Assembly (NCBI RefSeq): GCF_000214705.1
Contig: NC_015573.1
Coordinates: 2,363,001 to 2,427,000, forward strand
Source: Desulfofundulus kuznetsovii DSM 6115
Lineage (GTDB): Bacteria > Bacillota > Desulfotomaculia > Desulfotomaculales > Desulfovirgulaceae
Direction of reading: 5' to 3'
DNA length: 64,000 bases
In this document: piece after piece, positions 1 through 64,000 of the stretch
How positions within the stretch are numbered: position 1 is the first letter of the stretch
Layout: every line of letters begins with the position of its first letter
The notes under the pieces: model-generated
What the model was told of the DNA's origin: nothing
Seen by the model: only the letters and a program-made list of their open reading frames with translations
Databases searched by the model: none
Program-made: the position numbers and the translations under genes

Positions 1-137
1 AGGGCAATTTTCTATAAAAGCATCAGGAAACGGCCGGTGGACCCCGTGGATGTTGGCGAGGGGGACTCCGGCTGTTTTATCATTTTTGATAGCCGGGCTA
101 TAACTCTCCCGGTATGCGCAGCCAGGGAGGATTGCGG

Positions 138-167
138 GTGACAAAGTATACGTTTCAATGGTATACT
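138..167 (+). promoter_or_regulatory. sigma-A-type promoter of the GerMN lipoprotein gene
   Basis: A -35 box GTGACA (138-143) and a -10 box TATACT (162-167) are 18 bases apart and lie about 40 bases before the GTG start at 207. Each hexamer differs from consensus at one position. Nothing else that can be supported was seen in bases 1-137. Confidence 0.5.
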
Positions 168-206
168 TAGATAAAGGCAGCAATGACAGGAAGTGGGGTA
201 TGACAA

Positions 207-1076
207 GTGCACGCGAGCAGGAAATCCAAGCGGAAAGTGCCGGTTCTGCTTTTGAGCCTTTTCATCTTGTTGCTCCTGGCATCCAGCTGTACCTGGTCCA
301 GGCAGCAAGCACCGGCAAATCAATCGCCGGACCCCACCACTCCCCAACCCCTCTTCCTGGCTGTGTATTATGTAAAATCTACAAGCCAGGAAAGCTATTT
401 GGTGCGGGAAGTCCACCAGATACCCCCGGCGAAGGACCCGGCTCTGAAAGCGGTACAGGAATTAATTTCAGGTGAGCCATCTACTCCAGGAGCCATACGT
501 ATTTTACCCCCCAACACCAAGGTCCTGGGTGTAACGGTAAAGGACGGTCTGGCTACAGTCAATTTCTCCAGGGAGGTACTGGAACACCCCAGTGCAGGTG
601 CCGAAGGGGAAGCCCTGGCCATCCAAAGCGTGGTCAACACTTTAACTGAGTTCCCGGAAATCCGCCAGGTATCGTTCCAGGTGGAAGGCAAGGTGGATGA
701 GCGCGCCCGGGACTGGTGGGGCCACGTAGGTTTATATGATCAACCTTTCCGCAGGGATTTGTCCAGGGTTTATGAACCGGCCATTTGGGTCACCCACCCC
801 ACACCGGATCAGGTAGTTGGTGTGCCGCTACTGGTCAAGGGTAGCGCCAGAGTTTACGAAGGAACGGTCAACGCCAGACTGCTGGACAGCCAGGGCAAGG
901 TTTTGGTCAGCGCATATACCACCGCCACCAGGGCTGCCCCCGAGCGGGGAGACTTTGAAATGCGGCTCAACTTCAAACCCCCGCAGGACGGAAAGGGTAT
1001 CCTGGAAGTTTACTCGATCAGCGCCAAGGACGGCAGTATTGAAAACAAGGTAACCATACCTGTGCGCTGGCCTTAA
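207..1076 (+). CDS. GerMN/Gmad2-domain lipoprotein
   Basis: A 289-residue exported protein. Residues 1-28 form a basic start, a long Leu-rich hydrophobic segment and a Cys at 28 (LLASSC), a lipoprotein-type signal. Residues about 50-165 look like a GerMN domain (LISGEPSTPGAIRILPPNTK, then TVNFSREVL), as in the spore germination protein GerM. Residues about 190-280 look like the Ig-like Gmad2 domain (VYEPAIWVTHPTPDQVVGVPL). The start is GTG with a purine-rich GGAAGTGGGG about nine bases upstream, and a good sigma-A promoter precedes it. The family is linked to spore envelope or germination; the exact role here is not known. Family call is strong, role is inference. Confidence 0.8.
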   Translation: MHASRKSKRKVPVLLLSLFILLLLASSCTWSRQQAPANQSPDPTTPQPLFLAVYYVKSTSQESYLVREVHQIPPAKDPALKAVQELISGEPSTPGAIRILPPNTKVLGVTVKDGLATVNFSREVLEHPSAGAEGEALAIQSVVNTLTEFPEIRQVSFQVEGKVDERARDWWGHVGLYDQPFRRDLSRVYEPAIWVTHPTPDQVVGVPLLVKGSARVYEGTVNARLLDSQGKVLVSAYTTATRAAPERGDFEMRLNFKPPQDGKGILEVYSISAKDGSIENKVTIPVRWP

Positions 1077-1148
1077 AGTATCCTTGCGGGTAAATGGTGC
1101 CTTGAGGATAGATAAAGGGCCAAACAAGAAAGAAAGCGAGGTAGCAAG

Positions 1149-1310
1149 ATGACCAAAGAAAAAAACAAGCCCGGTACCGTTGAAACAGCCCAGGGGGAAT
1201 CCATAGAACATCTCATGAAACGGGTAAAAAAAGAACTGCTCTGGGTTTTAGCCAGCAGCGTCGTTGCCTTCGGGCTGGGCCTTATAGCCGGAAATTTAAT
1301 CAAGTTCTAG
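1149..1310 (+). CDS. small single-span membrane protein
   Basis: A 53-residue product starting at ATG with GAGG seven bases upstream. The first 30 residues are charged (MTKEKNKPG... MKRVKKELL) and the rest is one hydrophobic span (WVLASSVVAFGLGLIAGNL) ending in IKF. It follows the GerMN gene by 72 bases on the same strand and may be co-transcribed. Its stop overlaps the end of the convergent gene 1300-1560 by 11 bases. No family is recognised. Confidence 0.6.
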   Translation: MTKEKNKPGTVETAQGESIEHLMKRVKKELLWVLASSVVAFGLGLIAGNLIKF

Positions 1311-1560
1311 TGTTGATCAGCCAGAGGAGCACGGCAAAAGCAATAAACAGCAGACGCAGGACACTTACCGCCCTGCCGGCCACCATTCCTTTCATCCTTA
1401 ACCATTCCGCCAAAGCGCAGGGTAGAACCAGGACTCCAAAAATAAACCGGGCTACCGGCGTAAAAGCGGGATAACCGAGGGTTAAAACCCATAGAATCAG
1501 CGCCCAGGCGATAATGGCCAGAGCAAGCTTTGCAGGGCCGGGTAAATTACGGAAAGACAT
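1300..1560 (-). CDS. small two-span membrane protein
   Basis: An 86-residue hydrophobic protein with an ATG start and a good ribosome site (AGAGGTG) upstream. Two or three membrane spans are visible (LALAIIAWALILWVLTLGY, ARFIFGVLVLPCALAEWL, LLFIAFAVLLWLI). It converges on the small gene at 1149-1310. No family is recognised and function is unknown. Confidence 0.6.
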   Translation of the reverse strand: MSFRNLPGPAKLALAIIAWALILWVLTLGYPAFTPVARFIFGVLVLPCALAEWLRMKGMVAGRAVSVLRLLFIAFAVLLWLINTRT

Positions 1561-1673
1561 TGACTACACCTCTTTTTCTATACTATTACCTAAATTCCCC
1601 TTTTTTAAGGAATTTCCTTCTCCTTTTCCCCGCCCCCGCATATTCTAAAGAAAAGAGAGGGCGGGAATTAGAG

Positions 1674-2723
1674 GTGTCATTAGGAATAGTTCGCGTCCAA
1701 AACAGGGCGCAGTTTTTTTCGTTCCTGGGGTTGGCGGAATTAATTTACGGCCGGGATAGCCGGGCAGCCCTTGCCAACCGGCGGGAAACGGCTCTTTTGT
1801 TTGACCCCGGAGCCAACCCGGCACTACGGCACGTTCGCCCGGCCCTTTTTTTAGCCCTGCAAAACGACAAACCCGTGGGGCGGATAGCCTGCGCAGTGGA
1901 TGAATTCTGCCGGGAAGAGAATACGGGTTTTTTTGGTGCTTTTGAAGCGGTCCGGGATGAACAAATAGCCCGGGCTCTCATGGAAGAAGCGGGGAAATGG
2001 CTCGGGGAGCAAAAGTGTGAGAAAATGATCGGCCCTGCAATGGTAAACACCAACCAGCAGGTGGGAGTTTTAATTGATGGCTTTTCCGCTCCCCCGACCT
2101 TCGTGCTTCCCTACAATCCCCCTTATTATAGAGAACTTTTCGAAAGCTGCGGATGCAAAAAACTGGCAGATCTACTGGCTTACCAATGGTCGACTGAAGA
2201 CACGTTACCGGAGGAAATAAACCGGGCAGCCCGCCGGGCCAGGCGCTACCCGGGAACCGTGGTACAGCCCTTAAACTCTTGTTTGCCCTTCAACCGGCAG
2301 GTGGAAGCGGTGCACTATATCCTGAACCGCTCCATGGAACGGAACTGGGGCTACATTCCCCTGACCCTTCCTGAGGTCCTGGCCATTTTAACTCACTATC
2401 AAAGGGTGGCAGACCCCCGCCTGCTCCTGCTGGCCCGGGTAGACCATCGACCGGCGGGAATTTGCTTTTGCATACCCCGACTGGAAGGGCCGGTAGGGAA
2501 ACCGGTCTTTAGGCTGGCCCTTTTGGCCGTGGTCCCCGAATTCCGGCAGCGGGGAATAGATGCCCTGCTCCTGGAAACCTGTCATGCCGCCCTGCCACCC
2601 GGCAGCCAGATAGAAATGTCCCAGATCCATGAGGGCAACTCGGTGGTGCTAAAAATGGTGCAAAGGGTAACCCCGCATCCACCGGTCAGACGTTACCGGG
2701 TATACCAGCGGAGCATCTCCTGA
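1674..2723 (+). CDS. GNAT-fold N-acyltransferase-like protein
   Basis: About 349 residues from the GTG at 1674. The frame is open upstream to 1530, but that part is Phe/Tyr-rich and AT-rich, unlike the rest, and AGAGGG lies a short way before 1674. The protein resembles the large cytosolic N-acetyltransferase-like family with the signature GPAMVNTNQQVGVLIDGF...PPTFVLPYNPPYYRELFESCG and a C-terminal GNAT region (LALLAVVPEFRQRGIDALLL, the acetyl-CoA loop). The substrate is unknown. A minus-strand terminator follows directly and may serve both strands. Confidence 0.7.
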   Translation: MSLGIVRVQNRAQFFSFLGLAELIYGRDSRAALANRRETALLFDPGANPALRHVRPALFLALQNDKPVGRIACAVDEFCREENTGFFGAFEAVRDEQIARALMEEAGKWLGEQKCEKMIGPAMVNTNQQVGVLIDGFSAPPTFVLPYNPPYYRELFESCGCKKLADLLAYQWSTEDTLPEEINRAARRARRYPGTVVQPLNSCLPFNRQVEAVHYILNRSMERNWGYIPLTLPEVLAILTHYQRVADPRLLLLARVDHRPAGICFCIPRLEGPVGKPVFRLALLAVVPEFRQRGIDALLLETCHAALPPGSQIEMSQIHEGNSVVLKMVQRVTPHPPVRRYRVYQRSIS

Positions 2724-2724
2724 A

Positions 2725-2758
2725 AGAAAAAAATTTCCCACTGGATAGAAGTGGGAAA
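2725..2758 (-). terminator. intrinsic terminator closing the cob-PBP-thiM unit
   Basis: Read on the minus strand, TTTCCCACT and AGTGGGAAA form a 9-bp stem with a 7-base loop, followed at once by a run of Ts. It lies about 145 bases after the thiM stop. In the plus direction the stem has no good T run, so it mainly serves leftward transcription. Confidence 0.8.
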
Positions 2759-2902
2759 CGGGAAGAAGGAGGTATATGGTTTTTCATGCGTGCTCTATAT
2801 ATTGTGACATAAGCCGACTTTTTTTTCTGTCATCCCGGCGACTATTTTTTTGTCTTGTTGGCGACAAGCAATCAGAACAGGGATCATCACCCTGGGGTAC
2901 AG

Positions 2903-3706
2903 TTACAGTTCCCGTATTTTAACACCCCGGGCCAGTTCTTCCCCTTCCAAATTATACAGGGCATCCAAAAGGGCTGCCTGAAAGCTCGCCGGTCCACGGC
3001 CGGTGGCAGCGGCATGCTCGGCGGCCAGGCCGTAATAAGCGAGGGCTGCTGCACCGGCCGTTACGCCGTCGGCTTCCACCGCCCGGAAAGCGGCAATGAC
3101 ACTGGTGGCGGAGCAGCCCGTACCAGTCACTGTAGTGAGCATGGCATGACCGTTGTCCACCGCAATCAATCGCTCTCCGTCGCTGATGTAATCGGTGGCT
3201 CCCGTTACCACAACCACGGCGCCTGAATCCCGCGCCACCCGCCTGGCCATCTGGCTGACGGGCACGGAAACTTCCCCGGCATCCACACCTTTAGTCTGCC
3301 CGCCGAAACCACTGACGGCAGCGATCTCCGAAGCATTGCCCCGCAAAATGTCGATACGCAATTCCCTGATTATCATCTGCGCAGTCGCCGTGCGAAAAGG
3401 CGTGGCCCCCGCCCCGACGGGGTCGAAGATAACAGGGATACCTGCCGCATTGGCTGCCTGGCCCGCCAGCAGCATTGCTTCTACTTCTTCTGCCGTAAGC
3501 GTCCCCATATTCAACACCACGGCCCGGGCTAAGCGCGCCATATCAGCCACTTCTTCCCGGGCATAGGCCATCACCGGTGAAGCTCCAACGGCCAGGGTAA
3601 CATTGGCGGTCAGATTGGTCACAACCAAATTGGTGATGTGGTGTATCAGCGGGCGCTCCTTGAGCACCTTTTGCCGCACGGCAGCTACCCGTTCTCCCCA
3701 GTTCAT
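2903..3706 (-). CDS. thiM: hydroxyethylthiazole kinase
   Basis: A 267-residue cytosolic enzyme that phosphorylates 4-methyl-5-(2-hydroxyethyl)thiazole for thiamine salvage. The ribokinase-like fold shows HHITNLVVTNLTANVTLAVGASPVMA near the start, GNASEIAAVSG in the middle, and the anion-hole motif TGTGCSATSVIAAF in the C-terminal half. Length is usual for ThiM. The ATG has GGAGGGAGA upstream. No TPP riboswitch was recognised in the 146-base gap before it. A 6-bp hairpin (3762-3777) with a T run a few bases on may be a weak terminator after the PBP gene. thiD and thiE are not in view. Confidence 0.93.
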   Translation of the reverse strand: MNWGERVAAVRQKVLKERPLIHHITNLVVTNLTANVTLAVGASPVMAYAREEVADMARLARAVVLNMGTLTAEEVEAMLLAGQAANAAGIPVIFDPVGAGATPFRTATAQMIIRELRIDILRGNASEIAAVSGFGGQTKGVDAGEVSVPVSQMARRVARDSGAVVVVTGATDYISDGERLIAVDNGHAMLTTVTGTGCSATSVIAAFRAVEADGVTAGAAALAYYGLAAEHAAATGRGPASFQAALLDALYNLEGEELARGVKIREL

Positions 3707-3852
3707 AGCATTCTCCCTCCAAATATCTGCTATGTTTTAAGCAATCACTAAAAAACCCACCCGGTAAGTTTTTACCGAGCAGGTCTGCAAGAACCTCCTG
3801 GTATTCTTTCGGCATCAATTTGAAAATTCCTGCCAGCCTCGGACATCCGTGC

Positions 3853-5943
3853 CTAGGGAGGGGCGAATTCCACGAAAACCGTGGTTCCCGGAGCCACGCG
3901 GCTGCCCGCCTCAGGACGTTGCCTGACGGCCACACCGCTCCCCGAGGCTTTGAATTTTAAACCCAACTCCTCCAGGATTGAGCCCGCCTTTTTTACCGTA
4001 AGCCCGGACAAATCGGGAACAACCAGCCGTTCCGGAGCCTTGCTGGCAGCAATTTGTAAACTAACCGTGGTACCCGGGGGAACGCGTTTGCCTGCCGATG
4101 GCTCCTGGCCGGTCACCAGGCCCGTTTTTCCGGAAGACCACGACCGCAATCCCCGTTCCTCCAGTAGCCAGCGGGCGTCGGCCACTGGAAAGCCGACCAC
4201 ATTGGGTACGACAACCAGTTCATCCTGCTCCGGGGGAGCATCCTGGCTCTTCCGTCCGGGAGTTTCGGGCACCCCAAGGTAACGCAAAGTGTCCCTTACA
4301 ACGGCGCCAAAGGCCGGGGCGGCCACCTCACCCCCATGATATTCCTGCCCCCGGGGTTCGCCGACCACCACCAGGACGGCAATGCGGGGATCATCGGCAG
4401 GAGCGAAACCGGCAAAGGAGGCCACATACTTCCCCTCCACATAACCGCCCGGGCCGGGTACCTGGGCGGTACCTGTCTTCCCCGCTACCCTGTAGCCTTC
4501 CACCAGAGCCCGCTTGCCTGTTCCTTCCAGAACCACCTTTTCTAATAACCCGGACAGCTGCCGGGCGGTTTCCCTGGAGATAACCTGCCGGATTACCCGG
4601 GGGGATATTTCACGGATAGTTTTTCCCGAAGCATCCTCCACGGCCCTGACCACATGGGGCTGCATGAGGTAACCCCCGTTGGCTATGGCCGAAACGGCAG
4701 TTAAAAGCTGGATGGGCGTAACCGCGATGGATTGCCCGATGGCCATGGTAGCCAGGTCCAGCTCCGAGGCCTTTTGTTCAGGTAACACTACTCCCGATTC
4801 CTCGCCGGGCAAATCAATGCCCGTGGGGGTGCCAAAACCAAAACCCCGGACGTATTTATAAAACCTCTCCTTGCCCAGCCTTAGCCCTACCTGGACGAAA
4901 ACCGGGTTGCAGGAGTTTCCCACAGCCTGAGCAAAAGACTGCGGTCCGTGACCCTTGCGATCCCAGCAGTAAATCCGCCGCCCATTAACCACGGCATAAC
5001 CCGGATCATTAAACCAGTCCGTGGGCCGCACCACCCCCTCCTCCAGGGCTGCCGCCGCGACAATCATCTTGAAGGTTGAACCGGGTTCATAGGTATAGAG
5101 GGTGACCGGATTTTTTTCCCAAACTTCCCGGGGAAACTTCTGCCACCGGGAGGGGTCAAAGGTGGGCCGGTCGCCCATGCCCAGAATCTCTCCCGTTTTG
5201 GGGTCCATGACCAGAATGGCCGCCCACTTCGGCTGGTAAGTAGAAACAATCCTGTCCAGCTCCCGCTCCACATAGTACTGGATGGTCTGATCCAGGGTGA
5301 GTACCAGGTTGTTTCCCGCTTCCGAGCGCTTCACTAACACCGCACTCTGGGGGATCTGACGGCCCTGGGCGTCAATTTCCAGCACCATTTTTCCCGGCGT
5401 TCCCCGCAATTCCCTGTCATAACTTTTCTCCAGGCCATTAAGACCCTGGTTATCATCCCCCACAAAACCCAGCAGGGCCGCAGCGAGGTTACCCTGCTTG
5501 TAAAAACGGGCACTGGATTCAACAAAACCAAGGCCGCTGATTCCCTGCAGCTTTTTGGCCCGGTCGAATTCCACACCGTGTTGCAACCAGACAAAGGGTC
5601 CCCGGGCGGCCAGTTTTTCATATATTTCTTCACGCCGGATACCCAAAATAGCCGCAACCTTATCCGCAATACTCCCGGGATCCTTTATCTGATCGGGATG
5701 GGCATAAACGGAATAAGAGGGAATGCTGGTGACCAGGAGATTGTGATGGCGGTCATAGATGTTTCCCCGGTTGGGTTGCAGGATAATATCCCGGGTACGA
5801 ATATTGGTTGCTTCCTGGCGCAAATGCCCTCCCCATACGATCTGAACCAGGAAGAGGCGCACGATCAGGTAGCTAAAGGCCAGCAGCACCATCAGGAGGA
5901 GAATACCCATGCGCCGGGAAAAGGAAGTTTTAGGAGGAGTCAA
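3853..5943 (-). CDS. spoVD: SpoVD/PBP2-like peptidoglycan transpeptidase with two PASTA domains
   Basis: A 696-residue class B penicillin-binding protein. An N-terminal membrane anchor (ILLLMVLLAFSYLIVRLFLV) is followed by the PBP dimerisation domain (RDIILQPNRGNIYDRHHNLL). The transpeptidase domain has the catalytic SxxK (EPGSTFK, near residue 295), SxN (GNSCNPVF) and KTG (AGKTGTAQ). Two PASTA repeats end the protein (VVVPNVVGFPVADARWLLEE, and LVVPDLSGLTVKKAGSILEE). B. subtilis SpoVD, which makes spore cortex, has one PASTA. The spoVD/pbpB choice is inference, as the gene lies outside the usual mra/mur cluster, one base after cobC. Confidence 0.85.
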   Translation of the reverse strand: MTPPKTSFSRRMGILLLMVLLAFSYLIVRLFLVQIVWGGHLRQEATNIRTRDIILQPNRGNIYDRHHNLLVTSIPSYSVYAHPDQIKDPGSIADKVAAILGIRREEIYEKLAARGPFVWLQHGVEFDRAKKLQGISGLGFVESSARFYKQGNLAAALLGFVGDDNQGLNGLEKSYDRELRGTPGKMVLEIDAQGRQIPQSAVLVKRSEAGNNLVLTLDQTIQYYVERELDRIVSTYQPKWAAILVMDPKTGEILGMGDRPTFDPSRWQKFPREVWEKNPVTLYTYEPGSTFKMIVAAAALEEGVVRPTDWFNDPGYAVVNGRRIYCWDRKGHGPQSFAQAVGNSCNPVFVQVGLRLGKERFYKYVRGFGFGTPTGIDLPGEESGVVLPEQKASELDLATMAIGQSIAVTPIQLLTAVSAIANGGYLMQPHVVRAVEDASGKTIREISPRVIRQVISRETARQLSGLLEKVVLEGTGKRALVEGYRVAGKTGTAQVPGPGGYVEGKYVASFAGFAPADDPRIAVLVVVGEPRGQEYHGGEVAAPAFGAVVRDTLRYLGVPETPGRKSQDAPPEQDELVVVPNVVGFPVADARWLLEERGLRSWSSGKTGLVTGQEPSAGKRVPPGTTVSLQIAASKAPERLVVPDLSGLTVKKAGSILEELGLKFKASGSGVAVRQRPEAGSRVAPGTTVFVEFAPP

Positions 5944-5944
5944 T

Positions 5945-6568
5945 TTAACGCCCTCCCTTTTCCAGATGACTGCAATCGTTAAACAGGGTTAAAATTCCCT
6001 TCTCCCAGGTGGGAAATTCCAGGATAGACAGGCATGCATTATTGACTCCCAGACGCCAGTATTGATTTAAATCCATTCCTAAAACCGTACCCACCAGCGT
6101 CCGAATACAGCCCCCATGGCAGACAACCACTACCTGGCCGGTAGGGGTTTTTTCCACTATCTCCCGCACCGCCAGGGTGACCCTCTCCACCACCTCCGCC
6201 AGGGTTTCCCCCCCGGGAATGCGCGTGTACAAAGGGTAATGCCACCACTGTTGCAGCTCCCGGGGATAGCGGGCTTTAATTTCCGCCACCGTGAGTCCTT
6301 CCCAGGCGCCGAAGTTAATTTCCCGCAGAGCCTTCAAGGGCACGACGGGCAAACCGTGAGGTTCCGCCAGAATGCGGGCCGTGTTCAATGCGCGCTGGAG
6401 GTCGCTGGCGTAAAAGGCACTGAAATTTTCCCCGCGCAAACGCCGGGCCAGCGCCCGGGCCTGCTCCAGCCCCCGCGGGGAAAGGGCGATGTCGCTGTGG
6501 CCTTGAAATCTTAACTCTGCGTTCCAGATTGTTTCGCCGTGCCTGACCAGATAAATGCGGCAGCTCAT
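5945..6568 (-). CDS. cobC: alpha-ribazole phosphatase (histidine phosphatase family)
   Basis: A 207-residue histidine-phosphatase-fold enzyme with the phospho-histidine motif LVRHGETIWN at the start and the second catalytic His in VVVCHGGCIRTLVG. The family also includes phosphoglycerate mutases. Its place between cobD and the PBP gene in a cobalamin cluster points to CobC, which removes the 5'-phosphate of alpha-ribazole-phosphate or adenosylcobalamin-5'-phosphate. The stop lies next to the start of the PBP gene, so the two are probably coupled. Confidence 0.82.
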   Translation of the reverse strand: MSCRIYLVRHGETIWNAELRFQGHSDIALSPRGLEQARALARRLRGENFSAFYASDLQRALNTARILAEPHGLPVVPLKALREINFGAWEGLTVAEIKARYPRELQQWWHYPLYTRIPGGETLAEVVERVTLAVREIVEKTPTGQVVVVCHGGCIRTLVGTVLGMDLNQYWRLGVNNACLSILEFPTWEKGILTLFNDCSHLEKGGR

Positions 6569-6583
6569 GATAGTTTCTCTCCC

Positions 6584-7699
6584 CTAAAGTACCTCGCGCA
6601 GTGCTTCCAGGAGGCGCAAGTTTTCCTTGCGCCTCCTTACGGCAACTCGAATGTATCCCTCCGACAGGCCGGGAAAGTTGGCACAGTTACGCACCAGGAT
6701 TCCCCGGCGTCCCAGTTGGCGGACCAGTTCCCCCGCCGTAAAGCGAGTGTTAGTTATATCCACCAGCAAGAAATTGGCCGCTCCGGGGAAAGGACGCAGA
6801 CCGGGCAAAGAGGAAAGTTCCCGGAACAGGAATTCCCGCTCCCGGGCCACCATATCCCGGGTAGCTTCAATGTATTCCCTGTCCTGCAGTCCGGCCACTC
6901 CGGCCACCTGGGCCAGGGCATTGACGCTCCAGGGGTCCCTTGCCCGGTCCAGGGCCCGAACCACGTCGGGCCGTGCCGCCAGCACCCCCAGGCGCAAACC
7001 GGGAATGGCCAGAATCTTGGTCAAAGAATAAAGCAGGATTAAACGGGGGTGCCGGCCCGCCAGGAAAAGCAAAGTATGGCTTTGGGGATCGGCCACAAAG
7101 TCCATAAAAGCTTCGTCAATAATCACCATGGCCCTGTATGCCGCAGCCGCTTCCAGCAAAGCCTCCAGTTCCCGGCGGGGAACAAGCCCCCCGGTAGGGT
7201 TATTGGGGTTGCATAAAAAAAGAGCATCCACCTCCGGCAGTTGCCTTAACACTTCCTCCAGGGGGAAAGGAAAACCCGCGGAGGGATCCAGAAAAACATA
7301 ATTGACCTCCCCCCCGGCAGCCTTTACGGCCAGGGCATATTCGCTAAAGGTAGGGGCAGGAATGAGCACCCGGCGGAAGGAAAAAACCCGGGCCAGCAGG
7401 TAAATTAACTCGCTGGCGCCGTTTCCCACCAGAAGGCACCGGGTATCCACACCAAGGTGCTCCGCCAGGGCACTTTTTAACTCCCGGCAATCAGGATCCG
7501 GGTAATGGCAGATTTGCCAGAGATTAGCCTTAAGGGCTTCCAGAACTGACGGGCTGGGGCCCAGGGGATTGATATTGGCGCTAAAATCCAGAAAATCTTG
7601 CGGCGCAAGCCCGTATTCCATGGCCGCCCGCACCAGGTTGCCGCCATGGGGGGGAACGGACTGGTAGTCCTTTTCTATTTTATCATCAAGGCTCATCAT
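6584..7699 (-). CDS. cobD: L-threonine-O-3-phosphate decarboxylase
   Basis: About 371 residues, a PLP enzyme of fold type I resembling histidinol-phosphate aminotransferase. The start HGGNLVRAA... DFLDFSANINPLGPSP and the PLP-lysine region YSLTKILAIPGLRLG are typical of CobD, which makes (R)-1-amino-2-propanol phosphate, the linker of the nucleotide loop. I chose the ATG at 7699, with GCGGGGGTG five bases upstream, over a TTG at 7717 without a ribosome site; the next Met codon is also possible. The start lies 12 bases past the cobS stop. Confidence 0.9.
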   Translation of the reverse strand: MMSLDDKIEKDYQSVPPHGGNLVRAAMEYGLAPQDFLDFSANINPLGPSPSVLEALKANLWQICHYPDPDCRELKSALAEHLGVDTRCLLVGNGASELIYLLARVFSFRRVLIPAPTFSEYALAVKAAGGEVNYVFLDPSAGFPFPLEEVLRQLPEVDALFLCNPNNPTGGLVPRRELEALLEAAAAYRAMVIIDEAFMDFVADPQSHTLLFLAGRHPRLILLYSLTKILAIPGLRLGVLAARPDVVRALDRARDPWSVNALAQVAGVAGLQDREYIEATRDMVAREREFLFRELSSLPGLRPFPGAANFLLVDITNTRFTAGELVRQLGRRGILVRNCANFPGLSEGYIRVAVRRRKENLRLLEALREVL

Positions 7700-7710
7700 T
7701 TGCACCCCCG

Positions 7711-8466
7711 CTACCAAAAAGTTACTGGAAGGTAACTGCTTAAAGGATATGCCGCCAGCAGTAAGAACACTTCCAGAATTTCATTGATGGCCCCGTAGGT
7801 ATCCCCGGTTAGGCCGCCCAACCGGACGGTGAGATAGAAGCCAAGCCCGTGCACCAGTAAAAGGGAAACAAACAGCAGAACCAGGCCCACCGGTCCCCCC
7901 AGTACGGCTGCTACCAGGACAAAAAGGGAGGCCAGGGCCAGTTCACGCCCCCGGGTATGGCGGACCTGCAAAAGGCCAAGGCCCTGCGGCCGGGCATAGG
8001 GAAAGCGGGCAATGGCATAAACCATCCCCCAACGGCTGATGGCCGGGACGATCAACAGCAAGCGGGGCAAAACTTCCCGGGGCAGGCTGAAAAGCAGCGC
8101 AAACTTGAGCAACAATAAACAGGCCAGCCCGATCACGCCGAAGGCTCCCACCCGGCTGTCCCGCATAATTTCCAACATTTTTTCCCTGGACCGCCCGCTG
8201 AAGATGCCGTCCATGGTATCCATAAACCCGTCCAGGTGCAACCCCCCGCTGAATGCAACCATGCCCAGCACCAGAAGGGCGGCGGTGACTGCCGGCGGGA
8301 AGAAGGGAGAAAGACCAAAATAAAGGACTGTCCAGGCCGCGCCCAGGAAAAGGCCCACCAGGGGGAAAAACACGGGGGCCCGCCCGTAGGCCAGCTCATC
8401 AAACTCACCCCGGTAAACGTAAAAACGGGTCAGAAATTGCAGGGCCATGGCCAGGGTTTTCAGCAT
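7711..8466 (-). CDS. cobS: adenosylcobinamide-GDP ribazoletransferase
   Basis: A 251-residue integral membrane enzyme that joins adenosylcobinamide-GDP and alpha-ribazole(-phosphate). The first residues (LKTLAMALQFLTRFYV) and the acidic stretch GLHLDGFMDTMDGIFSGRSREKMLEIMRDS, with its metal-binding Asp residues, are family hallmarks. Several membrane spans follow. The gene overlaps the end of cbiA by seven bases, a sign of translational coupling. Confidence 0.93.
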   Translation of the reverse strand: MLKTLAMALQFLTRFYVYRGEFDELAYGRAPVFFPLVGLFLGAAWTVLYFGLSPFFPPAVTAALLVLGMVAFSGGLHLDGFMDTMDGIFSGRSREKMLEIMRDSRVGAFGVIGLACLLLLKFALLFSLPREVLPRLLLIVPAISRWGMVYAIARFPYARPQGLGLLQVRHTRGRELALASLFVLVAAVLGGPVGLVLLFVSLLLVHGLGFYLTVRLGGLTGDTYGAINEILEVFLLLAAYPLSSYLPVTFW

Positions 8467-9857
8467 CCCATCACCCTCTGCCTTTTATAATCTTCGCAAC
8501 GGTCAATAAATCGCCGGGCAACTTCCGGGCAGGAGGCAAAGTGCAGGTGCAGGTAGGAGGCCAAAAGGTTGCCATGGACATAGCCATCCAGCACCCCCTC
8601 CCGATCCCCTTCCCGGTAAAGCGCATAAGCCCGGGGGAAATCCCGGGGCATGCCCTCTATGGAAGAATAGTGAAATTCGTGGCCCACCAGCCTTGTTCCC
8701 GCCGGGGCCAGGATATTATCGGCCAGTACCCGGGCTTCACAGTATCCCAGGGCCACCCGCCGGGAATGCATGCGACATACTCCCGGCAGCAAGCCGGCCA
8801 TGGGATACTCCCGGCCTTCAAAATCGCAAATGGCCCGGCAAAGATACATCAACCCGCCGCACTCCGCATAGACGGGCATACCCCGGTGAAAAGCCCGGCG
8901 CAAACTTTCCAGGAACCCTTTGTTGGCCGCCAGCTTTTCTAAAAACATTTCCGGAAAACCGCCGCCAATGTACAGGCCGTCCAGCTCCGGGGGTAAAGCC
9001 GGATCGGCAAGGGCGCTGACAAAAACGATTTCCGCTCCTAGAGCAGCCAGGAGCTCCAGCCCATCCTGGTAGTAAAAGTTAAAGGCGGCGTCCCTTACTA
9101 CCCCCAGGCGCACCCGGGAGGGCAGGGGTGCGGCAGGGAAAATTTTCCGCGTGGTTTCGGGCAGCAGCGGCGCCGCCCGGGCTGTTTCCAGCAGGCGGAA
9201 GAGATCGACCCCTTCCTCCAGGACCGCCACCAGCCGCTCCAAGTGATCAGCCAGGGCGTTCTTTTCCACCGCCGGCAAAAGACCCAGGTGCCGGTGGGGA
9301 AGGGATATTTCCTCCCGGCGGCCAACCCAGCCCAGCACGGGAACACCAGCCTGTTTTTCAATGGCCTCCTTGAGCATGACGTAGTGCCGGGGGCCGCCCA
9401 CCCGGTTGAGCAGCACTCCGGCCAACCGCACCCGGGGATCAAAAAGGCGGTAGCCCAGAACCAGGGCGGCTGCACTGCGGGACATGGATCGGGCATTCAC
9501 CACCAGCAAAACCGGAGCCTCGAGGGCTTTAGCCACCTCCGCCGAACTGCCCCGCTCCGTAGCCCCTTTGCCGTCGTAAAGACCCATGACCCCTTCGATT
9601 ATACAGAGGTCTGCCCCCGAAGCGGCGCGGGCAAACACCTCCCGTACTCCGGCCGTCCCCAAAAAAAAGGTATCCAAATTGCGGGAAATCCGTCCCGTGG
9701 CCGCAGTGTGGTAGCCGGGATCAATATAATCCGGGCCCACCTTGAAAGGCTGGACGGCAAAACCCGCCCGGGTAAAAGCGGCCATCAGAGCCGTGGCCAG
9801 GGTGGTTTTGCCGGCCCCGCTGTGGGTGGCGGCAATCAAAAGGCGCGGGATCTTCAA
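8460..9857 (-). CDS. cbiA: cobyrinate a,c-diamide synthase
   Basis: A 465-residue two-domain amidotransferase (also called CobB). The N-terminal P-loop is ATHSGAGKTTLATALMAAF, and the C-terminal class I glutamine amidotransferase domain has the nucleophile Cys in YAECGGLMYL and the later His in GHEFHYSS. It amidates the a and c side chains of cobyrinate with ATP and glutamine. It lies 15 bases after cbiB and overlaps cobS. No ring-building cbi genes are in the window, so the corrin precursor must come from genes elsewhere or from uptake. Confidence 0.93.
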   Translation of the reverse strand: MKIPRLLIAATHSGAGKTTLATALMAAFTRAGFAVQPFKVGPDYIDPGYHTAATGRISRNLDTFFLGTAGVREVFARAASGADLCIIEGVMGLYDGKGATERGSSAEVAKALEAPVLLVVNARSMSRSAAALVLGYRLFDPRVRLAGVLLNRVGGPRHYVMLKEAIEKQAGVPVLGWVGRREEISLPHRHLGLLPAVEKNALADHLERLVAVLEEGVDLFRLLETARAAPLLPETTRKIFPAAPLPSRVRLGVVRDAAFNFYYQDGLELLAALGAEIVFVSALADPALPPELDGLYIGGGFPEMFLEKLAANKGFLESLRRAFHRGMPVYAECGGLMYLCRAICDFEGREYPMAGLLPGVCRMHSRRVALGYCEARVLADNILAPAGTRLVGHEFHYSSIEGMPRDFPRAYALYREGDREGVLDGYVHGNLLASYLHLHFASCPEVARRFIDRCEDYKRQRVMGC

Positions 9858-9872
9858 AAGAGTGTAACCTCC

Positions 9873-10826
9873 TTATAAAAGTGAGCAAAAGACCAACTTC
9901 ACCGCCAGGCCGTTTATTACGGCCAGGGCGGCGGTAAGGTAGAGCATGTCCACCGCCTGGCGGATGTGATCTATCAGCGGCGGGTGGCCGGATTCGTTTA
10001 AATAGGCTCGAAAGGAAGCCTGCCCGCCATAATAGTTCAGCCCGCCGAGGCGTACCCCCAGGGCGCCGGCCATGGCTGCCTCGGGAATGCCGCTGTTGGG
10101 GCTGGGATGACGCCGGGCATCTTTTCTCATAACCTGCCAGGCCTCCCCGGCCCGGCGCCCGGAAAGCCAGGCTGCCGCCACCAGCAACAACCCGGTCCAG
10201 CGGGCAGGCAAAAAATTGGCCACATCATCCAGGCGGGCCGAGGCCCAGCCCAGATCCCGGTACAGGTCGTTTCGGTAGCCTACCATGGAGTCAAGGGTAT
10301 TCACCGCCCGGTAGGCCACGGCCAGGGGCGCTCCGCCAATGAGGGCGTAAAAGAGGGGGGATACAAAACCATCGACAATGTTTTCAGCCACCGTTTCCAC
10401 CGTAGCCCGGGTCATTTCCCGGGCATCCATGGCGTGCGTATCCCTACCGACTATAAAGCCTACCTGCTGGCGGGCCAGGTCCAGATCGCCCCGGGACAGG
10501 GGGAGCAGTACATCCCGGGCCGCCCCGGCCAGCCCCCGGACGGCAAAGGTGGTGGCAATGAGCCAGACCTCCAGCCCCAGGGCCAACCAGGGGTGCACCA
10601 GGGCAGCCAGGCGGATCAAAAAGTGCGCAGCCAGGTAACTGCTCCCCACCACCACGGCTGCCAGGACCACCCCGGCGATCCGCAGGGAAAGGGGACTCCC
10701 GGCTACCCGGCGCAAGAATTTTTCCAAACCGGCAATGACTTTGCCTATAATCACTACCGGGTGGGGAAGCCAGCGGGGGTCTCCCACCAGCAGATCCAGC
10801 ATATAAGCAGCAACTACTACGAGCAT
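9873..10826 (-). CDS. cbiB: adenosylcobinamide-phosphate synthase
   Basis: A 317-residue membrane protein of the CbiB/CobD family, which attaches aminopropanol (phosphate) to adenosylcobyric acid. Family features are LVGDPRWLPHPVVIIGKVI at the start, TVETVAENIVDGFVSPLFYA, and RHPSPNSGIPEAAMAGALGVRLGG. It is the partner of the CobD decarboxylase encoded further on. A 237-base gap with a long inverted repeat separates it from cbiP upstream. Confidence 0.93.
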   Translation of the reverse strand: MLVVVAAYMLDLLVGDPRWLPHPVVIIGKVIAGLEKFLRRVAGSPLSLRIAGVVLAAVVVGSSYLAAHFLIRLAALVHPWLALGLEVWLIATTFAVRGLAGAARDVLLPLSRGDLDLARQQVGFIVGRDTHAMDAREMTRATVETVAENIVDGFVSPLFYALIGGAPLAVAYRAVNTLDSMVGYRNDLYRDLGWASARLDDVANFLPARWTGLLLVAAAWLSGRRAGEAWQVMRKDARRHPSPNSGIPEAAMAGALGVRLGGLNYYGGQASFRAYLNESGHPPLIDHIRQAVDMLYLTAALAVINGLAVKLVFCSLL

Positions 10827-10937
10827 GTCCCGTTACCTGGCACAAACACCCAGGCCTGTCGCCCCTTTCCATGCATTCTCGTCTGAGTTATCCCTACTTT
10901 CCAACTACCCTGTTTTGGCTCCCGCTCGCTCCGGTGA

Positions 10938-11037
10938 CCCAGCACTCACCGGATCCATATACCTGCCCGGAGATTGAAAGTCCATATTAGGCAGCAATCA
11001 TCCTATCAAAGAACTCCGGCAACAGTGAGTGCTGGGG
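10938..11037. repeat. inverted repeat with 12-bp arms between cbiP and cbiB
   Basis: CCCAGCACTCAC (10938-10949) and its exact reverse complement GTGAGTGCTGGG (11025-11036) lie 75 bases apart in an otherwise gene-free gap (10827-11063). No T run follows, so it is not an ordinary terminator. The word GTGAGTGCTGGG recurs near 19366 between rny and the next gene, which suggests a dispersed family of intergenic palindromes. Confidence 0.55.
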
Positions 11038-11063
11038 GGCCAAACTCATTCTTGTAGAGAATT

Positions 11064-12635
11064 TCATACCGCCCCGGCCATGGAGCCCCTGGTCTTGGGT
11101 CCCGGTAAACCGAGGAACTGGTAAATCCTGCCCATATCCAGGCTTCCCCGCACTACAGCGGCCAACCGGTCATAATCCCGTTCCCGCTGCTCCAGGTGGC
11201 TGGTACCTCCCTGCTCCAGGGGAGCCAGCCCCTTCCTTAATCTCAGGGCATTGAGCAGCTGCCGGCGGAACCCATCGTCGTCAAACAGGCCGTGGATATA
11301 GGTGCCAAAGACCAGCCCCTGCTCGTCCTGCGCCCCGTCCGGGCAGTCCACCGCTTCCCCGGAACGCCGGTGAATGTGAAAGGCCGGTACAGCCCCGGGC
11401 CCCAGTCGGGTGCGCCCCATGTGAATCTCGTAACCTACTACCCTCTGTCCCCGGGCCGGTGATAAAAGGGGGCCCCTGCCGGTGACTGTGGCCTCCACCT
11501 GGGTGGTCACCTTTTCCGGCTCAAAGGCGGTGCTGATATCCAGCAATCCCAGTCCTTCTATTCTGGGAATGCTGGACTCGGTGTGATAGGGATCGGCCAG
11601 CTCTTTGCCCAGCATCTGGAAGCCGCCGCAGATGCCGATTACCGGTACTCCTTCCCGGGCCAACCGGCATATTTCGCCGGCCAGGCCCGATCGCTTCAAA
11701 GAAACCAGATCCTCAATGGTGTTTTTGCTTCCGGGAAGGATGATCAGATCCGGCCGTCCCAAAGGAGTTCCTTTCCCAATATAACGCACATTCACATCGG
11801 GCTCGTCCTCCAGGGGATCAAAATCAGTAAAATTGGAAATATGGGGCAGGTGAATGACGGCAATTTCTACTTCCCGCCTGGAAGACGTCCGGCTTCTGCG
11901 CAGGGTTTCCTCGGAAACCGTATCCTCTTCCTGCACCCGGAAACCTTCAAAATAGGGAACCACCCCCACCACCGGTATCCCTGTTTTTGCTTCCAGGAAG
12001 TCCACCGCCGGCTGGAAGAGTTTTAAATCCCCGCGAAACTTATTGATAATGATCCCCGCTACCCGCCGCCGATCCTCTTCCGGAAGCAATTCCAGGGTGC
12101 CAACCACTGCGGCCAGGGCGCCACCCTTGTCTATATCGGCGGCAAGCAGTACCGGCGCCCCCGCCAGCCGGGCCACCCGCATGTTCACAATTTCCGTAGC
12201 CTGGAGGTTGACCTCGGCCGGGCTTCCGGCACCTTCAATGGCCACGATCTCGTAACACCGGCGCAGCCGGTCCAGGGCCTGGCATATAATTTCCCATGCC
12301 TTTTGGGCATAGCCGTTATGATATTCCCGGGCGGAAAGGTTTCCTACCGGCCGGCCCAGGACGATCACCTGGGAGGAGGCCTGCCCCGTGGGCTTGAGCA
12401 AAATGGGGTTCATGTCCACATGCGGTTCTATCCCGGCAGCCTCGGCCTGCACCACCTGAGCCCGGCCCATTTCACCCCCATCCCGGGTTACAAAAGAGTT
12501 CAGGGCCATGTTCTGGGACTTAAACGGAGCCACACGATAGCCATCCTGGTAAAAGATACGACAAAGGGCGGCCACCAGGACACTTTTGCCCACGTGTGAA
12601 GCGGTTCCCTGCACCATAATGGTCCTGGCCAGCAT
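11064..12635 (-). CDS. cbiP: cobyric acid synthase
   Basis: About 523 residues (also called CobQ). The N-terminal ATP-binding motif is QGTASHVGKSVLVAALCRIF. The C-terminal glutamine amidotransferase domain has GICGGFQMLG with the catalytic Cys, and HIHGLFD near the end. It amidates the b, d, e and g side chains of the corrin. I chose the ATG at 12635: GGAGG, which lies inside the last codons of cobU, is ten bases upstream. A TTG at 12641 is the alternative. Confidence 0.93.
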   Translation of the reverse strand: MLARTIMVQGTASHVGKSVLVAALCRIFYQDGYRVAPFKSQNMALNSFVTRDGGEMGRAQVVQAEAAGIEPHVDMNPILLKPTGQASSQVIVLGRPVGNLSAREYHNGYAQKAWEIICQALDRLRRCYEIVAIEGAGSPAEVNLQATEIVNMRVARLAGAPVLLAADIDKGGALAAVVGTLELLPEEDRRRVAGIIINKFRGDLKLFQPAVDFLEAKTGIPVVGVVPYFEGFRVQEEDTVSEETLRRSRTSSRREVEIAVIHLPHISNFTDFDPLEDEPDVNVRYIGKGTPLGRPDLIILPGSKNTIEDLVSLKRSGLAGEICRLAREGVPVIGICGGFQMLGKELADPYHTESSIPRIEGLGLLDISTAFEPEKVTTQVEATVTGRGPLLSPARGQRVVGYEIHMGRTRLGPGAVPAFHIHRRSGEAVDCPDGAQDEQGLVFGTYIHGLFDDDGFRRQLLNALRLRKGLAPLEQGGTSHLEQRERDYDRLAAVVRGSLDMGRIYQFLGLPGPKTRGSMAGAV

Positions 12636-12642
12636 ATACAAG

Positions 12643-13209
12643 CTACCTCCTTTTAAATACCAGGGATTTGATCTCCACGGGCAAACCGGCCACCACCAGG
12701 TAAACCTCCTCCGCCTCCCGGGCCAGGATCTGGTTTACCCGCCCCGCCACATCGCGAAACGAACGGCCCAGGGCATTGTCCGGCACCAGGCCCAATCCCA
12801 CCTCATTGGCTACCATAATTACCCGGGCCGGGGAGGCTGCTGCCGTTCCGCCCAATTGCCGGGCCTGTTCCAGGATAAAACTTTCTTTGTCTTCCACCGC
12901 ACCGCCGGAGGCGGGCAGGCTCTCATCCAGCAAGAGATTGGTAACCCACATGGTCACACAGTCGATTAAAAGGACGCCTGCTTTTCTTTCGTATTCCCTG
13001 ATCACCCTTTCCAGCCGGTGGGTTTCTTCTACAGTAAGCCATCCGGCAGGGCGGCGCCGGCGATGATTAGCGATCCGCCGGGCCATTTCATCGTCGCCGG
13101 CGGCTGCCGTAGCTACATAAACAACCCTTGAACCGTTTGATGCGGCCAGTTTTTCGGCAAAACTGCTCTTGCCGCTCCTGGCACCGCCAAGAACAAGCAC
13201 CAGAGCCAT
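12643..13209 (-). CDS. cobU: adenosylcobinamide kinase / adenosylcobinamide-phosphate guanylyltransferase
   Basis: About 188 residues from the ATG at 13209, which has AGGGGTG upstream; the frame stays open further upstream only into the leader RNA. The P-loop LVLGGARSGKSSFAEKLA and the motif VANEVGLGLVP are typical. The enzyme phosphorylates adenosylcobinamide and then transfers GMP to give the substrate of CobS. It is the first gene behind the cobalamin riboswitch, so the whole cob unit is probably B12-repressed. Confidence 0.92.
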   Translation of the reverse strand: MALVLVLGGARSGKSSFAEKLAASNGSRVVYVATAAAGDDEMARRIANHRRRRPAGWLTVEETHRLERVIREYERKAGVLLIDCVTMWVTNLLLDESLPASGGAVEDKESFILEQARQLGGTAAASPARVIMVANEVGLGLVPDNALGRSFRDVAGRVNQILAREAEEVYLVVAGLPVEIKSLVFKRR

Positions 13210-13222
13210 AACCACACCCCTT

Positions 13223-13255
13223 AAAACAAAAACCCCAGCCTTCGAAAGACCGGGG
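13223..13255 (-). terminator. riboswitch-controlled terminator before cobU
   Basis: On the minus strand CCCCGGTCTT and AAGGCTGGGG form a 10-bp stem with two G-U pairs and a tiny loop, followed by TTTTTG and more Ts. It ends 14 bases before the cobU ATG, the expected place for the terminator of a transcription-type riboswitch. Confidence 0.85.
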
Positions 13256-13329
13256 AAACTTGTGCCAGGCCAGTCCCTAGCCCCGAACGACGCCATGCCC
13301 CTTTGCTCACGAAGGGGTCAAAGGCACCC

Positions 13330-13480
13330 GCAGGCAGGTATCCTGGCTCCCGGATCATCGCCTGCCCCACGCCTTCCCTGGCGGTGGCATTGCAGGGCTG
13401 CTTCCCGGTTACAGTGGCGGAGACCGCTCAGGACTTTCACCTGATTCCCTATTCTCCCCTTTGGGGCACCTGCGGGCTGG
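13330..13480 (-). ncRNA. cobalamin (B12) riboswitch
   Basis: Read on the minus strand this is a near-textbook cobalamin aptamer: GGGAATCAGGTGAAAGTCC, then CGGTCTCCGCCACTG (plus 13412-13426), GGGAAGGCGTGGGGCAGGCG, and the B12 box GAGCCAGGATACCTGCC (plus 13333-13349). The closing helix P1 is GCAGGT (13468-13473) with ACCTGC (13334-13339). A terminator stem follows at 13223-13255. It precedes cobU and should switch off cobU-cobC when adenosylcobalamin is plentiful. Together aptamer and terminator fill the gap between the DUF3842 gene and cobU. Confidence 0.96.
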
Positions 13481-13532
13481 ATAATCACTTTGTTGGCTAA
13501 TTCGCTATTTTAAAAGAAAATCCTCTTCACAG

Positions 13533-13949
13533 TTAAAATTTTTCTACGTATTCCTTTACGCGCTGGACCAATTCTTCGATCAGGTGGGGCAGGGGTTCGG
13601 TACGCAATCCCACCAGTTCTACGGACCCCCGTACCAGGGGCAACAAAATTTTTTTTGCCGGGCTCGCGGCGAGGGCCGCGGCCATGGCCGGTGTTAACTC
13701 CCCCATCATGGCGTGGGGGAAAAGAATATTTACCGGACCCACGATCAGGTCCACCCGGGGCGCATTGTAAATTACCGCATTTTCGCCGGTGGCTCCCTCG
13801 TTGGCACCGGCCCGGAGCATCACCGAAGTAGCCAGGGCATTGGTTCCCAGGGCCAGAATATCCACATCCTCGGGCAATTCCCGGCGCAACCTTTCCATGA
13901 TATGCTTGCCAATACCGCCGCCCTGCCCGTCCACTACAGCAATACGCAT
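13533..13949 (-). CDS. DUF3842 family protein
   Basis: About 138 residues starting at ATG 13949 with TAGGAG eight bases before. It opens with a nucleotide-binding-like MRIAVVDGQGGGIGKHIMERL and carries IYNAPRVDLIVGPVNILFPHAMMGELTPAMA, the conserved core of DUF3842, a clostridial family of unknown function. It lies upstream of the B12 riboswitch; a link to cobalamin or precorrin metabolism is possible only by location. Confidence 0.8.
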   Translation of the reverse strand: MRIAVVDGQGGGIGKHIMERLRRELPEDVDILALGTNALATSVMLRAGANEGATGENAVIYNAPRVDLIVGPVNILFPHAMMGELTPAMAAALAASPAKKILLPLVRGSVELVGLRTEPLPHLIEELVQRVKEYVEKF

Positions 13950-13990
13950 AATATTCGCTCCTAAACCTTTAGTTTCAAGCACAACTTAAA

Positions 13991-14029
13991 CGGGGCTTGT
14001 CCCCGCTTACACCGGTGCTTAAGTGTAAG
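13991..14029. repeat. tandem small palindromes in the gap before the DUF3842 gene
   Basis: CGGGGCTTGTCCCCG (13991-14005) and CTTACAC...GTGTAAG (14006-14029) form two adjoining short hairpins. The stretch GTCCCCGCTTACACCGGTGCTTA resembles GTCCCCGCTCACTCCAGTGCTCA at 25031-25053 in the 311-bp palindrome. There is no T run and no gene in 13950-14093. Confidence 0.35.
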
Positions 14030-14093
14030 ATGTACACCCCGGCCCGCTGTGGACCGGATCCCGCCGGCACTGCGAAGGCGGTATGAAACCGGC

Positions 14094-14384
14094 TTAACCG
14101 CCGCGAGAGTCCGGTCGCCTCGCTTCAACAGAATCCCTGGACAGGTAATCCTTTAGTCTCGATTCCAGCTCAAGGATTTGCAAATTTTTTCGTAAAAGGG
14201 ACCGGGCGTAACGGTAATTAACCCGGTGCAGCCGCTTGTTCTCCTTTTCCAGCTGGGCCAGGATGGCAGATTTTTCTTTATCCATCCGTTCAATTAAATT
14301 CATCAACACCCGGCGGCTCAACCGGAGTTGTTCCACCTTCTCCTCCAGTTCCTGGATCCGCCGTTGCATTTCAAGCACATCCAT
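14094..14384 (-). CDS. small coiled-coil protein
   Basis: A 96-residue product from the ATG at 14384 with GGTGGTGG just upstream. Residues about 5-75 are strongly coiled-coil (MQRRIQELEEKVEQLRLSRR, then KENKRLHRVNYRYARSLLRK) and very rich in Glu, Arg, Lys and Leu. No enzyme domain is visible. It sits 68 bases after dapL on the same strand. Function unknown; the part of the frame upstream of 14384 overlaps dapL and is not coding. Confidence 0.65.
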   Translation of the reverse strand: MDVLEMQRRIQELEEKVEQLRLSRRVLMNLIERMDKEKSAILAQLEKENKRLHRVNYRYARSLLRKNLQILELESRLKDYLSRDSVEARRPDSRGG

Positions 14385-14452
14385 CGAGCCACCACCCCAG
14401 GCAGCAGGTCTGGTTTTAGTATATGCTGCCCCTGGTGGCAATAGACGAAGGG

Positions 14453-15619
14453 CTACCGGAAGGAAAAGGCCCTGCCAATGCTTTCCACGGCCTCGGCCAG
14501 CAACTCCTCTTCCTGTACCAGGGCTATGCGCACATAACCCTCCCCCATGGCTCCAAAGGCCAGTCCGGGAATGACCAGCACCCCTGCCCGCTCCAGCAAT
14601 TCCAGGGCAAACTGCCGCGAGGAAGTATATCCCGCCGGCAGGGGAGCCCAGACAAACATGGAGGCGTTGGGTTTGGGCATATGCCAGCCGTAACGGGCCA
14701 ACCCGTCCACCAGCACATCCCGCCGGCGCTGGTAAGTGCGAGCCGTCTCTTCCACGCAACTCTGGGGACCTTCTAAGGCCGCAATGCCCGCCTCCTGAAC
14801 CGCCCGGAATACACCGTAGTCAATGTTGGACTTGATGCGGGCCAGGGCGGCCAGCACATCCCGGTTGCCTACGGCAAAGCCTATCCGGCAGCCGGCCATA
14901 TTATAGGTCTTGGACAGGGAATAGAACTCCACACCCACTTCTTTGGCGCCGGGAACTTCCAGAAAACTCATGGGTTTAAAGCCGTCGTAAGCCAGCTCGG
15001 CATAGGCTGCGTCATGGCAGACCAGAATACCGTAATGGCGGGCAAAATCGACCACCCGCTCAAAAAATTCACGGTTGGCCGAAACGGCCACGGGGTTGTT
15101 GGGGTAGTTGAGCCACATTAACCTGGCCCTGCGGGCCACTTCCCCGGGGATAGACGCCAGGTCGGGCAGGAAATTGTTTTCGGCCAGAAGGGGCATAGCG
15201 TATATTTCCCCGCCGGCTAAGAGAATGCTGCAGGCATAAATGGGGTAGCCCGGATCAGGAACCAGGGCCACATCCCCCGGGTTAATATAAGCCAGGGCGA
15301 TATGGGCCAGACCGTCCTGAGAACCCATTAATACCAGCACTTCATGATCCGGATCCAGTTCTACCCCAAAGCGCCGACGGTACCAGCGAGCCAACGCCTG
15401 GTGGAGGGCCGGCAGGCCTTCCAGGGGGTAGCGATAATTAACTGGATTATCAATTGCCCGGTGCAGGGCGGCAATGATGTGGGGGGCCGGGGGACGATCC
15501 GGGCTGCCCACACCCAGATTAATCACCTTTACTCCCCGGGCCTCTACCTGTTTCTTATAATGTTCCATCTCGTTAAAAATGGCCGAATCCAAACCTTTAA
15601 TACGCTGAGCTACTTCCAT
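14453..15619 (-). CDS. dapL: class I aminotransferase, probably LL-diaminopimelate aminotransferase
   Basis: A 388-residue fold-type I PLP enzyme. It shows the substrate-binding start INLGVGSPDRPPAPHII, YRYPLEGLPALHQALA, the NYPNNPVAV motif, the Asp of HDAAYAELAYDG and the PLP lysine in YSLSKTYNMAGCRIGFAVG. These features fit the DapL group, which makes LL-diaminopimelate directly from tetrahydrodipicolinate for lysine and peptidoglycan. Related enzymes act on other amino acids, so the substrate is inferred. Confidence 0.75.
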   Translation of the reverse strand: MEVAQRIKGLDSAIFNEMEHYKKQVEARGVKVINLGVGSPDRPPAPHIIAALHRAIDNPVNYRYPLEGLPALHQALARWYRRRFGVELDPDHEVLVLMGSQDGLAHIALAYINPGDVALVPDPGYPIYACSILLAGGEIYAMPLLAENNFLPDLASIPGEVARRARLMWLNYPNNPVAVSANREFFERVVDFARHYGILVCHDAAYAELAYDGFKPMSFLEVPGAKEVGVEFYSLSKTYNMAGCRIGFAVGNRDVLAALARIKSNIDYGVFRAVQEAGIAALEGPQSCVEETARTYQRRRDVLVDGLARYGWHMPKPNASMFVWAPLPAGYTSSRQFALELLERAGVLVIPGLAFGAMGEGYVRIALVQEEELLAEAVESIGRAFSFR

Positions 15620-15644
15620 GTCCCCACCCCGTTCGACAACAAGT

Positions 15645-16475
15645 TTAAGTTCCCGGGCCTTGCCGGGCCAGTTCCTGTAATATAGATATTACTTCATCCG
15701 GTGCCGTGGCCGCCCCCAGGCGGTTATACTCACGGTGGTCCGAACCGTGGTAGTCGGAGCCACCGGTGGCCACCAGGTGGTAACGCCGGCAGAGCCTTTC
15801 GTAATGCCACACCATCTCTTCAGAATGGGCCGGGTAAAATACTTCGAGACCCTGTAACCCTTCGGCAACCAGCCGGGGGATGAGGTGATCGCAACGGACC
15901 AGGCCAGGATGGGCCAGCACCGCCACCCCGCCCGCCCGGCGAAGCAAACGTACCGCCTCCCGGGGGGTATACTTGTACCTGGGCACATAGGCCACCCGAT
16001 CCTTGCCGATGTACTTCTCAAAAGCTTCCCCCACCGTGGCCACGGCCCCCATCTGAACCAGCGCCCGGGCTACATGGGGGCGCCCCACCGCCCCTTCCCC
16101 GGCCAGCTCCAGCACCTGTTCCACTTCCACCGGTATTCCCAGGCAACGGAGCCGCTCCACCATCTTTACCACCCGTTCCACCCGTGCCCGGCGAAAAAGG
16201 GCCAGACGGGCCAGCAGTTCAGAATGGTCAATCTGAAAAAGATAGCCCAGGATATGTATCTCGTGGCCTTCTTCCTCCGTACTCAGCTCCACTCCAGGCA
16301 AAACCGGAAAAGAAAGCTTTGTGCCTGCGTCCAGGGCGGGAAGAAGGCCATCAACGGTGTCGTGATCGGTGATGGCCAGGGCCGAAAGACCCGCCCTCCA
16401 GGCCTTTTCCACAACTTTTCCAGGAGCGTCGGTACCATCGGAAGCGGTGGTATGTACGTGCAGGTCACAGGGCAA
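15645..16475 (-). CDS. PHP-domain phosphoesterase
   Basis: A 276-residue PHP protein. Metal-binding motifs are in order: DLHVHTTASDG at the start, ITDHDTVDG, PGVELSTEEEGHEIHILGY, LAHPGL and GGSDYHG. This order is typical of the YciV/RNase AM group (3',5'-nucleotide bisphosphate phosphatase or 5'-3' RNA trimming). It starts with TTG right after the dipeptidase stop; the ribosome site GAGGTG lies in the dipeptidase 3' end, so the two are probably translated together. Confidence 0.82.
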   Translation of the reverse strand: MPCDLHVHTTASDGTDAPGKVVEKAWRAGLSALAITDHDTVDGLLPALDAGTKLSFPVLPGVELSTEEEGHEIHILGYLFQIDHSELLARLALFRRARVERVVKMVERLRCLGIPVEVEQVLELAGEGAVGRPHVARALVQMGAVATVGEAFEKYIGKDRVAYVPRYKYTPREAVRLLRRAGGVAVLAHPGLVRCDHLIPRLVAEGLQGLEVFYPAHSEEMVWHYERLCRRYHLVATGGSDYHGSDHREYNRLGAATAPDEVISILQELARQGPGT

Positions 16476-17480
16476 TTATTTCACCTCATTCGACACGACT
16501 GGCGGTTGTTCCTGCCCGGGTAAAACCTGATGCAATACCCGCAAGAAGTTACCCCCCAGGATGGCAGAAATCTCTTCGGCCCGGTATCCCCGTTGCCACA
16601 GGGCCCGGGTTAAGGAGGGCAGGTGGGAGACATCTTCCAGTCCCGGGGTGACATTTTTAATACCGTCAAAGTCGGAACCTATTCCCACACAGCCCACCCC
16701 GCCCAGGGCGACCATGTGATCCAGATGATCCAGCAATTTGTCCAGTGAAGGCTCCAAGGGATGGACGAATTCGGGACAAAAGCACAGCCCTATTACTCCA
16801 CCGCGGGCGGCCAGAGCACGGATCTGGTCGTCGCTCAAGTTGCGGCGGTGATTGCAGATATGCCTGGTGTTGGAGTGAGAAGCAATTACCGGCGCCGTGG
16901 ATACTTCCAGCACATCCCAGAAACCGGCCTCGGATAAATGGGAGACATCCACCAGCATCCCCAACCGGTTCATTTCCCGCACCACCTCCCGGCCGAAACG
17001 GGTTAAACCACCCCGGGTCTCTTCTTCGGCCACCCCGTCGGCCAGTTCGTTGCGCCCGTTCCAGGTCAGGGTGAGGCTTCTCACCCCCAGGCGGTAAAAC
17101 ATGCGCAAGACCTCGAGACTACCGCCCAGGGCCTCCCCGCCCTCTATGGCCAAAAGGGCACCAATTTTACCGGCCGCCCGGGCCGCCGTAATGTCCTCAA
17201 AACAGGTAATCATCATTAATTCTTCCCCGTTGGCTTCCAGTTCACCATAAAACCGGTCAATAAGGGTCATGGCCCTGGCCACGGCCCGCTCCCGGTAAGC
17301 CGGGGCAATAAAGGCGGCAAAAAATACAATACTGACACCCCCCCGGCGCAAACGGTTTAAATCCACATGCCCGCCCTTTCCCTCCTCTGATAAATGACGG
17401 TTTTGAATCTCCATAGCCGTAAGTACATCACAATGGGCATCTACCACCACGCTCTGGTGGTGCAGCATCAACCAGTCCAC
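16476..17480 (-). CDS. membrane-dipeptidase family (M19) peptidase
   Basis: A 334-residue zinc dipeptidase of the renal dipeptidase family. It shows the HxD metal motif VVDAHCDVLTAME, the bridging Glu region LLAIEGGEALGG, and LVDVSHLSEAGFWDVLE with SHSNTRHICNHRRNLSDDQI. No signal peptide is visible, so it is probably cytosolic. It could cleave dipeptides, some with D-residues. It is followed by the PHP gene without a gap. Confidence 0.9.
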   Translation of the reverse strand: MDWLMLHHQSVVVDAHCDVLTAMEIQNRHLSEEGKGGHVDLNRLRRGGVSIVFFAAFIAPAYRERAVARAMTLIDRFYGELEANGEELMMITCFEDITAARAAGKIGALLAIEGGEALGGSLEVLRMFYRLGVRSLTLTWNGRNELADGVAEEETRGGLTRFGREVVREMNRLGMLVDVSHLSEAGFWDVLEVSTAPVIASHSNTRHICNHRRNLSDDQIRALAARGGVIGLCFCPEFVHPLEPSLDKLLDHLDHMVALGGVGCVGIGSDFDGIKNVTPGLEDVSHLPSLTRALWQRGYRAEEISAILGGNFLRVLHQVLPGQEQPPVVSNEVK

Positions 17481-17504
17481 GTCATTTCACTCCCGTGAAT
17501 AAAC

Positions 17505-17541
17505 TAAAAAACCTGTTTATCCATCAAACGGAATAAACAGG
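17505..17541 (-). terminator. intrinsic terminator after spoVS
   Basis: CCTGTTTAT and ATAAACAGG form a perfect 9-bp stem, followed on the minus strand by six Ts. It lies about 30 bases after the spoVS stop and makes spoVS a single-gene unit with its own promoter. Confidence 0.85.
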
Positions 17542-17572
17542 CCGCCTGCACAAAATTTATAATTTTAAGTTT

Positions 17573-17833
17573 TTATCTGGGTTCAACTATTAATTTGATG
17601 GCCGTTCTTTCTTCCCCGTCAATTATAATATCGGTGAAGGCAGGTATGCAGATCAGGTCCATTCCATGGGGCGCTACGAATCCCCGGGCAATGGCTACCG
17701 CTTTTACGGCCTGATTGAGGGCACCGGCACCGATGGCCTGTATTTCCGCACAGCCACGCTCACGGAGAACTCCGGCCAGGGCTCCAGCGACAGAATTTGG
17801 GTTGGACTTTGCTGAAACCTTTAATACTTCCAT
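17573..17833 (-). CDS. spoVS: stage V sporulation protein S
   Basis: An 86-residue protein from the ATG at 17833 with AAGGAGGTC upstream. The sequence MEVLKVSAKSNPNSVAGALA... EIQAIGAGALNQAVKAVAIA... IPAFTDIIIDGEERTAIKLI is near-canonical SpoVS (Alba-like fold). In B. subtilis SpoVS acts in septum formation and spore coat assembly and is transcribed by sigma-H; the same promoter class is visible here. Confidence 0.96.
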   Translation of the reverse strand: MEVLKVSAKSNPNSVAGALAGVLRERGCAEIQAIGAGALNQAVKAVAIARGFVAPHGMDLICIPAFTDIIIDGEERTAIKLIVEPR

Positions 17834-17899
17834 GCACGAAAGACCTCCTTCTTCTGTGGAAATATTTTTCCGGCACCTGCTGCAGTTCATAAATTATAT

Positions 17900-17926
17900 A
17901 TTCGCTAAGGTCAAAAAAATTCCTTT
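17900..17926 (-). promoter_or_regulatory. sigma-H promoter of spoVS
   Basis: On the minus strand AAAGGAATT (plus 17918-17926), 11 bases, then AGCGAAT (plus 17900-17906). This fits the sigma-H consensus RNAGGAWWW-N11-12-RNNGAAT at every position and lies 66 bases before the spoVS ATG. spoVS belongs to the sigma-H regulon in B. subtilis. Confidence 0.75.
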
Positions 17927-17967
17927 TTTATGACGCACCCTTTTGGAATCTTTTTTCTAACTTCTGA

Positions 17968-18768
17968 TTATTCGAAATTTTGTATCCTCCTCACTTCCCG
18001 GGCCTCACCGGTTTCATCGTCAATATCGATGACCACTGCATTGAACTGGTAGGGCCCGGAAGCTACCTCAAAGCGGCGGGGCAACTGGGTGAGAAACTTG
18101 CCCAGCACCAGCTCCTTTTTAACCCCGATAACCGAATCCCGGGGACCGGTCATACCCACGTCGGTAATGTAGGCCGTACCGCCGGGTAAAATGCGTTCAT
18201 CCGCCGTTTGGACGTGGGTATGGGTACCGCAAACTGCCGATACCCGTCCGGCCAGATACCAGCCCATAGCCATTTTTTCCGAGGTGGCTTCGGCATGAAA
18301 ATCCACCAGGATCACCCTGGTTATCCCCTCCAGCTGGGCGAGCAGCTGGTCAGCCTTGCGGAAGGGACAATCAAGTTCGGACATAAAAACCCGCCCGGCC
18401 AGGTTTAAAACGGCTATCCTTCCCTTATGCCCGGTCTCATACACGCAAAAACCCGCCCCCGGTACCCCGGGAGGATAATTGGCCGGGCGCAAGATCCTTT
18501 TCTCCTGTTCGATAAGGTCGAAGATTTCCTTGTGATCCCAAACGTGATTGCCCATGGTGATGACATCAATGCCGCTGGCCAGAAGTTCCCTGGCCACTTC
18601 CCGGGTAATGCCGTTGCCTCCGGCGGCATTTTCACCGTTGGCCACAACAAAATCGATGTCCAGTTCCCGCTGCAAGCCGGGCAGGTTCTCTTTTAAAGCC
18701 CGCCTGCCGGGGCGGCCTACAATGTCACCGATGAAAAGCAAACGCACTGGAGGTTTCCCCCTGGTCAC
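17968..18768 (-). CDS. ymdB: YmdB family metallophosphoesterase (2',3'-cyclic phosphodiesterase)
   Basis: A 266-residue calcineurin-like phosphoesterase of the TIGR00282 family. Metal motifs are visible: [61 protein letters not shown] and [13 protein letters not shown]. It starts with GTG, overlapping the stop of the upstream gene by four bases (GTGA). In B. subtilis ymdB follows rny, as it nearly does here, and affects biofilm and motility choice. Confidence 0.93.
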
Positions 18769-19283
18769 TTGTTAAAAACCAGTACGCGACCGTCTTCACG
18801 AAAGGCAAAAAGATGCTTGTCCTCAGCAGCCACGCGCATGTTATCGAGCATATGTTCAATAATTTCCTCCTGGATCAGCAGATCCTCTTCAAAGAGGGAG
18901 TCATTGGCTTCGGTAACCAGGTTATCGTCCAGAAGCTGGCGCAAAAGCTGCACGATAAGGGCTATTTCCTCCTGAACCAGGGTTTCCACATCCCGCTGAA
19001 CCTCAATCATGGTCAGGTGGTCACAAATTTGATAGTCGATGAGGCTGACCCGGGTCTGTTTGCCTTCCAGCATGCTGAAAACCTCTATACTATCAAGCAG
19101 CCTTTTTTTTACAACTGCTAATTCCCGGTGATTAAGGACCCGGGAAGCAATGAAGTTAAACTTCAAAACCTGCCTGCCGGGATCAAAATTAATGGTGGCC
19201 ACCTCGGGGTAACGCACCAGTATGGAAATTAACAGTCCCACGCTATCCGTAACGTCTTCCCTGCCCGTAACCAAAAAAGTCAC
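18765..19283 (-). CDS. uncharacterised protein between rny and ymdB
   Basis: A 172-residue, acidic, cytosolic-looking protein. The N-terminal half looks like a mixed alpha/beta domain ([40 protein letters not shown]), the C-terminal half is helical ([20 protein letters not shown], then [20 protein letters not shown]). No known family is recognised. It is probably co-transcribed with ymdB (4-base overlap). The coupling to RNase Y and YmdB genes suggests an RNA-related role, which is only inference. Confidence 0.7.
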
Positions 19284-19319
19284 CTTCCTTTTAGATACTG
19301 CCGCATAACCACCCGGGAC

Positions 19320-19398
19320 GGCGGTCGTCCCCCGTCAACTGAGCCAATGAAGAAGTTAGAGCAGTGAGTGCTGGGTCGCTCCTTATGGGACGACCGCC
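19320..19398. repeat. inverted repeat with 12-bp arms downstream of rny
   Basis: GGCGGTCGTCCC (19320-19331) and GGGACGACCGCC (19387-19398) are perfect arms around a 55-base loop that contains AGTGAGTGCTGGGTCGCTCC. The same AGTGAGTGCTGGG word is in the palindrome at 11024-11036. It fills the gap 19284-19550 between rny and the next gene and has no adjoining T run. Confidence 0.5.
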
Positions 19399-19550
19399 GC
19401 CCGTTTCGTTTCTGGTTTTACGACAGTACCTTTTGTCCCTCATGTCAGTAATACGTTTAAATTCGGTTTTATCGGGCGAGTTCCTGCCTTTCTCTCAGGG
19501 TAGTCCAAAAAAAATTTGTTCCAAAAAAGGGAAGTGACCCCTCCCCAGGG

Positions 19551-21089
19551 TCACTTTGCGTACTCCACCACCCGGGTTTCCCGTATAATGGTCACCTTGA
19601 TCTGACCCGGGTAATCCAGCTCTTTTTCAATTTTCTTGGCAATTTCCCGGCTCAGGCGGACGGCTCCCAGGTCATCTACCTTATCCGGCTTAACCATAAT
19701 CCTGATCTCTCGCCCTGCCTGGATGGCATAGCATTTTTCTACACCCTCAAAGGAGCCGGCGATCTCCTCCAGCTTCTGCAGCCTCTTGATATAGGCCTCC
19801 AGGGTTTCCCGCCGGGCTCCCGGACGGGCCGCCGATATGGCATCGGCCGCCTGTACCAGGACTGCCGTAATAGTTTGGGCTTCCTGATCCCCATGGTGGG
19901 AGGCAATGGCGCTGATCACCTCGGGATGCTCGCGGTACTTTTTGGCCAGCTCCACCCCAATGGATACGTGGGGACCCTCTACCTCGTGGTCCACCGCCTT
20001 GCCGATGTCGTGCAGCAAACCGGCCCGTTTGGCTATTTGTGCGTCCACACCCAGTTCAGCGGCCATCAGTCCGGCCAGGTGGGCCACTTCAATGGAGTGT
20101 TTGAGGACATTTTGCCCGTAGCTGGTACGGAATTTTAAACGCCCTAAAAGGGTAATTAGCTCGGGATGCAAACCGTGCACCCCGGTTTCGAAGGTAGCCT
20201 GTTCCCCGGCCTCGCGAATTTGGGCTTCCACTTCCTTGCGGGCCTTTTCAACCATTTCTTCAATCCGGGCGGGGTGAATGCGCCCGTCAACGATGAGCTT
20301 TTCCAGGGCAATACGGGCAATTTCCCGCCGGATGGGATCAAACCCGGATAGAATTACCGCTTCCGGAGTGTCGTCGATAATTAAATCGATCCCGGTTAGA
20401 GTTTCAAAAGCGCGAATGTTGCGCCCTTCCCGGCCAATGATGCGCCCCTTCATCTCATCGCTGGGCAGGGGAATGACCGCCACCGTAGTTTCGGTGACGT
20501 GATCTGCGGCACACCGCTGAATGGCCAGGGAAATAATCTCCCGGGCGCGCCTTTCCGCCTCCTCCCGGGCCTTGTTTTCCACATCCTTGATCATCAGGGC
20601 TGCTTCGTGTTGCACTTCCTTTTCAATGTCGGCAAGTAGCTGCTGGCGCGCTTCCTCTGAAGTCAGCCCCGAGATCCGTTCAAGTTCGCTAACCTGTTGT
20701 TGATAAATCTCACTTAAACGTGCTTTTAGACTTTCAATCTCTGCCTCCTTGCGGTTAAGGGCTTCTTCTTTGCGTTCAATGGATTCAATTTTGCGGTCGA
20801 GGGTTTCCTCCTTTTGCAGCAGCCGCCGTTCCAGGCGTTGCAGTTCGGACCGGCGCTCCTTGTTCTCCCTCTCCATCTCATTACGTAACCGCAAGACTTC
20901 TTCCTTAGCCTCAAGGATGGCTTCCCGTTTTTTTGCCTCTGCAGCCTTTTCTGCCTCTTCTATTATCTTCCTGGCTTCAGTTTCGGCCGAAGCAATCTTG
21001 GCCTCTACCAGGTACTTGCGAACCAGATACCCGATGGCAAAAGCAGCCACTGCGGCGATTACCGTTACGGCTACGGTAATAGCTTGCAA
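19551..21089 (-). CDS. rny: ribonuclease Y
   Basis: A 512-residue membrane-anchored endoribonuclease that starts mRNA decay. An N-terminal span ([18 protein letters not shown]), a long Glu/Arg-rich coiled coil (residues about 30-195), a KH domain ([20 protein letters not shown]) and an HD domain ([13 protein letters not shown]... [13 protein letters not shown]) are in the standard order. The start is TTG, with AAGGAGGTGA five bases upstream. Two terminators lie between recA and this gene, so it probably has its own promoter. Confidence 0.97.
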
Positions 21090-21175
21090 ATTATCTCACC
21101 TCCTTAAACGCATTTCCCTGCAGGCATCCCCAGCTTTTTAGCCCGCCGGGCCTGCCGGGATGTCACAGGGTATAC

Positions 21176-21201
21176 AAAAAAAAGACCGAGTCAAGCTCGG
21201 T
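21176..21201 (-). terminator. intrinsic terminator between recA and rny
   Basis: ACCGAG and CTCGGT form a 6-bp stem, followed on the minus strand by C and eight Ts. It lies 87 bases before the rny start. The 374-base gap (21090-21463) holds this terminator, a second one at 21242-21271 and AT-rich sequence with no gene. Confidence 0.75.
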
Positions 21202-21241
21202 AGAAAAAGAATCGGTACTACTTTTGTTTCGGCCACGGGCA

Positions 21242-21271
21242 GAAAAACTCCTCTAACCCCTTTTTTAGAGG
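21242..21271 (-). terminator. second terminator after recA
   Basis: CCTCTAA and TTAGAGG form a 7-bp stem with an 8-base loop, with a short T run (GAGTTTTT) on the minus strand. Weaker than the one at 21176-21201; the two in tandem would isolate rny from recA. Confidence 0.55.
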
Positions 21272-21463
21272 TTATTCTTGAGGTTATGTCCTTCCCTTTG
21301 GGAAGGTTGTATCTATTTCAAACCCGTACCAGTAGTAACCAATTCTATTTTCTCCCAACGTTAATTCTATATTTTTTATTAGAGAATGTCAAGGTTGAAC
21401 CCTCACTGCTCACTGGTAACAGGCGACATAACTGGTTGCCATCAACATCCCAGCAGTTCAAAA

Positions 21464-22495
21464 TTACTCCCCTGTGGTTTGATCCCCTGCTGAAGGCATC
21501 TTAATGCCGCCCATCTGCAGTTGCTGGCGAATTTTTTGCTCAATTTCCTGGGCTACCTCCGGGTGATCCCGCAAATATTCCTTCACATTCTCCCGGCCCT
21601 GTCCCAGCCGTTCCTCTCCGTAAGAATACCAGGTGCCGCTTTTGGTGATGATCTTCATCTCCGTGGCCAGATCCAAAAGCGTCCCCTCCCTGGAAATCCC
21701 CAGACCGTACATGATATCAAAATCTGCCTGCTTAAAGGGCGGAGCCAGCTTATTTTTGACTACCTTCACCCGGGTCCGGCAGCCAATGATGTCTGAACCC
21801 TGCTTTAATGCTTCCAGCTTGCGCACCTCCAGGCGTACGGAAGCGTAAAATTTTAGCGCCCTGCCGCCGGGTGTGGTCTCCGGATTGCCAAACATCACGC
21901 CCACCTTTTCCCGCAACTGGTTAATAAAAATAGCCGTGGTGCGAGATTTGCTGATGGCACCGGTTAGCTTGCGCAGGGCCTGGGACATCAGGCGGGCCTG
22001 CAGACCAACCTGGAGCTCGCCCATTTCCCCTTCAATTTCCGCCTTTGGCACCAGGGCTGCCACCGAGTCGATGACCACCACGTCTATAGCACCGCTCCGT
22101 ACCAGCGCCTCACAGATCTCCAGGGCCTGCTCGCCGGTATCGGGCTGGGACACCAGCAGATTTTCAATATCCACCCCCAGGTTTTTGGCGTAGACCGGGT
22201 CCAGGGCATGTTCCGCATCAATAAAAGCTGCTATGCCGCCGGCTTTTTGGGCTTCGGCAATGATGTGCAGGGCCACGGTGGTCTTGCCCGAAGACTCCGG
22301 GCCGAAGATTTCCACCACCCGGCCCCGGGGCACCCCGCCCACCCCCAGGGCAATATCCAGGGACAGGGCACCGGTGGGAATCACCTCCACGTTGAGCCTG
22401 GCGGTCTCGCCCAGTCTCATGATGGCCCCTTTACCGAAATTTTGCTCAATTTTACTTAAGGTCGCTTCCAGGACCTTTAATTTTTCATTGGACAT
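21464..22495 (-). CDS. recA: recombinase A
   Basis: About 343 residues. The start [20 protein letters not shown], the Walker A motif [13 protein letters not shown], the Walker B region [11 protein letters not shown] and the L2 loop region [22 protein letters not shown] are canonical. The ATG at 22495 with AAGGTGG upstream is preferred to a GTG at 22507. RecA carries out strand exchange and LexA coprotease activity. No clear LexA box (GAAC-N4-GTTC) was seen in the 117-base gap to azlC. cinA is nearby, as in many Bacillota. Confidence 0.98.
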
Positions 22496-22612
22496 TCCCA
22501 ACACCACCTTAAAAAAAGTAAGTACCCACCGGGCCCGGCCAAAAAGGCCTGGCCAAAACTAACGCGATGGATTATTATTATAATCGTGCGGAAAGGAGAG
22601 GGCAGATAAGAA

Positions 22613-23326
22613 ATGAACAAAAGACATTTCCTGAGGGGGGTTAAGGACGCCCTGCCTGTTGTGCTGGGCTACCTCCCTTTGGGCATGGCCTTCGGGGTGC
22701 TGGCCCGCTCCGGCCACCTTTCCATTGGCCAGGTGCTGGCCATGTCTTTAATGATCTATTCCGGCTCGGCCCAGTTTATTGCCGTGGGCATGCTGGGAAC
22801 CGGGGCAGCCCCGGCCAGCATTATGGCCACAGTTATGCTGGTCAATTCCCGCTTGATACTTTTAAGTGCCTCCCTGGCACCCCATCTTTCCCGTGTGACC
22901 GCTCCCGTGCTCTCTTTCCTGGCCCACGGGATCACCGATGAAACCTACGCCGTGGCTATGGGCCGGATGGGTGAAAAGCCCCCTAACCGGTGGTACCTCA
23001 CCGGGTTGTTCGTCACCGCCCACCTGGCCTGGTTGGGAGGCAGTGCGGCGGGAGGAATACTGGGCAGGCTGCTGGGGGATACCGCCCGCTGGGGGCTTAA
23101 CTTTGCCCTCACGGCCATGTTTATCTGCCTGTTAATCTTGCAGTTGAAAAACAATGTCACCATCATGGTAGCCGGCCTGGCCGGGCTGGTTTCGGTCGCG
23201 GTGGCCACCATGATCGGCGGCGGATGGAATATCATTGTGGCCACTATCCTGGCCGCTACGGTGGGAGTGTTGATGGAAAAATGGAACAAACCGTCTGGGC
23301 GATCATCCTCGGTATCGCCGCGTTAA
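22613..23326 (+). CDS. azlC: AzlC family branched-chain amino acid exporter subunit
   Basis: A 237-residue membrane protein with the family start RHFLRGVKDALPVVLGYLPLGMAFGVLA and the core SLMIYSGSAQFIAVGMLG. Several spans follow. AzlC pairs with AzlD in export of branched-chain amino acids. The ATG has GGAAAGGAGAGGG upstream. The azlCD pair is transcribed against its neighbours and interrupts the otherwise minus-strand recA-cinA order, which suggests insertion. Confidence 0.9.
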   Translation: MNKRHFLRGVKDALPVVLGYLPLGMAFGVLARSGHLSIGQVLAMSLMIYSGSAQFIAVGMLGTGAAPASIMATVMLVNSRLILLSASLAPHLSRVTAPVLSFLAHGITDETYAVAMGRMGEKPPNRWYLTGLFVTAHLAWLGGSAAGGILGRLLGDTARWGLNFALTAMFICLLILQLKNNVTIMVAGLAGLVSVAVATMIGGGWNIIVATILAATVGVLMEKWNKPSGRSSSVSPR

Positions 23327-23601
23327 ATTACCTGTTCCGGGTGACCCCGCTTTTACTTTTAAGCCGGGTCCAGATCCCTCCGCTCTGGGCCAGGTGGCTG
23401 GGTTACGTACCGGCAGCCGTACTGGCGGCCCTGATTGCCCCGGAAATTTTTCTGGCCGGAGGTGAGCCGGCACTAACGCTGGAGAACAAGAACCTCCTGG
23501 CCGCCATTCCCACCTTTCTGGTGGCCGCCAAAACCAGGAGCTTACTTTTCACCCTGCTGGCGGGCGTAGCCTCCATGGTCCTTTTCAATGCCCTGGGCTA
23601 G
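23281..23601 (+). CDS. azlD: AzlD family branched-chain amino acid exporter subunit
   Basis: A 106-residue membrane protein starting at an ATG 46 bases inside the end of azlC; the overlap suggests coupled translation. Features are ILGIAALNYLFRVTPLLLLS, WLGYVPAAVLAALIAPEIFL and LAAIPTFLVAAKTRSLLFTL, typical of AzlD. It converges with cinA, whose stop overlaps its stop by four bases. Confidence 0.88.
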   Translation: MEQTVWAIILGIAALNYLFRVTPLLLLSRVQIPPLWARWLGYVPAAVLAALIAPEIFLAGGEPALTLENKNLLAAIPTFLVAAKTRSLLFTLLAGVASMVLFNALG

Positions 23602-24839
23602 GACCGGGCGAGTAAATACAGGCGGATCATGTTCAGGGCAGCATTGGCCGCCCCCTGTCTCACCGCCTGACGGTGGCCGGGAAAGTGAAATTCCCGGCAG
23701 CTGGTACCATCAGCGGTAGCCAGGGCAATATATGTCAGCCCTACCGGTTTGGCCGGGGTACCCCCGCCCGGCCCGGCAATACCCGTAATGGACAGTCCCA
23801 AATGTGCTCCAGTAAGGGATCTCACTCCTTCGGCCATGGCCACGGCAGTCTGCTGGCTTACGGCACCGTGAACTTGAAGAGTCCCGGCCGGGACACCCAG
23901 GACTTTTTCCTTCACCCGGTTATCGTAAGCCACGATGCTGCCCAAAAAATACGCGGAACTGCCGGGTATGGAGGTTAAGCGGGCGGCCGTCAACCCACCG
24001 GTACAGGATTCCGCCAGGGCGCAGGTCAAGCCCTTTTGAGCCAGCAACCGTCCCACTACCTCCTCCAGGACATCGTCATCCATCCCAAAAAGGTAACCGG
24101 CCAGTCGTTCCCGCACCTTCTCCAGCAACCCGGTGATCATTTGCTCGGCGACAGCACCGTCGGCAGCCCGGGCACTAATGCGTACATGCACTTCGCCGGG
24201 CTGGGCCAGGTAAGCTATTCCGGGATTGCCCTGCCCCCCCAGGTCGCCGATGAGCTCCTGGACCTGTGATTCGGAGATACCGGTGACTTTAAGCAACCTG
24301 CTGCGGGTAACCATCCCCGGGTTGCCCAGGGAGGCCAGGTAGGGAACCACCGAAGCCTCAAACATGGCCTTTAGTTCCCGCGGCGGTCCGGGAAGGAGGA
24401 TGATCACCTTGCCCCGGTGCACCAGCAGAGCCCCCGGGGCGGTGCCTGCAGGATTGGGCAACACTTTGGCCCCTGCGGGGAAGTAGGCCTGCCTGGCCAT
24501 ACTTTCGGACAGAGGTGCCCGCCGCCGGGTCATGAATTCCCGGAGCCACTGCAGGGTCGGCTCATGAACCACCATGGGCAACCCCAACACCCGGGCTACC
24601 GTATCCTTGGTCAGGTCATCAGTGGTGGGACCCAGTCCACCGGTAATAATGATTAGATCCGCCCTTTTCAGGGCGGCTTCCAAGACCTGGGCCAAACGGT
24701 CCCAGTTATCGCCCACGGTGGTGTGCAGGATAACCTCAATCCCATAGGCCGCCATTTGCCGGCCCAGATACTGGGCATGGGTATTCAACACCTCTCCTAA
24801 AAGCAGTTCGGTGCCGGTGAAAATTAGCTCGGCCTGCAT
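23598..24839 (-). CDS. cinA: CinA family protein (competence/damage-inducible, nicotinamide-nucleotide amidase)
   Basis: A 413-residue two-domain protein. The N-terminal MoCF-like domain starts MQAELIFTGTELLLGEVLNT; the C-terminal amidase domain has ALAESCTGGLTAARLTSIPG, SIVAYDNRVKEKVLGVP and GIAGPGGGTPAKPVGLTYIA. The enzyme recycles pyridine nucleotides by deamidating NMN. I chose the ATG at 24839 with GGAAGTGAGC upstream; the frame continues upstream into the palindromic intergenic region but does not look coding. It lies near recA, as in many Gram-positives. Confidence 0.93.
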   Translation of the reverse strand: MQAELIFTGTELLLGEVLNTHAQYLGRQMAAYGIEVILHTTVGDNWDRLAQVLEAALKRADLIIITGGLGPTTDDLTKDTVARVLGLPMVVHEPTLQWLREFMTRRRAPLSESMARQAYFPAGAKVLPNPAGTAPGALLVHRGKVIILLPGPPRELKAMFEASVVPYLASLGNPGMVTRSRLLKVTGISESQVQELIGDLGGQGNPGIAYLAQPGEVHVRISARAADGAVAEQMITGLLEKVRERLAGYLFGMDDDVLEEVVGRLLAQKGLTCALAESCTGGLTAARLTSIPGSSAYFLGSIVAYDNRVKEKVLGVPAGTLQVHGAVSQQTAVAMAEGVRSLTGAHLGLSITGIAGPGGGTPAKPVGLTYIALATADGTSCREFHFPGHRQAVRQGAANAALNMIRLYLLARS

Positions 24840-24995
24840 ATGCTCACTTCCTTGCCCTTTCCTCTCCCTGCTTGTCTCTCCTTTATTTATCTTTTCGCCA
24901 GGACCCCTCGAAACCCTGCCGAACCCGGAAAAATGTAGTACGGGGAGGTCAGAAGACGACCTCCCCTCCATCAAATTTGCCCCTTTGTCTCCCCT

Positions 24996-25306
24996 GGTAA
25001 ATATTCGGTGAACCCGGTTGGATGCGGCGCTGTCCCCGCTCACTCCAGTGCTCAGCGCCGACAGCACCGCGGCTCGCTTCGGGCCGGCTCTGGCTCTCTG
25101 CGGATTACCATCGAAACTATCACCTCCCGACCATATTAAACTGCCCGATGTGTCACCAACAGTGTTCTTCCATTTGCTTTCGTTTGGCGTCCTCGAGAGC
25201 CGAGCCGGCAGCCTCGCATCACCGGGTGCTGTTACCGGCGCTTCGCAAGTCGTTCGCTCCGGACAGCGCCGCATCCTCATTATACCGAGTTTACTGAATA
25301 TTTACC
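24996..25306. repeat. 311-bp near-palindromic element
   Basis: Terminal arms GGTAAATATTC (24996-25006) and GAATATTTACC (25296-25306) are exact complements; the next bases continue with mismatches, then GGATGCGGCGCTGTCC (25020-25035) pairs exactly with 25261-25276. Further inside, GACAGCACC and GGCTCTGGCTCTC pair with GGTGCTGTT and GAGAGCCGAGCC with small gaps. It fills most of the 474-base gap between cinA and the ftsH-like gene and ends eight bases from the latter's stop codon. No transposase is encoded. It looks like a MITE-like or long-hairpin element. Confidence 0.7.
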
Positions 25307-25313
25307 TCCCCTG

Positions 25314-26792
25314 TTATGCAGCCGGCGAGTCGATCAATCTACGGAACTCCTCTCCGGTAACCTTTTCCTGTTCCAAAAGCAACTGGGCCACCCGTTCCAG
25401 GACACCCCGCTTTTCACTCAGGTAGGAACGCACTCGTTCCTCCTGGGCCCGCAAGATTTCCGTGAGCACCCGGTAACGCAAGCCGCCGGGAAGGCTTTCC
25501 ACATCAACCACACCCAGACGGGACATGCCGTTTCTAATAATTTGCTCCGCCACGCGGGTGGCCTCCCGGAAATCGTTGCCGGCACCGGTGCTGCGATTGC
25601 CCAGGATCAGTTCCTCGGCCACCGCTCCGGCCAGCATGACGGCAATCTGATTCTCCAGGTAATCCCTGGTGTACAAATAGGTGTCGTCTTCGGGGATCTG
25701 GCGCATGTAACCCAGGGCCTGCCCCCGGGGAGTAATGGTCAGGGTGGACACGGAACCACTTCTCACCAGCTCACTTAAGAGGGCATGGCCGGTCTCGTGG
25801 ATGGCCACCCGCCTCAACTCGGCCGGGGAGGGCCGGCGATCCAGCCGGTCGCCCATCATAACCTTATCCACCGCTTCGTGGAAATGCCGCTGGTGGATGA
25901 CTTCACAACCCTCGCGCATGGCCAGAATGGCTGCCTCATTGGCCAGGCTCTCCAGGTGGGCACCGCTGAAGCCGAAGGTTTCCTTGGCCAGAGCCTCCAG
26001 GGAAACATCTGTTGCCAGGGGTTTATTTTTGGTGTGCAGCTTTAGAATTTCCAGTCTCCCCTGCTTGTCCGGCAATTCCACTCTTACCTGGCGGTCAAAG
26101 CGACCGGGCCTTAGCAGGGCAGGGTCCAGCATATCCACCCGGTTGGTGGCCGCCACCACCAGCACCTGCACCTTATCATCCACCTTCAGGCCATCCATCT
26201 CCACCAGCAACTGGTTGAGGGTCTGATCATATTCGTGGTGGCTGGTGGTTTGGCCCCGCCTGGCCCCGAGAATATCGATCTCGTCAATAAAGATCAGGGC
26301 ATGCTTCTTGCCCTGCCTTAACGCGCTTTCCCGGGCCGTCTGGAAAAGGCGCCTTACCCGTTGGGCGCCCACCCCCGCATACATTTCGATAAATTCCGAA
26401 CCGCTGCAGGCCACAAAGGCGGCATCCGTATAACTGGCCGCCGCCCGGGCCAGCAGGGTTTTTCCCGTGCCGGGCGGCCCCGTCAACAATATGCCCTTTA
26501 AAGGCCTGATGCCCAGCTTTTGAATATGGTGATAGTTCTTAATAAAATCAAGGGCCTCGCGCAACTCCTGAATGGCCGCCGCCTGACCGCCGATATCGGC
26601 AAAGGAAACCTCTTGCCGGGAAATCACCTGTTCACCTGCAAAGTTGCGGGCCAGCAAGCCGCGGGACCGGGCCACATAATATAAACCCGCCCCGGCCGCA
26701 CCCACAAAGATCAGGGGAGTTACATCATGGCCGTTAATGAGCAGGAAAAGGATACCGGCCAGAACCAGACCCAGGCCAATTTCCTTCAACAT
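25314..26792 (-). CDS. compact FtsH-like AAA+ zinc metalloprotease
   Basis: A 492-residue membrane protease. Two adjacent spans at the start ([37 protein letters not shown]) leave almost no outer domain, unlike standard FtsH of about 600-700 residues. The AAA module has Walker [16 protein letters not shown], Walker [17 protein letters not shown] and the second region of homology [20 protein letters not shown]. The M41 peptidase zinc motif is HETGHALL, in the last third. The ATG at 26792 with AAGGGAAGG upstream is preferred to a TTG six codons earlier. It probably degrades membrane or regulatory proteins; a second, full FtsH is likely elsewhere. Confidence 0.85.
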
Positions 26793-26932
26793 GAAATACC
26801 TTCCCTTCAATCAGCTGATTAACCGGCAAGTTTTTTGGGTTAGAACATTATTTATTATATCATAAGATAAGGGGAAGACCGGTCAGGTAATCTATGCCAC
26901 TTACAGCTGGAGAGGATATGATATACCACTCG

Positions 26933-27472
26933 TTACACGCCCGCGGCTTCCGGCTTCAAAGCGGCCCTGCGGGGGATCACTGCATAAAGGTGGCGGTCCC
27001 GGTGTTTCATGTGCACGTAGATATTTTCATCATCGAGGGAAATAACGGCTTCCACCCCTACTGACGCTGCGCGGTCTTCAATATAACGCACCATTTCCCG
27101 GTAATTGCCCCGTATCTGGGCCTCATAAAGGGCAAACTGGCTGTAATAAAAAGCTTTTTTTAGCTCCTGGTCCCGATTATCCTTTAATTCCAGGGTAAAG
27201 GGGTGGCGACCAAGCACACCCTGAATCGATTTCTTCAACCTCCGGTAGGTTTCGCCCAGGTCAACCGTATCCTTTAACCGCACGGCAATTATAAATACCC
27301 CGTCCTGTTTTTCGATGGAAAAGGTTTGGACCGCCCCATCGGCCTCCAGAACCCTGGACAGGGGCTCCTGATAGTTGTAACGGTTATAGAGCCACTGGAC
27401 GGCAAAGAAAAAGGAAAGACCAACCAGCAGTGCCGCCAATACAACTGGAATACGCCATCCATACCACTGCAT
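26933..27472 (-). CDS. uncharacterised membrane-anchored protein
   Basis: A 179-residue protein with one N-terminal span (IPVVLAALLVGLSFFFAVQW) and a soluble, charged domain of about 145 residues that would face outward (LSRVLEADGAVQTFSIEKQD, RRLKKSIQGVLGRHPFTLEL, and ISLDDENIYVHMKHRDRHLY). No family is recognised. It lies between the ftsH-like gene and pgsA on the same strand. Confidence 0.65.
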   Translation of the reverse strand: MQWYGWRIPVVLAALLVGLSFFFAVQWLYNRYNYQEPLSRVLEADGAVQTFSIEKQDGVFIIAVRLKDTVDLGETYRRLKKSIQGVLGRHPFTLELKDNRDQELKKAFYYSQFALYEAQIRGNYREMVRYIEDRAASVGVEAVISLDDENIYVHMKHRDRHLYAVIPRRAALKPEAAGV

Positions 27473-27553
27473 ATGCTTAATCCCTTCAATGAGTTTCAGT
27501 TTCAGTGTAAATATAACACAAAGGAAAAGGCCTGTATGCCAGGAAAAATCCGG

Positions 27554-28099
27554 CTAAAAACCACCCTTTTTCAGCACCGCCCAACCCCGGTTAAGGTAGT
27601 CCAGTCCCGACCAGATGGTAAAGGCGATGGCTATCCACATGGCCAGATTCCCGGGGGTTAAACGGACAACGCTAAAGGGAGAGTCCTGCAAAAGAAGGGC
27701 TACAATAGCTACAATCTGGGTGATGGTCTTGAGCTTACCCAGAGTGCTGGCTCCCAGAACAGCACCCTCGGCGGCCATCAAGGAGCGCAGCCCCGTAATG
27801 GCAAATTCCCGCCCGATAATGATCATGGCCACCCAACCGGGCAAACGGTGAAGTTCGACCAGGGAAATAAGCGCACTGGAAACCAAAAGCTTGTCCGCCA
27901 GGGGATCCATTAGCTTGCCCAACCGGGTAACCAGCTGGCGCTTTCTGGCAAGGTACCCGTCCAAACCATCGGTGCTGGCGGCTAAAATAAAAACGGCAGC
28001 AGCAACGTAATCCCCGTAGGGCACCTGGAGGGATACCACCGTTAAAAAAATAGGAATCAAAAAAATCCTGGCCAGGGTTAAACGGTTGGGCAAATTCAT
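27554..28099 (-). CDS. pgsA: CDP-diacylglycerol-glycerol-3-phosphate 3-phosphatidyltransferase
   Basis: A 181-residue membrane enzyme making phosphatidylglycerol phosphate. The CDP-alcohol phosphotransferase motif is visible as DGLDGYLARKRQLVTRLG followed by KLMDPLADK, with its metal-binding Asp residues. It overlaps the end of rimO by four bases (ATGA), so the two are coupled. pgsA near cinA-recA and rodZ is the common Bacillota order. Confidence 0.95.
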   Translation of the reverse strand: MNLPNRLTLARIFLIPIFLTVVSLQVPYGDYVAAAVFILAASTDGLDGYLARKRQLVTRLGKLMDPLADKLLVSSALISLVELHRLPGWVAMIIIGREFAITGLRSLMAAEGAVLGASTLGKLKTITQIVAIVALLLQDSPFSVVRLTPGNLAMWIAIAFTIWSGLDYLNRGWAVLKKGGF

Positions 28100-29421
28100 G
28101 CGAGCTCCCCCATCAAGTCGTACTCACCGGCCCGGGTAATCTTTACCAGCACAAAATCACCCGGGCTTGGAGTCACACGGCCGGCAGTAAAGTACACCCG
28201 GCCATCTATTTCGGGAGCGTCGGCCTGGGTACGGCCAAAATAACGGCTGCCCTTTTTCCCTTCCACCAGAACGCTCACGAGGCTACCCACCAGGGAACGG
28301 TTGTGCTCCAGGGATATTTGCTGTTGCAAAGCCATGGCCCTGTGGTAGCGTTCTTCTTTAACTTCTTCCGGCACTTGACCGGTCATGGCAGCAGCCGGTG
28401 TACCTTCCTCGGCACAGAATTTAAATACTCCCGCCCTTTCAAAACGCATCTCGCGCATAAAGTCAAGCAACTGTTGAAAGTCCTCTTCCCTTTCTCCCGG
28501 AAAACCAACCATGAAAGTAGTGCGCAGGGTTAACCCGGGAATAGCCCGGCGCAGTTTATGGACGAGCTCCCGCAGCCTGGAGGCGCTACTGCCCCGCCCC
28601 ATGCGGGCGAGCACTGCCGGACTGGCGTGCTGCAGGGGCAAATCGATATAGCGGCAGATTTTATCGCAAGATGAAAAAACATCGATCAATTCAGCGGTAA
28701 TCCCGTCGGGATGGCCGTAAAGCACGCGGATCCAGCGTATGCCGGATATCCCGTTCAGGGAACGCAACAGCGGGGCCAGCTTCCGCTCCCCGTAAAGATC
28801 AAGACCATAGCGGGTAGTATCCTGGGCCACCAGGATAATCTCTTTAACCCCCCCAGCAGCCAGGGCTTCCACCTCTTGCCGGATGGATTCCAGGGTGCGG
28901 CTGCGATAAGGACCCCGGATAGAGGGGATGGCGCAGTAAGTACAGCAGTTGCTGCAGCCTTCGGCAATTTTTACATAGGCCGTATGCTCCGCCGTGGTTC
29001 TAATCCGGGGCAGGCCGGCATCATAATCAAAACCGGGCTCCCCTACGGCTAAAACCCGCTCCCCGGCCAGAGCCCGCCGGACCACGTCCACCACCCGGTC
29101 GACCATTCCGGTACCTAAAACGCCGTCGATTTCGGGCATTTCATCCAACAGTTCCCCAGGGTAACGCTGGGCCAGGCAACCGGTCACCAGGAGCACCCGG
29201 CAGCGCCCGCTTTTTTTGTACTGTGACAGGTCCAGGATCTGGTCGATGGATTCTTCCTTGGCGGGGGTAATAAAACCGCAGGTATTAACGAGCAGGACAT
29301 CCGCCTCTTCGGGACGGGGTGTGATGATAAATCCGGCCGCATCCAGCTGTCCCAACATTAGTTCCGTATCCACCAGGTTTTTCGCACAACCCAGACTGAC
29401 CATGCCAACGCGGTACGACAT
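28096..29421 (-). CDS. rimO: ribosomal protein S12 methylthiotransferase
   Basis: A 441-residue radical-SAM enzyme that adds a methylthio group to an Asp of ribosomal protein S12. The N-terminal MTTase domain (MVSLGCAKNLVDTELMLGQL, VNTCGFITPAKEESI) carries the auxiliary cluster Cys residues; the radical-SAM motif is CSNCCTYC in EGCSNCCTYCAIPSIRG; a TRAM domain (LVSVLVEGKKGSRYFGRTQA) ends the protein. Length and motifs fit RimO rather than MiaB. Confidence 0.95.
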   Translation of the reverse strand: MSYRVGMVSLGCAKNLVDTELMLGQLDAAGFIITPRPEEADVLLVNTCGFITPAKEESIDQILDLSQYKKSGRCRVLLVTGCLAQRYPGELLDEMPEIDGVLGTGMVDRVVDVVRRALAGERVLAVGEPGFDYDAGLPRIRTTAEHTAYVKIAEGCSNCCTYCAIPSIRGPYRSRTLESIRQEVEALAAGGVKEIILVAQDTTRYGLDLYGERKLAPLLRSLNGISGIRWIRVLYGHPDGITAELIDVFSSCDKICRYIDLPLQHASPAVLARMGRGSSASRLRELVHKLRRAIPGLTLRTTFMVGFPGEREEDFQQLLDFMREMRFERAGVFKFCAEEGTPAAAMTGQVPEEVKEERYHRAMALQQQISLEHNRSLVGSLVSVLVEGKKGSRYFGRTQADAPEIDGRVYFTAGRVTPSPGDFVLVKITRAGEYDLMGELA

Positions 29422-29474
29422 TTTCTCTATCTCACCAACCCAGGTTCAGTATAACTCAAAAAAAACGGCCCTGT

Positions 29475-29503
29475 CAAAAAAAGGCGCGGCCCGCAAGGGC
29501 CGC
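29475..29503 (-). terminator. intrinsic terminator before rimO
   Basis: GCGGCCC and GGGCCGC form a 7-bp GC stem with a 4-base loop; on the minus strand GCC and a run of Ts follow. It sits 18 bases after the stop of the gene at 29521-29844 and should separate rodZ and that gene from rimO. Confidence 0.8.
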
Positions 29504-29520
29504 CCGGATAAAAACCGGGG

Positions 29521-29844
29521 TTATTCGCCCAGCAAGTTTGCTATTCCTTCGTGGATATGGGAGTTGATCTGGGCAATAGTTTTTTGTAAGGAAGGGAAAT
29601 CCTTAAGAATGTAACCCTCACTCCAACGGGTGATCAGGTACTGCACAAAGGCGAGATAACCCTTTACAGAAGCCACCCGGAAAAGATCACGGTACACGTT
29701 GTTGTTTGGCTGCCCCAAACAGTACTGGCCGGGGCGGTGGGTAATGGCAAAGTTGCCCAACTCCCGCCCTTCCCGGTACCAGGAAAGAATGCCGTCATAC
29801 AGGCCGACTTCTCGACCGCAGGAGTCACAGATAAAGGAACCCAT
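29521..29844 (-). CDS. small zinc-finger-like protein of unknown function
   Basis: A 107-residue protein from the ATG at 29844 (GGAGGGC upstream). It starts MGSFICDSCGREVGLYDGIL with one CxxC and has a later Cys in RPGQYCLGQPNN, perhaps a metal site. The C-terminal part is helical (YLAFVQYLITRWSEGYILKD). It follows rodZ by 11 bases. No family is recognised. Confidence 0.65.
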   Translation of the reverse strand: MGSFICDSCGREVGLYDGILSWYREGRELGNFAITHRPGQYCLGQPNNNVYRDLFRVASVKGYLAFVQYLITRWSEGYILKDFPSLQKTIAQINSHIHEGIANLLGE

Positions 29845-29855
29845 CACAAGCCCTC

Positions 29856-30635
29856 CTATCCCTGGGTAGAGGCGGAAAACTCCCGGCTCACCACCTGTCC
29901 CCGATCGCCCAGCACACCCAGATCCCGGCCATTTACCCGTACATTGACCACACCGGCGTTACCCAGCTTAACCCAGATGTGTTCCCTGGCCTGGAAGGAC
30001 TTGGATTGATTGGCCGCCACCTCGCCGGTAAACATGGTTTTACCATCAACCACCACCCGCATCCAGCAGGTTTCGTCGGTTACATTGAGCACCAGGTGAA
30101 CCCCTTCCGGCGAGCGGTTCTCCGTCCCGGTTGAGGTTGGTGCGTTTTGCGTACGACCGCTGTTCCCCGGGAACGGCCTGTCGGGTGTACCAGCGTGTCT
30201 ATCCTGGGACACAACCGGCTGTCCCCTCCCCTGATCATCATAAGCCGCATGCCGGGTGAAGCCAAAGAGCCACCCGGCACCCCATAAGAGCAGGACGGCC
30301 AGGAGCAGTCCCGTTGCCACGTAAGCGAGGCGGCCAGAGGGCCAGCTCAGCCGCAGTTTCTTCTCGACTCCGGCAAGCGGCTGCGTGACAGGCTGTGTCT
30401 CCTCCAGAGGAAACATTTCCTCAAACCGGGCCACCAGGGCCTCGGCATCCAGCCCCAAAAACCTGGCGTAATTCCGGAGAAAACCCCGTACATAAACCCG
30501 TCCGGGCAGCACATCAAAGGCTTCCTCCTCCAACGCCTCCAGGTATTTGCGGCGGATTTTCGTTTCTTCCTCAGCCTGCTCCAGGGACAACCCCCGGGCC
30601 TGGCGGGCTTCCCGTAGCATGTTTCCTATATCCAT
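29856..30635 (-). CDS. rodZ: RodZ-like helix-turn-helix membrane protein
   Basis: About 259 residues. The N-terminal HTH (GNMLREARQARGLSLEQAEE, then IRRKYLEALEEEAFDVLPGR, VYVRGFLRNYARFLGLD) is the RodZ-type MreB-binding domain. One membrane span follows (LAYVATGLLLAVLLLWGAGW), then a Ser/Thr/Pro-rich linker and a C-terminal DUF4115 domain (LVLNVTDETCWMRVVVDGKT). RodZ links MreB to the cell wall machinery. ATG 30635 with GGAGGTGA upstream is preferred to a GTG three codons earlier. The start overlaps the 3' end of mnmH by 65 bases. Confidence 0.88.
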   Translation of the reverse strand: MDIGNMLREARQARGLSLEQAEEETKIRRKYLEALEEEAFDVLPGRVYVRGFLRNYARFLGLDAEALVARFEEMFPLEETQPVTQPLAGVEKKLRLSWPSGRLAYVATGLLLAVLLLWGAGWLFGFTRHAAYDDQGRGQPVVSQDRHAGTPDRPFPGNSGRTQNAPTSTGTENRSPEGVHLVLNVTDETCWMRVVVDGKTMFTGEVAANQSKSFQAREHIWVKLGNAGVVNVRVNGRDLGVLGDRGQVVSREFSASTQG

Positions 30636-31701
30636 CGGGTTCACCTCCCTCTACCCGACCATATTCGGGCAGGCCTGTAATCCACTCCCTCACCCGCTTA
30701 ACTGCCTCGTCCATATCAGCCGTGTTCACACAAAGGTCATAATCCGGGCTGGGCTCACCTGGATACCCGTAGAGAGGATCATAATATTTGGTCAAAAGAT
30801 AGGAAAAAACCTGGTCAAATTTCCCCCCGGCCAGCAACTGGTTCAGCTCCGCCACGCGACGTGCTCCCAGATACTTTGCCAGGGCAGAGGTGGCCTCCTG
30901 CAAAGCGGGAATGTTTTGCTGGGGACCACTGGTATACTCCTGGCGGATACGCCTTACACGGTTTTCCAGGGAATCATAGAGCAGTACCCTGTACCCTTTT
31001 TCCATCGCCCTTAACACCACCGCCGGGACCAGCAGATTGCCCAAGCGGCGGCTTTCACATTCAACAACAAATACCCCTTTTTCCTCTGCCGCCATCAAGG
31101 CCCGGACAATAAGACCCTCGAACATTTTCTGGCTGGGGGAAGGGGGCAAGCCAATCTTGCCGTAAACCGAACCCCGGTGCCGGGCCAGGCCCTCCAGGTC
31201 TAACACGGGCAGACCCTGTTCCGCCAGGCGGCGAAGCAAAGTGGTTTTGCCCACCCCCGTCAATCCGTGGATTACCACTGCCTTTACAGGCAGTTCTTCT
31301 ACCCCCAGGTAAGAGTTGACAAAGCGGCGGTAGGCCTTATAACCACCCAGGATGCGGTAGACGGCAAAGCCCATGACATCAAGGACGGCCGCGGCAAATT
31401 GACTGCGCAACCCTCCCCGCCAGCAAAAGAGGACCAGCCGTCTGCCGCGGGCCAGACGTTCTACAGTCTCGACCCAGCGGGGAAGACGGGGAGAAACCAG
31501 TTCCAAACCCAATTTACGGGCCTCTGCTGGCCCTTTTTCTTTATAGACAGTTCCGACCAGCGCCCGTTCCACATTATCCAGCAGAGGAACATTTACCGCC
31601 CCCGGGATGGTTGCCTCGCTGTACTCACCTTCCGAACGCACATCCACTACCAGAACATCTGTCAAAGACAGGGCTTCAGCAACGTTAATTTCTTTAATCA
31701 T
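30571..31701 (-). CDS. mnmH: tRNA 2-selenouridine synthase
   Basis: A 376-residue protein with an N-terminal rhodanese domain (VVDVRSEGEYSEATIPGAVN and the active Cys in LVLFCWRGGLRSQ) and a P-loop domain (VIHGLTGVGKTTLLRRLAEQ). MnmH geranylates and then selenates 2-thiouridine at the tRNA wobble position, using selenophosphate from SelD, which is not in this window. The last 31 or so residues (after PEYGRVEGGEPDGYRKHATG) overlap rodZ in another frame and are Gly/Pro-rich, so the tail may be an accidental extension. Confidence 0.88.
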   Translation of the reverse strand: MIKEINVAEALSLTDVLVVDVRSEGEYSEATIPGAVNVPLLDNVERALVGTVYKEKGPAEARKLGLELVSPRLPRWVETVERLARGRRLVLFCWRGGLRSQFAAAVLDVMGFAVYRILGGYKAYRRFVNSYLGVEELPVKAVVIHGLTGVGKTTLLRRLAEQGLPVLDLEGLARHRGSVYGKIGLPPSPSQKMFEGLIVRALMAAEEKGVFVVECESRRLGNLLVPAVVLRAMEKGYRVLLYDSLENRVRRIRQEYTSGPQQNIPALQEATSALAKYLGARRVAELNQLLAGGKFDQVFSYLLTKYYDPLYGYPGEPSPDYDLCVNTADMDEAVKRVREWITGLPEYGRVEGGEPDGYRKHATGSPPGPGVVPGAG

Positions 31702-31859
31702 AATGTCACCTTACGTATTACACTGGCCACTATCATATACTTTTCCCTAATATACTTTCCACCGCATTTTTTGCTATTCCGGGCGTGTCCTTGGCGCAAA
31801 TCCACACAGTGTTTTTCTACACTTAACTCCGGTTTCCTTTCAAAGCACGCATTTTTAAT

Positions 31860-34058
31860 TTACCTTTTTTTGAAAGTCTGCTTGAACTGTTCTAAGGTAA
31901 TCAGTACAGACCGGGGCTTACTGCCCTCGTACCCTCCCACAATGCCCTTCCTTTCCATAATGTCCATAAGCCGGGCCGCCCGGGCGTACCCTACCCGGAG
32001 GCGCCTCTGCAAGAGGGAGATGGAGGCGTGACCCGTTTCAATGAAAATTTCTACGGCCCGGGGCAACAGCTCATCTTCCAGTTCCTCCTCCTGTTCCCCA
32101 TGGCCTTCCTCCGGGAGGAGCTGTGCTTCAAAGTGGGGGCCAGCCTGTTTCTTCAAAAAAGAAACAAGCGCTTCCACCTCTTGATCCGAGAGATAGGCTC
32201 CCTGGACCCGGATGGGTTTCGGCGCCCCCACCGGGAAAAAGAGCATGTCCCCCTTTCCCAAAAGCTTTTCCGCCCCGGCCATGTCCAGGATGGTGCGGGA
32301 ATCAATCTGGGAAGACACGGCAAAAGAAATCCGGGATGGAATATTGGCTTTGATCAGGCCGGTTATGACATCCACTGAAGGGCGCTGGGTGGCCACTACC
32401 AGGTGGATGCCTGCGGCCCGGGCCATCTGGGCCAGGCGGCAAACCGCGTCCTCCACATCGGCCGGCGCTACCATCATTAAATCAGCCAGTTCATCGATGA
32501 TGATTATAATTAACGGGAGTGGTCCCCGTGCCCCCGTACCCGTCTCCTGGCTGCGGCAGAGATCATTGTAACGGGTAATATCCCTTACCCCGGCCGCGGC
32601 AAAAAGCTCATAGCGGTGTTCCATTTCCTTAACGGCCCAGCGCAGGGAGGTGGCCGCCTTTTTGGGATCCGTAACCACAGGCGATACCAGGTGGGGAATC
32701 CCGTTGTAGGTGGCCAGTTCCACCATCTTGGGGTCGATAATTAAAAACTTTACTTCGTCGGGCGTAGCCTTAAAAAGAATGCTGGCAATGATGGTATTCA
32801 GGCAGACACTTTTTCCGGAACCGGTTGCGCCGGCGATAAGCAGGTGGGGCATGCGGGCCAGGTCGGCCACTACCGGATTGCCGGCGATATCCTTGCCCAG
32901 AGCCACGGTAAGCCGGGAAGGCGCCTCCTGAAAATCGGGCGTTTCCAGTAATTCCCTTAAATAGACCATGGAAATTTCCCGGTTGGGCACTTCAATCCCT
33001 ACGGCCGCTTTGCCCGGAATGGGTGCCTCAATCCGTACGTCCGGCGCCGCCATGGACAGGGCGATGTCATCGGCCAGACTGACAATACGGCTGACCTTGA
33101 TCCCCGCCGGAGGCTGGATCTCGTACCGGGTGATGGCCGGTCCCCGGGAAACCTGCACCACCCTGGCTTTAACCCCAAAGCTGCTTAGAGTTTCTTCCAG
33201 TATACGAATATTTTCGGTAATATCCCTGCTATTCTTGATGCTTTTGGCCCGTACCGGTTTGGAAAGCAGGCTCAAGGGAGGAAACTGGTAAGGTGAAGAG
33301 CCGGATGACACATCCTTTTCCCCGGCGGTTCCGCCGGGCGGGGAAACGGGAGAAGGAACAATGCGCAAAACCCGGGGCGTGCCGGTATTGCCCGCATTAC
33401 TGTTACCGGTTTTTTCACCGGCTGCTTCCGGAGTGGCTGCTTCCCGGGTGGCTATCCCCGGTCCGCTCTGGTCAATGATCACCGGCCTCAAGTCAGGCCC
33501 TTCCACTGTTTCCTCCGCTTCCGTGAATAAAAAGCCACCAACGCGTTCGTAGAAACCTTTGAGAGCACCCATAAGCCCGGCAAAAAAGGTACTCAAAGAA
33601 ATGTTGCTGCTCAAAAGCACACCCATCAAAATTAAAGTAGCCAGGACAATGCAGGTGCCCGTCAAACCGAAGGAACGCTCCAGAAGGAAAAAACAAACCG
33701 CCCCCACCAGGCCACCCCCCTCCCCGGCCAAACCGGCCTGCAGGGAGTAATTCTCTGGCACCAGCATGTGCAACAGGGTGAGGGCCACCACAAAGAGCAG
33801 GGCCCCCCCGTACAAGCGCCGCCCGGCCCCCCGCCTGGACGCCTTTCCCCGGATCAATCTCAAACCCCAGAAAGCGAGCAGGAGGGGGAAAAGATATCTT
33901 CCCTCTCCGGCTATCCCCCGCAGCATCCGCTCTACCCCCCAGCTGACCAGCCCTACAGCAGGGTTAACCAGGCTGATCAAAGCTAAAAGGGCCACACAAA
34001 TTAAACCAATGCCAGCAAGCTCGTATTTTTGCAGGTCTTTGGCCGTCCTTACTTTCAC
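31860..34058 (-). CDS. spoIIIE: DNA translocase SpoIIIE/FtsK
   Basis: A 732-residue septal DNA pump. Four N-terminal spans (residues about 15-165) are followed by a linker, the motor domain with Walker [21 protein letters not shown] and Walker [21 protein letters not shown], and a C-terminal gamma winged-helix domain ([20 protein letters not shown]). It clears chromosomes from the division septum and loads the forespore. In B. subtilis spoIIIE is next to ylzJ and tepA, as nearly the case here. The start is GTG. Confidence 0.96.
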
Positions 34059-34202
34059 CCCAACCAGCCTCCGCCATAATTATACCATACTATATGGGAA
34101 AGTGCTGCAATTAAACTATATTTTACCACAGGCAAAAAAGAACGGGGGAAAGCCGGGTTTTGGTAAACTAAGCATGAGTCACGCCGGTTACGATACCAAA
34201 GC

Positions 34203-34230
34203 ATAAAAAAGCCCCCGGGATTTCCCGGGG
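34203..34230 (-). terminator. intrinsic terminator of the lut operon
   Basis: CCCCGGG and CCCGGGG form a 7-bp stem around a 4-base loop, followed on the minus strand by GGC and six Ts. It lies 40 bases after the stop of the lutBA fusion and ends the lactate operon before spoIIIE. Confidence 0.9.
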
Positions 34231-34269
34231 ACTGTGCCTCTGGGCAAACGCTCAATTTTTCTTCCCGTT

Positions 34270-36432
34270 TTACGCCCGGCCCGCACCGGCAAGGCACCGG
34301 GCCAGTATCTCGGCCGTATGCATGACCTGTACTCGCGGGTTCTGGTGGTCCAGGCCACCGCCAATCTGCATCCGGCAACCCGGACAGTCCAGGGCCACCA
34401 CTTCTGCGCCAGTGTCCAGTGCAGACTCCAGCTTGCGATTTAAAACGGATTTTGAGAGTTCGGGGAACTTGATGGTATAGGAACCCCCGAAACCGCAACA
34501 GACATCCGAACGATTCATTTCCACCAGATCCGCCCCGGCATCCTTAAGCAACTGGCGCGGTTCCGCGGTTACCCGCAGGTAGCGCTTTAAGTGGCAGGAA
34601 TCGTGATAAGTAACCTTTTGCTGCAAGGGGACCAGCAACGGGGTTAGTTTTTCCCTGTGAGCATGCACAAAGGAGGAAAAATCCGTTACTCTTTCCGCCA
34701 GTTCCCTGGCCCTATTGCTCCAAACCGGATCACCGGCCAGAAGTTCCGGATACAAGAACTTCAGGGCTTCGGCACAGGTGGGACAGGCGGTAAGGATATG
34801 CCCGGCATCTATACCCGCAAAAGCTGCAATATTTTGCCGCGCCAGCTCGGCAAAAATGTTCGTCAAACCGGCCTGCTTGGCCGGGTACCCGCAGCAGGTT
34901 TGTTGTTCCGGGTGAACGATTTCAAATCCCAGGGCCGCCAGGACTTTAGCCACCGACTCACCAATACCGGGGTAGACAAAATCAATCAGGCATCCCGAAA
35001 ATATAGCTACGCGGCCGGTTGCCCTGTCCGGGCGGGGCAGGGTACCAACCCGATCCCGGAAGGGAATGTCGGCAATGGCGGGCAAAGTACGCCCTTCGGT
35101 TAAACCGGAAAGGAAGAGGGGTAAGTGACGTATTTTCCCTCCCCTGGCAAAGGGTTTCTGCAACCGGGAAGCCGTTTTGAGAAGCCTGTGGAATAACCTT
35201 CGATTGACCAGCACCCTTTCAAAAATTACTTTCTCAACATAGCCCAGGCCTTCCCTTTCAACCGTTCGCCGCCTGAGCTCGCCAATCAGGGCGGGCAGGT
35301 CAATGTTGCCCGAACAGTAATCCCGGCAGCGCCCGCAACCAAAACACAAGTTCTGCACCCGCTGTGCCTTTTGCGGGTCGGTGAAGAAGGCAGTGAGCAC
35401 GGTCCCAATGCCGCCGGTATAAACATCCCCAAACACCCCCCCGACCAACTGGTAAATGGGACAGACGTTTAAACAGGCGGCACAGCGCACGCACTGCAGG
35501 GCTTCTTTAAAAACGGGATCGGCGGCCATGCTGGTGCGCCCGTTATCCATGAGTATGATATGCAGTTCCTTTTGTTCGTGGTAGTTGCCGTCGGGGTCAA
35601 CAGCGGATACGGCACCGGTAATCATGGTCACGTAAGTGGTAATGTGCTGGGCCGTGGCACTGCGCGGCAGCACTTCCAGTATGGGTGCGATGTCTGTAAA
35701 GCGGGGCACCAGCTTTTCCAGACCGACGATGATTACATGCACCGGGGGCAGGGTGGTGGTCAGGCGCCCGTTGCCTTCATTGGTGACCATGACGATGGTA
35801 CCCGTTTCGGCCACGGCAATGTTGGCCCCGGAAATGCCCATCCAGGAGGAAAGGAATTTCCTGCGCAGCTCCCTGCGGGCCAGCTGGACCATGGAGGAAA
35901 TCTCCGGTTCCACCGGCTTTTTAATTTCCCGGCTGAAAATTTCAGCCACTTCGTTCCGGCTCATGTGAATGGCCGGCATGACCATGTGGGAAGGCCGTTG
36001 ACAGGCAAGCTGGATGATCCACTCACCCAGATCCGTTTCCACGACATCCAAACCCTGCTTCTTTAAATAGTCGTTTAAGTGGATCTCCTCGCTGGCCATG
36101 GACTTGGACTTGACGATGGTCTTGATGCCCTTGGACCTGGCCAGCCGGGCAATGTACTCCCGGGCGTCCTGGGCGGTAGCCGCCCGGAAAACAGTGGCGC
36201 CGCGACGGGTAGCCTCCCGGGCAAACTGGCCGGCCAGTTCTTCCATACGCTCCGCCGCTTCCCGCTTAATCCGGGCTACTTCCCGGCGCAGTCCCTCAAA
36301 ATCCTTATGCCGGTAAGCCTGTTCCCGGGCAATGACATAGTTATCGGCAAACTTTCCCAGGGCGGAACAAACACTTGTATTGGCCAGGGCCTCCCGGGTC
36401 GCCTGACGCAAGGCTGCCTTACTCACCGGCAT
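34270..36432 (-). CDS. LutB-LutA fusion: LUD/ferredoxin and CCG-domain lactate utilisation protein
   Basis: About 720 residues from the ATG at 36432 (GAGGGAGGGG directly upstream; overlap with lutC of 14 bases). Residues 1-300 form a LUD domain (NVAVAETGTIV-like stretch ISGANIAVAETGTIVMVTNE). Two 4Fe-4S motifs follow (CVRCAACLNVCPIYQ, CFGCGRCRDYC). The C-terminal third has two CCG domains (QQTCCGYPAKQAG and RSDVCCGFGGSY) as in LutA/LldE. In B. subtilis LutA and LutB are separate proteins of the iron-sulfur L-lactate dehydrogenase; here they are one chain. The frame upstream of 36432 is not coding. Confidence 0.9.
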   Translation of the reverse strand: MPVSKAALRQATREALANTSVCSALGKFADNYVIAREQAYRHKDFEGLRREVARIKREAAERMEELAGQFAREATRRGATVFRAATAQDAREYIARLARSKGIKTIVKSKSMASEEIHLNDYLKKQGLDVVETDLGEWIIQLACQRPSHMVMPAIHMSRNEVAEIFSREIKKPVEPEISSMVQLARRELRRKFLSSWMGISGANIAVAETGTIVMVTNEGNGRLTTTLPPVHVIIVGLEKLVPRFTDIAPILEVLPRSATAQHITTYVTMITGAVSAVDPDGNYHEQKELHIILMDNGRTSMAADPVFKEALQCVRCAACLNVCPIYQLVGGVFGDVYTGGIGTVLTAFFTDPQKAQRVQNLCFGCGRCRDYCSGNIDLPALIGELRRRTVEREGLGYVEKVIFERVLVNRRLFHRLLKTASRLQKPFARGGKIRHLPLFLSGLTEGRTLPAIADIPFRDRVGTLPRPDRATGRVAIFSGCLIDFVYPGIGESVAKVLAALGFEIVHPEQQTCCGYPAKQAGLTNIFAELARQNIAAFAGIDAGHILTACPTCAEALKFLYPELLAGDPVWSNRARELAERVTDFSSFVHAHREKLTPLLVPLQQKVTYHDSCHLKRYLRVTAEPRQLLKDAGADLVEMNRSDVCCGFGGSYTIKFPELSKSVLNRKLESALDTGAEVVALDCPGCRMQIGGGLDHQNPRVQVMHTAEILARCLAGAGRA

Positions 36433-37018
36433 CCCCTCCCTCGTCAATAAAGATGACCACCACTTTGCCCGGCCCGTGCACGCCAATGGTAAGCACGCGC
36501 TCGATATCCGCCGTACGGCTGGGGCCGGAAACAAAGGCCAGGTAACCGGGGATTTGACCCCGGGCCGCCAGGTTATTGATTGCTTCCTGCAGAGTACCCA
36601 CCAGCCGATTGGTGGATACCAGGGCCAGGTGTGCGGGAGGAAGCATGGATACCAGCCGCCGGTTAATCTCAGTGGCATCCTGCACCAGTGTCCCCGTTTC
36701 GGCAATGGCCATTTCAAAGGACGAAATACCCAGGTCTGCCGCCTCGGCCCGCTCCCGGGGGTTACCGCCGGTAACTTCCGCTCCGGCCCCGGCTACTGCT
36801 GCCGCCAGGTCAAGGGCGGTTACAAGAGGTGATTCGGCCAGGGCGACCTTTCTTACACCCATCTCCTGAACCAGCTTACCCACCAGTTCCCTGGCTTTAT
36901 CCAGATTGGGCACCCGGTAAACTTCAGCTCCCAGGGCCCGGGCCCTGGTAATAAATTCCTCGTATAGTTTTTCCAAATTCCGGTTAGTATCCGGCAATAC
37001 CGCTTTGTTTAAAGCCAC
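36419..37018 (-). CDS. lutC: LUD-domain lactate utilisation protein C
   Basis: A 199-residue LUD-domain protein. The family core SSFEMAIAETGTLVQDATEI and RLVSMLPPAHLALVSTNRLVG are visible, with a C-terminal VLTIGVHGPGKVVVIFIDEG. LutC is the third component of the lactate oxidase complex. It starts with GTG and runs into the LutBA gene, whose ribosome site lies in its last codons. An intercistronic hairpin separates it from lutP. Confidence 0.9.
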   Translation of the reverse strand: MALNKAVLPDTNRNLEKLYEEFITRARALGAEVYRVPNLDKARELVGKLVQEMGVRKVALAESPLVTALDLAAAVAGAGAEVTGGNPRERAEAADLGISSFEMAIAETGTLVQDATEINRRLVSMLPPAHLALVSTNRLVGTLQEAINNLAARGQIPGYLAFVSGPSRTADIERVLTIGVHGPGKVVVIFIDEGGDAGE

Positions 37019-37044
37019 GGGCTGTTACCCCTTTCTCGGAAGAT

Positions 37045-37072
37045 CCCGGCCGGATAATTCCATCCGGCCGGG
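37045..37072 (-). promoter_or_regulatory. intercistronic hairpin between lutP and lutC
   Basis: CCCGGCCGGAT and ATCCGGCCGGG form a perfect 11-bp stem with a 6-base loop and no T run. Such a stem can mark mRNA processing or protect an upstream segment from 3' decay, uncoupling permease and enzyme mRNA levels. That role is inference. Confidence 0.6.
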
Positions 37073-37095
37073 TCAAATGCCTCCTTTAATGTCTT

Positions 37096-38856
37096 CTATG
37101 CACTCCGGCGACCGTTCAAGGCGTCCAGAGAGCTCCTCTGCCGGGAAGCGATCAATCCCAGCACCAGAATGAACGCTGCCGTCAGCAGCAGGATGGTCGT
37201 CCCGCCGCCGGAATCCGCACTGGCTGCTGCAACCGGGGTAGCTTTAGTCAGGGCCGGCACCATCCAGGGGAACACGTAGGCCTGCAGGGAGGTAATGACG
37301 GAGATAATCAGGGTAAAGAAGATACTGTGCCCCAGGGTAAAGCGGAACAGGTCGCCTTCTTTACCCACCAGGCCTGTGGAGGCCGCTCCCACGGCAATTG
37401 TCTGGGGCGAAATCATCTTGCCGGCCACCCCGCCGCTGCTGTTGGCCGCTACGGTAAGTACCGGGTTTACCCCGATTTGTTCGGCGGTAATCTGCTGCAT
37501 CTTGCAGAACAGCGCGTTGGAGGAAGTATCACTACCGGTGATGACCACACCCAGCCAGCCCAGGATGGGGGCCATGAAGGGGAAGAAGGTGCCGGTTACG
37601 GTGAAGGCCTTCCCCAGGGTGGGGGTCATGCCGGACCAGTTGGCCACAAAAGCAAAGCCCAGTACGGAAACTATAGTCAGCAAAGCAAAACGCAAGTCTT
37701 TCAATGTTTTACCAAAAACCTCCAGAAACTGACCGGGGCTGATCCGCATGATTATGGCGCTGATGATGGCCGCAATCAAAATGGCCGTTCCACCGGCAGA
37801 GAGCCAGTTGAAGTTGTACACCACGCTCATGGGCTTACCGCCAGCAATGATGGCCTGATCCAGGCCACTGAATACAATTTTAATGGATACCGTATCCAGG
37901 ACCGCTTTGACCGGCTTCAGACCCCAGTCACTGATCAGTACCGTCAACACGATAAAGGGAGACCAGGCTTTGAGCACTGCTCCGGCGGAATGCCTTCTCA
38001 CCTTGAGGGTGGCTTGAGATTCATCGGCAAAACGCCAGATCTTTTTCGGCTTCCACACCCGGAGCAAGAACACCAGGGCAATGATGGAAACCAGGGAAGA
38101 CAGGATGCCCGGCAACATGGGCGTCATATAGTTCGAAGAAAACCACTGGGCCAGGGCACAGGATATGCCGCTGACCAGGATTGCCGGAAGAACCTCCACG
38201 GCCCCCTTCCACCCGGCCATAATGAAGACCAGCCAGAAAGGTACGAAAACCGAGAGGAAGGACACCTGTCGGCCGACCATCTGGCTGATGGTCATGGCAT
38301 CGATACCGGTTACCGCACCGGCAGTAATGATGGGGATACCGAGACCGCCGAAGGCTACCGGGGCGGTGTTGGCAATCAGGCAAATACCGGCGGCATAAAG
38401 GGGGTTGAAACCAAGACCGGCCAGCATGGCCGCTGTAATGGCCACGGGGGCACCGAAACCGGCGGCTCCTTCCAGGAAAGCACCGAAGGAAAAGGCAATT
38501 AAGAGCGCCTGCAGGCGGCGGTCTTCAGTAATGGAAGCAATAGAATCCTTGATGATTTCAAACTGGCCTGTTTTCACCGTCAGGTTGTACAGGAAAACTG
38601 CCGTAACCACAATCCAGCCAATGGGGAAAAGGCCCGTCATTACGCCGTAAAGGGCGGTTAAAAACGCCATGTTCCCCGGCATACCATGAACTCCTATGGC
38701 CAGCACCAAGGCCAGAGCCAGGGTAATAAGACCGGCAATATGCCCTTTCATCCGCCATATGGCCAGGGCACAGAACAGGAAGATGATCGGCAGGGCATCC
38801 ACCAGAGCCGAAAGACCCAGATTGCCCAGAGGGTTGATTGCCTGTGTCCACGTCAC
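37096..38856 (-). CDS. lutP: L-lactate permease
   Basis: A 586-residue polytopic membrane protein of the LctP family. Family landmarks are LIAFSFGAFLEGAAGFGAPVAITAAML, LIANTAPVAFGGLGIPIITA and GSDTSSNALFCKMQQ with AANSSGGVAGKMISPQTIAV. It imports L-lactate by proton symport. It is the first gene of the lut unit, directly behind the promoter with the LutR-like site. Naming as lutP rests on the neighbours. Confidence 0.94.
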   Translation of the reverse strand: MTWTQAINPLGNLGLSALVDALPIIFLFCALAIWRMKGHIAGLITLALALVLAIGVHGMPGNMAFLTALYGVMTGLFPIGWIVVTAVFLYNLTVKTGQFEIIKDSIASITEDRRLQALLIAFSFGAFLEGAAGFGAPVAITAAMLAGLGFNPLYAAGICLIANTAPVAFGGLGIPIITAGAVTGIDAMTISQMVGRQVSFLSVFVPFWLVFIMAGWKGAVEVLPAILVSGISCALAQWFSSNYMTPMLPGILSSLVSIIALVFLLRVWKPKKIWRFADESQATLKVRRHSAGAVLKAWSPFIVLTVLISDWGLKPVKAVLDTVSIKIVFSGLDQAIIAGGKPMSVVYNFNWLSAGGTAILIAAIISAIIMRISPGQFLEVFGKTLKDLRFALLTIVSVLGFAFVANWSGMTPTLGKAFTVTGTFFPFMAPILGWLGVVITGSDTSSNALFCKMQQITAEQIGVNPVLTVAANSSGGVAGKMISPQTIAVGAASTGLVGKEGDLFRFTLGHSIFFTLIISVITSLQAYVFPWMVPALTKATPVAAASADSGGGTTILLLTAAFILVLGLIASRQRSSLDALNGRRSA

Positions 38857-38993
38857 GGTACAACTCCTCCTTGATTTATTGATAAGGTGACAAGAATAAA
38901 TTAGTCCAAAACCCCATTTAACTTGACATTGGTTAATTATCAGTCCTTTCTAACTCCCACCACCCTCTCATCATTATTTATGATGTCTGTGCC

Positions 38994-39022
38994 AGTATAG
39001 GATATGGTGGCCTGACCAACAA
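38994..39022 (-). promoter_or_regulatory. lutP promoter with embedded FadR-type operator
   Basis: On the minus strand -35 TTGTTG (plus 39017-39022) and -10 TATACT (plus 38994-38999) are 17 bases apart. The palindrome TGGTCAGGCCACCA (plus 39005-39018) fills the spacer and touches the -35 box, so a bound GntR/FadR-type repressor would block RNA polymerase. The same palindrome recurs at 39195-39210. The 462-base gap (38857-39318) holds these sites, a long leader and no gene. Confidence 0.7.
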
Positions 39023-39194
39023 CATATTTAATTCTAGAAGATAATAAATTTTCCTTCTTAAACAATCGTTTTCTTTCTCCAAAATCACCTTTATTTTTAA
39101 AAATGTGACAATGGTCGCAAGTGGCTTACCTGCAGATCTCGCAGCAATAAAGCGGGCAGGAAAACACCATCTGAAAATCAGCATACCTTACTAG

Positions 39195-39210
39195 TTGGTG
39201 GCCTGACCAA
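39195..39210. promoter_or_regulatory. second FadR-type operator palindrome
   Basis: TTGGTGGCCTGACCAA is an imperfect palindrome (TTGGT-N6-ACCAA) and shares 14 bases with the site in the lutP promoter, 190 bases away. It lies between the lutR stop and the lutP promoter. Two identical sites suggest DNA looping or a second promoter. The regulator is probably the GntR-family gene next to it. Confidence 0.65.
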
Positions 39211-39318
39211 TTATCTTAATCTTTCTACCTACGCAAAAAAAATCCTTTTTGAAAATAAAATTTTCACAAAAAAAATTCCCCAAAAGGGAAGCTTGAAGAA
39301 CTGAACTTTTACAAAAAA

Positions 39319-40056
39319 TCAATTTTGTTTTTGCCGAAACTTTTGCAGGTCTATTCTAAGAAGTTCAACCTCTACCTTCCACAGGTGCTGGTACATCAAT
39401 TCCCTGGCCTGGGATCTATCCTGTGCGGCCACGGCCAGGTAAATGTCGCGGTGCTCTTCAAATAGCCGCCGGGTGGTACCGGAAGTGGCGGAAAGCCACA
39501 GGGCCCGGGTCACCTTTAACGTCTGGCCGATAATCTCCTGGATCGTATTCATCAAGCGGCTCAACAGGGGGTTCTGGCTGGCCTGAGCCAGAGTGAGGTG
39601 AAAGCGCAAATCCAGCTGTTCGGCTTTCTCTCCTGTGGGGAGATCCTCTTCCATCTCTTCCACCACTGTCTTCAGTTCCTGCAACAGTCCGGGAGTGCAT
39701 CTTTCAGCAGCCAGGCCGGCCGCCTCCACTTCCAGGGCTTTGCGGACCTCCAGGATATTTTGCAGTTTGTCCTTTTCCAGGAGCAAAATAAAGGCCAGGG
39801 GTTCAATAACGGCGTTCGGCCCGGGCCGCTTGACATAAATCCCTTCTCCATGCCTGATTTCCAGAATGCCGGCCAGGTTCAAGGCGGAAAGAGCCTCCCT
39901 CACCGAGGCCCGGCTCACCTGCAACCGTTCAGAAAGCTCTCTTTCGGTAAGCAGTTTATCACCCGGTGCCAGCTGGCCTTCAATGATCAGCTTCTTGATC
40001 TGTTCCAAAATGCTTTCAGAAGTGCGTTTAGTTTTTACCGGCTTAAATTCGGCCAT
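39319..40056 (-). CDS. lutR: GntR/FadR family transcription regulator of lactate use
   Basis: A 245-residue regulator. The N-terminal winged helix is SESILEQIKKLIIEGQLAPG, LLTERELSERLQVSRASVRE; the C-terminal FCD all-helical ligand domain has LDLRFHLTLAQASQNPLLSR with metal-binding Asp/His and later EEHRDIYLAVAAQD. Close in type to LutR/LldR. It stands upstream of lutP on the same strand, and palindromes of FadR type lie between them. It probably represses the operon until lactate binds. Confidence 0.85.
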   Translation of the reverse strand: MAEFKPVKTKRTSESILEQIKKLIIEGQLAPGDKLLTERELSERLQVSRASVREALSALNLAGILEIRHGEGIYVKRPGPNAVIEPLAFILLLEKDKLQNILEVRKALEVEAAGLAAERCTPGLLQELKTVVEEMEEDLPTGEKAEQLDLRFHLTLAQASQNPLLSRLMNTIQEIIGQTLKVTRALWLSATSGTTRRLFEEHRDIYLAVAAQDRSQARELMYQHLWKVEVELLRIDLQKFRQKQN

Positions 40057-40078
40057 TTTTTACCCCTACCCCAATTTT

Positions 40079-40867
40079 TCACCTGATTCCGGCAAGAGCC
40101 AGGAATATTACCGCCGCCCCCAGGATCAGGCGGTACCAGATAAAAATCCCGAAGCTATGGCGGGTTAGAAAACGTAAAAGAAATTTTATGGAAAGGAAAC
40201 CTATCACCGCCGAAACAACCACACCAGCTAAAAATGGAAGGTTCAGGTCGGCGGGAGTTAATTTGGGCAACTGCATTACTCCGGCACCGAAAATAATGGG
40301 TGTGGACATGAGAAAGGAAAAGCGGGCTGCCGTCTCCCGGTCCAGGCCGGCCATACGCCCCACGGCCATGGTGATACCCGAACGGGAAACTCCCGGGATG
40401 ATCGCTAAAGCCTGGGACAGGCCGATCCAGAGGCTTTCCCCCAGGCCAACCTCTTCCAATTTCTTGTAAGCCGGAGCCCGGGTATCAGCCAGGTAAAGAA
40501 TTACCCCCATGATGATGAGCATGGCCCCGATAACCAGAGGCTCCCGGAAAATTGTTTCCGCCTGTTCCTCAAACATGTAACCAATGGCTGCACCGGGAAC
40601 GGTGGCGACCACTAAATACCAGAACAAACGGCCTTCGGTGGTACGGCGCCGCAACAAACCATCGTGTATCAAAATTAACCAGTCCTTCCAGAAAAAAGCC
40701 ACCACGGCCACCAGAGTACCCACATGTAGCGCCACGTCAAAAGTTAATCCCGCATAATGCCAGCCCATCAACCAGGGAACAAGCACCAGGTGGGCCGAAC
40801 TGGAAATGGGCAAAAACTCCCCCACTCCCTGGACTACGCCCAGGATTACGGCCTCAAACAAGCTCAA
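40079..40867 (-). CDS. uppP: undecaprenyl-diphosphatase
   Basis: A 262-residue membrane protein (BacA family) that recycles undecaprenyl pyrophosphate for cell wall synthesis; it can give bacitracin tolerance. The two active-site motifs are VVQGVGEFLPISSSAHLVL, with Gly-Glu in place of the more common Leu-Thr-Glu/Ala-Glu, and IIPGVSRSGITMAVGRMAG. It lies 22 bases before lutR on the same strand. Confidence 0.95.
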   Translation of the reverse strand: MSLFEAVILGVVQGVGEFLPISSSAHLVLVPWLMGWHYAGLTFDVALHVGTLVAVVAFFWKDWLILIHDGLLRRRTTEGRLFWYLVVATVPGAAIGYMFEEQAETIFREPLVIGAMLIIMGVILYLADTRAPAYKKLEEVGLGESLWIGLSQALAIIPGVSRSGITMAVGRMAGLDRETAARFSFLMSTPIIFGAGVMQLPKLTPADLNLPFLAGVVVSAVIGFLSIKFLLRFLTRHSFGIFIWYRLILGAAVIFLALAGIR

Positions 40868-41017
40868 TTAAATCACCCCGTATTTTACTGCTTCCAGCCA
40901 TACAACACTAACTCTATCATTATAGCATAATGGTAAAATATATGGCCAGATAGTTGTTCATATAACTAACAGCCCGGCATCGCCCCGGCCGGTGGAAAGC
41001 CCGGCCGTTCACGAATG

Positions 41018-41251
41018 TCAGCCCGTCTGGGTACATCTGAACAACTTTACCACTGCACCGGGATAAAGATCGCTTCTGAGATAATCCAGGGGATCGGTAC
41101 TTAAAAGGCGCACCACCCTGCCCTCTCCGGGACCGGTGTCCTGTATCAACACAGGCACGCCACCAATGCTTACCTCTCTGGTGGGAGCATGCTGCATTTC
41201 CTCCAGTCCTTCAAAGACTAACTCTAACTGCATGGGAGTATATAAGATCAC
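41018..41251 (-). CDS. ylzJ: YlzJ-like protein
   Basis: A 77-residue protein beginning [20 protein letters not shown], the hallmark start of the YlzJ-like family. I chose the GTG at 41251: it overlaps the tepA stop as GTGA and has GGGGTG eight bases upstream. An ATG ten codons earlier lies within tepA. In B. subtilis ylzJ follows tepA and precedes spoIIIE. Function unknown. Confidence 0.8.
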
Positions 41252-41652
41252 TGTACCGGCACCCCATTTCGTAGTTTCCATTCCTCAATCATTGACTTAA
41301 GCTTGTTTACCGCCTGTCCGACTCCTCCCACCTCATCAATCAGACCCTTTTCCACCGCTTCCCTTCCGATGAGAACGGTTCCAATATCCCGGGCCAGTTC
41401 CCCCGTGCGAAACATTAGATCGCGAAAAGAGGCTTCGCTAATGCGGGAATGCTGGGTCACGAAACGTACCACCCGGTCCTGCATCTTGTCCAGATACTCG
41501 TAGGTTTGGGGTACGCCTATAACCAGGCCATTTAAACGAATGGGATGAATGGTCATACTGGCTGTTTCAGCAATGAAACTATACCGGGCGGCGACGGCTA
41601 TCGGCACCCCGATGCTGCCCATGTCGCTACCCCCGTAAAGAGCAAAGGACGG
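41248..41652 (-). pseudogene. tepA: 3' part of tepA (ClpP-like), cut by the mobile element
   Basis: The C-terminal half of a TepA/YmfB ClpP-like protein: [60 protein letters not shown], and [20 protein letters not shown] with [20 protein letters not shown] normal TepA has about 110 further residues before SIGVP. Upstream the frame reads [12 protein letters not shown] and then hits the TAA stop of the serine recombinase gene, in the same frame. The break is therefore between about 41625 and 41667. The 5' half is not in the window. Gene identity is strong from sequence and from the ylzJ/spoIIIE neighbourhood. Confidence 0.85.
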
Positions 41653-41667
41653 AAACTTTCCGCCCCG

Positions 41668-43386
41668 TTAAAACGTTGCCAGTACTTTGAGTTCGAACCT
41701 TTCCTGCTCCAGTTTTTCTTCCCGCCCCAGGAATTCGGCGAGGTCGACATTATAATGAATTTCAATCTTATCCCGGTACAAAACCACCTTGCTGATGATC
41801 TGGGCGAGCATCTGCTTTTTCGTCTCGACTGGGGCCTCCATGAACAGCTTGAACCACTGGGGAGCACGCATGGAAAATTCCATCAGCTGGCTTCTCCGAT
41901 GCTTCTCCACTCTCGCCTGCGACTTTACTTCTTCAAGCTCCTTCTCAAGTGATTCTACTATCCTGCCGTATTCGTTCACTTTTTCAGCCAGCAGTTGCTC
42001 CGAATACAAACTGCCATCCGGATCGGCGAAATAATCATCCAACCGTCTTACCCAGGCATTATAAATTTTCCTGTTTTTGCTTAACTCCTTTTCCAGGGTC
42101 TTCACACGATTTGTCGCTTCAGCCAGGTAGTCCACCTGTTTCTGTTCAACATACTGCAAAAGATCTTCACAATTCAACCCGGACAGGAAATTTTCAAGTT
42201 CCTGCAGGAAAATCCGGTCTATCTTTCTCTGGGAGTACGATCCCTGCCCTTCACACAGTTTCTCTCCCCCGCCTACACGGGCGTGGGTAACACACCGGTA
42301 AACCCTTTTCTGACAGGGATATGCCTTGCCGTTACGTTTGCGCCAGTTATGGCCGGAGCTGATAAAGCCGCGGCCGCAGTAACCGCACACAAGAAAGCCG
42401 GTCAGGAGTGCACTGCTGGACATGGCGCGGGGATTCGGAGTTCCTCCCTTTTGTGTTTTAGACGTACAATTTTCCTGCATCTTGCGGATCAACCGTTGCC
42501 ATGTTTCCAGGGGAATAATGGAGTATTCGGGTATCGGCTTCGGGTTTCCATCCTGATCCCGGGGAATGATGAAATTGTTCAGGTCCGTATATCCTTTGAT
42601 GCGAACCCTGGAAGTGGGAGTGTTTCCCGGTTTCGTCCTGTCATAGGCCGGAAGCCCGCAGATTATTGGGTTCTGCAGCACCTGCCGCACCCGGGTGTCG
42701 GTCCACAACCTGCCTTCCCGGGTGCGGTACCCCTGTTCGTTCAACGCAGCGGCTATCCTTTTGCTTCCCAAGCCTTCTTCCAGGTAGAGTCTGCACATTT
42801 CCTTAATCACCGCGGCCTCTTCCTGATCCACTTCCAGCGGCAAACCTTTTTTGGACTCGGATAGCCTGAACCCGTATGGAGGGCGGCCACCGGTCCAGCA
42901 TCCCTGTTTGGCTTTCTGCCGCATAACATGAGACACGCGGATTCTGGTGTTCACACTTTCCGTCTCCGATTGCCACCCTTCGATAAACCGCAGGAGCTTG
43001 TCATACTGGTCCTTAAGCTCCAGCTTTTTACCTCCAGGTACATCGGCGACGGCGATAACCTCGACACCGGCACGGTGAAACTGCCATAAGACTATCGGGT
43101 ACTCCAGGCTTTTGCGTGAGAGGCGGTCGGCCTTAAATACAAGCAGAATCTTAAATTTACCCATTAACGCGTCGGCAAGAACGTTCTGCAGGATGTCTCT
43201 GTCGTCTTTGCTGTACTTAAATGCTGAAACGCCTTCTTCCGCGTATTCCTTCACAAGTTCCCATTCCGGATGTTGTGCAACAAATTCGCGTATTACGTTC
43301 GCCTGAAGCGGTATGCTGTCTTCCTCGTTATTTTTCAACTGCTTGGCGGTCGATACCCTGTATAATGATGCTACCGGAATGGTCAT
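41668..43386 (-). CDS. large serine recombinase (integrase of the element)
   Basis: About 572 residues. The resolvase domain holds the catalytic Ser12 in SLYRVSTAKQ and the Arg-rich KADRLSRKSLEYPIVLW; a recombinase domain follows (GGRPPYGFRLSESKKGLPLE), a zinc ribbon (LVCGYCGRGFISSG with later Cys residues) and a C-terminal coiled coil (RVKTLEKELSKNRKIYNAWV). It is at the very edge of the insertion and so is the likely integrase. The ATG at 43386 with AGGGG eight bases upstream is preferred to a GTG at 43395. Confidence 0.92.
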   Translation of the reverse strand: MTIPVASLYRVSTAKQLKNNEEDSIPLQANVIREFVAQHPEWELVKEYAEEGVSAFKYSKDDRDILQNVLADALMGKFKILLVFKADRLSRKSLEYPIVLWQFHRAGVEVIAVADVPGGKKLELKDQYDKLLRFIEGWQSETESVNTRIRVSHVMRQKAKQGCWTGGRPPYGFRLSESKKGLPLEVDQEEAAVIKEMCRLYLEEGLGSKRIAAALNEQGYRTREGRLWTDTRVRQVLQNPIICGLPAYDRTKPGNTPTSRVRIKGYTDLNNFIIPRDQDGNPKPIPEYSIIPLETWQRLIRKMQENCTSKTQKGGTPNPRAMSSSALLTGFLVCGYCGRGFISSGHNWRKRNGKAYPCQKRVYRCVTHARVGGGEKLCEGQGSYSQRKIDRIFLQELENFLSGLNCEDLLQYVEQKQVDYLAEATNRVKTLEKELSKNRKIYNAWVRRLDDYFADPDGSLYSEQLLAEKVNEYGRIVESLEKELEEVKSQARVEKHRRSQLMEFSMRAPQWFKLFMEAPVETKKQMLAQIISKVVLYRDKIEIHYNVDLAEFLGREEKLEQERFELKVLATF

Positions 43387-43397
43387 GGAAAGCACCC

Positions 43398-43604
43398 CTA
43401 CTTCGTGATTTCCTCCAGAATAAGTTGGGCCGCTTTAGCTTTGAAATTTACCATGCGTTCCCTGGAATCGGGCACGGGTATGAAAACATTTTCCACTTTC
43501 ATACCCGACACGGGGTCACGCCTTCTTAATTTCATGTGGCCCAGGCCTTCTTCTACAATATATTCTACATCATTTATTAAAACCTTCCCGGGCAATTTTG
43601 ACAT
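43398..43604 (-). CDS. small basic protein upstream of the serine recombinase
   Basis: A 68-residue protein (VLINDVEYIVEEGLGHMKLR, RDPVSGMKVENVFIPVPDSR, MVNFKAKAAQLILEEITK) with GGAGGCGAT upstream of its ATG. It ends just before the recombinase start, so the two are one operon. No family is recognised. A small protein at this place could be a recombination directionality factor, but nothing in the sequence shows that. The 183 bases between it and the terminator at 43787 hold nothing that I can support. Confidence 0.65.
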   Translation of the reverse strand: MSKLPGKVLINDVEYIVEEGLGHMKLRRRDPVSGMKVENVFIPVPDSRERMVNFKAKAAQLILEEITK

Positions 43605-43786
43605 ATCATCGCCTCCTTATCGCATATAAAGCATGTCCAAATAAACGCAAACTATCCGGAAATGACAGGAATTCCCGGCGAAATGTCAAGCGGGCGTTTC
43701 CGCTGTCGCTATTTCTACGCGTCCAGGACGTGACCGATCAAAAAGCGATGAAAACTCATTCTTTACCCCCCGAAAACGCAGGTTTT

Positions 43787-43822
43787 ATAAAAAACAACCG
43801 GGGTGTCACAAAACCCCGGTTG
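43787..43822 (-). terminator. intrinsic terminator after the virD4 gene
   Basis: CAACCGGGGT and ACCCCGGTTG form a perfect 10-bp stem with an 8-base loop; on the minus strand TTTTTTAT follows. It ends the long leftward transcript of the element before the integrase unit. Confidence 0.88.
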
Positions 43823-43935
43823 TTCTCTTCGACGGGAAGGAGTGTCTTCACCGCACCTTTGCCCGTCTATTAATTGCTTCCGCGCTCCGGTAGGCGTGCC
43901 GGGCTACGAAGTTTTCGGGGTGGAGTTTTGTAATA

Positions 43936-43977
43936 CTCCTGGAAAAGCGATACATCGCTGGTTGCTGTTTCCAGGAG
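43936..43977 (-). repeat. nested hairpin just downstream of virD4
   Basis: CTCCTGGAAA (43936-43945) and TTTCCAGGAG (43968-43977) are perfect 10-bp arms. Inside, AGCGAT and ATCGCT form a second stem. It starts ten bases after the virD4 stop, with no T run; the terminator is a further 115 bases on. It may be a structured 3' untranslated region or a small RNA. Weak support. Confidence 0.4.
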
Positions 43978-43987
43978 CTAGTTCCTC

Positions 43988-46054
43988 CTACCAGGGCACC
44001 CCAGCCCGCACGGCACTGGACTGACCTGTTGTTTCCTCTTCTTCCGTTGCCGTTTTGCTGGAGGCATCAAGTTCAGCAACCTTTCCGTCCACTTCTATTT
44101 CCGGCAGGCTAATTTCGAAATCCCTGGCGGGTATCACCCGTTCCACCGGCAGCATGCCGCATTGCTTGATCTCTTTTGCTTGAGGCAACTCCGTCCAGCC
44201 GACTTTGCGCAGATACAGTGGATATGACCACTGCAAAAGCGCTATACCATACCTGGGATCTATCTGCAGAATTTCGGTAGGAGTCATAAGCGGGCGTGAT
44301 ATAGCTGTCTGAATTCTCTTTTCAGGCTCGAACCAGTGCTTCACTGGAGTAGTTACGTCCTTGCTTACTTTTTCCGTTTCCACCGCCGCCGTGCCCAGGA
44401 GCTGGCTGAACATCCGCGCCAGTTCCATGTCAGCGGGAGCGATGCCGGCGAGCATGACCGTGGGGCAGTTACCGATGATTGTTTTCGCGTCCGCTTCACC
44501 GTATACGGATTCGAGCTGGCTCGGCGTCTGCAGTATCATTTGTATGTGGATGCCCTTGCTGCGGGCGGTGGAGATAATTTCCGTCAAACCCGGTATCCTG
44601 CCCACGTTGGCCATTTCGTCCCATATGTTCCGCACGTTGACAGGCAACCTTTTGCCAGGGCTCTGGAAGGCCAGTTTATCCAAGCGTTTGAAAAGGAATT
44701 TATAGAATATGGAGAGGATTGGCTTTAAATAAACCCCTTCACCGCCCGTCGGAATGATGAGAAACAGTGCCGTCTTTTTGAGCCCCACCTGGCGCAGGTC
44801 GATTTCCTGTTGTGACATCATGGCCGCCAGCGGCGCCGTGGTTAAATTCTTCAGTACCGCCGTAAGGTTTGAGACTGCGTATTCGTAGTTCTGCCTCACC
44901 ACACCCCGCCAGCGCTCATAGATGAGCGGGCTGATCCTCCCTGCTTTGTAAGCTTCGCGAAACCGGGAGTCCAGCTTTTCTACGGGCCAGGCAGCCAGGG
45001 TCATCAAAGAACGAATATGTTGCTGTTCAATGGGGAAATCGCCTTTGAGCAAACCAATCATTGCTTCCGCCAGTTCCATCCCCTTAAGCGCGAAATAGGA
45101 TGATTCGCTGATAGCGTTTTTTGACAGGGTATCGATCATTTCCGATATTTCAGCGTCATCCAGACATTCAATTACAGGGTTCCAGCGGTGGCTGTGTTGT
45201 GGTGTCATGAAGTTTAACACCCAGATGTTTTCGTACCCTTTCTGTTTAAACCATTCACCAACCGTCTCGAAGATCTCTCCCTTGGGGTCGATGACCACGA
45301 TGCTTTGTCCTTCCGCGACGGCAGCAATTATGTTTGTTATTACGATGCTGAACGTTTTGCCCGAACCGGTGCCCCCGAAGAATACGGCGTGCTGCGCCGT
45401 TTTAGGCATGTCAACCGGTGCTTTTTCAAAGTTGACCCGTACGATTCTGCCGTCCAATTCGCCTATTAAATTGCCACCGGGAAATTTAATTTTCCCTTTC
45501 GGGTTTTCATCCGGCAGCACCGGCGGGCCGAATTCGCAAAACTTTACCAGGTCGTTCAGGCCGGCCCAGCGAGACAACCCAAGTGCCGGGTCCTTGATCA
45601 CTTTCAGGCCGTGCACATAATTGGAGTTGTTTTTCATTTTTAAAATCCTGTTCCGGGCCAGCCACCACCAGCAGGCACCACCACCCAGTGCGACAAAGGC
45701 ATTCAGTAGAAGCCAAAGACTGCGAACTTCAGGAGCGCTTAGTTTCTCCGACGGAGTAGTCAGCCAGGCCCAGGCGGTTTTAAACGGGTGGCTCCAGTAC
45801 CAGGACACCGATTCGAAAGCATGGGCTGCTGCGGCTTTCTCCGCCGGAGTGGCGAATATGGATTGCCCCTTCAGCCAGGTCCCGAGGCCGTGCAACCAGG
45901 CGGCCGCCGTACCCAGGGTCCATACATCGAGGAGATAGAGGCCACCAAGGGCCAGCGCTGAAGTTCCAGCCATAATTCCCCCTCTAGCCAACGCGGGCAT
46001 GTGTTTGAAAGCTGAATAAACCTCCTCCTTCACCCGGGATAACGACCATCTCAT
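43988..46054 (-). CDS. VirD4/TraG type IV secretion coupling ATPase
   Basis: About 688 residues from the ATG at 46054, which has AGAGGTGG seven bases upstream; the 34 codons before it are AT-rich and unlikely to be coding. N-terminal membrane spans (GIMAGTSALALGGLYLLDVW, SLWLLLNAFVALGGGACWWW) precede the ATPase domain with Walker A FFGGTGSGKTFS and the Walker B-like IWDEMANVGRIPG, then RSKGIHIQMILQTPSQLESV. Coupling proteins bring the relaxase-DNA complex to the conjugation channel. Its presence is the best sign that the element is or was conjugative. Confidence 0.9.
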   Translation of the reverse strand: MRWSLSRVKEEVYSAFKHMPALARGGIMAGTSALALGGLYLLDVWTLGTAAAWLHGLGTWLKGQSIFATPAEKAAAAHAFESVSWYWSHPFKTAWAWLTTPSEKLSAPEVRSLWLLLNAFVALGGGACWWWLARNRILKMKNNSNYVHGLKVIKDPALGLSRWAGLNDLVKFCEFGPPVLPDENPKGKIKFPGGNLIGELDGRIVRVNFEKAPVDMPKTAQHAVFFGGTGSGKTFSIVITNIIAAVAEGQSIVVIDPKGEIFETVGEWFKQKGYENIWVLNFMTPQHSHRWNPVIECLDDAEISEMIDTLSKNAISESSYFALKGMELAEAMIGLLKGDFPIEQQHIRSLMTLAAWPVEKLDSRFREAYKAGRISPLIYERWRGVVRQNYEYAVSNLTAVLKNLTTAPLAAMMSQQEIDLRQVGLKKTALFLIIPTGGEGVYLKPILSIFYKFLFKRLDKLAFQSPGKRLPVNVRNIWDEMANVGRIPGLTEIISTARSKGIHIQMILQTPSQLESVYGEADAKTIIGNCPTVMLAGIAPADMELARMFSQLLGTAAVETEKVSKDVTTPVKHWFEPEKRIQTAISRPLMTPTEILQIDPRYGIALLQWSYPLYLRKVGWTELPQAKEIKQCGMLPVERVIPARDFEISLPEIEVDGKVAELDASSKTATEEEETTGQSSAVRAGVPW

Positions 46055-46149
46055 ATAAACCACCTCTTTTTCAATTGTCCAAAAAAGAAAAAAGGGCCGG
46101 ATAAATTGGGGCCTAAAAAAAAGATAAACCAGGTATTTTTTAAAAAAAC

Positions 46150-46452
46150 TTACCACTCATTTGTATCTACCCGCTCGCAGGCGTCCTCTATAGCTCTTTT
46201 CATCAATTCCCCTTCTTCCGGCGGTATAACTCCAGCAAAGCGAAGCAAATCCCTACCGGGCGTTCCCTCGTTAAGAGTATGGAAAGGCAGGCGATTGACC
46301 TCCACTAAGATTTCCTGTTGAATTGGCTTAGTGCCTACTTTAACCACCATCCCTGTTAATCTTAACCGGCACGGAAGCCGGTTCCAACCCTGACAAAGGG
46401 GCCCCGTTAGTGCATGCCTTATTAAGAACTCATTTAGCGAAAGATAAATCAA
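46150..46452 (-). pseudogene. orphan VapB-like antitoxin, probably a remnant
   Basis: The C-terminal 35 residues (GRDLLRFAGVIPPEEGELMK... RVDTNEW) match the typical tail of VapB-type antitoxins in clostridia. The N-terminal half (MIYLSLNEFLIRHALTGPLC...) looks unrelated and has no ribosome site; it starts at a TTG overlapping the stop of the HEPN gene. No PIN toxin follows: the next gene is virD4. I read it as a toxin-less relic, possibly translated by coupling. Confidence 0.5.
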
Positions 46453-46868
46453 TCTTCTGGGGGAAAGTCTTTTATCGTTTTCATGACCAGGGCTTCAATC
46501 TGCTGCAGATATTTCTTCCCGAGTACAAGGTATTCTTGCACTTCCTCTCGTGAAAAATTCTTATCCCTGTAGTCCGCCTCCGCCCTGGCCGTTTGAAGGT
46601 GGTGAAGGAATCTCCCAAGCTCTCTCGGCAGAATCCCCCCTTTTACGTAGACACGGTTAACCTCAGCTATGACTGCAGAGTGTTTGGCGGGGATTTTTGC
46701 TTCAAAGGCAAGGAGGGCGAGACAAGCCCTGTAGAAAGAATAATAGATTCTGTTTATGGCACCCGGATATTTCTTCCCTTTAAAAGCCCATTCAGCCTCG
46801 TCCCAGGCCTCCCAGGCTTTTTCCATTTTCGTGCGTGCAAACTCTTTCTTTAAATCATTATTGTCCAT
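46449..46868 (-). CDS. HEPN-domain protein of a HEPN/MNT toxin-antitoxin pair
   Basis: A 139-residue, mostly helical protein of the UPF0332/HEPN type: AEWAFKGKKYPGAINRIYYS, FYRACLALLAFEAKIPAKHS, ARAEADYRDKNFSREEVQEY. HEPN toxins are often RNases with an Rx4-6H motif; RELGRFLH fits loosely, so activity is open. Its start overlaps the end of the nucleotidyltransferase gene by 11 bases. Confidence 0.8.
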   Translation of the reverse strand: MDNNDLKKEFARTKMEKAWEAWDEAEWAFKGKKYPGAINRIYYSFYRACLALLAFEAKIPAKHSAVIAEVNRVYVKGGILPRELGRFLHHLQTARAEADYRDKNFSREEVQEYLVLGKKYLQQIEALVMKTIKDFPPED

Positions 46869-47193
46869 GGAAAATTATCCCCTCTCGAGTAACGTTGCGG
46901 TAAAAGGGATCAACTTTAAATGAGGGGGAATCGAATTCTTGAATATCGCACGGCAGAGCTATAACCGGAATGTCTTCTCTCATGCTGATTTCAAAGGCTT
47001 CATCTACAATCGTATCGCGGATCTTTTTATCAAGCCTTTCCGTCACCACAAGTACGTCAATATCTGATCCCGGAACGCTGGTTCCCCTTGCCTGGGAGCC
47101 GAATAAAATTATTAATTTCACCGGAACATCTTTTTTCCTGAGGGCTTCCGCGTATGATTTAACGATCTCTACAGCTCGTTTATTAATAGGCAC
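46858..47193 (-). CDS. MNT-domain nucleotidyltransferase antitoxin
   Basis: A 111-residue minimal nucleotidyltransferase with the fold's signature GS-x10-DxD (LFGSQARGTSVPGSDIDVLV). In studied HEPN/MNT pairs the MNT partner neutralises the HEPN toxin by AMPylation. The gene leads the pair. Confidence 0.85.
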   Translation of the reverse strand: MPINKRAVEIVKSYAEALRKKDVPVKLIILFGSQARGTSVPGSDIDVLVVTERLDKKIRDTIVDEAFEISMREDIPVIALPCDIQEFDSPSFKVDPFYRNVTREGIIFHGQ

Positions 47194-47262
47194 GGAATTA
47201 TCACCTGCCGGGGCTTAAACTGTAGTCATACAGGATCTTCCAAAGCTCCAACGTTAAAATAC

Positions 47263-47301
47263 CATACGTATGCATATGAATGCAACCGTATAGTATGTCA
47301 A
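47263..47301 (-). promoter_or_regulatory. possible promoter and palindromic operator of the MNT/HEPN pair
   Basis: On the minus strand a perfect -35 TTGACA (plus 47296-47301) is followed 17 bases on by CATATG, a poor -10. The 10-bp palindrome CATACGTATG (47263-47272) overlaps the expected start area and could bind an autoregulator. Confidence 0.35.
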
Positions 47302-47338
47302 AAAATAAAAATAGCCCGAAGGCTGTATTGGGTTCTGT

Positions 47339-47767
47339 TTACGAAGTTACGTCACCCTGGTACTGGTACGGAACCACTATTTCCAAATCCGGATGCGGGA
47401 CATATTTAAAGTCGTCCGGGTTTCTGGTATATAGCGGCAATCTATAGGCTATGGCGGTGGCCGCTATGTAACAGTCTTCCACGTGGTGGTCACGGTATTC
47501 GGCAGAGTGGCGGGAAAGCAAGCCGGCAATCCGGGCAATCTTTTTGGTGGTTGGTAATATGAGACAGAACTGGGGTAGGATAGTTTGGATACGTTTCTCT
47601 TCTTGTTCGGAGATATAGGGATATTGGAGCACTTCCTTGATTGTGTGACAGGAAATATATCTTTTGATCCGGTTGGAAGTAAGATATTTAAACAATTCGA
47701 TGACCTGCTTGGAATTAAAAGCGTGTTCAGGATTTTTCGGCCTTGATTTACGATATGTCCTGAGCAC
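47339..47767 (-). pseudogene. 5'-truncated PIN-domain toxin
   Basis: The frame from a GTG at 47767 encodes 142 residues. The C-terminal half is a good PIN domain: HHVEDCYIAATAIAYRLPLYTRNPDDFKYV, with the acidic residues expected late in the fold. The N-terminal LDTN strand with the first catalytic Asp is missing, and no ribosome site precedes the GTG. Upstream sequence in the same frame belongs to a different PIN relic and ends in TAA. I call it a fragment. Confidence 0.6.
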
Positions 47768-47779
47768 ATATGTGTTCGG

Positions 47780-48042
47780 TTAAGCCCGCAATATACCATT
47801 GACATCCAAGGGTGGTACTTTATCCCTGGTAATTAAAATCCCTATTTGTGGTTATATGACCATTATCCTACCGGTGACTTAACCTCATGCAGTTGCTGGC
47901 TCCAAAGAAAAGTTATACTTTACCTGGTTATGAGCTAATTCCCAGGTGTTAAATGGTTTTAAATGAACTATCTGGTAAACCGAATGCGTATGGTCCTGAG
48001 CAAGTCTATTATAATATTCGTATCCAACAAAACACCGTCCAT
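47780..48042 (-). pseudogene. degraded vapC (PIN toxin)
   Basis: From an ATG at 48042, five bases past the antitoxin stop, the reading is MDGVLLDTNIIIDLLRTIRI, a perfect PIN/VapC start, but it stops after 24 residues (47968). Near the other end another frame reads GILITRDKVPPLDVNGILRA and stop (47780), which looks like the end of a PIN protein. About 263 bases remain of the usual 390 or so, so the gene is internally deleted and frameshifted. Confidence 0.65.
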
Positions 48043-48047
48043 GGGTA

Positions 48048-48218
48048 TTACCTCTTATCAAAGAAGGAGGTATCTTTATCCTCCCACAACCCAGCTAGCT
48101 TCATAACTGCAGCCATTTCCTTTTTGGCTTTCAACTTTTCAATGGGTGATAATAGCTTTCTACGCCTCTTTTTAAGGAATTCATTTTTTATTCCGTAAAC
48201 AATTTTGACCGATTCCAT
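48048..48218 (-). CDS. small VapB-like antitoxin
   Basis: A 56-residue protein from an ATG with GAGGTG upstream. It is basic at first (IKNEFLKKRRRKLLSPIEKL), then AAVMKLAGLWEDKDTSFFDK, a toxin-binding tail as in many antitoxins. It directly precedes a decayed vapC. It may survive as an orphan antitoxin. The family is inferred from the neighbour. Confidence 0.6.
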   Translation of the reverse strand: MESVKIVYGIKNEFLKKRRRKLLSPIEKLKAKKEMAAVMKLAGLWEDKDTSFFDKR

Positions 48219-48295
48219 GGTTACACCTCGCCTTCTATTGCTGGTGACATCGTCCCTTTAATAAAATTATCTCATGCTACCCCACTGATGTAAAG

Positions 48296-49246
48296 TCACT
48301 TCCCTGTATAAACACTGGTCACTTCCGGCCTGCCGTGGCCCAGAAGCTCCGCCACCTCCAGTTTTGCCGCCCTTTCCGGACTTACCCTGCGGAAGCCGTA
48401 TTTCTCCGGATGCTCCAACCGGCAGGCCAGCTCCTCCCGGGCGTAGGCGTGGCGCAATCCGTGAAAGGTAATCGGCCGGTCGGTGATTTCTTCCCGGTGC
48501 CGTTCGATGAATTTCTGGATGCTTTTGATAACTCTGTGCGTCTTTTCGCCTGGCGCGACGAAGATCTTCTCCCCCCTGGTCCCCCCGCGCTCTTCCAGGA
48601 ACCGCTCCAGTTCCACCTTTAACTCCAGGCGCAGCGGCACCCGGCGCACCCGACCCCCTTTCCCTTTGACCTCCAGTTCTCCATCCTTCAGAGCGTCCCG
48701 GACGTGGCCCACCGTGAGCCTGGTACACTCGTGGATCCTCAGCCCCGCGTGGCGGGCCAGCTTCATGGCCATCACCACGTCCGCACGGCCCAGTTTTTCG
48801 GCCTTCTCCAGCATCCGCCGGTATTCTTCTTCCGTCCAGGCCCTATCTTTGCCGCCGGCCGGGGTCTTTTCGAGCCCCAGCGCCCGGTTATCCGGCAGTT
48901 CATTGCGCGAACCGGTGAAGCGATGGAAAAACCGCACCGCCGCCAGGTCGTTTTTCAGCGTCTTTTCGGATATGCCCTCCTGGCGGCGGTATTCCACGTA
49001 TGCCCGCAGGTGCTTTTCGCCGATGTTGGCGATCTTCTGCAAACGAAATTTTTCCGCGCAGAACCAGAGGAAGTTCTTCATGCTGTCACGATAGCGAAAG
49101 TGGGATTGCTTGGATTTTGAGTGAGCAGTGGCATCGACGGCCTCTCTCCAGATTTTCTCAAATTGTGCCATGAGGTTTTTGTACACGCCCCCTGCCCCTT
49201 TTACGCCTGTAGCTGTTTTTGATTTCTTCACAGAACCTTTTGTCAT
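48296..49246 (-). CDS. tyrosine recombinase
   Basis: About 316 residues from the ATG at 49246. A SAM-like core-binding domain (HFRYRDSMKNFLWFCAEKFR, KNDLAAVRFFHRFTG) is followed by the catalytic domain with Arg in RHAGLRIHECTRLT, HxxR in FHGLRHAYAR, and the late His and Tyr in ELLGHGRPEVTSVYTGK. The Tyr is four residues from the end. It lies inside the element, 6.6 kb from the integrase edge, so it may resolve multimers or move cassettes. Its start overlaps the upstream gene by 89 bases. Confidence 0.88.
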   Translation of the reverse strand: MTKGSVKKSKTATGVKGAGGVYKNLMAQFEKIWREAVDATAHSKSKQSHFRYRDSMKNFLWFCAEKFRLQKIANIGEKHLRAYVEYRRQEGISEKTLKNDLAAVRFFHRFTGSRNELPDNRALGLEKTPAGGKDRAWTEEEYRRMLEKAEKLGRADVVMAMKLARHAGLRIHECTRLTVGHVRDALKDGELEVKGKGGRVRRVPLRLELKVELERFLEERGGTRGEKIFVAPGEKTHRVIKSIQKFIERHREEITDRPITFHGLRHAYAREELACRLEHPEKYGFRRVSPERAAKLEVAELLGHGRPEVTSVYTGK

Positions 49247-49604
49247 CGAGCCTCGCCTCCAGTTCCAGAAGCACCTTATTCTCGGGCATTTCATACTTTC
49301 GCCATGGGATCTGCCGGTGCCACCAGCGAATTACGGAATAATAACGTAGCACAGTCCGTTCACTGCGACCTACTTCTTTAAGGTATTTAGAAAATGCCGC
49401 TACATGGCGGGGCTGAATGTTACGAATATCTTCCGGTCCAAAGCGCTCAGCCAGGAAATGCAGAAATTTTATGTATTTCCGGTACCACTCTATGCGCTTC
49501 TCGTACGAGCCGCCCCTGGCGTAACGAGCAACCCTATCCACAAACTGCCGGCCCAGGCGGTCGAGGATGGGATTTCCGGTATTTTCCCAGGAAACCCGTA
49601 GCAT
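49158..49604 (-). CDS. stand-alone core-binding (SAM-like) domain protein paired with the recombinase
   Basis: A 148-residue protein resembling only the N-terminal DNA-binding domain of tyrosine recombinases: RIEWYRKYIKFLHFLAERFG, IQPRHVAAFSKYLKEVGRSE, RTVLRYYSVIRWWHRQIPWR, with a basic tail (YRRKRGRGRVQKPHG). It overlaps the full-length recombinase gene by 89 bases in another frame. The recombinase already has its own such domain. This may be an accessory DNA-binding partner or a truncated second recombinase. Confidence 0.65.
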   Translation of the reverse strand: MLRVSWENTGNPILDRLGRQFVDRVARYARGGSYEKRIEWYRKYIKFLHFLAERFGPEDIRNIQPRHVAAFSKYLKEVGRSERTVLRYYSVIRWWHRQIPWRKYEMPENKVLLELEARLDDKRFCEEIKNSYRRKRGRGRVQKPHGTI

Positions 49605-49739
49605 TTTATCCCCCCTGATCTAAATTCCCCTTGGAAGCTTTTTTAGCTTAATTGGAAGGTACTTCCTGCTTTAAAAGAAGACAAAAGTAACCCAGAGGTT
49701 TATTTTCCTGAGCTCCCGTCACGTGGGTATATGCCGGAA

Positions 49740-50460
49740 AAAACCTTTTGCAAATGCCCTTCGGGCCTTGCGCTGCGCGGCTTTTTTGTCGCGGGCTGCG
49801 CCCGTCTCAGTGCCCCCTCCGCTTTCGCTCCGGTGGCCTGAGACGGGCTTCCGCCCGTTTTTGCGCTTCGCGGTGCGGGCTTGCGCCCGATTGCGGCTTT
49901 GCCGTGCGGGCTTACGCCCGTTGCCTGCCGCTCCGCGGTTTGCCCGGCGGGCTGCGCCCGGGCTTGCACCCCCGGGGCCCTTGCCCCGTCCGCTGCGGGG
50001 CAACCGCCCCGGGGGTGGTGCCTGTTTTGTTGTCTGCGTGCTCCCGACGGCCGGCTTTCAAAGCCCGCCTCGCACGCCTTTATGAGCTTGTTAAGCATTC
50101 ACTGAGGCCCTATTACCCCACTTATGGGGGCGGCAGGTGCCGCCAGGGCCCATGGTGTGGACCCCATACTCCATATGGAGTGGTTAGTCAGCGATCAATC
50201 GCGTCATAACCGGGGGTCCGGCAACGCCGCTAATTTGCGGCGAGGGAGGAGGGCCGCAAGCCGGCGTCATACCTCCGTTGGTTGATTAAGGTTGGAGCAG
50301 GTGCCGACCCTGCGGCCGGCACCCCTCAACCACGTTCTCGATCCCGGGAGTGTCTGCCTGCACAGCGCCATTCAGCGCATGTGGCAGACAGACCGGGACC
50401 CATTGCGGGCGCCGCCGAAATGCGGCCCCCATTTACCCAGGGGAGGAGACGGGAAATCAT
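49740..50460. ncRNA. gene-free stretch of GC-rich hairpins, possible structured RNA
   Basis: The 896-base gap 49605-50500 has no convincing gene. From 49790 to 49962 small hairpins of the form CGGGC-TTnC/TG-CGCCCG recur five times, beside GTCTCAG...CTGAGAC (49804-49844). From 50104 on, GGCCCT...AGGGCC encloses two inner stems (a three-way junction); then ACTCCATATGGAGT, CGCCGC-TAATTT-GCGGCG, GGTGCCG...CGGCACC inside GGTTG...CAACC, and TGTCTGCC...GGCAGACA follow. The strand is not certain. Frames crossing it give Ala/Arg/Pro-rich low-complexity protein. Confidence 0.4.
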
Positions 50461-50500
50461 GTTCCTTCCCGCCTCCCCGCCATCCGGAGCTGATCTACAT

Positions 50501-50815
50501 CTACACTGCTTCCGCAACGTTACTCTTCTCGCAAACGGCCTCCAGCAGGACCATCACTTGCCATCGTTTGTCTCCCCTGGCCCGCAGGCAGTCGTTGTCG
50601 GAATTGCGGAGCCATTGCCGTACCCACCTGTAGGTCTCACAGCTTGCTACATTTACCGCCCTGCCCAGAATCTCAAGGGCCATCCCGGGTTTTTCATCGA
50701 TGACGTGGCGCGGTATTACTCTGGCGAGAGCATCCGCGTCCTCCGCCTCGATTGCCCTTGCAGCCCGGCGGGCGTAGTGGTCTTTGAGAGCTTCTTCGAG
50801 TTGTATCATTCTCAT
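50501..50815 (-). CDS. uncharacterised element protein
   Basis: A 104-residue helical protein (MRMIQLEEALKDHYARRAAR, LARVIPRHVIDEKPGMALEI, RWVRQWLRNSDNDCLRARGD). The start ATG overlaps the stop of the upstream gene as ATGA, with GGGAGG ten bases upstream; a GTG two codons earlier is possible. No family is recognised. Confidence 0.6.
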   Translation of the reverse strand: MRMIQLEEALKDHYARRAARAIEAEDADALARVIPRHVIDEKPGMALEILGRAVNVASCETYRWVRQWLRNSDNDCLRARGDKRWQVMVLLEAVCEKSNVAEAV

Positions 50816-51171
50816 TGCCACTTATACCTCCCGTATGGTTTTTTCCAGGTCGTGCCGGCCACCCCGTTCTCTTGTTTTCGCCCTAAAATCACATCCAGCG
50901 CAGCGGCGAGGGTGGCTGCATCCACCGGGTTCTCGATCCCGATGTACTGCTGCACGTCCGCCGCAGACCACTTGTCGGCATCCAGGCAGCCGCACCGGTT
51001 GAAGTTGATAACCGCTATTAAATGGCTACCTCCGCCGATACCACCGGACGGCCGGACGGCAATCCACATCTCCGTACCCCGCCCAGTAATCACGTAGTTA
51101 CCCGGTGCTCTGAGCGGGTGTATTTTTACCGGCCATCTGTTATCATGTAAAGATGCCTGTACTTCCATCAT
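50812..51171 (-). CDS. uncharacterised element protein
   Basis: A 119-residue protein, mixed alpha/beta with Gly-rich VRPSGGIGGGSHLIAVINFN and CLDADKWSAADVQQYIGIEN. AGGGGG lies before the ATG. It is in a row of small genes (52560 down to 50501) with tight spacing and is probably co-expressed with them. No family is recognised. Confidence 0.6.
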   Translation of the reverse strand: MMEVQASLHDNRWPVKIHPLRAPGNYVITGRGTEMWIAVRPSGGIGGGSHLIAVINFNRCGCLDADKWSAADVQQYIGIENPVDAATLAAALDVILGRKQENGVAGTTWKKPYGRYKWQ

Positions 51172-51187
51172 TCGTAATTTAACCCCC

Positions 51188-51538
51188 TTAAACTCCCAGG
51201 ATTATATCCCCTTCCGTTTCCCCGGTTTCTTCACCCCACTGACTGCGCGGGGCCAGCAGGGTACCGTTCCAGTTGTAATCTTTTCCGCAGCGGTCGCAGG
51301 TGTTGGTGAAACCGTCGCAGATGACGGTTTCACCGCAGTCGCACCGCACTTCCACATAGCCCGGAATTCGCCTTTTGATATACCTGACAGGATCCGGCAC
51401 TTCCATTGTTCCGCAAATGGGGCACTTTTCGGGAGTGGTCCTTTTCCAGTTACCGGCTCCGCATTTGGGGCATATAACCCCACCACCGATTTGTTCGGTA
51501 ACATATTCAGCCGGAACTCTTTTGATGACTCTTGACAT
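51188..51538 (-). CDS. zinc-ribbon protein
   Basis: About 116 residues from the ATG at 51538 (GAAAGGAG eight bases upstream). Two pairs of CxxC make likely zinc sites: VICPKCGAGNWKRTTPEKCPICG and RCDCGETVICDGFTNTCDRCG. Such proteins bind nucleic acids or partner proteins. It lies eight codons or less from the TOPRIM gene and may be part of the same replication module. Function unknown. Confidence 0.65.
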   Translation of the reverse strand: MSRVIKRVPAEYVTEQIGGGVICPKCGAGNWKRTTPEKCPICGTMEVPDPVRYIKRRIPGYVEVRCDCGETVICDGFTNTCDRCGKDYNWNGTLLAPRSQWGEETGETEGDIILGV

Positions 51539-51555
51539 TCGACCCATCTCCTTTC

Positions 51556-52560
51556 TTATACCCGGACGACCCGCACTTCCATACCGGCCGCCAGGGCGTC
51601 GTCTATGCCTTTTTTATCGCTCCACATTGCCCGGCTAACCGCCAGGCCGTGCTTTTTCAGTTCCACTTTCAGGGTCAAGTATGCTCGTGCCACTTCCGGG
51701 TTACTTTCCACGTCCCGGTCGAAGGCGATTATGACTTCTTTTGCTTCAAGAGCCAGGATAGCCGGTATAGCCGGCCGCCAGGTGGCGGCGCTTAATGCGC
51801 CCACCACGACGGCGCCCAGGTACTTGCAGGCGATGTCCGCTTTCAACGGGCCTTCGGTGATCCATATCCGCCGGTCTTCGACTTTTGCGGGTCTGGCCAC
51901 GTGGGCCGGGGTGCCGCAGGAGCAGCCGCCCCGGCTCTTGTGACCGCTGAACAGCTTATATTTCCCGCCCCGGGCGTCGTCCATGCGGCGCTGCAGGGCC
52001 TGGATCCGGCCCTTTTCGTCCCGCACCGGGATGAAGTATCCCGGCTGCCGGTCGAAGGTCCAGTAGGTGCCGCCTCGCGGCCCCCGGACCTTGTAAAAGC
52101 CGGGGATGCCGGCCAGGTCGTGGCCCATTCGGATCAGGCGCCTGCAGACCGACCATGGGGCTTCGGTTCCGGGGACCGACCGGTAGCCGTTCCTTCTGAT
52201 CTCCCATTCAGTCAGTCCGCGCCGGAGCAGGTCCTCTCTGTGGCGCGGGTGAAGGTAAAGGAGTCGCAGGAAGTCACGGTACACCCGGTCCCGCACTTCC
52301 ACCGGCGCGGTTTGCGCCGCGGTTATTGAGTCGTCTTTCATGAGCGCCGGCAGGTTTACCATGCCCGGTTCCAGCCAGTGGAGGTAGGCTACCTGGCCGT
52401 TGCTCAGGACCACTTCCTTGAACGAGCCCTCGCGCACCCGCATGCAGCTGGCGATGAAGCTGTTGAAACCGCACCAGTCGCCCTTGCCGCAGATGGGGCA
52501 GGGGCGCCAGGGTTTCACCGGAATGAATTTTTCCTCGGGGTAACGGTGTTCCGCCTGCAC
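51556..52560 (-). CDS. zinc-finger/TOPRIM (DUF3854-like) primase-type protein
   Basis: A 334-residue protein from a GTG with GAGGGGGGATC upstream. A zinc-binding start (RPCPICGKGDWCGFNSFIASC) is followed by a linker and a TOPRIM-like domain: RIWITEGPLKADIACKYLGA, with the Glu, and VIIAFDRDVESNPEVARAYL, with the DxD. This is the layout of DUF3854 proteins and plasmid or phage primases. It probably primes replication or transfer of the element. Priming activity is inference. Confidence 0.75.
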   Translation of the reverse strand: MQAEHRYPEEKFIPVKPWRPCPICGKGDWCGFNSFIASCMRVREGSFKEVVLSNGQVAYLHWLEPGMVNLPALMKDDSITAAQTAPVEVRDRVYRDFLRLLYLHPRHREDLLRRGLTEWEIRRNGYRSVPGTEAPWSVCRRLIRMGHDLAGIPGFYKVRGPRGGTYWTFDRQPGYFIPVRDEKGRIQALQRRMDDARGGKYKLFSGHKSRGGCSCGTPAHVARPAKVEDRRIWITEGPLKADIACKYLGAVVVGALSAATWRPAIPAILALEAKEVIIAFDRDVESNPEVARAYLTLKVELKKHGLAVSRAMWSDKKGIDDALAAGMEVRVVRV

Positions 52561-52578
52561 CCCCGATCCCCCCTCTGC

Positions 52579-53019
52579 TTAAATCAATCCCTTTGTTTTC
52601 AGGCTTATAAACTTTCCGTCGCCGATGATGATGTGATCCAGCACCGGGATGCCGACTATTCTCCCGGCCTCGGCCAGGTTTTTTGTGATAGCCATGTCCT
52701 CTTTCGAAGGTTGCGGGTCACCGCTCGGGTGATTGTGTACAAGGACTATGTTGTAACTGTTGGCCAGGATTGCCGCTTTAAAGACCTCCCGGGGGTGGAC
52801 CTGGACGCTGTTCAGCGTGTCCACCGCTACGGTATGGATTGCCGTCGGTTCGTTTTTGGCATTAAGGCATATGACCAGGAAGATCTCCCGGTCGGCGTCT
52901 TCCAGAAAGTCACAAACCAGATCGGCCACATCCTCCGGTCCGGTTATTCTGCGGGCTGCGTAAAATATGCCCGCTTCCTTGACAAGTTTCACCGAAACGA
53001 TATTTACCCGTTTCTTCAT
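52579..53019 (-). CDS. RadC-like JAB-domain protein
   Basis: A 146-residue protein with the JAMM metal motif VLVHNHPSGDPQPSKEDMAI and an upstream Glu in DREIFLVICLNAKNEPTAIH. It lacks the helix-hairpin-helix part of chromosomal RadC, as is common in mobile elements. Its ribosome site lies behind a GC hairpin (53026-53048). Confidence 0.85.
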   Translation of the reverse strand: MKKRVNIVSVKLVKEAGIFYAARRITGPEDVADLVCDFLEDADREIFLVICLNAKNEPTAIHTVAVDTLNSVQVHPREVFKAAILANSYNIVLVHNHPSGDPQPSKEDMAITKNLAEAGRIVGIPVLDHIIIGDGKFISLKTKGLI

Positions 53020-53025
53020 GCTCCC

Positions 53026-53088
53026 GGGGCGGCCGCCGGCGCCGCCCCTTTCACCTCCTCTTCGGGTGATTGGGCGGGCCGGGCCGCC
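53026..53088 (-). promoter_or_regulatory. hairpin-spaced ribosome site before the RadC-like gene
   Basis: In gene direction: imperfect hairpin H2 (53073-53088, GGCGGCCCGGCCCGCC), then the Shine-Dalgarno GAGGAGGTG (53052-53060), then a perfect 8-bp hairpin H1 (GGGGCGGC with GCCGCCCC, 53026-53048), then six bases to the ATG. When H1 folds, the distance from Shine-Dalgarno to ATG is about nine bases; unfolded it is over 30. A second weak GGGAG lies next to the ATG. Confidence 0.55.
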
Positions 53089-53095
53089 TGAAGTT

Positions 53096-53287
53096 CTAAA
53101 TCTCGCAGTCCGCCATCCGCCGTGCCCGGTTCCGGTCTTCCGTCTCCGCCACCAGGCGCAGCAGCCGTATCAAACTTTCGCCACGGCCAATCTCCTCGCG
53201 CAGGGAAGTCTCCCGCACGCTGGACATTGCCACCAGGTAGGTGGTATCTTCACCTGCGTTTCGTGCCTCCCAGATCCGGTATGTCAA
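53096..53287 (-). CDS. small uncharacterised protein
   Basis: A 63-residue protein from a TTG that overlaps the stop of the ArdC-like gene (TTGA), with GAGAGGGGG upstream: LTYRIWEARNAGEDTTYLVA, SLREEIGRGESLIRLLRLVA, EDRNRARRMADCEI. The frame upstream overlaps the ArdC-like gene and is not used. No family is recognised. Confidence 0.5.
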   Translation of the reverse strand: MTYRIWEARNAGEDTTYLVAMSSVRETSLREEIGRGESLIRLLRLVAETEDRNRARRMADCEI

Positions 53288-54114
53288 GCCGCACACCCCC
53301 TCTCTTCCGGGTTGGCGACTTCCCAGATCCTTTCCAGCACTTCCTCGACCTCGCAGAGCACTTTCATTACTAGTTTGAGCGCCTGTTTCGGCTCGCCGCC
53401 GGCGCAGGCTTTGATGTACTGCCACCCGTGCCAGGCATATCCGGTATAGCCGTAGATCTCGCAGAGGGTACAGGCCACTGTCTCGGCGACCACTTCCTGT
53501 ACCGGATCCTGGCCTCCCACCAGCGGGCGGATGGTGTTATGCACCGCGTGCGCCAACTCGTGGAAATACGTTTTGACGTCGTGAGTGTGCAGGTTGATCC
53601 TTTTAAGTCCGGGCTGGAAACTGCCGTAACAGCTGCCATCACCGGGGGCGTATTTGACTTTGATGCCCATCCTGGTCGCTACGTCGAAAAGCGGCGGTAG
53701 TTCCGGAGGGGCATAGTCCACTTCCGGCAGCGGTTCGCCTTCCGTATCCTCCAGGCGGAACACCGGTATAAACCGGAAACCCACAATCACAGGGCGTTCT
53801 TCTTCCCGCTCCTCGCCCGTCTCGGGGTCCTGTATTTTGACCTTCCTGGTTTTGGTCAGCGGAGCGAGGATGTGGAACGCTTTCGCGCCCTTTTTAACGT
53901 GCCGCCCTACTTCTTCCCACTGCCTGTAACCCCTGGCGTCCTCGGTCCCGGCCAGGTACATCAGCAGGCGGTTACCCAGGCTCCATTTGTCAGACGGCCT
54001 TTCATCACCCGCCTGGCGCCGTATCATCGTCCGGGCCACCGCCGGCGGCAGGTTGCCACTTTCGAACATTGACAGCAGCTTTTCAAGCGCTTCGCGCAAT
54101 CTTTCTTCTTTCAT
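53284..54114 (-). CDS. ArdC-like antirestriction/zincin protein
   Basis: A 276-residue protein from the ATG at 54114. The N-terminal ssDNA-binding-like domain (DKWSLGNRLLMYLAGTEDAR, YRQWEEVGRHVKKGAKAFHI) is as in ArdC, and the C-terminal half has a zinc metallopeptidase HExxH (TYFHELAHAVHNTI) with EVVAETVACTLCEIYGY as a likely third ligand. ArdC protects incoming conjugative DNA. It is translated from a hairpin-spaced ribosome site. Confidence 0.82.
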   Translation of the reverse strand: MKEERLREALEKLLSMFESGNLPPAVARTMIRRQAGDERPSDKWSLGNRLLMYLAGTEDARGYRQWEEVGRHVKKGAKAFHILAPLTKTRKVKIQDPETGEEREEERPVIVGFRFIPVFRLEDTEGEPLPEVDYAPPELPPLFDVATRMGIKVKYAPGDGSCYGSFQPGLKRINLHTHDVKTYFHELAHAVHNTIRPLVGGQDPVQEVVAETVACTLCEIYGYTGYAWHGWQYIKACAGGEPKQALKLVMKVLCEVEEVLERIWEVANPEERGCAA

Positions 54115-54119
54115 GATCC

Positions 54120-54183
54120 GGGGCGGACCCTTCCGGCCCGCCCCATTCCCTCCTTTCTGGAAATGGTTTGGGCCGGAAGGCCC
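54120..54183 (-). promoter_or_regulatory. hairpin-spaced ribosome site before the ArdC-like gene
   Basis: In gene direction: H2 GGGCC-TTCC-GGCCC (54170-54183), Shine-Dalgarno AAAGGAGGG (54148-54156), three bases, H1 GGGGCGG...CCGCCCC (54120-54144), then GGATC and ATG. Folding H1 leaves eight bases between Shine-Dalgarno and ATG. No other ribosome site is near this ATG, which makes this the cleanest case. Confidence 0.6.
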
Positions 54184-54190
54184 AGTTAGC

Positions 54191-54388
54191 TTACTTTGTA
54201 TTCTTCGCAATCCATGTATTCTTCGCAATCCATTCATCAATTTTGGCAGCTATAATAACTGCCTCCTCTTCACTCAGGAAACCAAAAAGTTTAAGGGTCA
54301 TAAGTGCGCTAGACACTCTCTGCCCGTAAGTCTGATCGACCCAGTCTGGTGCCGGGTCGGAGGGAGATCGCCTTTCTGCAAGGGACAT
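54191..54388 (-). CDS. small acidic protein with an in-frame duplication
   Basis: A 65-residue protein (SSALMTLKLFGFLSEEEAVI) ending WIAKNTWIAKNTK. The DNA TGTATTCTTCGCAATCCA is repeated in tandem (54197-54232), adding six residues. The ATG has its own GGGGGAAG; a second Shine-Dalgarno (54440-54450) and a GGGGCG...CGCCCC hairpin (54412-54435) lie further upstream, like a displaced copy of the hairpin module. Confidence 0.55.
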   Translation of the reverse strand: MSLAERRSPSDPAPDWVDQTYGQRVSSALMTLKLFGFLSEEEAVIIAAKIDEWIAKNTWIAKNTK

Positions 54389-54453
54389 TTTATCTTCCCC
54401 CTTCCTCTTACGGGGCGGGCGTTACGTCTCGCCCCATTTCTCCTTTCTTGAAT

Positions 54454-54615
54454 TTACGCGGGCCATACGGCACTTTCTTTCGGCAGTTTCCGGTAGCCGA
54501 AATACTCTCGAATATAGCGCCGGGCTTCGCGCTCGGAAACAGGGCGCTTAAACCTGAAGTCCACCGCATAGACCATCCCTGGCCGGTGGTAGTACCACAA
54601 CATACTTCTTCTCAT
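54454..54615 (-). CDS. small basic protein behind a hairpin-spaced ribosome site
   Basis: A 53-residue protein from the ATG at 54615 (MRRSMLWYYHRPGMVYAVDF, RFKRPVSEREARRYIREYFG, YRKLPKESAVWPA). Its composition and the helical middle look like a real protein, and it ends just before the module of the next gene. An ATG five bases further upstream is in a frame that stops after 23 codons. No family is recognised. Confidence 0.55.
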   Translation of the reverse strand: MRRSMLWYYHRPGMVYAVDFRFKRPVSEREARRYIREYFGYRKLPKESAVWPA

Positions 54616-54622
54616 ACATTCC

Positions 54623-54693
54623 GGGGGCGGCCTCCGGCCTGCCGCCCCCTCATCCCCTTGAAAGAGATTTTGGGTTTGGCGGGCCGGGCCGCC
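54623..54693 (-). promoter_or_regulatory. hairpin-spaced ribosome site before the 53-residue protein
   Basis: In gene direction: H2 GGCGGCCCGGCCCGCC (54678-54693), Shine-Dalgarno AAGGGGATG (about 54651-54659), H1 with a perfect 9-bp stem GGGGGCGGC...GCCGCCCCC (54623-54649), seven bases, then ATG. H2 is the same 16-mer as at 53073-53088. Confidence 0.55.
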
Positions 54694-54722
54694 TGAGTGA
54701 TTAAGTTTTCCTTAATAAAGCA

Positions 54723-54767
54723 AAAGAGGACGGTCGGAACATGAATGTCCCGTTTTCCGTCCTCTTT
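54723..54767 (-). terminator. intrinsic terminator after the relBE-like pair
   Basis: AAAGAGGACGG and CCGTCCTCTTT form an 11-bp stem; on the minus strand the stem ends in Ts and GCTTTATT follows. It lies 30 bases after the toxin relic's stop. Confidence 0.75.
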
Positions 54768-54796
54768 CTGGCCTTGACGGCCGTATTCCAATCTTC

Positions 54797-55025
54797 TTAC
54801 CTGCGGTATGCTTTGCTCCGATGGACTACCTCGGCAATATGAACCTCCTGGTTTTCAAACCGATACCGGAAGGTCACACGCCAGTCACCCACCCGAAGCC
54901 TAAAGCGATTATCCGCGTATTCCAGCTTAAGAACATCACCTTGGGGTGGAAACACCCGCAGGTTTCTTTCAATCGCCAGACTTGAGTTGCCGAATAGCCT
55001 TGGGGGAAAAGATTATATCATACAC
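54797..55025 (-). pseudogene. frameshifted RelE-family toxin
   Basis: A GTG at 55025 starts VYDIIFSPKAIRQLKSGD and stops (54969); another frame then continues IERNLRVFPPQGDVLKLEYA, DNRFRLRVGDWRVTFRYRFE, NQEVHIAEVVHRSKAYRR and stop (54797). Together they make a typical RelE/ParE toxin of about 75 residues, broken by a single frameshift (229 bases, not a multiple of three) and perhaps slightly shortened. Confidence 0.8.
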
Positions 55026-55227
55026 CGAGTTCCCTCCAGACATCTTCGGCTTTTATGCCTTTACCGGCATCTATTTCGGCAAACGATTCTTCGATATCAG
55101 CCGCTTCTTCCGGTGAAACCTTTTCAGTTGGCCAGGCCATGGAGTTAAGAATAACCCACAATGCCTGCACCTGTTCATCGCTCAACCGGTCTATAAGGGC
55201 CTTGACATACTCCCTCGCAATAGCCAT
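55018..55227 (-). CDS. antitoxin of the RelE-like toxin
   Basis: A 69-residue acidic protein from the ATG at 55227 with GGGGTGA upstream: MAIAREYVKALIDRLSDEQV, VSPEEAADIEESFAEIDAGK, EDVWRELGV. It resembles small RelB-like antitoxins of clostridia. Its stop overlaps the toxin start by eight bases. With the toxin broken it may persist only as an orphan. Confidence 0.7.
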   Translation of the reverse strand: MAIAREYVKALIDRLSDEQVQALWVILNSMAWPTEKVSPEEAADIEESFAEIDAGKGIKAEDVWRELGV

Positions 55228-55303
55228 GGTAATCACCCCGAGATCATTATATCTCGGAGAGACCATCTCCTTTCATTTATCATCGGCTCTCCCTTACACT
55301 CGG

Positions 55304-55546
55304 CTACCGCAAGGTCACCGCCAGCGTGACGACGATGCCGCCGAATCCCAGCAGCATGGTCACCAGAAGACCGATTGACCAGCGGTAGATACCGTGCAGT
55401 TCTCGCCTAACATCACCGATCTCCTGCCGGAATTCACTCCGCAGGTTGTTCTCCATCCGCTCCATTCTTTCCACCAGGTAGAGAAACCAGTGCGGGGGTA
55501 GTTCCGGCGGCTCGGCTGCAGCCGCTGTTTCTTTCATGGTTTCCAC
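55304..55546 (-). CDS. small membrane protein with a coiled coil (holin/XhlA-like layout)
   Basis: An 80-residue protein: a coiled-coil stretch (LYLVERMERMENNLRSEFRQ, EIGDVRRELHGIYRWS) and one C-terminal span (IGLLVTMLLGFGGIVVTLAV). The layout resembles XhlA/BhlA-type phage proteins and small conjugation membrane proteins. A GTG start with GGCGGTGAT upstream; an ATG three codons on is possible. Confidence 0.6.
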   Translation of the reverse strand: METMKETAAAAEPPELPPHWFLYLVERMERMENNLRSEFRQEIGDVRRELHGIYRWSIGLLVTMLLGFGGIVVTLAVTLR

Positions 55547-55587
55547 GGGTTATCACCGCCCCCACCTCCAGTTTAACATTCCGGAGA

Positions 55588-56160
55588 CTAGCCGGCAATC
55601 TCGACGCTTATCGCGAAGAGTTTGTCGTCGCCCATCGGCCGGTACTTAATCTTTGCTTGTTTGCCCGAGGACCCCAGCAGGGCCTGGCCGTTACCGTTCT
55701 TGGCGCAGATCTTATATTCCGCACCGTCTCCGGTAACCCCAATCGCCCAGATGGTACTTTCACTTTTTCCGGGCTTTACCTCTTTAATGGCAAAAGTATC
55801 AACCTTCAGCTCTTCCTGATCTGTGCTATTTCCCCTGCGGGATTCATTTTCGTCTCCTTGTGCCGATTTCTGCTCACCTTTTACCAGCGCCGCCAGCACC
55901 GCCTGCGCGTCGTCCGCTCTGCCCGCACCGATGAGCGCCGACAGCAGGTTGATGGTCGCCACGGCGGCCGTCTGGCGGGAGCGTAACCATTCCAATTCCC
56001 GGTCGATGTTCGCCAGGTTGTCCCTGACGGCCCGGAGGGCTTCTTCGTCCCCGCCCTGGGAAAGTTTCTTTTCCAGGTCCGCCCTGGCGACCATTATGTC
56101 GCGTATTACCGTCGGTATCTCGTTAACTTCCTTCACCAGCTTGACCAGCATTTCTTTCAT
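55588..56160 (-). CDS. uncharacterised two-part element protein
   Basis: A 190-residue protein from the ATG at 56160. The first half is helical or coiled-coil (MKEMLVKLVKEVNEIPTVIR, VRDNLANIDRELEWLRSRQT), then an acidic linker, then a beta-rich C-terminal domain (FAIKEVKPGKSESTIWAIGV, GQALLGSSGKQAKIKYRPMG) that could be an OB-like fold. No family is recognised. Its ribosome site is hairpin-spaced. Confidence 0.65.
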   Translation of the reverse strand: MKEMLVKLVKEVNEIPTVIRDIMVARADLEKKLSQGGDEEALRAVRDNLANIDRELEWLRSRQTAAVATINLLSALIGAGRADDAQAVLAALVKGEQKSAQGDENESRRGNSTDQEELKVDTFAIKEVKPGKSESTIWAIGVTGDGAEYKICAKNGNGQALLGSSGKQAKIKYRPMGDDKLFAISVEIAG

Positions 56161-56166
56161 GCTTCC

Positions 56167-56239
56167 GGGCTGCGGGCCGTCCGGCCCGCGCCCAATCACC
56201 TCCCTGGAAATGATGATTGGTTTTGCGGGCCGGCGGCCC
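56167..56239 (-). promoter_or_regulatory. hairpin-spaced ribosome site before the 190-residue protein
   Basis: In gene direction: H2 GGGCC-GCC-GGCCC (56227-56239), Shine-Dalgarno AGGGAGGTG (56197-56205), then H1, GGGC-GCGGGCC...GGCCCGC-A-GCCC (56167-56193, stem of 11 pairs with one bulge), six bases, ATG. The layout matches 53026-53088 although the stem sequence differs. Confidence 0.55.
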
Positions 56240-56265
56240 TTAATTTCTCTTTACACTCGCATCCC

Positions 56266-56544
56266 TTACTGTACCGCCGACTCGGAAGGAACGCAGAACA
56301 GGTTACCAACGTCGATGGTTTCGCCTTTTCCGTTTCCTTCCGTAAACCTCTTTATTGCCCGTTCCACAAAAACTTCGACATCGAGATCGTAAGTTTCCTC
56401 TCCGCAGCGCGGGCAGTAGTAATAGGGGATTCTTTTGAGACAAAGCGCTGCGCCGTCTTTTACCAGCGTTTTTTCTTTAAACCGAAGTTCGGCGTTCTCG
56501 TAGTAGCACCCGGCACAAATGCCGACCAACTCAAGCTTCTCCAT
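56266..56544 (-). CDS. YgiT-type zinc-finger antitoxin
   Basis: A 92-residue protein from the ATG at 56544 (AAAGGAGATG upstream). Two Cys pairs, ICAGCYYENAELRFKEKTLV and YYYCPRCGEETYDLDVEVFV, are typical of YgiT/MqsA-type zinc domains. In this family the zinc-finger protein follows a DUF4258 toxin gene, as here. It ends FCVPSESAVQ with no HTH, so it is the short form. Confidence 0.8.
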   Translation of the reverse strand: MEKLELVGICAGCYYENAELRFKEKTLVKDGAALCLKRIPYYYCPRCGEETYDLDVEVFVERAIKRFTEGNGKGETIDVGNLFCVPSESAVQ

Positions 56545-56560
56545 GATATCGCATCTCCTT

Positions 56561-56905
56561 TTATTTCCGGGGCGATTTGAGAGTCCGGTGATCGTCTTCC
56601 CAGACATCCGGATCCGGTTCGTAGGCTGTAACCAGTATTACGGTTTTCCCGTGAAGCGCCACGACCAGATGGAGGATTCGACCACCGCTCCCACGGCCCA
56701 TAACCACTCTCACGGGGTCCGGATTGCTTCCGTACATTCCCGGCGCATGGCCCTGGATGATTTCTTCGTTATTTATAACGTTATACACTTCTTCCACCGT
56801 TATACCTCTTGCTTTGATCCGCTTCCGGCAATGCCTGGAAAACCGGATACGGGCACGGCGAATGCGGACCATTTCTTCCCGCCATCGTTCTTTGCCGTCA
56901 TACAT
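56561..56905 (-). CDS. DUF4258-family toxin
   Basis: A 114-residue protein: IRFSRHCRKRIKARGITVEE, GSNPDPVRVVMGRGSGGRIL, HLVVALHGKTVILVTAYEPD. This is the DUF4258 pattern (start FSxHxxxRxxxRGI, end VITxYxP), RelE-like toxins. It stands 16 bases before the YgiT-type antitoxin gene. The ATG has GGAGG 11 bases upstream. Confidence 0.8.
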   Translation of the reverse strand: MYDGKERWREEMVRIRRARIRFSRHCRKRIKARGITVEEVYNVINNEEIIQGHAPGMYGSNPDPVRVVMGRGSGGRILHLVVALHGKTVILVTAYEPDPDVWEDDHRTLKSPRK

Positions 56906-56994
56906 TTCCCGGGCTGCCTCCTTTCATTCGAAATTGAAGCGCCCGGGTTTTTCTCCCGCGGGCGCCCGTTTCCAACGCCCGCGGAGGGCTTGCA

Positions 56995-57790
56995 AAAAAC
57001 AGAAAAACACTTTAACAGAGCAAGCAACTGCTTCTTGCTTTCGTCCGCCAAAGTGTCTTTCTTTGCTGCTAATATTCCGTTTCTTGCGCACGCCAATGAG
57101 GCGTGCATATCAATGCGCAGCAGTTCCTTTTCAAACCGGCCAAAACCGCTGCCTTCTTCCGTACGCCGACCGGTGGCGTACTTATCTCGCGTACGTCCCA
57201 GTGTTTGGAACTCCTGGGCCGCTAACGCGACACCGCCCATTGATTTGAGGACGACCACTCCTCACCGCTTGTAGCGCCGCTGGGTCGGGCCTTCCCGGTC
57301 TGCGGCGGTTAGCCCATTTCATGTCGAGGTCGGCCATACCTCTCATCCAACTTTCAACGCTAATGGAGGGGGGCAACCTCCGACCTATAGCGCTTGGGAC
57401 GTTTCGGTTACAAGGGGTTACTACGGTTGCCTTCGGAAGAGTCCACCTTCCTACCGCTGTGGCCTAATGCCACTCACCCCAGGGGCCGGATACAGCTCCG
57501 GCCAGGCAAGGTACCCTGCCGCTCATCGCCGTGCAGTCGTACCGTTTTGCCCATTCCTTACGGCTGGGTCCCGCCGCCTGCGTCTGCTCATCGCCGTGAC
57601 GCAGGTCCGGTACGTCTGCTCATCGCCGTGACGCACCTGCCCCGAGAGTACACCCTGCTCATCGCGAGGAATTTTTCCCGGAGCACTTCTTGCCAGTGAA
57701 TTCGCCCGCTCATCGCTGGCGACCACTCCGGGGCTTCCACCCGTATCAAGAGAAAGGCGTCCTGATAGGCAAGAAGTTTAAAACTTGTGT
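56995..57790 (-). ncRNA. putative large structured noncoding RNA
   Basis: The 927-base gap 56906-57832 lacks a credible gene but is packed with helices. Five hairpins share the apical word GCGATGAGC on the minus strand (57521-57529, 57586-57594, 57618-57626, 57657-57665, 57708-57716), on different stems: CTGC/GCAG, TGCGTC/GACGCA, CGTC/GACG within GCAGGT/ACCTGC, CCTC/GGG, TCGCC/GGGCGA within CCGGAG/CTCCGG. Further helices: GGCCGG...CCGGCC, GTGGC...GGCCAC, CGCTA-GGAGG...CCTCC-TAGCG, GCCGC...GCGGC, GTACGCC...GGCGTAC, GCACGCC...GGCGTGC, ACACTTT...AAAGTGT. Strand is inferred: a -35-like TTGACA (57831-57836) and the neighbours point to minus. Confidence 0.5.
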
Positions 57791-57832
57791 CTATATCCTT
57801 AACCCAAAGGTTAACAGGTTACCATATGGCTG

Positions 57833-58495
57833 TCAAGTGGTTTTCTGAAAAATTTTCCGGCGCAGTTCACCCGGCGCAAAGAGCAGTTCGTCCGCGGTGT
57901 ACATTTTGCCCGGCGGGGTGAGGATTTTTCCTTCCCGGAGGGTCGGGAAAATATATACGTCGGCATTCGGAACAGGGTTTTCCTCCCGGCGGGGAGCGTC
58001 AATGATCCATTGAGTTGCATTATCAGCAACGGTAAAACGCATTTCTGCCATAACAACGCTTTTCCCGTTCCTAACCACATGCCATTTAAAACCGGGCACT
58101 TCGTTCCTGGCCAGAGCATAGAAAAGCCCCAGCGCAGCCAGGCGGCAGGCTTCCTGGGCGTTTTTGGGCGGCCCGCCGTCGGCCGGAAACCAGAGACGGA
58201 ACTGCCCCTTGAATTGCCCTATTTCGGCAAATACGTTGACCCATCGGACCATTCCAGCCCACCACAGGCTGTTGAACGCCGAACCAGCTACTTTACGGTG
58301 ACAGGACAACGCGGTGGCCGCCGCGCCGGTAGTCATTGCCGTGGCTTCAGCCAGCATTTCCATTAGTTCGAAGGCTCTACCGGTATAATCTATGGATTCG
58401 TTGTCCCCCCGCTTGTATTGAGGCATGCCCAGGGCAATCCCTTTTGCGTAATTAATACCTTTGCTCGGAGGCCCGTTCCCTGCGTTTTCTTGCAC
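57833..58495 (-). CDS. winged-helix-like element protein
   Basis: A 220-residue protein from a GTG with GGAAGGAGG upstream. The first half looks like a winged helix (AFELMEMLAEATAMTTGAAA, LSCHRKVAGSAFNSLWWAGM); the second half is beta-rich (FKWHVVRNGKSVVMAEMRFT). It overlaps the S1-domain gene by 44 bases and lies just upstream of the structured RNA region on the same strand. No named family; DNA binding is inference. Confidence 0.6.
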   Translation of the reverse strand: MQENAGNGPPSKGINYAKGIALGMPQYKRGDNESIDYTGRAFELMEMLAEATAMTTGAAATALSCHRKVAGSAFNSLWWAGMVRWVNVFAEIGQFKGQFRLWFPADGGPPKNAQEACRLAALGLFYALARNEVPGFKWHVVRNGKSVVMAEMRFTVADNATQWIIDAPRREENPVPNADVYIFPTLREGKILTPPGKMYTADELLFAPGELRRKIFQKTT

Positions 58496-59309
58496 GTTGC
58501 CGCCTCCTTCCCCGGATTCTTTCTTCGTCCCAGCGTACCAGGTGGAGCACTCTGTTGTCCGGATCGTACCTCTGCACCTGGTATTTCACGGTTTCCCCAA
58601 TCTTTACCTGTTCGCTCTTAGGGTATGGGGCGATACCGACCAAACCGGGTTTCGTTTGAACGAAGGCGATATTATCTTTAATTTGAATTATTTTCCCGGT
58701 TACCATCTCGCCACGGACATATTCTCCGGGTTGCCACGGGTCTATCATTGAAATGTCAATTCTCTTTGCCGCTTTGTCGATTCCGGTCACTTGCACTTTT
58801 ACGAATTGTCCCGTGGGATACTGTACTTCAACGGGTACTGCCCGGGACAACTTGATTTCCCTCCGGGGTATCCTGACTAATACGCCACCACCGATGTCCA
58901 CAACAATGCCACTCGGAGAGGACGCCCTGACCAGCGCAAGCAGTTGCTCCGATTCTTCCAACTGTTCAATCATACGGCGCAGATTTTCTTCCACGACCTC
59001 TTTTCTGGTAAGGGCGACTATGCTGTTTTTTCGGTCGATTCCCTTGATTTTCGCCGCCACAACTTGATGTTTGAACCAGTTCATTGATGTACCTTCCGGA
59101 AGTCCGCTTTCCGATTCGGGAATTAACCCAACGATACCGAACAAGTCTTCCTGCTCTCCAAAGCTGACCTCCCAGGTGTAACCATGGCCGTTAATTGACC
59201 TTACGTTGACTATGGTTACGTTCAAGATTTGTTCCTTGTCCCTTGCCGTGTAAAGAGCGTCCCAGGGATCTATATCCCTGTAATTGGTTCCTTCCGGCGC
59301 AAAACGCAT
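58452..59309 (-). CDS. S1-domain RNA-binding protein
   Basis: A 285-residue protein with S1-type OB repeats: an N-terminal one (NVTIVNVRSINGHGYTWEVS, VVAAKIKGIDRKNSIVALTR), a middle one (ASSPSGIVVDIGGGVLVRIP) and a C-terminal one (VRGEMVTGKIIQIKDNIAFV, QTKPGLVGIAPYPKSEQVKI), ending in a very basic tail (RIRGRRRQRARKRRERASEQ). Resembles ribosomal protein S1 paralogues. Such proteins bind single-stranded RNA. Its place two genes upstream of the structured RNA is notable. ATG with ACAGGAGGG upstream. Confidence 0.82.
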   Translation of the reverse strand: MRFAPEGTNYRDIDPWDALYTARDKEQILNVTIVNVRSINGHGYTWEVSFGEQEDLFGIVGLIPESESGLPEGTSMNWFKHQVVAAKIKGIDRKNSIVALTRKEVVEENLRRMIEQLEESEQLLALVRASSPSGIVVDIGGGVLVRIPRREIKLSRAVPVEVQYPTGQFVKVQVTGIDKAAKRIDISMIDPWQPGEYVRGEMVTGKIIQIKDNIAFVQTKPGLVGIAPYPKSEQVKIGETVKYQVQRYDPDNRVLHLVRWDEERIRGRRRQRARKRRERASEQRY

Positions 59310-59312
59310 GTC

Positions 59313-61703
59313 CTATCCCTCCTGTCGGTTTTTAAACTCGAATTCTATTTTGCCGCCTTCTCCCAGGACCAGGGCGGCTTCGAAGTCCTTGCCGGCCCTG
59401 GACTTAAAGCCCTTGATAACGCCGGTCCTGCCCTTCTGGAGCAGTTCTTTTGCCAGGTTGGCCGCAATCTTTTTCCCGGCGATCTCCTTCCAGATAACGA
59501 ATTTACAACCCTCCTTCCATCCCGCGCAGCCGTAGCCCTTCTTCCCCTCGATGACATCCTTGCCGCAGAGGGGACATTTGCCCAGGGCCTGGCCGGCGTG
59601 GTCGGCAAATTCGAAGTTGACTTTGCCGTCTTCCCCCAGGGTCAATATGGCGTCGAAACTCTTGCCGGCTTTGGATTTGAAGCCCTTAATTACGCCGGTT
59701 CTGCCTTTTTGGAGTAACTCCCGTGCTTGTTTGGCCGTAATCTTCTTTCCGGCGGTTTCCTTCCAGATGGCAAAGTTACATCCGTCTCTGTACCCGCTGC
59801 AGCCGTAGGATTTGGTATATTCCAGCACGTCACGTCCGCATAGAGGACACCTGCCCATCACCTCCTTCTGGTGTACCGCGCCGTTTGCTTCCTGTTCTTT
59901 TGCCATGGCCACCACCTCCACCGTGAAGTTTTTGAGGCCAACCAGCCACAACCGGGCATCATCCAGCCCCTCCTCTATACGCCGCAGCCCGTCTTCCCAT
60001 TGAGCGGTCAGTTCCACCGATTTCAGTTTTTCCGGCACCAGGTCTATCAGTGCTTCGCCCCGCGGGGTGGGCACCAGGGTTTTCTTGCGGCGCTCGATGT
60101 ATCCCCGCTTGATCAGCGTTTCGATGATTGCCGCCCTGGTGGCGGGTGTGCCGATGCCGCCGGCGGCCTTGAGGGTTTCGGCCATTTCCCTGTCGTCCAA
60201 AAGGCGGCCGGCATTTTCCATGGCCGCCAGAAGCGTGGCTTCGGTGTACCGTTTCGGGGGTTTCGTCTGCCGCTCGACAGCCCCCGCTTCTTCGACGCCG
60301 ACCGTCTCGCCCTCGGCCAGGGGCGGGAGCGGTTGTGATTCTCCGTCTTCGTCTTTCCCATCCTTTTCCTCCTTTTCTTCCGGCCCGTATACTGCTTTCC
60401 AGCCCGGCTCGATCTCTACCCGGCCTCTGGATATAAAAGTCTCGTCCCCGACTTCGGTGACCACGGCGGTTTCGTCGTAGACTGCCGGGGGATAAAACAT
60501 GGCCAGGAACCTCCGGACCACCAGATCATATACCTGTCGCTCCGCGGGGTTGAGGGCTGACGGGTCCGGAGTCACGTCCGTGGGGATGATGGCGTGGTGG
60601 TCCGTGACTCCGGCGTCGTCGATGTAACGTTTGCCCGGGAGCATTCCCGGCCTGATCCGGCGGATCAGTTCCCCGTATTCCGGGCATTTTTCCAGAGCGG
60701 CCAGGCGTTTTTGCAGGGTGTCCCGCGCCAATGCCTCCGTTAAATGGCGGCTGTCCGTCCTGGGATAGGTGATCAGTTTGTGTTTTTCGTAGAGGGCCTG
60801 GGCCGCGTCCAGGACCTTCTGAGCCGTCATTCCGTATTTCCGGTTGGCTTCTTTCTGCAGGTCGTTCAGGTTGAAGAGCAGGGGTGGGGCCTCCGTTTTA
60901 GTGCGTTTTTCAACCTGTGCCACCCTGCCGGAACCGGCGGCCAGGGCGGCCCGTACCAGTTCCTCTGCCCGTGATTTTTCTTTGATGCGGCTCTCGCCAC
61001 CCCTGAACCACCTGCCCCGGTAGGTGGCCCCGCCGCTTTTCTGGAAGGTGGCCCGGACCTCCCAGTAAGTCTCCGGCTTGAAATCCCGGATTTCCCTTTC
61101 CCGCTGCACCACCAGGGCCAGGGTGGGTGTCTGTACCCTGCCGACGGAGAGCAGGGTTTTGTGTTTCACCGAAAACGCCCGGGTGGCGTTGATCCCCACG
61201 ATCCAGTCGGCTTCGGCCCGGGCCCTGGCCGCCGCTGCCAGGTTGTCCAGTTCGCGGCCGTCACGGAGTTTTTTGAAGGCCTCCCGGATTGCGGAGGGGG
61301 TGGCCTCCGAAAGCCACAGGCGTTTGACCGGTTTTCTGCAGCCGCACCACTCGTATATGCGGCGGAAGATCAGTTCCCCCTCACGCCCCGCGTCACAGGC
61401 GTTGATTACTTCCGCCACGTCCGCCGAATTGAGCAGTTGTTTCAGGATTTTGAGCTGCTTCGCACCACTCCTGATTGGATGCAGTTTGAACTCCTCCGGG
61501 ATAATGGGTAACGGTTCAAGAGTCCACTTGACGAAGGCCGGGTCGTATTCGTGCGCGTCGGCCAGTTCCAGGAGGTGGCCCAGCGCCCAGGAGATGACCA
61601 GACGGTCGTTCTCCAGGTAGCCGTCTTTTTGCGCGAATTTCCCCAGGGCGGAGGCAATGTCGCGGGCGACGGACGGTTTCTCGGCTATAACCAGCTTGCG
61701 CAA
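59313..61703 (-). CDS. topB: DNA topoisomerase III
   Basis: A 796-residue type IA topoisomerase. TOPRIM motif LVIAEKPSVARDIASALGKF with NACDAGREGELIFRRIYEW; the active Tyr is in LITYPRTDSRHL; GRVQTPTLALVVQRE follows the IA pattern. The C-terminus has two near-identical zinc-ribbon/topoisomerase repeats (MGRCPLCGRDVLEYTKSYGC and LGKCPLCGKDVIEGKKGYGC, each followed by GRTGVIKGFKS). TopB next to TraG-type genes is a standard marker of conjugative elements. The start is TTG with AAGGGGGAA upstream. Confidence 0.95.
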   Translation of the reverse strand: MRKLVIAEKPSVARDIASALGKFAQKDGYLENDRLVISWALGHLLELADAHEYDPAFVKWTLEPLPIIPEEFKLHPIRSGAKQLKILKQLLNSADVAEVINACDAGREGELIFRRIYEWCGCRKPVKRLWLSEATPSAIREAFKKLRDGRELDNLAAAARARAEADWIVGINATRAFSVKHKTLLSVGRVQTPTLALVVQREREIRDFKPETYWEVRATFQKSGGATYRGRWFRGGESRIKEKSRAEELVRAALAAGSGRVAQVEKRTKTEAPPLLFNLNDLQKEANRKYGMTAQKVLDAAQALYEKHKLITYPRTDSRHLTEALARDTLQKRLAALEKCPEYGELIRRIRPGMLPGKRYIDDAGVTDHHAIIPTDVTPDPSALNPAERQVYDLVVRRFLAMFYPPAVYDETAVVTEVGDETFISRGRVEIEPGWKAVYGPEEKEEKDGKDEDGESQPLPPLAEGETVGVEEAGAVERQTKPPKRYTEATLLAAMENAGRLLDDREMAETLKAAGGIGTPATRAAIIETLIKRGYIERRKKTLVPTPRGEALIDLVPEKLKSVELTAQWEDGLRRIEEGLDDARLWLVGLKNFTVEVVAMAKEQEANGAVHQKEVMGRCPLCGRDVLEYTKSYGCSGYRDGCNFAIWKETAGKKITAKQARELLQKGRTGVIKGFKSKAGKSFDAILTLGEDGKVNFEFADHAGQALGKCPLCGKDVIEGKKGYGCAGWKEGCKFVIWKEIAGKKIAANLAKELLQKGRTGVIKGFKSRAGKDFEAALVLGEGGKIEFEFKNRQEG

Positions 61704-61707
61704 AACA

Positions 61708-62283
61708 CTATTCCCCCTTTTTGCCGATCAGGGCCGCTAGTTCCGGGTTGCTGGTGACCACCGCCTTTTCCACCTCGCTCCAGGCCCTGAACCTGATCAC
61801 CCTTTCGGCGTTCCATCTCGCGCCTTTCCCGGCGGGCAGCTTCCTGTTGTACGGCCAGTCTTTGAGCCAAAGCGCCGGTACCTTGTTGAGCAGGGCCGCT
61901 GCGAGCACCGGGTCGTCTTCAAAGACTGCCACGGCCTGCAGTTCTTTCGTGGCCACCTCCGCCTTCCCCTGCCTGTCCAGGCCGCACAGCACCTGGTCCG
62001 CAGGGAAACCGTGTTTCTGCAGCCAGCGCACGGTGAGAAAAAGGGCGTCCCCGGGACGGGAGCTGATGTAGGCGATGCGGTAGCCGAGGTCAGCCAGGGT
62101 TTTCAGCGTTTCGGCTGCGCGGGGGAACGGCTCTGCCCGTTGCAAAAGTTTCAGGCCTTCCTGGGTACTAAAAAACCCCGGCGGTAGCGGCGCCGGGTAT
62201 TTGTTCAGCGGCACGCCGAACCTGCGCACCAGCTCCAGGTTCGTATTCGCCACGGTGTTGTCCACGTCTACCGCTATCCACAT
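61708..62283 (-). CDS. HAD-like 5'(3')-nucleotidase-type phosphatase
   Basis: A 191-residue HAD-fold protein with motif I VDVDNTVANTN, a cap-region PLNKYPAPLPPGFFSTQEGL, and YRIAYISSRPGDALFLTVRW plus AVAVFEDDPVLAAALLNKVP as motifs II-IV. It resembles the NT5C group that dephosphorylates (deoxy)nucleotides. ATG with GGATGAAG upstream. It begins 116 bases inside the previous gene's frame. Confidence 0.75.
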   Translation of the reverse strand: MWIAVDVDNTVANTNLELVRRFGVPLNKYPAPLPPGFFSTQEGLKLLQRAEPFPRAAETLKTLADLGYRIAYISSRPGDALFLTVRWLQKHGFPADQVLCGLDRQGKAEVATKELQAVAVFEDDPVLAAALLNKVPALWLKDWPYNRKLPAGKGARWNAERVIRFRAWSEVEKAVVTSNPELAALIGKKGE

Positions 62284-62521
62284 GTGTCTTCATCCTTTCT
62301 TCCAGGTGGGCCAGGACCCGCCGGGGGTCCACGCCCGCCAGCTCGAATATACCATGCTCGTAGCCGTCCTCCAGTGCCGCTTTCCGGATGAATTTCCGGG
62401 CGTCGGCTTTGATATGCCTGGCGGAATAGTCGCGTGAGCCATACCTCACCGGGTTTACAGCGTCTTTAACGGCCTGGAGAACGACTGCCCGCGCCAATCG
62501 GGTGTATGCGGGTTCGAACAT
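62168..62521 (-). CDS. uncharacterised protein overlapping the HAD gene
   Basis: About 117 residues from the ATG at 62521 (GAGGTGG upstream): MFEPAYTRLARAVVLQAVKD, DYSARHIKADARKFIRKAAL, HGIFELAGVDPRRVLAHLEE. From about residue 80 on (RMKTHVDSGRRGQHRGEYEP) the frame runs over the HAD gene and is low-complexity, so the true gene may have been cut when the HAD gene joined. No family is recognised. Confidence 0.5.
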   Translation of the reverse strand: MFEPAYTRLARAVVLQAVKDAVNPVRYGSRDYSARHIKADARKFIRKAALEDGYEHGIFELAGVDPRRVLAHLEERMKTHVDSGRRGQHRGEYEPGAGAQVRRAAEQIPGAATAGVF

Positions 62522-62535
62522 GAAAACCACCTCGC

Positions 62536-62799
62536 TCAAAGGTTCATAAATGCTTCCACATCAAACTCCACGGTCTTTTGGGGAACTTTCCGGGTGCTGG
62601 TACATGCTCCACCGGTGAGTTTTTGCGCAATCCCGGCCAGTTGTCGCTCTATCTCCGACAGCCGCTCCTCAAGACGGATGGCCGTGTCGATAAGTTCCCT
62701 CGCCCTGGCCGCCCGCTGGCCGGGAGGGTAACGGAACAGCGGGTGGTCAGCCGGCAGCCGCAATTCCAGCCGTTTATACTTTGTCTTATTCCTCGCCAC
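62536..62799 (-). CDS. small basic DNA-binding-type partner of ParM
   Basis: An 87-residue protein from a GTG with AGGAG nine bases upstream: a basic start (MARNKTKYKRLELRLPADHP), a helical middle (RAARARELIDTAIRLEERLS) and a loose tail. Its place after parM fits the ParR/StbB role, the adaptor that links the centromere to the actin filament. A ribbon-helix-helix fold is plausible (KRLELRLP as the strand). Role is inferred from context. Confidence 0.55.
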   Translation of the reverse strand: MARNKTKYKRLELRLPADHPLFRYPPGQRAARARELIDTAIRLEERLSEIERQLAGIAQKLTGGACTSTRKVPQKTVEFDVEAFMNL

Positions 62800-62817
62800 A
62801 ACGAACCACTCCTGTAA

Positions 62818-62931
62818 GAGTACCGGTACCTTCTTTTCCAGGCGTCATGCGGCTTCAGACCCCTTTTTCCCGCTCCGGTTCCGGCACTTAATGGCCGCGA
62901 CGATCAGCGCCAGAAAGGAGTACCGGTACCT
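62818..62931. repeat. two copies of a palindromic 14-mer, possible centromere/operator
   Basis: GAGTACCGGTACCT-like words lie at about 62818-62831 and 62918-62931; the core GTACCGGTAC is a perfect palindrome. They are in the 162-base gap between parM and the small partner gene, where ParR-type proteins often bind. No other gene is in the gap. Confidence 0.5.
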
Positions 62932-62961
62932 GGAGCGAAAAATTGCCCTCAAAGCCGGATT

Positions 62962-63945
62962 TTACGCGCTTTTGAGGGTTCCGGTTACAACCCTCAAAAA
63001 TCCTTCCGCGTTGGCCCACTGCGGGTCCGGCAGGACCTCGGCCACCGGGAACATCTCCGTCAACTCCGGCAGCGCTACCGCCCCACCGCCGGCCAGGTAG
63101 AACTTCTCCACGAAGTCCCCTTTTTGCCCCAGGGCCGCCAGCACGCGGTCGGCTATGGCCCGGGCGGTATTGACGCGGGCCGCCTTCACCGCTGCCGTCA
63201 GGTCCAGCTCTCTGCCCCGGAACGTTACCCTGCCCTTAGCGGCTACGGCTGCTGCTACGTTCATATCCAGCGGAGCCCCTGTAGCAGATCCAAAGGCGGC
63301 AGCCACAGCTTCATACATCTGGAAGACGCCGTACTCAACAGAACCGCCGCCTTCGGGGCCAACCATACCACCGGCCACCTTAGCCAGTACGTAGTCCGTG
63401 GTTTTGTAGCCCACGTCCACGAGGCATATTAGACTGTTCTCCGGCAGGTCTGAGGCCGTCAACAGCGCTCCAGCCCCCTGGGGATATACCACCACCTTCC
63501 CGAAGGAGACCCGGGCGAGGGGACCGTCGTCTACAGACACCTTCGCGTGCAGAGCCTCCAGCTGTTTACGCAGTTCTTCCTTCTGCAGGCGGTAGTAGGC
63601 TACGGGAAGCCCGACCACCAGAGTAGCACCCTCCCGGGCCTCCAGGAGCCGGGCGGCTGCCAGTACGAGGATATCGTGGTTGGGATGTCTGTGTTTCTCC
63701 CGGTCAAGGGTAAATGTCGCCCCCTGTCCTTCCCGCAGGGCCAGCTCACCCACGAAATACTTTTTGGTATCGCCGTTTTTGGTATCGCCGTTCAATTTGC
63801 GGATTTCAACCACGTGGCCGGAGCCGTTACGGGACAGTTCAGACAGCGGTAGTTCGCGGTGCGGGGCTACGACGGAGGGAATGAGCACCCGTTGGTCTAG
63901 AGACACGGCTTTGGTATGGCTGTAGCCAACGTCGATGGCTATCAC
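62962..63945 (-). CDS. parM: ParM/StbA-family actin-like segregation ATPase
   Basis: A 327-residue actin-like ATPase. Phosphate 1 motif MIAIDVGYSHTKAVSLDQR, connect and phosphate 2 LICLVDVGYKTTDYVLAKVA, adenosine motif FYLAGGGAVALPELTEMFP. ParM filaments push plasmid copies apart, so the element may exist as an autonomous circle for part of its life. It has a tandem NGDTKNGDTK from a 15-base repeat (about 63763-63792). GTG start with AAAGGAG upstream. Confidence 0.88.
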   Translation of the reverse strand: MIAIDVGYSHTKAVSLDQRVLIPSVVAPHRELPLSELSRNGSGHVVEIRKLNGDTKNGDTKKYFVGELALREGQGATFTLDREKHRHPNHDILVLAAARLLEAREGATLVVGLPVAYYRLQKEELRKQLEALHAKVSVDDGPLARVSFGKVVVYPQGAGALLTASDLPENSLICLVDVGYKTTDYVLAKVAGGMVGPEGGGSVEYGVFQMYEAVAAAFGSATGAPLDMNVAAAVAAKGRVTFRGRELDLTAAVKAARVNTARAIADRVLAALGQKGDFVEKFYLAGGGAVALPELTEMFPVAEVLPDPQWANAEGFLRVVTGTLKSA

Positions 63946-63973
63946 AAAACCAGCTCCTTTCGATAAATGGTCA

Positions 63974-63997
63974 TAAAAAAAGCGCGTTAAACGCGCT
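63974..63997 (-). terminator. intrinsic terminator upstream of parM
   Basis: AGCGCG and CGCGCT form a 6-bp stem with a 5-base loop, followed on the minus strand by seven Ts. It must end a gene lying beyond 64000; it also implies that parM has a promoter in the short space left or is reached by read-through. Confidence 0.75.
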
Positions 63998-64000
63998 ATT

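What the first reader, a model, noticed from the sequence alone, without database searches (positions are those of the whole stretch)
49740..50460. Second structured GC-rich stretch beside the recombinase pair
An array of CGGGC-loop-GCCCG mini-hairpins is followed by a three-way junction and several perfect stems over 700 bases without a gene. It may be another structured RNA, an origin of transfer or replication, or a recombination hot-spot (integron-like) used by the adjoining tyrosine recombinase.
Basis: partly seen in the sequence, partly recalled or inferred. Interest (0 to 1): 0.55.

Follow-up and report, generated by a model that had tools for sequence, protein, structure and literature searches.

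The report
Structured RNA beside DNA recombinase genes
The gene-free stretch looks like a large folded RNA without a name so far, found just ahead of one kind of DNA-cutting-and-joining enzyme (a tyrosine recombinase) on mobile DNA and plasmids of several Gram-positive bacteria, which hints that these enzymes have an RNA partner or regulator.

Summary
The minus strand of 49792-50268, sense to the recombinase genes, holds two tandem three-way junctions, a GAAUGCUUAAC motif, a stem with an asymmetric loop, a lineage-specific array of GNRA-capped mini-hairpins and a terminal hairpin. No frame is conserved (relatives carry +2, +1, -1 and -41 indels). In close relatives, changes keep pairs through G-U on the minus strand but give A-C on the plus strand. 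Rfam 15 has no match. Similar architecture, with other helix sequences, precedes related tyrosine recombinases in Clostridia and Bacilli, on ICE-like elements and plasmids: 39 of 47 loci (partly near-copies) with a recombinase match of at least 30% identity show junction-plus-motif and/or terminal hairpin, against 13 of 600 random segments and 1 of 10 more distant recombinases. In three loci an ORF or transposase-like gene separates RNA and recombinase, so it may be more than a leader. Structure and association are well supported; transcription, binding and function are inferred. A DNA-level recombination site in the hairpin is not excluded.

The parts
50159..50219 (-). first three-way junction (3WJ1): closing helix GGACCCC/GGGGUCC with two hairpins
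   Evidence: consensus fold with wobble and compensatory changes; my strict tandem rule found 3WJ1 in 5 of 9 representatives, not in the window itself
50105..50151 (-). second three-way junction (3WJ2): GGGCCCUG/UAGGGCCU with two hairpins
   Evidence: same topology with other sequence in distant relatives
50090..50100 (-). conserved motif GAAUGCUUAAC, 3' of 3WJ2 (wider family mostly U(A/G)(C/U)UNAAC, with variants UACUGUCCAAC and UGCUGUAC)
50036..50077 (-). stem H2: GCGUGC-GAGGC ... GCC-nnnGGA-GCACGC, followed by AGACAAC
   Evidence: covariance model R1 includes it
49967..50017 (-). long GC-rich hairpin with 22-nt arms; a 41-nt deletion removes most of it in the second copy of genome G001
49844..49971 (-). 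array of mini-hairpins, CGGGC-GNRA-GCCCG type on the minus strand; lineage-specific
49800..49848 (-). terminal hairpin GCCCGUCUCAG / CUGAGACGGGC; this exact inverted repeat lies at 10 places in 9 of 113 order genomes, while G019, G031, G056 and G071 carry variant arms
50221..50460 (-). further hairpins 5' of 3WJ1; less conserved, the 5' end of the RNA is not located
49640..49760 (-). U-rich 3' stretch (GGUUACUUUUGUCUUCUUUU) between RNA and recombinase RBS
   Evidence: no minus-strand terminator by the strict scan
49158..49604 (-). ORF1, 148 aa, core-binding (SAM-like) domain only, no catalytic domain matched
48296..49294 (-). ORF2, 332 aa, tyrosine recombinase with Phage_integrase domain

Best explanation
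The stretch encodes, on the recombinase strand, a large structured non-coding RNA that belongs with a group of tyrosine recombinases of Bacillota plasmids and ICE-like elements. Shown: it is noncoding, has a conserved secondary structure on the minus strand, and similar structures recur ahead of related recombinases. Inferred: it is transcribed, as an RNA partly separable from the recombinase mRNA; the tandem three-way junctions with the UACUNAAC-type motif form a scaffold; the recombinase, or its core-binding-domain-only partner ORF1, binds the terminal hairpin, whose stem core (about CYKTYWCW) is kept while its loop varies from 3 to 79 nt; the complex controls or takes part in recombination, or marks the element as self.
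For: Minus-strand alignment of 7 sequences: 75 pairs, covariation term -1.74, 5 pairs with double changes; plus strand 80 pairs, +2.29 and 2. Derived pair types on the minus-strand fold: 19 by the wobble route, 3 A-C, 5 other mismatches, 5 double changes. 3WJ2 next to the motif in 9 of 9 representatives (0-3 of 100 shuffles reach the score), strict tandem in 5 of 9 with 0 of 100 shuffles. Junction+motif in 28, terminal hairpin in 35, either in 39, both in 24 of 47 loci with a recombinase match of at least 30% identity; control 12, 1, 13 and 0 of 600 segments. Model R1 in 113 order genomes and a sample of 398 phylum genomes (the sets overlap): 15 distinct places, 14 ahead of ORF1 (one with a transposase-like ORF between), the other, G008, a remnant without ORF1. 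Exact terminal inverted repeat: 10 places in 9 of 113 genomes, all 10 ahead of ORF1. RNA kept although a 364-aa ORF (L153), a 145-aa ORF (L152) or a 406-aa transposase-like ORF (L128) lies between it and the recombinase.
Against: No expression data. No promoter-like site near the RNA and no minus-strand terminator in the window; the strict scan also does not report the terminators I see by eye in L153 and L152. The association fits cis-regulation as well. The core of the terminal hairpin is kept in sequence, as a DNA-protein site would be, and its stems hold relatively fewer G-U pairs than 3WJ2 (23 of 457 against 29 of 303, Fisher p 0.019). 8 of 47 loci show neither feature within 900 nt; two of these have the RNA further up and one is an ORF1 fragment, five stay without. 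R1 reaches near relatives only and misses G017, where pattern and folding show the RNA. No recombination site or substrate was identified.
Confidence: 0.5

Rival explanations
1. A cis-acting 5' leader: the RNA is the long untranslated start of the recombinase mRNA and controls its expression by alternative folding or feedback binding.
For: On the recombinase strand and mostly within 500 nt of its start codon. Around the terminal hairpin the mini-hairpin ACGGGC-GNRA-GCCCGU and the long stem share one strand, a mutually exclusive pairing I see by eye in several families. Terminator-like sites between RNA and recombinase in 11 of 28 loci by a loose scan (antisense 6, shuffled mean 1.9).
Against: Three loci where an ORF lies between RNA and recombinase and the RNA is kept, though those alleles could be inactive. 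Several hundred nt with tandem junctions is large for an attenuator. No minus-strand terminator in the window by the strict scan.
Confidence: 0.3
2. A DNA-level site: the terminal inverted repeat is the recombination or binding site of the recombinase, as duplex half-sites or as a folded single strand in the manner of integron attC; the rest is accessory.
For: Stem core kept in sequence and differing between recombinase groups; perfect arms of 25, 25 and 27 nt with 4-nt loops in the Brevibacillus and two Paenibacillus plasmids L133, L136, L147; relatively few G-U pairs in that stem. Recombination sites often lie beside their recombinase gene (general knowledge).
Against: The distance between arms varies from 3 to 79 nt, hard for a duplex core site; the junction region shows an RNA-like wobble pattern. 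No site is known: a search for direct repeats of 13-14 nt or more near three presumed element ends found none.
Confidence: 0.17
3. Chance GC-rich folding or an overlooked gene.
For: GC-rich stretch; a 132-aa minus-strand ORF overlaps it in the window.
Against: z-scores near -7, wobble and compensatory changes, frame-breaking indels in relatives, recurrence ahead of homologous recombinases.
Confidence: 0.03

Closest known systems
STAXI motif (Ssbp, Topoisomerase, Antirestriction, XerDC Integrase), PMC2864571 (one section and found passages seen)
   Same: Repeated structured elements near topoisomerase, antirestriction and XerDC-type integrase genes; this ICE-like element also has a topoisomerase, an ArdC-type gene and a XerC/D-like recombinase.
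   Different: STAXI is described as a repeated pseudoknot with frequent UUCG loops; here tandem three-way junctions, a motif and a long hairpin ahead of one recombinase group; no Rfam match.
IS110 bridge RNA (PMC11208158, only title and start of abstract seen)
   Same: A non-coding RNA encoded by the element beside its recombinase.
   Different: The IS110 enzyme is of another recombinase class (recalled) and its RNA has programmable loops; here a tyrosine recombinase, and no guide-target match was sought.
Large ornate RNAs GOLLD, ROOL, OLE (PMC12286853, start of abstract) and raiA RNA (PMC11706538, start of abstract)
   Same: Long, highly structured bacterial RNAs.
   Different: None matches here by covariance model (that these families are in the library is recalled); none is tied to a tyrosine recombinase as far as I recall.
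Candidate structured RNAs near integrase domains in human microbiomes (PMC8040213, passages)
   Same: That study reports 28 candidates most often near domains named integrase, sortase or phage, one (67 bp) mostly in Firmicutes near integrases.
   Different: I could not compare sequences, so overlap is not excluded; the candidates whose sizes I saw are far shorter.
Integron attC with intI
   Same: Tyrosine recombinase with a hairpin whose apical part varies.
   Different: Recombinase far below the integron-integrase cut-off; R box not conserved; no cassette array was looked for.
ColE1 cer site with Rcd RNA (recalled)
   Same: Small RNA made at a plasmid's Xer recombination site.
   Different: Rcd is under 100 nt and works with host XerCD; here a large RNA with an element-encoded recombinase.

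Membership tests
Any Rfam 15 family | covariance-model match at the gathering score | tested here: not met
   window: only a cobalamin riboswitch elsewhere; 12 related loci and 8 plasmid loci: none; sub-threshold matches on the stretch reach E 0.11 at best
STAXI motif | match to the STAXI covariance model | tested here: not met
   no such match; that the model is among the 4227 families is recalled
Integron (intI + attC) | integron integrase | tested here: not met
   TIGR02249 39.6 bits, cut-off 265
Integron (intI + attC) | conserved R box RYYYAAC with partner GTTRRRY | tested here: not met
   GCTTAAC and ACTCAAC fit, ACTAAAC and GCTAAAC do not; the partner box was looked for by eye only
IS110 bridge RNA system | IS110-type recombinase | tested here: not met
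   the neighbour carries Phage_integrase PF00589
Tyrosine recombinase (for ORF2) | Phage_integrase catalytic domain | tested here: met
   PF00589 53.3 bits, cut-off 27.1
Structured RNA | covariation supporting helices on one strand | tested here: met
   R-scape was not available
Structured RNA | transcription | not testable with these tools
   no expression data
Origin of transfer | nick site with cognate relaxase | not tested
   no relaxase or nick search was made; none appears among the 20 Pfam-scanned proteins

The most novel reading that the evidence does not exclude
Tyrosine recombinases with a dedicated large RNA: the RNA acts in trans as an essential part of the recombinase complex (scaffold, site selector or self-recognition tag), to my knowledge the first such case for the tyrosine recombinase superfamily, and spread over plasmids and ICE-like elements of Clostridia and Bacilli.
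Probability: 0.3. Interest if true: 0.95.

Novelty: categorically new. Interest (0 to 1): 0.8.

Why it matters
Tyrosine recombinases are regarded as protein-only enzymes. A conserved RNA of several hundred nucleotides that goes with one group of them would be either a new layer of control over plasmid and ICE recombination or part of an RNA-dependent recombinase. Either way it is a large RNA family that I found described nowhere in what I could search, with handy test objects (small plasmids of Paenibacillus, Brevibacillus, Natranaerobius). If it proves to be only a leader, it would rank as a new variant of a known kind.

Tried and rejected
Rfam at the gathering score and, for the stretch, up to E 10: nothing convincing. 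A first alignment mixed strands because loci from whole genomes are not turned round; redone. Model R2 of 3WJ2, built from near relatives, found only one further relative, L031, and MAFFT did not align distant 3WJ2 copies sensibly, so distant copies were found with a home-made descriptor. Its hairpin-core pattern was written after seeing examples; the control used the same pattern but mostly coding segments from the same loci. A first control was contaminated by RNA loci (21 junction+motif, 41 hairpin, 58 either, of 600) and was replaced. Direct repeats at three presumed element ends: none. Viral contigs: no relative of ORF1. Terminator scans: inconclusive. The 132-aa minus-strand ORF: rejected for frame-breaking indels. 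Paper searches and finds inside four papers showed no description of such an RNA; only open-licence papers are held, the 224-motif paper was not held, supplements could not be read, and the 28 integrase/sortase/phage-neighbour candidates of PMC8040213 were not compared.

Full report
What is there. The window lies in a 3,601,386-bp single-contig genome. A genome of the same genus (G005) has a contig of the same length as a Desulfofundulus thermosubterraneus record, and the window genome's size fits Desulfofundulus kuznetsovii (recalled). Around 49740-50460 the genes I trust run on the minus strand. Upstream in transcription order are a topoisomerase, an S1-domain protein, ArdC-, RadC- and DUF3854-type genes; downstream come ORF1 (148 aa, core-binding domain only), ORF2 (332 aa, Phage_integrase), a PIN gene, a nucleotidyltransferase/HEPN pair, a TraG/VirD4-type coupling protein and a large serine recombinase. 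The setting is ICE-like; which recombinase integrates the element was not settled.

Observation. They are not coding: five close copies from four other genomes differ from the window by +2, +1, -1 and -41 nt.

Which strand. RNAalifold on seven sequences (six copies from five genomes of the genus and one 77%-identical relative) gives 75 pairs, covariation term -1.74 and 5 doubly changed pairs on the minus strand; on the plus strand 80 pairs, +2.29 and 2. On the minus-strand fold 19 derived pair types go by the wobble route, 3 are A-C, 5 other mismatches and 5 double changes. This is biased, as the fold was predicted there; but in the table I count 11 A-C types against 8 wobble types on the fold predicted for the plus strand. 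So the sense strand of the recombinase genes behaves as the folded one.

Core architecture. 5' to 3': three-way junction 1, three-way junction 2, motif GAAURCUNAAC, stem H2 with an asymmetric loop, a variable part, the terminal hairpin, a U-rich tail, the RBS of the recombinase. Nine representatives (several of them related to each other) were tested: junction 2 lies within 6 nt of the motif in 9 of 9, with 0 to 3 of 100 shuffles reaching each score; a strict tandem pair was found in 5 of 9 (G009, G045, G017, G451, G342), with 0 of 100 shuffles. In G020 the junction found is irregular and may be replaced by a plain hairpin. The helices of G009, G045, G017 and the Moorella-type copies differ widely in sequence from the window's. 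The mini-hairpin array is absent from G020 and so not core.

Spread with the recombinase. ORF1 homologues (E up to 0.001) were found in 20 of 113 genomes of the order. A covariance model of motif plus H2 (R1), which reaches near relatives only, found 10 places in 9 of 113 genomes and 7 places in 7 of 398 phylum genomes, two of these being in the first set: 15 distinct places, 14 ahead of ORF1 (in G470 with a transposase-like ORF between) and one, G008, a remnant where the RNA runs into a broken traG-like frame and no ORF1 is found. The exact pattern CCCGTCTCAG-N8-38-CTGAGACGGG occurs at 10 places in 9 of 113 genomes, all 10 ahead of ORF1; other members of the order have variant arms. Going outward by recombinase similarity, a junction with the motif and/or a hairpin with a related stem core appear ahead of more distant recombinases and on plasmids. 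The 12 Bacillota plasmid loci fetched (Brevibacillus, Sutcliffiella, Heyndrickxia twice, Paenibacillus three times, Natranaerobius, Alicyclobacillus twice, Vallitalea, Sporosarcina) have gaps of 546 to 1556 nt without a listed gene ahead of the recombinase; the plasmid gene table is incomplete by its own description. One of the 12 (L142) shows neither feature.

Counts. One search examined 57 loci, many of them near-copies. 47 have a match of at least 30% identity: junction+motif in 28, terminal hairpin in 35, either in 39, both in 24. Neither within 900 nt: L128 (RNA further up, behind a transposase-like ORF), L039 (RNA found 1.6 kb up), L129 (ORF1 fragment), L040, L043, L045, L065, L142. Of 10 loci under 30% identity, 0 have the junction and 1 (L144) a hairpin that passes the pattern. 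Control: 600 random 900-nt segments at least 2.5 kb from recombinase matches: 12 junction+motif, 1 hairpin, 13 either, 0 both. In 946,354 scanned bases (both strands, including the RNA loci) the descriptor gave 24 hits, 16 of them these RNAs. A tree of 44 recombinases (13 loci left out as near-copies, fragments or too short) needs 7 changes of the RNA label against 13.2 on average for shuffled labels (0 of 500 as low; near-copies help that). It does not show one origin: four XerC/D-like rows of the same phylum (L067-L070) fall apart with full support, but the other 40 rows, among them six rows from Pseudomonadota and Thermodesulfobacteriota plasmids, meet in an unresolved fork. Of the six unlabelled rows among the RNA groups, L039 later proved to have the RNA upstream, and L044 has a junction.

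Terminal hairpin. In 26 loci chosen because they show the features, 25 stems fit a core CYKTYWCW by my reading (L134 has CTGTCTAT), with 3 to 79 nt in the loop; 23 of 457 pairs are G-U, against 29 of 303 in junction 2. A stem kept in sequence with a free loop speaks for recognition by a protein; it does not say whether as RNA or DNA.

Separable from the gene. In L153 the RNA is followed by what looks to me like a terminator, then a 364-aa frame, then the recombinase, while the sister locus L048 has no such frame; in L152 a 145-aa frame (HicB-like by eye) stands between; in L128 a 406-aa transposase-like frame (named by eye). A loose scan flagged terminator-like sites in 11 of 28 loci (antisense 6, shuffled 1.9); the strict scan reports none on the sense strand in the window, L153 or L152. 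So the case for a separate transcript is suggestive only.

Verdict. That it works as a partner of the recombinase rather than as a leader or a DNA site: about 0.5.

Noticed in passing
window 13316-13488 (-): Cobalamin riboswitch, 110 bits.
   Followed up: no
window 41668-43395 (-): Large serine recombinase near the chromosome side of the ICE-like element, so the element carries two recombinase systems.
   Followed up: no
window 46449-47193 (-): HEPN and nucleotidyltransferase genes next to each other, and a PIN-domain gene at 47339-47767; toxin-antitoxin-like.
   Followed up: no
window 58452-59309 (-): S1 RNA-binding-domain protein inside the element, next to its topoisomerase.
   Followed up: no
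L140 (Vallitalea pronyensis pVpro), about 400-1000 nt ahead of the recombinase: Several tandem repeats of roughly 120 nt, each with hairpin-like pieces, upstream of a junction-like fold and UGUUGAAC, by eye.
   Followed up: partly
L008 (genome G008): RNA core runs into a broken traG-like frame and the recombinases are gone: looks like a deletion remnant.
   Followed up: partly
L149 and L150 (Azospira, Caballeronia plasmids): Gaps of about 1.4 and 1.8 kb without a listed gene between PRTRC protein D and the integrase region; neither core feature passed, though L150 has one loose junction hit.
   Followed up: partly
L144 (Acinetobacter sp. SWBY1 plasmid), 495 nt ahead of the integrase gene: 18-bp perfect inverted repeat with an AGTCGTCACTACT arm ahead of a distant recombinase.
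   Followed up: no

Follow-up and report, generated by a model that had tools for sequence, protein, structure and literature searches.

A large structured RNA with concertedly changing GN(N)RA loops, carried by conjugative elements of spore-forming bacteria

What is encoded by a stretch of about 800 nucleotides in the genome of Desulfofundulus kuznetsovii DSM 6115, in which a single loop word recurs on five different hairpins? To our knowledge, very few bacterial RNAs reach such size and complexity, and most of these have an unsolved function. Here we report that the stretch belongs to a previously uncatalogued class of RNA carried by conjugative elements of spore-forming bacteria. The window analysed comprises 64,000 nucleotides (RefSeq assembly GCF_000214705.1, contig NC_015573.1, positions 2,363,001 to 2,427,000), and all positions given without a locus name refer to it.

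The word GCGATGAGC is present exactly five times on the minus strand of the window and never on the plus strand, and all copies lie within a span of less than 200 bases (Table 1). By chance, 0.38 copies are expected in the window, and five copies were reached in none of the shuffles; when the 240-nt region was dinucleotide-shuffled 3000 times, the commonest 9-mer was seen once or twice in all but five shuffles. In the minus-strand fold, each copy forms the tip of a hairpin with a stem of its own, and all five stems are paired (UCGCC/GGCGA, UCCU/AGGG, and those listed for h3, h4 and h5). The original prediction, made from the sequence alone, had proposed five shared loops on differing stems that still pair, which word count, shuffles and fold bear out. 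The recurrence of the shared word stands, but the loop itself had to be redrawn as the pentaloop GAUGA closed by two G-C pairs (GC-GAUGA-GC), and the extent first given for the RNA (56995-57790) was corrected to run on the minus strand from about 57800 (5' end) to about 56995 (3' end).

Table 1. Positions of the RNA, its parts and its neighbouring genes in the 64,000-nt window.
Feature	Position	Strand	Remarks
RNA gene	56995-57800	-	About 800 nt; start inferred from promoter, end from terminator
-35 box TTGACA	57831-57836	-	Overlaps stop codon of upstream gene; kept in homologous loci
-10 box TAACCT	57808-57813	-	17 bases past -35 box
Domain 1	57685-57776	-	Long-range helix CUUCUUGCC/GGCAAGAAG; two-sided changes in its helices (nine near relatives); contains the next three features
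Hairpin	57744-57767	-	
Hairpin	57729-57743	-	Conserved heptaloop UGGAAGC
Loop module h1	57708-57716	-	GC-GAUGA-GC
Domain 2	57639-57684	-	Helix GCUCCGGGA/UCUCGGGGC enclosing h2; conserved GGUGUAC
Loop module h2	57657-57665	-	Covariation model
Hairpin h3	57609-57637	-	GGUGCGUC/GACGUACC; loop module 57618-57626; covariation helices 4-6
Hairpin h4	57577-57605	-	CCUGCGUC/GACGCAGG; loop module 57586-57594; covariation helices 7-9
Conserved core	57547-57571	-	GGGACCC...GGGCAA; covariation helix 10 and alignment; possible CCGU/ACGG pseudoknot, in window-like group only
Hairpin h5	57510-57543	-	GGUAC..CUGC/GCAG..GUACC; loop module 57521-57529; covariation helices 11-13
3' domain	57061-57503	-	More helices, sequence less conserved; RNAalifold helices with two-sided changes
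Hairpin of 3' domain	57435-57451	-	Heptaloop GUGGACU
Intrinsic terminator	56995-57059	-	Long hairpin AAAGACACUUUGGC...AAAGUGU, then U run; fold -29.9 kcal/mol
First downstream gene, DUF4258	56561-56905	-	Variable cargo
220-aa protein	57833-58495	-	Upstream neighbour, no assigned family; conserved in 20 loci
S1-domain (RNA-binding) protein	58452-59309	-	PF00575, E 9e-11; candidate partner; in 20 of 28 RNA loci
Topoisomerase III-type gene (TopB)	59313-61703	-	PF01131, E 1e-130

The minus strand folded at -341 kcal/mol, compared with -297 ± 9.6 kcal/mol for shuffled sequences (z -4.6). The plus strand folds well too (z -4.1); since both strands beat their shuffles, folding alone cannot pick the strand, and homologs were needed. 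At the paired positions of the homologs, G·U pairs greatly outnumber A·C combinations (81 vs 21), which identifies the minus-strand RNA as the selected form and led to the rejection of a plus-strand RNA. The same asymmetry speaks against a structure that acts in single-stranded DNA during transfer, whether as transfer origin, single-strand origin or promoter. Such a role would suit a conjugative element with genes for a coupling protein, SSB and ArdC nearby, but a conserved sigma70 promoter at the start and a terminator at the end are further points against it, and we regard it as very unlikely.

A nucleotide search of 60 related genomes yielded clear relatives with the same five hairpins on rewritten stems; in the divergent locus L016, four of the five loops now read GAAGA. 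The long-range helix of domain 1 is rewritten yet retained in the sequences of L016 and L011. A plain MAFFT alignment of 11 sequences contained 22 pairs changed on both sides and had a covariation score of 0.323 (0.190 ± 0.014 when shuffled). The covariance model built from this alignment found matches in 24 of the 113 genomes of the window's order and, once refined, in 25 of them, in five genomes of another family and in one of a further lineage. The homologs thus occupy about 30 genomes, six of them from two additional lineages within the phylum, and no further strong match came from two phylum-wide draws of 398 genomes. Under a 46-pair model, 91% of the cells were paired in 25 distinct homologs, whose alignment was fitted to the structure and is therefore biased towards it; two-sided changes occurred at 38 of the 46 pairs, with 243 doubly changed cells against 73.8 ± 8.7 in shuffles, and pairing fell to 27-44% when the partners were shifted by one to three columns. 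The result agrees with the plain MAFFT alignment and with an independent full-length RNAalifold run on nine near relatives, which placed about 30 helices over the entire molecule; the majority of these have one or more two-sided changes. The outer helix of domain 2 has two-sided changes at seven of its eight pairs (95.5% of cells paired), and the terminator stem has them at four of 15 pairs in the nine near relatives. Homologs with compensatory changes, for which a search had been suggested at the outset, therefore exist, and the locus encodes a large structured RNA whose structure is backed by covariation across about 30 loci.

Several members of the class differ from the RNA of the window. 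At locus L246 (about 7400-8200), the relative is far longer, with six or more GAUGA/GUUGA hairpins arranged in repeated modules, and its model score is weak (E 1e-5). Four loci (L238, L243, L244, L245) make up a sub-group in which the RNA is larger and differs in its 3' part and in its neighbours; the S1-domain and 220-aa genes are missing from this sub-group, and L243 and L244 have an integrase-like neighbour gene. Two RNA copies at separate places in one genome were encountered twice (L236 and L237, and L032 and L041, in genomes G056 and G001). Neither the window nor its homologs had a match among the phage and plasmid records searched. Three GCGAWGAGC words in a row were found at no fewer than 118 places in the genome collection and at 28 in the viral collection, and those screened were coding sequences or tandem repeats; a covariance search of 49 such loci returned weak matches alone, the best of them a tandem repeat (L177/L170). 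No supported homolog was found in viral contigs scanned for the loop together with GGTGTAC, and one model match (L211) was dropped, as it resembles coding sequence with one loop word.

Across the homologs, the loops fit the pattern GN(N)RA (GAUGA, GAAGA, GAAAA, GCUGA, GUCGA, GACGA, GAUAA, GAGGA) and, with few exceptions, are closed by two G-C or G·U pairs; their number varies from four to seven per RNA when L215 is included in the sequence reading. Two loop types within one RNA occur in L238, L241 and L248. Loop pairs within one RNA are identical in 59% of cases, compared with 26% after shuffling of the loops between RNAs (at most 35% in 2000 shuffles), in a test that ignores the relatedness of the loci. 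The change can be followed in two pairs of loci. In L234 and L240, which are 84% identical outside the loops and 60% inside, three loops changed together from GAAAA/GAAGA to GCUGA, and in L237 and L250 (86% outside, 72% inside) five loops changed from GAAGA to GUCGA/GACGA. The flanking proteins of these pairs are 41-80% identical, whereas the RNAs are 84-86% identical outside their loops, which indicates that the RNA is under strong constraint.

As judged from these alignments, the loci show four to seven hairpins in which two G-C pairs close a GN(N)RA loop; these loops change together while their stems compensate. The positional homology of the hairpins argues against simple recent duplication. 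Conserved stems under loops that are switched together suggest that all loops dock to the same partner, and a common partner is the most likely explanation of this pattern. Since locus L005 has mostly plain four-base loops such as GAGA, we infer that the pentaloops adopt the fold of a GNRA tetraloop, with the additional base flipped out. The pentaloops of phage boxB elements have a GNRA-like fold and are used for antitermination; they share with the loops described here the five-base length, the first G, the last A and the GNRA tetraloop that results from the loss of one base, as in L005. However, boxB is a single hairpin in the nut site that is read by the N peptide, whereas here four to seven loops belong to one large RNA.

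In 24 of 28 homologous loci, the first helix is directly preceded by a promoter of the form TTGAC[A/G]-17-TA, and an intrinsic terminator ends the molecule in most of the loci checked, giving a length of about 600-820 nt. Together with the G·U bias, the conserved promoter and terminator make it very likely that the locus is an independent gene for a 0.6-0.8-kb RNA with its own sigma70-type promoter and terminator. The open reading frames across the region had no protein-family match above the cut-off on either strand; short sub-threshold matches were all in frames that reach outside the region, and protein coding was rejected. Rfam contained no family for the RNA or its divergent relatives, and the models of ROOL, GOLLD, OLE and HEARO had no match in the window at the gathering score, in the region up to E=5 or, for the divergent homologs, up to E=1. 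A weak hit of an HDV-like ribozyme model at 57052-57119 (19.2 bits vs a gathering score of 44, E 0.65) is at chance level. Elsewhere in the window, at 13316-13488 (-), there is an ordinary cobalamin riboswitch (110 bits). The initial description of the stretch as a large ornate noncoding RNA on a mobile element, crossed by no convincing gene and assignable to no known class, is thus upheld by covariation, by promoter and terminator, by the conjugative context and by the lack of protein-family and Rfam matches even at permissive thresholds. The hosts of this RNA are not mentioned in two papers on new bacterial RNAs (PMC11109978, PMC8632094), in a search that lay mostly outside the subscription literature.

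The gene order from upstream to downstream is actin-like protein, topoisomerase III, S1-domain protein, 220-aa protein and RNA, followed by a small toxin-antitoxin-like pair, a 203-aa protein, ArdC-like protein, RadC, DUF3854 and type IV coupling protein. A large serine recombinase is encoded near the RNA locus, and there are no tRNA genes in the 64-kb window. Coupling protein, TopB, ArdC and RadC recur beside the RNA across loci, and the S1-domain and 220-aa genes lie upstream in 20 of 28 loci, most of these with the same gene order. The gene neighbourhoods show that the RNA occupies a fixed slot of what are predicted to be integrative and conjugative elements. The gene directly downstream is variable (DUF4258 + MqsA-like, PemK-like, or SSB) while the RNA stays constant, which argues against a leader or an antitoxin tied to that gene.

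As a cis-acting leader, the RNA would be a giant attenuator or antiterminator governing read-through into the downstream element genes. A co-directional gene does start about 30-100 nt past the terminator in the window and in many homologs, which leaves no room for another promoter, and the loops recall those of phage boxB. Besides the exchange of downstream genes, however, L235 and L241 have no gene directly after the RNA, the terminator hairpin is kept by two-sided changes, and no conserved anti-terminator pairing was seen; a leader therefore appears unlikely. Type III toxin-antitoxin pairs consist of a promoter, RNA repeats, a terminator and a toxin gene. The locus has the same order of parts, with a small toxin-like gene at its end, but the downstream proteins are not of the ToxN, CptN or TenpN families and change while the RNA stays, and the hairpins are unequal rather than tandem repeats, which leaves an antitoxin RNA highly improbable.

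Other structured features were seen in and around the slot. Between the RNA terminator and the next gene is a conserved leader (56905-56990, -) with the pairing CCGCGGGCG..CGCCCGCGG and, in its second part, CCCGGGC..AAAGGAGG..GCCCGGG around the ribosome site; its pairs appear to covary in L231, L232, L234 and L248, and it may be a translational switch. Ribosome-binding sites in the tips of long hairpins, e.g. AATCATCA..GGAGGTGATTGG, precede the 203-aa and ArdC-like genes (about 56160-56230 and 54110-54180, -), a style that recurs in L011, L013, L016 and L302-L304. Relatives of the S1 protein also occur in related elements that do not contain the RNA, and the protein is thus unsupported as an obligatory partner; one such region, with the S1 gene and no RNA, is located in the same genome (L293; G000:C1:1594000-1602500). 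In related elements that lack the RNA, the slot appears to be taken by different structured stretches, which have sigma70-type promoters, terminators or both: L301 2350-3040 (on the reverse strand), L013/L040, L302 3510-3790, L303 2400-2720 and L304 3050-3440. Those of L301 and L013 look mutually related and have the same terminator and downstream leader as the window RNA, those of L302 and L303 look like another class, and none in L301-L304 or L040 matched Rfam. It is as if the slot of the element held interchangeable large RNAs.

A resemblance to the large mobile-element RNAs GOLLD and ROOL had been noted at the start, and it holds as an analogy in size, ornateness and location on elements, but not as homology, since neither covariance model matched. 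ROOL (Rumen-Originating, Ornate, Large) is an ornate, free-standing RNA of about 520-660 nt on phages and on a megaplasmid of L. salivarius, where its deletion lowered the megaplasmid copy ratio (PMC5643018), and forms an octameric RNA cage (PMC12286853). The RNA described here (600-820 nt) is likewise ornate, free-standing and on mobile DNA, with no known protein partner. It differs from ROOL in the lack of any sequence match, in its location on a conjugative element instead of a phage tRNA island, and in its concerted repeated GN(N)RA loops, which are not described for ROOL in the accessible parts of these publications. GOLLD, often longer than 800 nt, is also ornate and element-borne, likewise has a better conserved and a more variable part, and assembles into a 14-mer cage through kissing loops and A-minor contacts (PMC12286853). 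It differs in host range and in context, as GOLLD is found at phage or prophage sites near tRNA genes and the neighbours of this RNA are conjugation genes. OLE, an ornate RNA of about 600 nt from Gram-positive anaerobes and extremophiles (PMC9723947), is a dimer in cryo-EM (PMC12286853); its covariance model gave no match, and OLE differs from this RNA, which sits in conjugative elements. The HEARO/omega-RNA group, which the original prediction had also named, fared less well. A guide RNA of an IscB/TnpB-like nuclease would be large, structured and carried by a mobile element, as this RNA is, but no such nuclease was detected among the flanking proteins scanned with Pfam and no HEARO match in Rfam, and we give this reading next to no credence.

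The RNA is probably a multivalent scaffold, in which identical loops on a conjugative-element RNA would dock one receptor in many copies. Its GN(N)RA loops would be plugs, each for one copy of a single hypothetical kind of receptor, and the range of four to seven loops per RNA is as expected of a multivalent array. The receptor could be other copies of the RNA, for which GOLLD and ROOL, whose cages consist of RNA only and are held together by A-minor contacts and kissing loops, are precedents (PMC12286853), or one protein, and we are divided about evenly between the two. If it were a protein, the S1-domain protein of the element would be the obvious candidate. The resulting particle would help to maintain or transfer the element.

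One half of this explanation, taken alone, amounts to a CsrB-like sponge or scaffold whose loops titrate one RNA-binding protein of host or element, with no self-assembly. Like CsrB and RsmZ, the RNA presents one loop motif on many hairpins; its repeated identical loops, unrelated stems and varying loop number would suit a sponge, concerted switching would track the binding protein, and the S1-domain gene lies next but one upstream, or slightly further, in 20 of 28 loci. However, the binding sites of CsrA are GGA motifs and not GN(N)RA, the S1 protein is found also without the RNA, no Rfam match links the RNA to this group, and the conserved, heavily folded core and 3' domain form a far larger architecture than a sponge needs. 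A sponge alone is thus possible but on the unlikely side. Within the multivalent scaffold, the two variable bases of GN(N)RA might form a specificity code that restricts the assembly of each element's RNA to copies of itself or to a cognate protein, an idea that we consider doubtful. If true, the cage or scaffold would act in transfer or maintenance, and concerted drift of the code would keep co-resident elements unmixed.

This study adds a class of about 30 aligned members, with a clear gene boundary and a home in conjugative elements, to the large RNAs of bacteria. The concerted switching of its loops is an evolutionary handle that predicts which nucleotides contact the partner, and makes this RNA a convenient model with which to address the role of large ornate RNAs of mobile elements.
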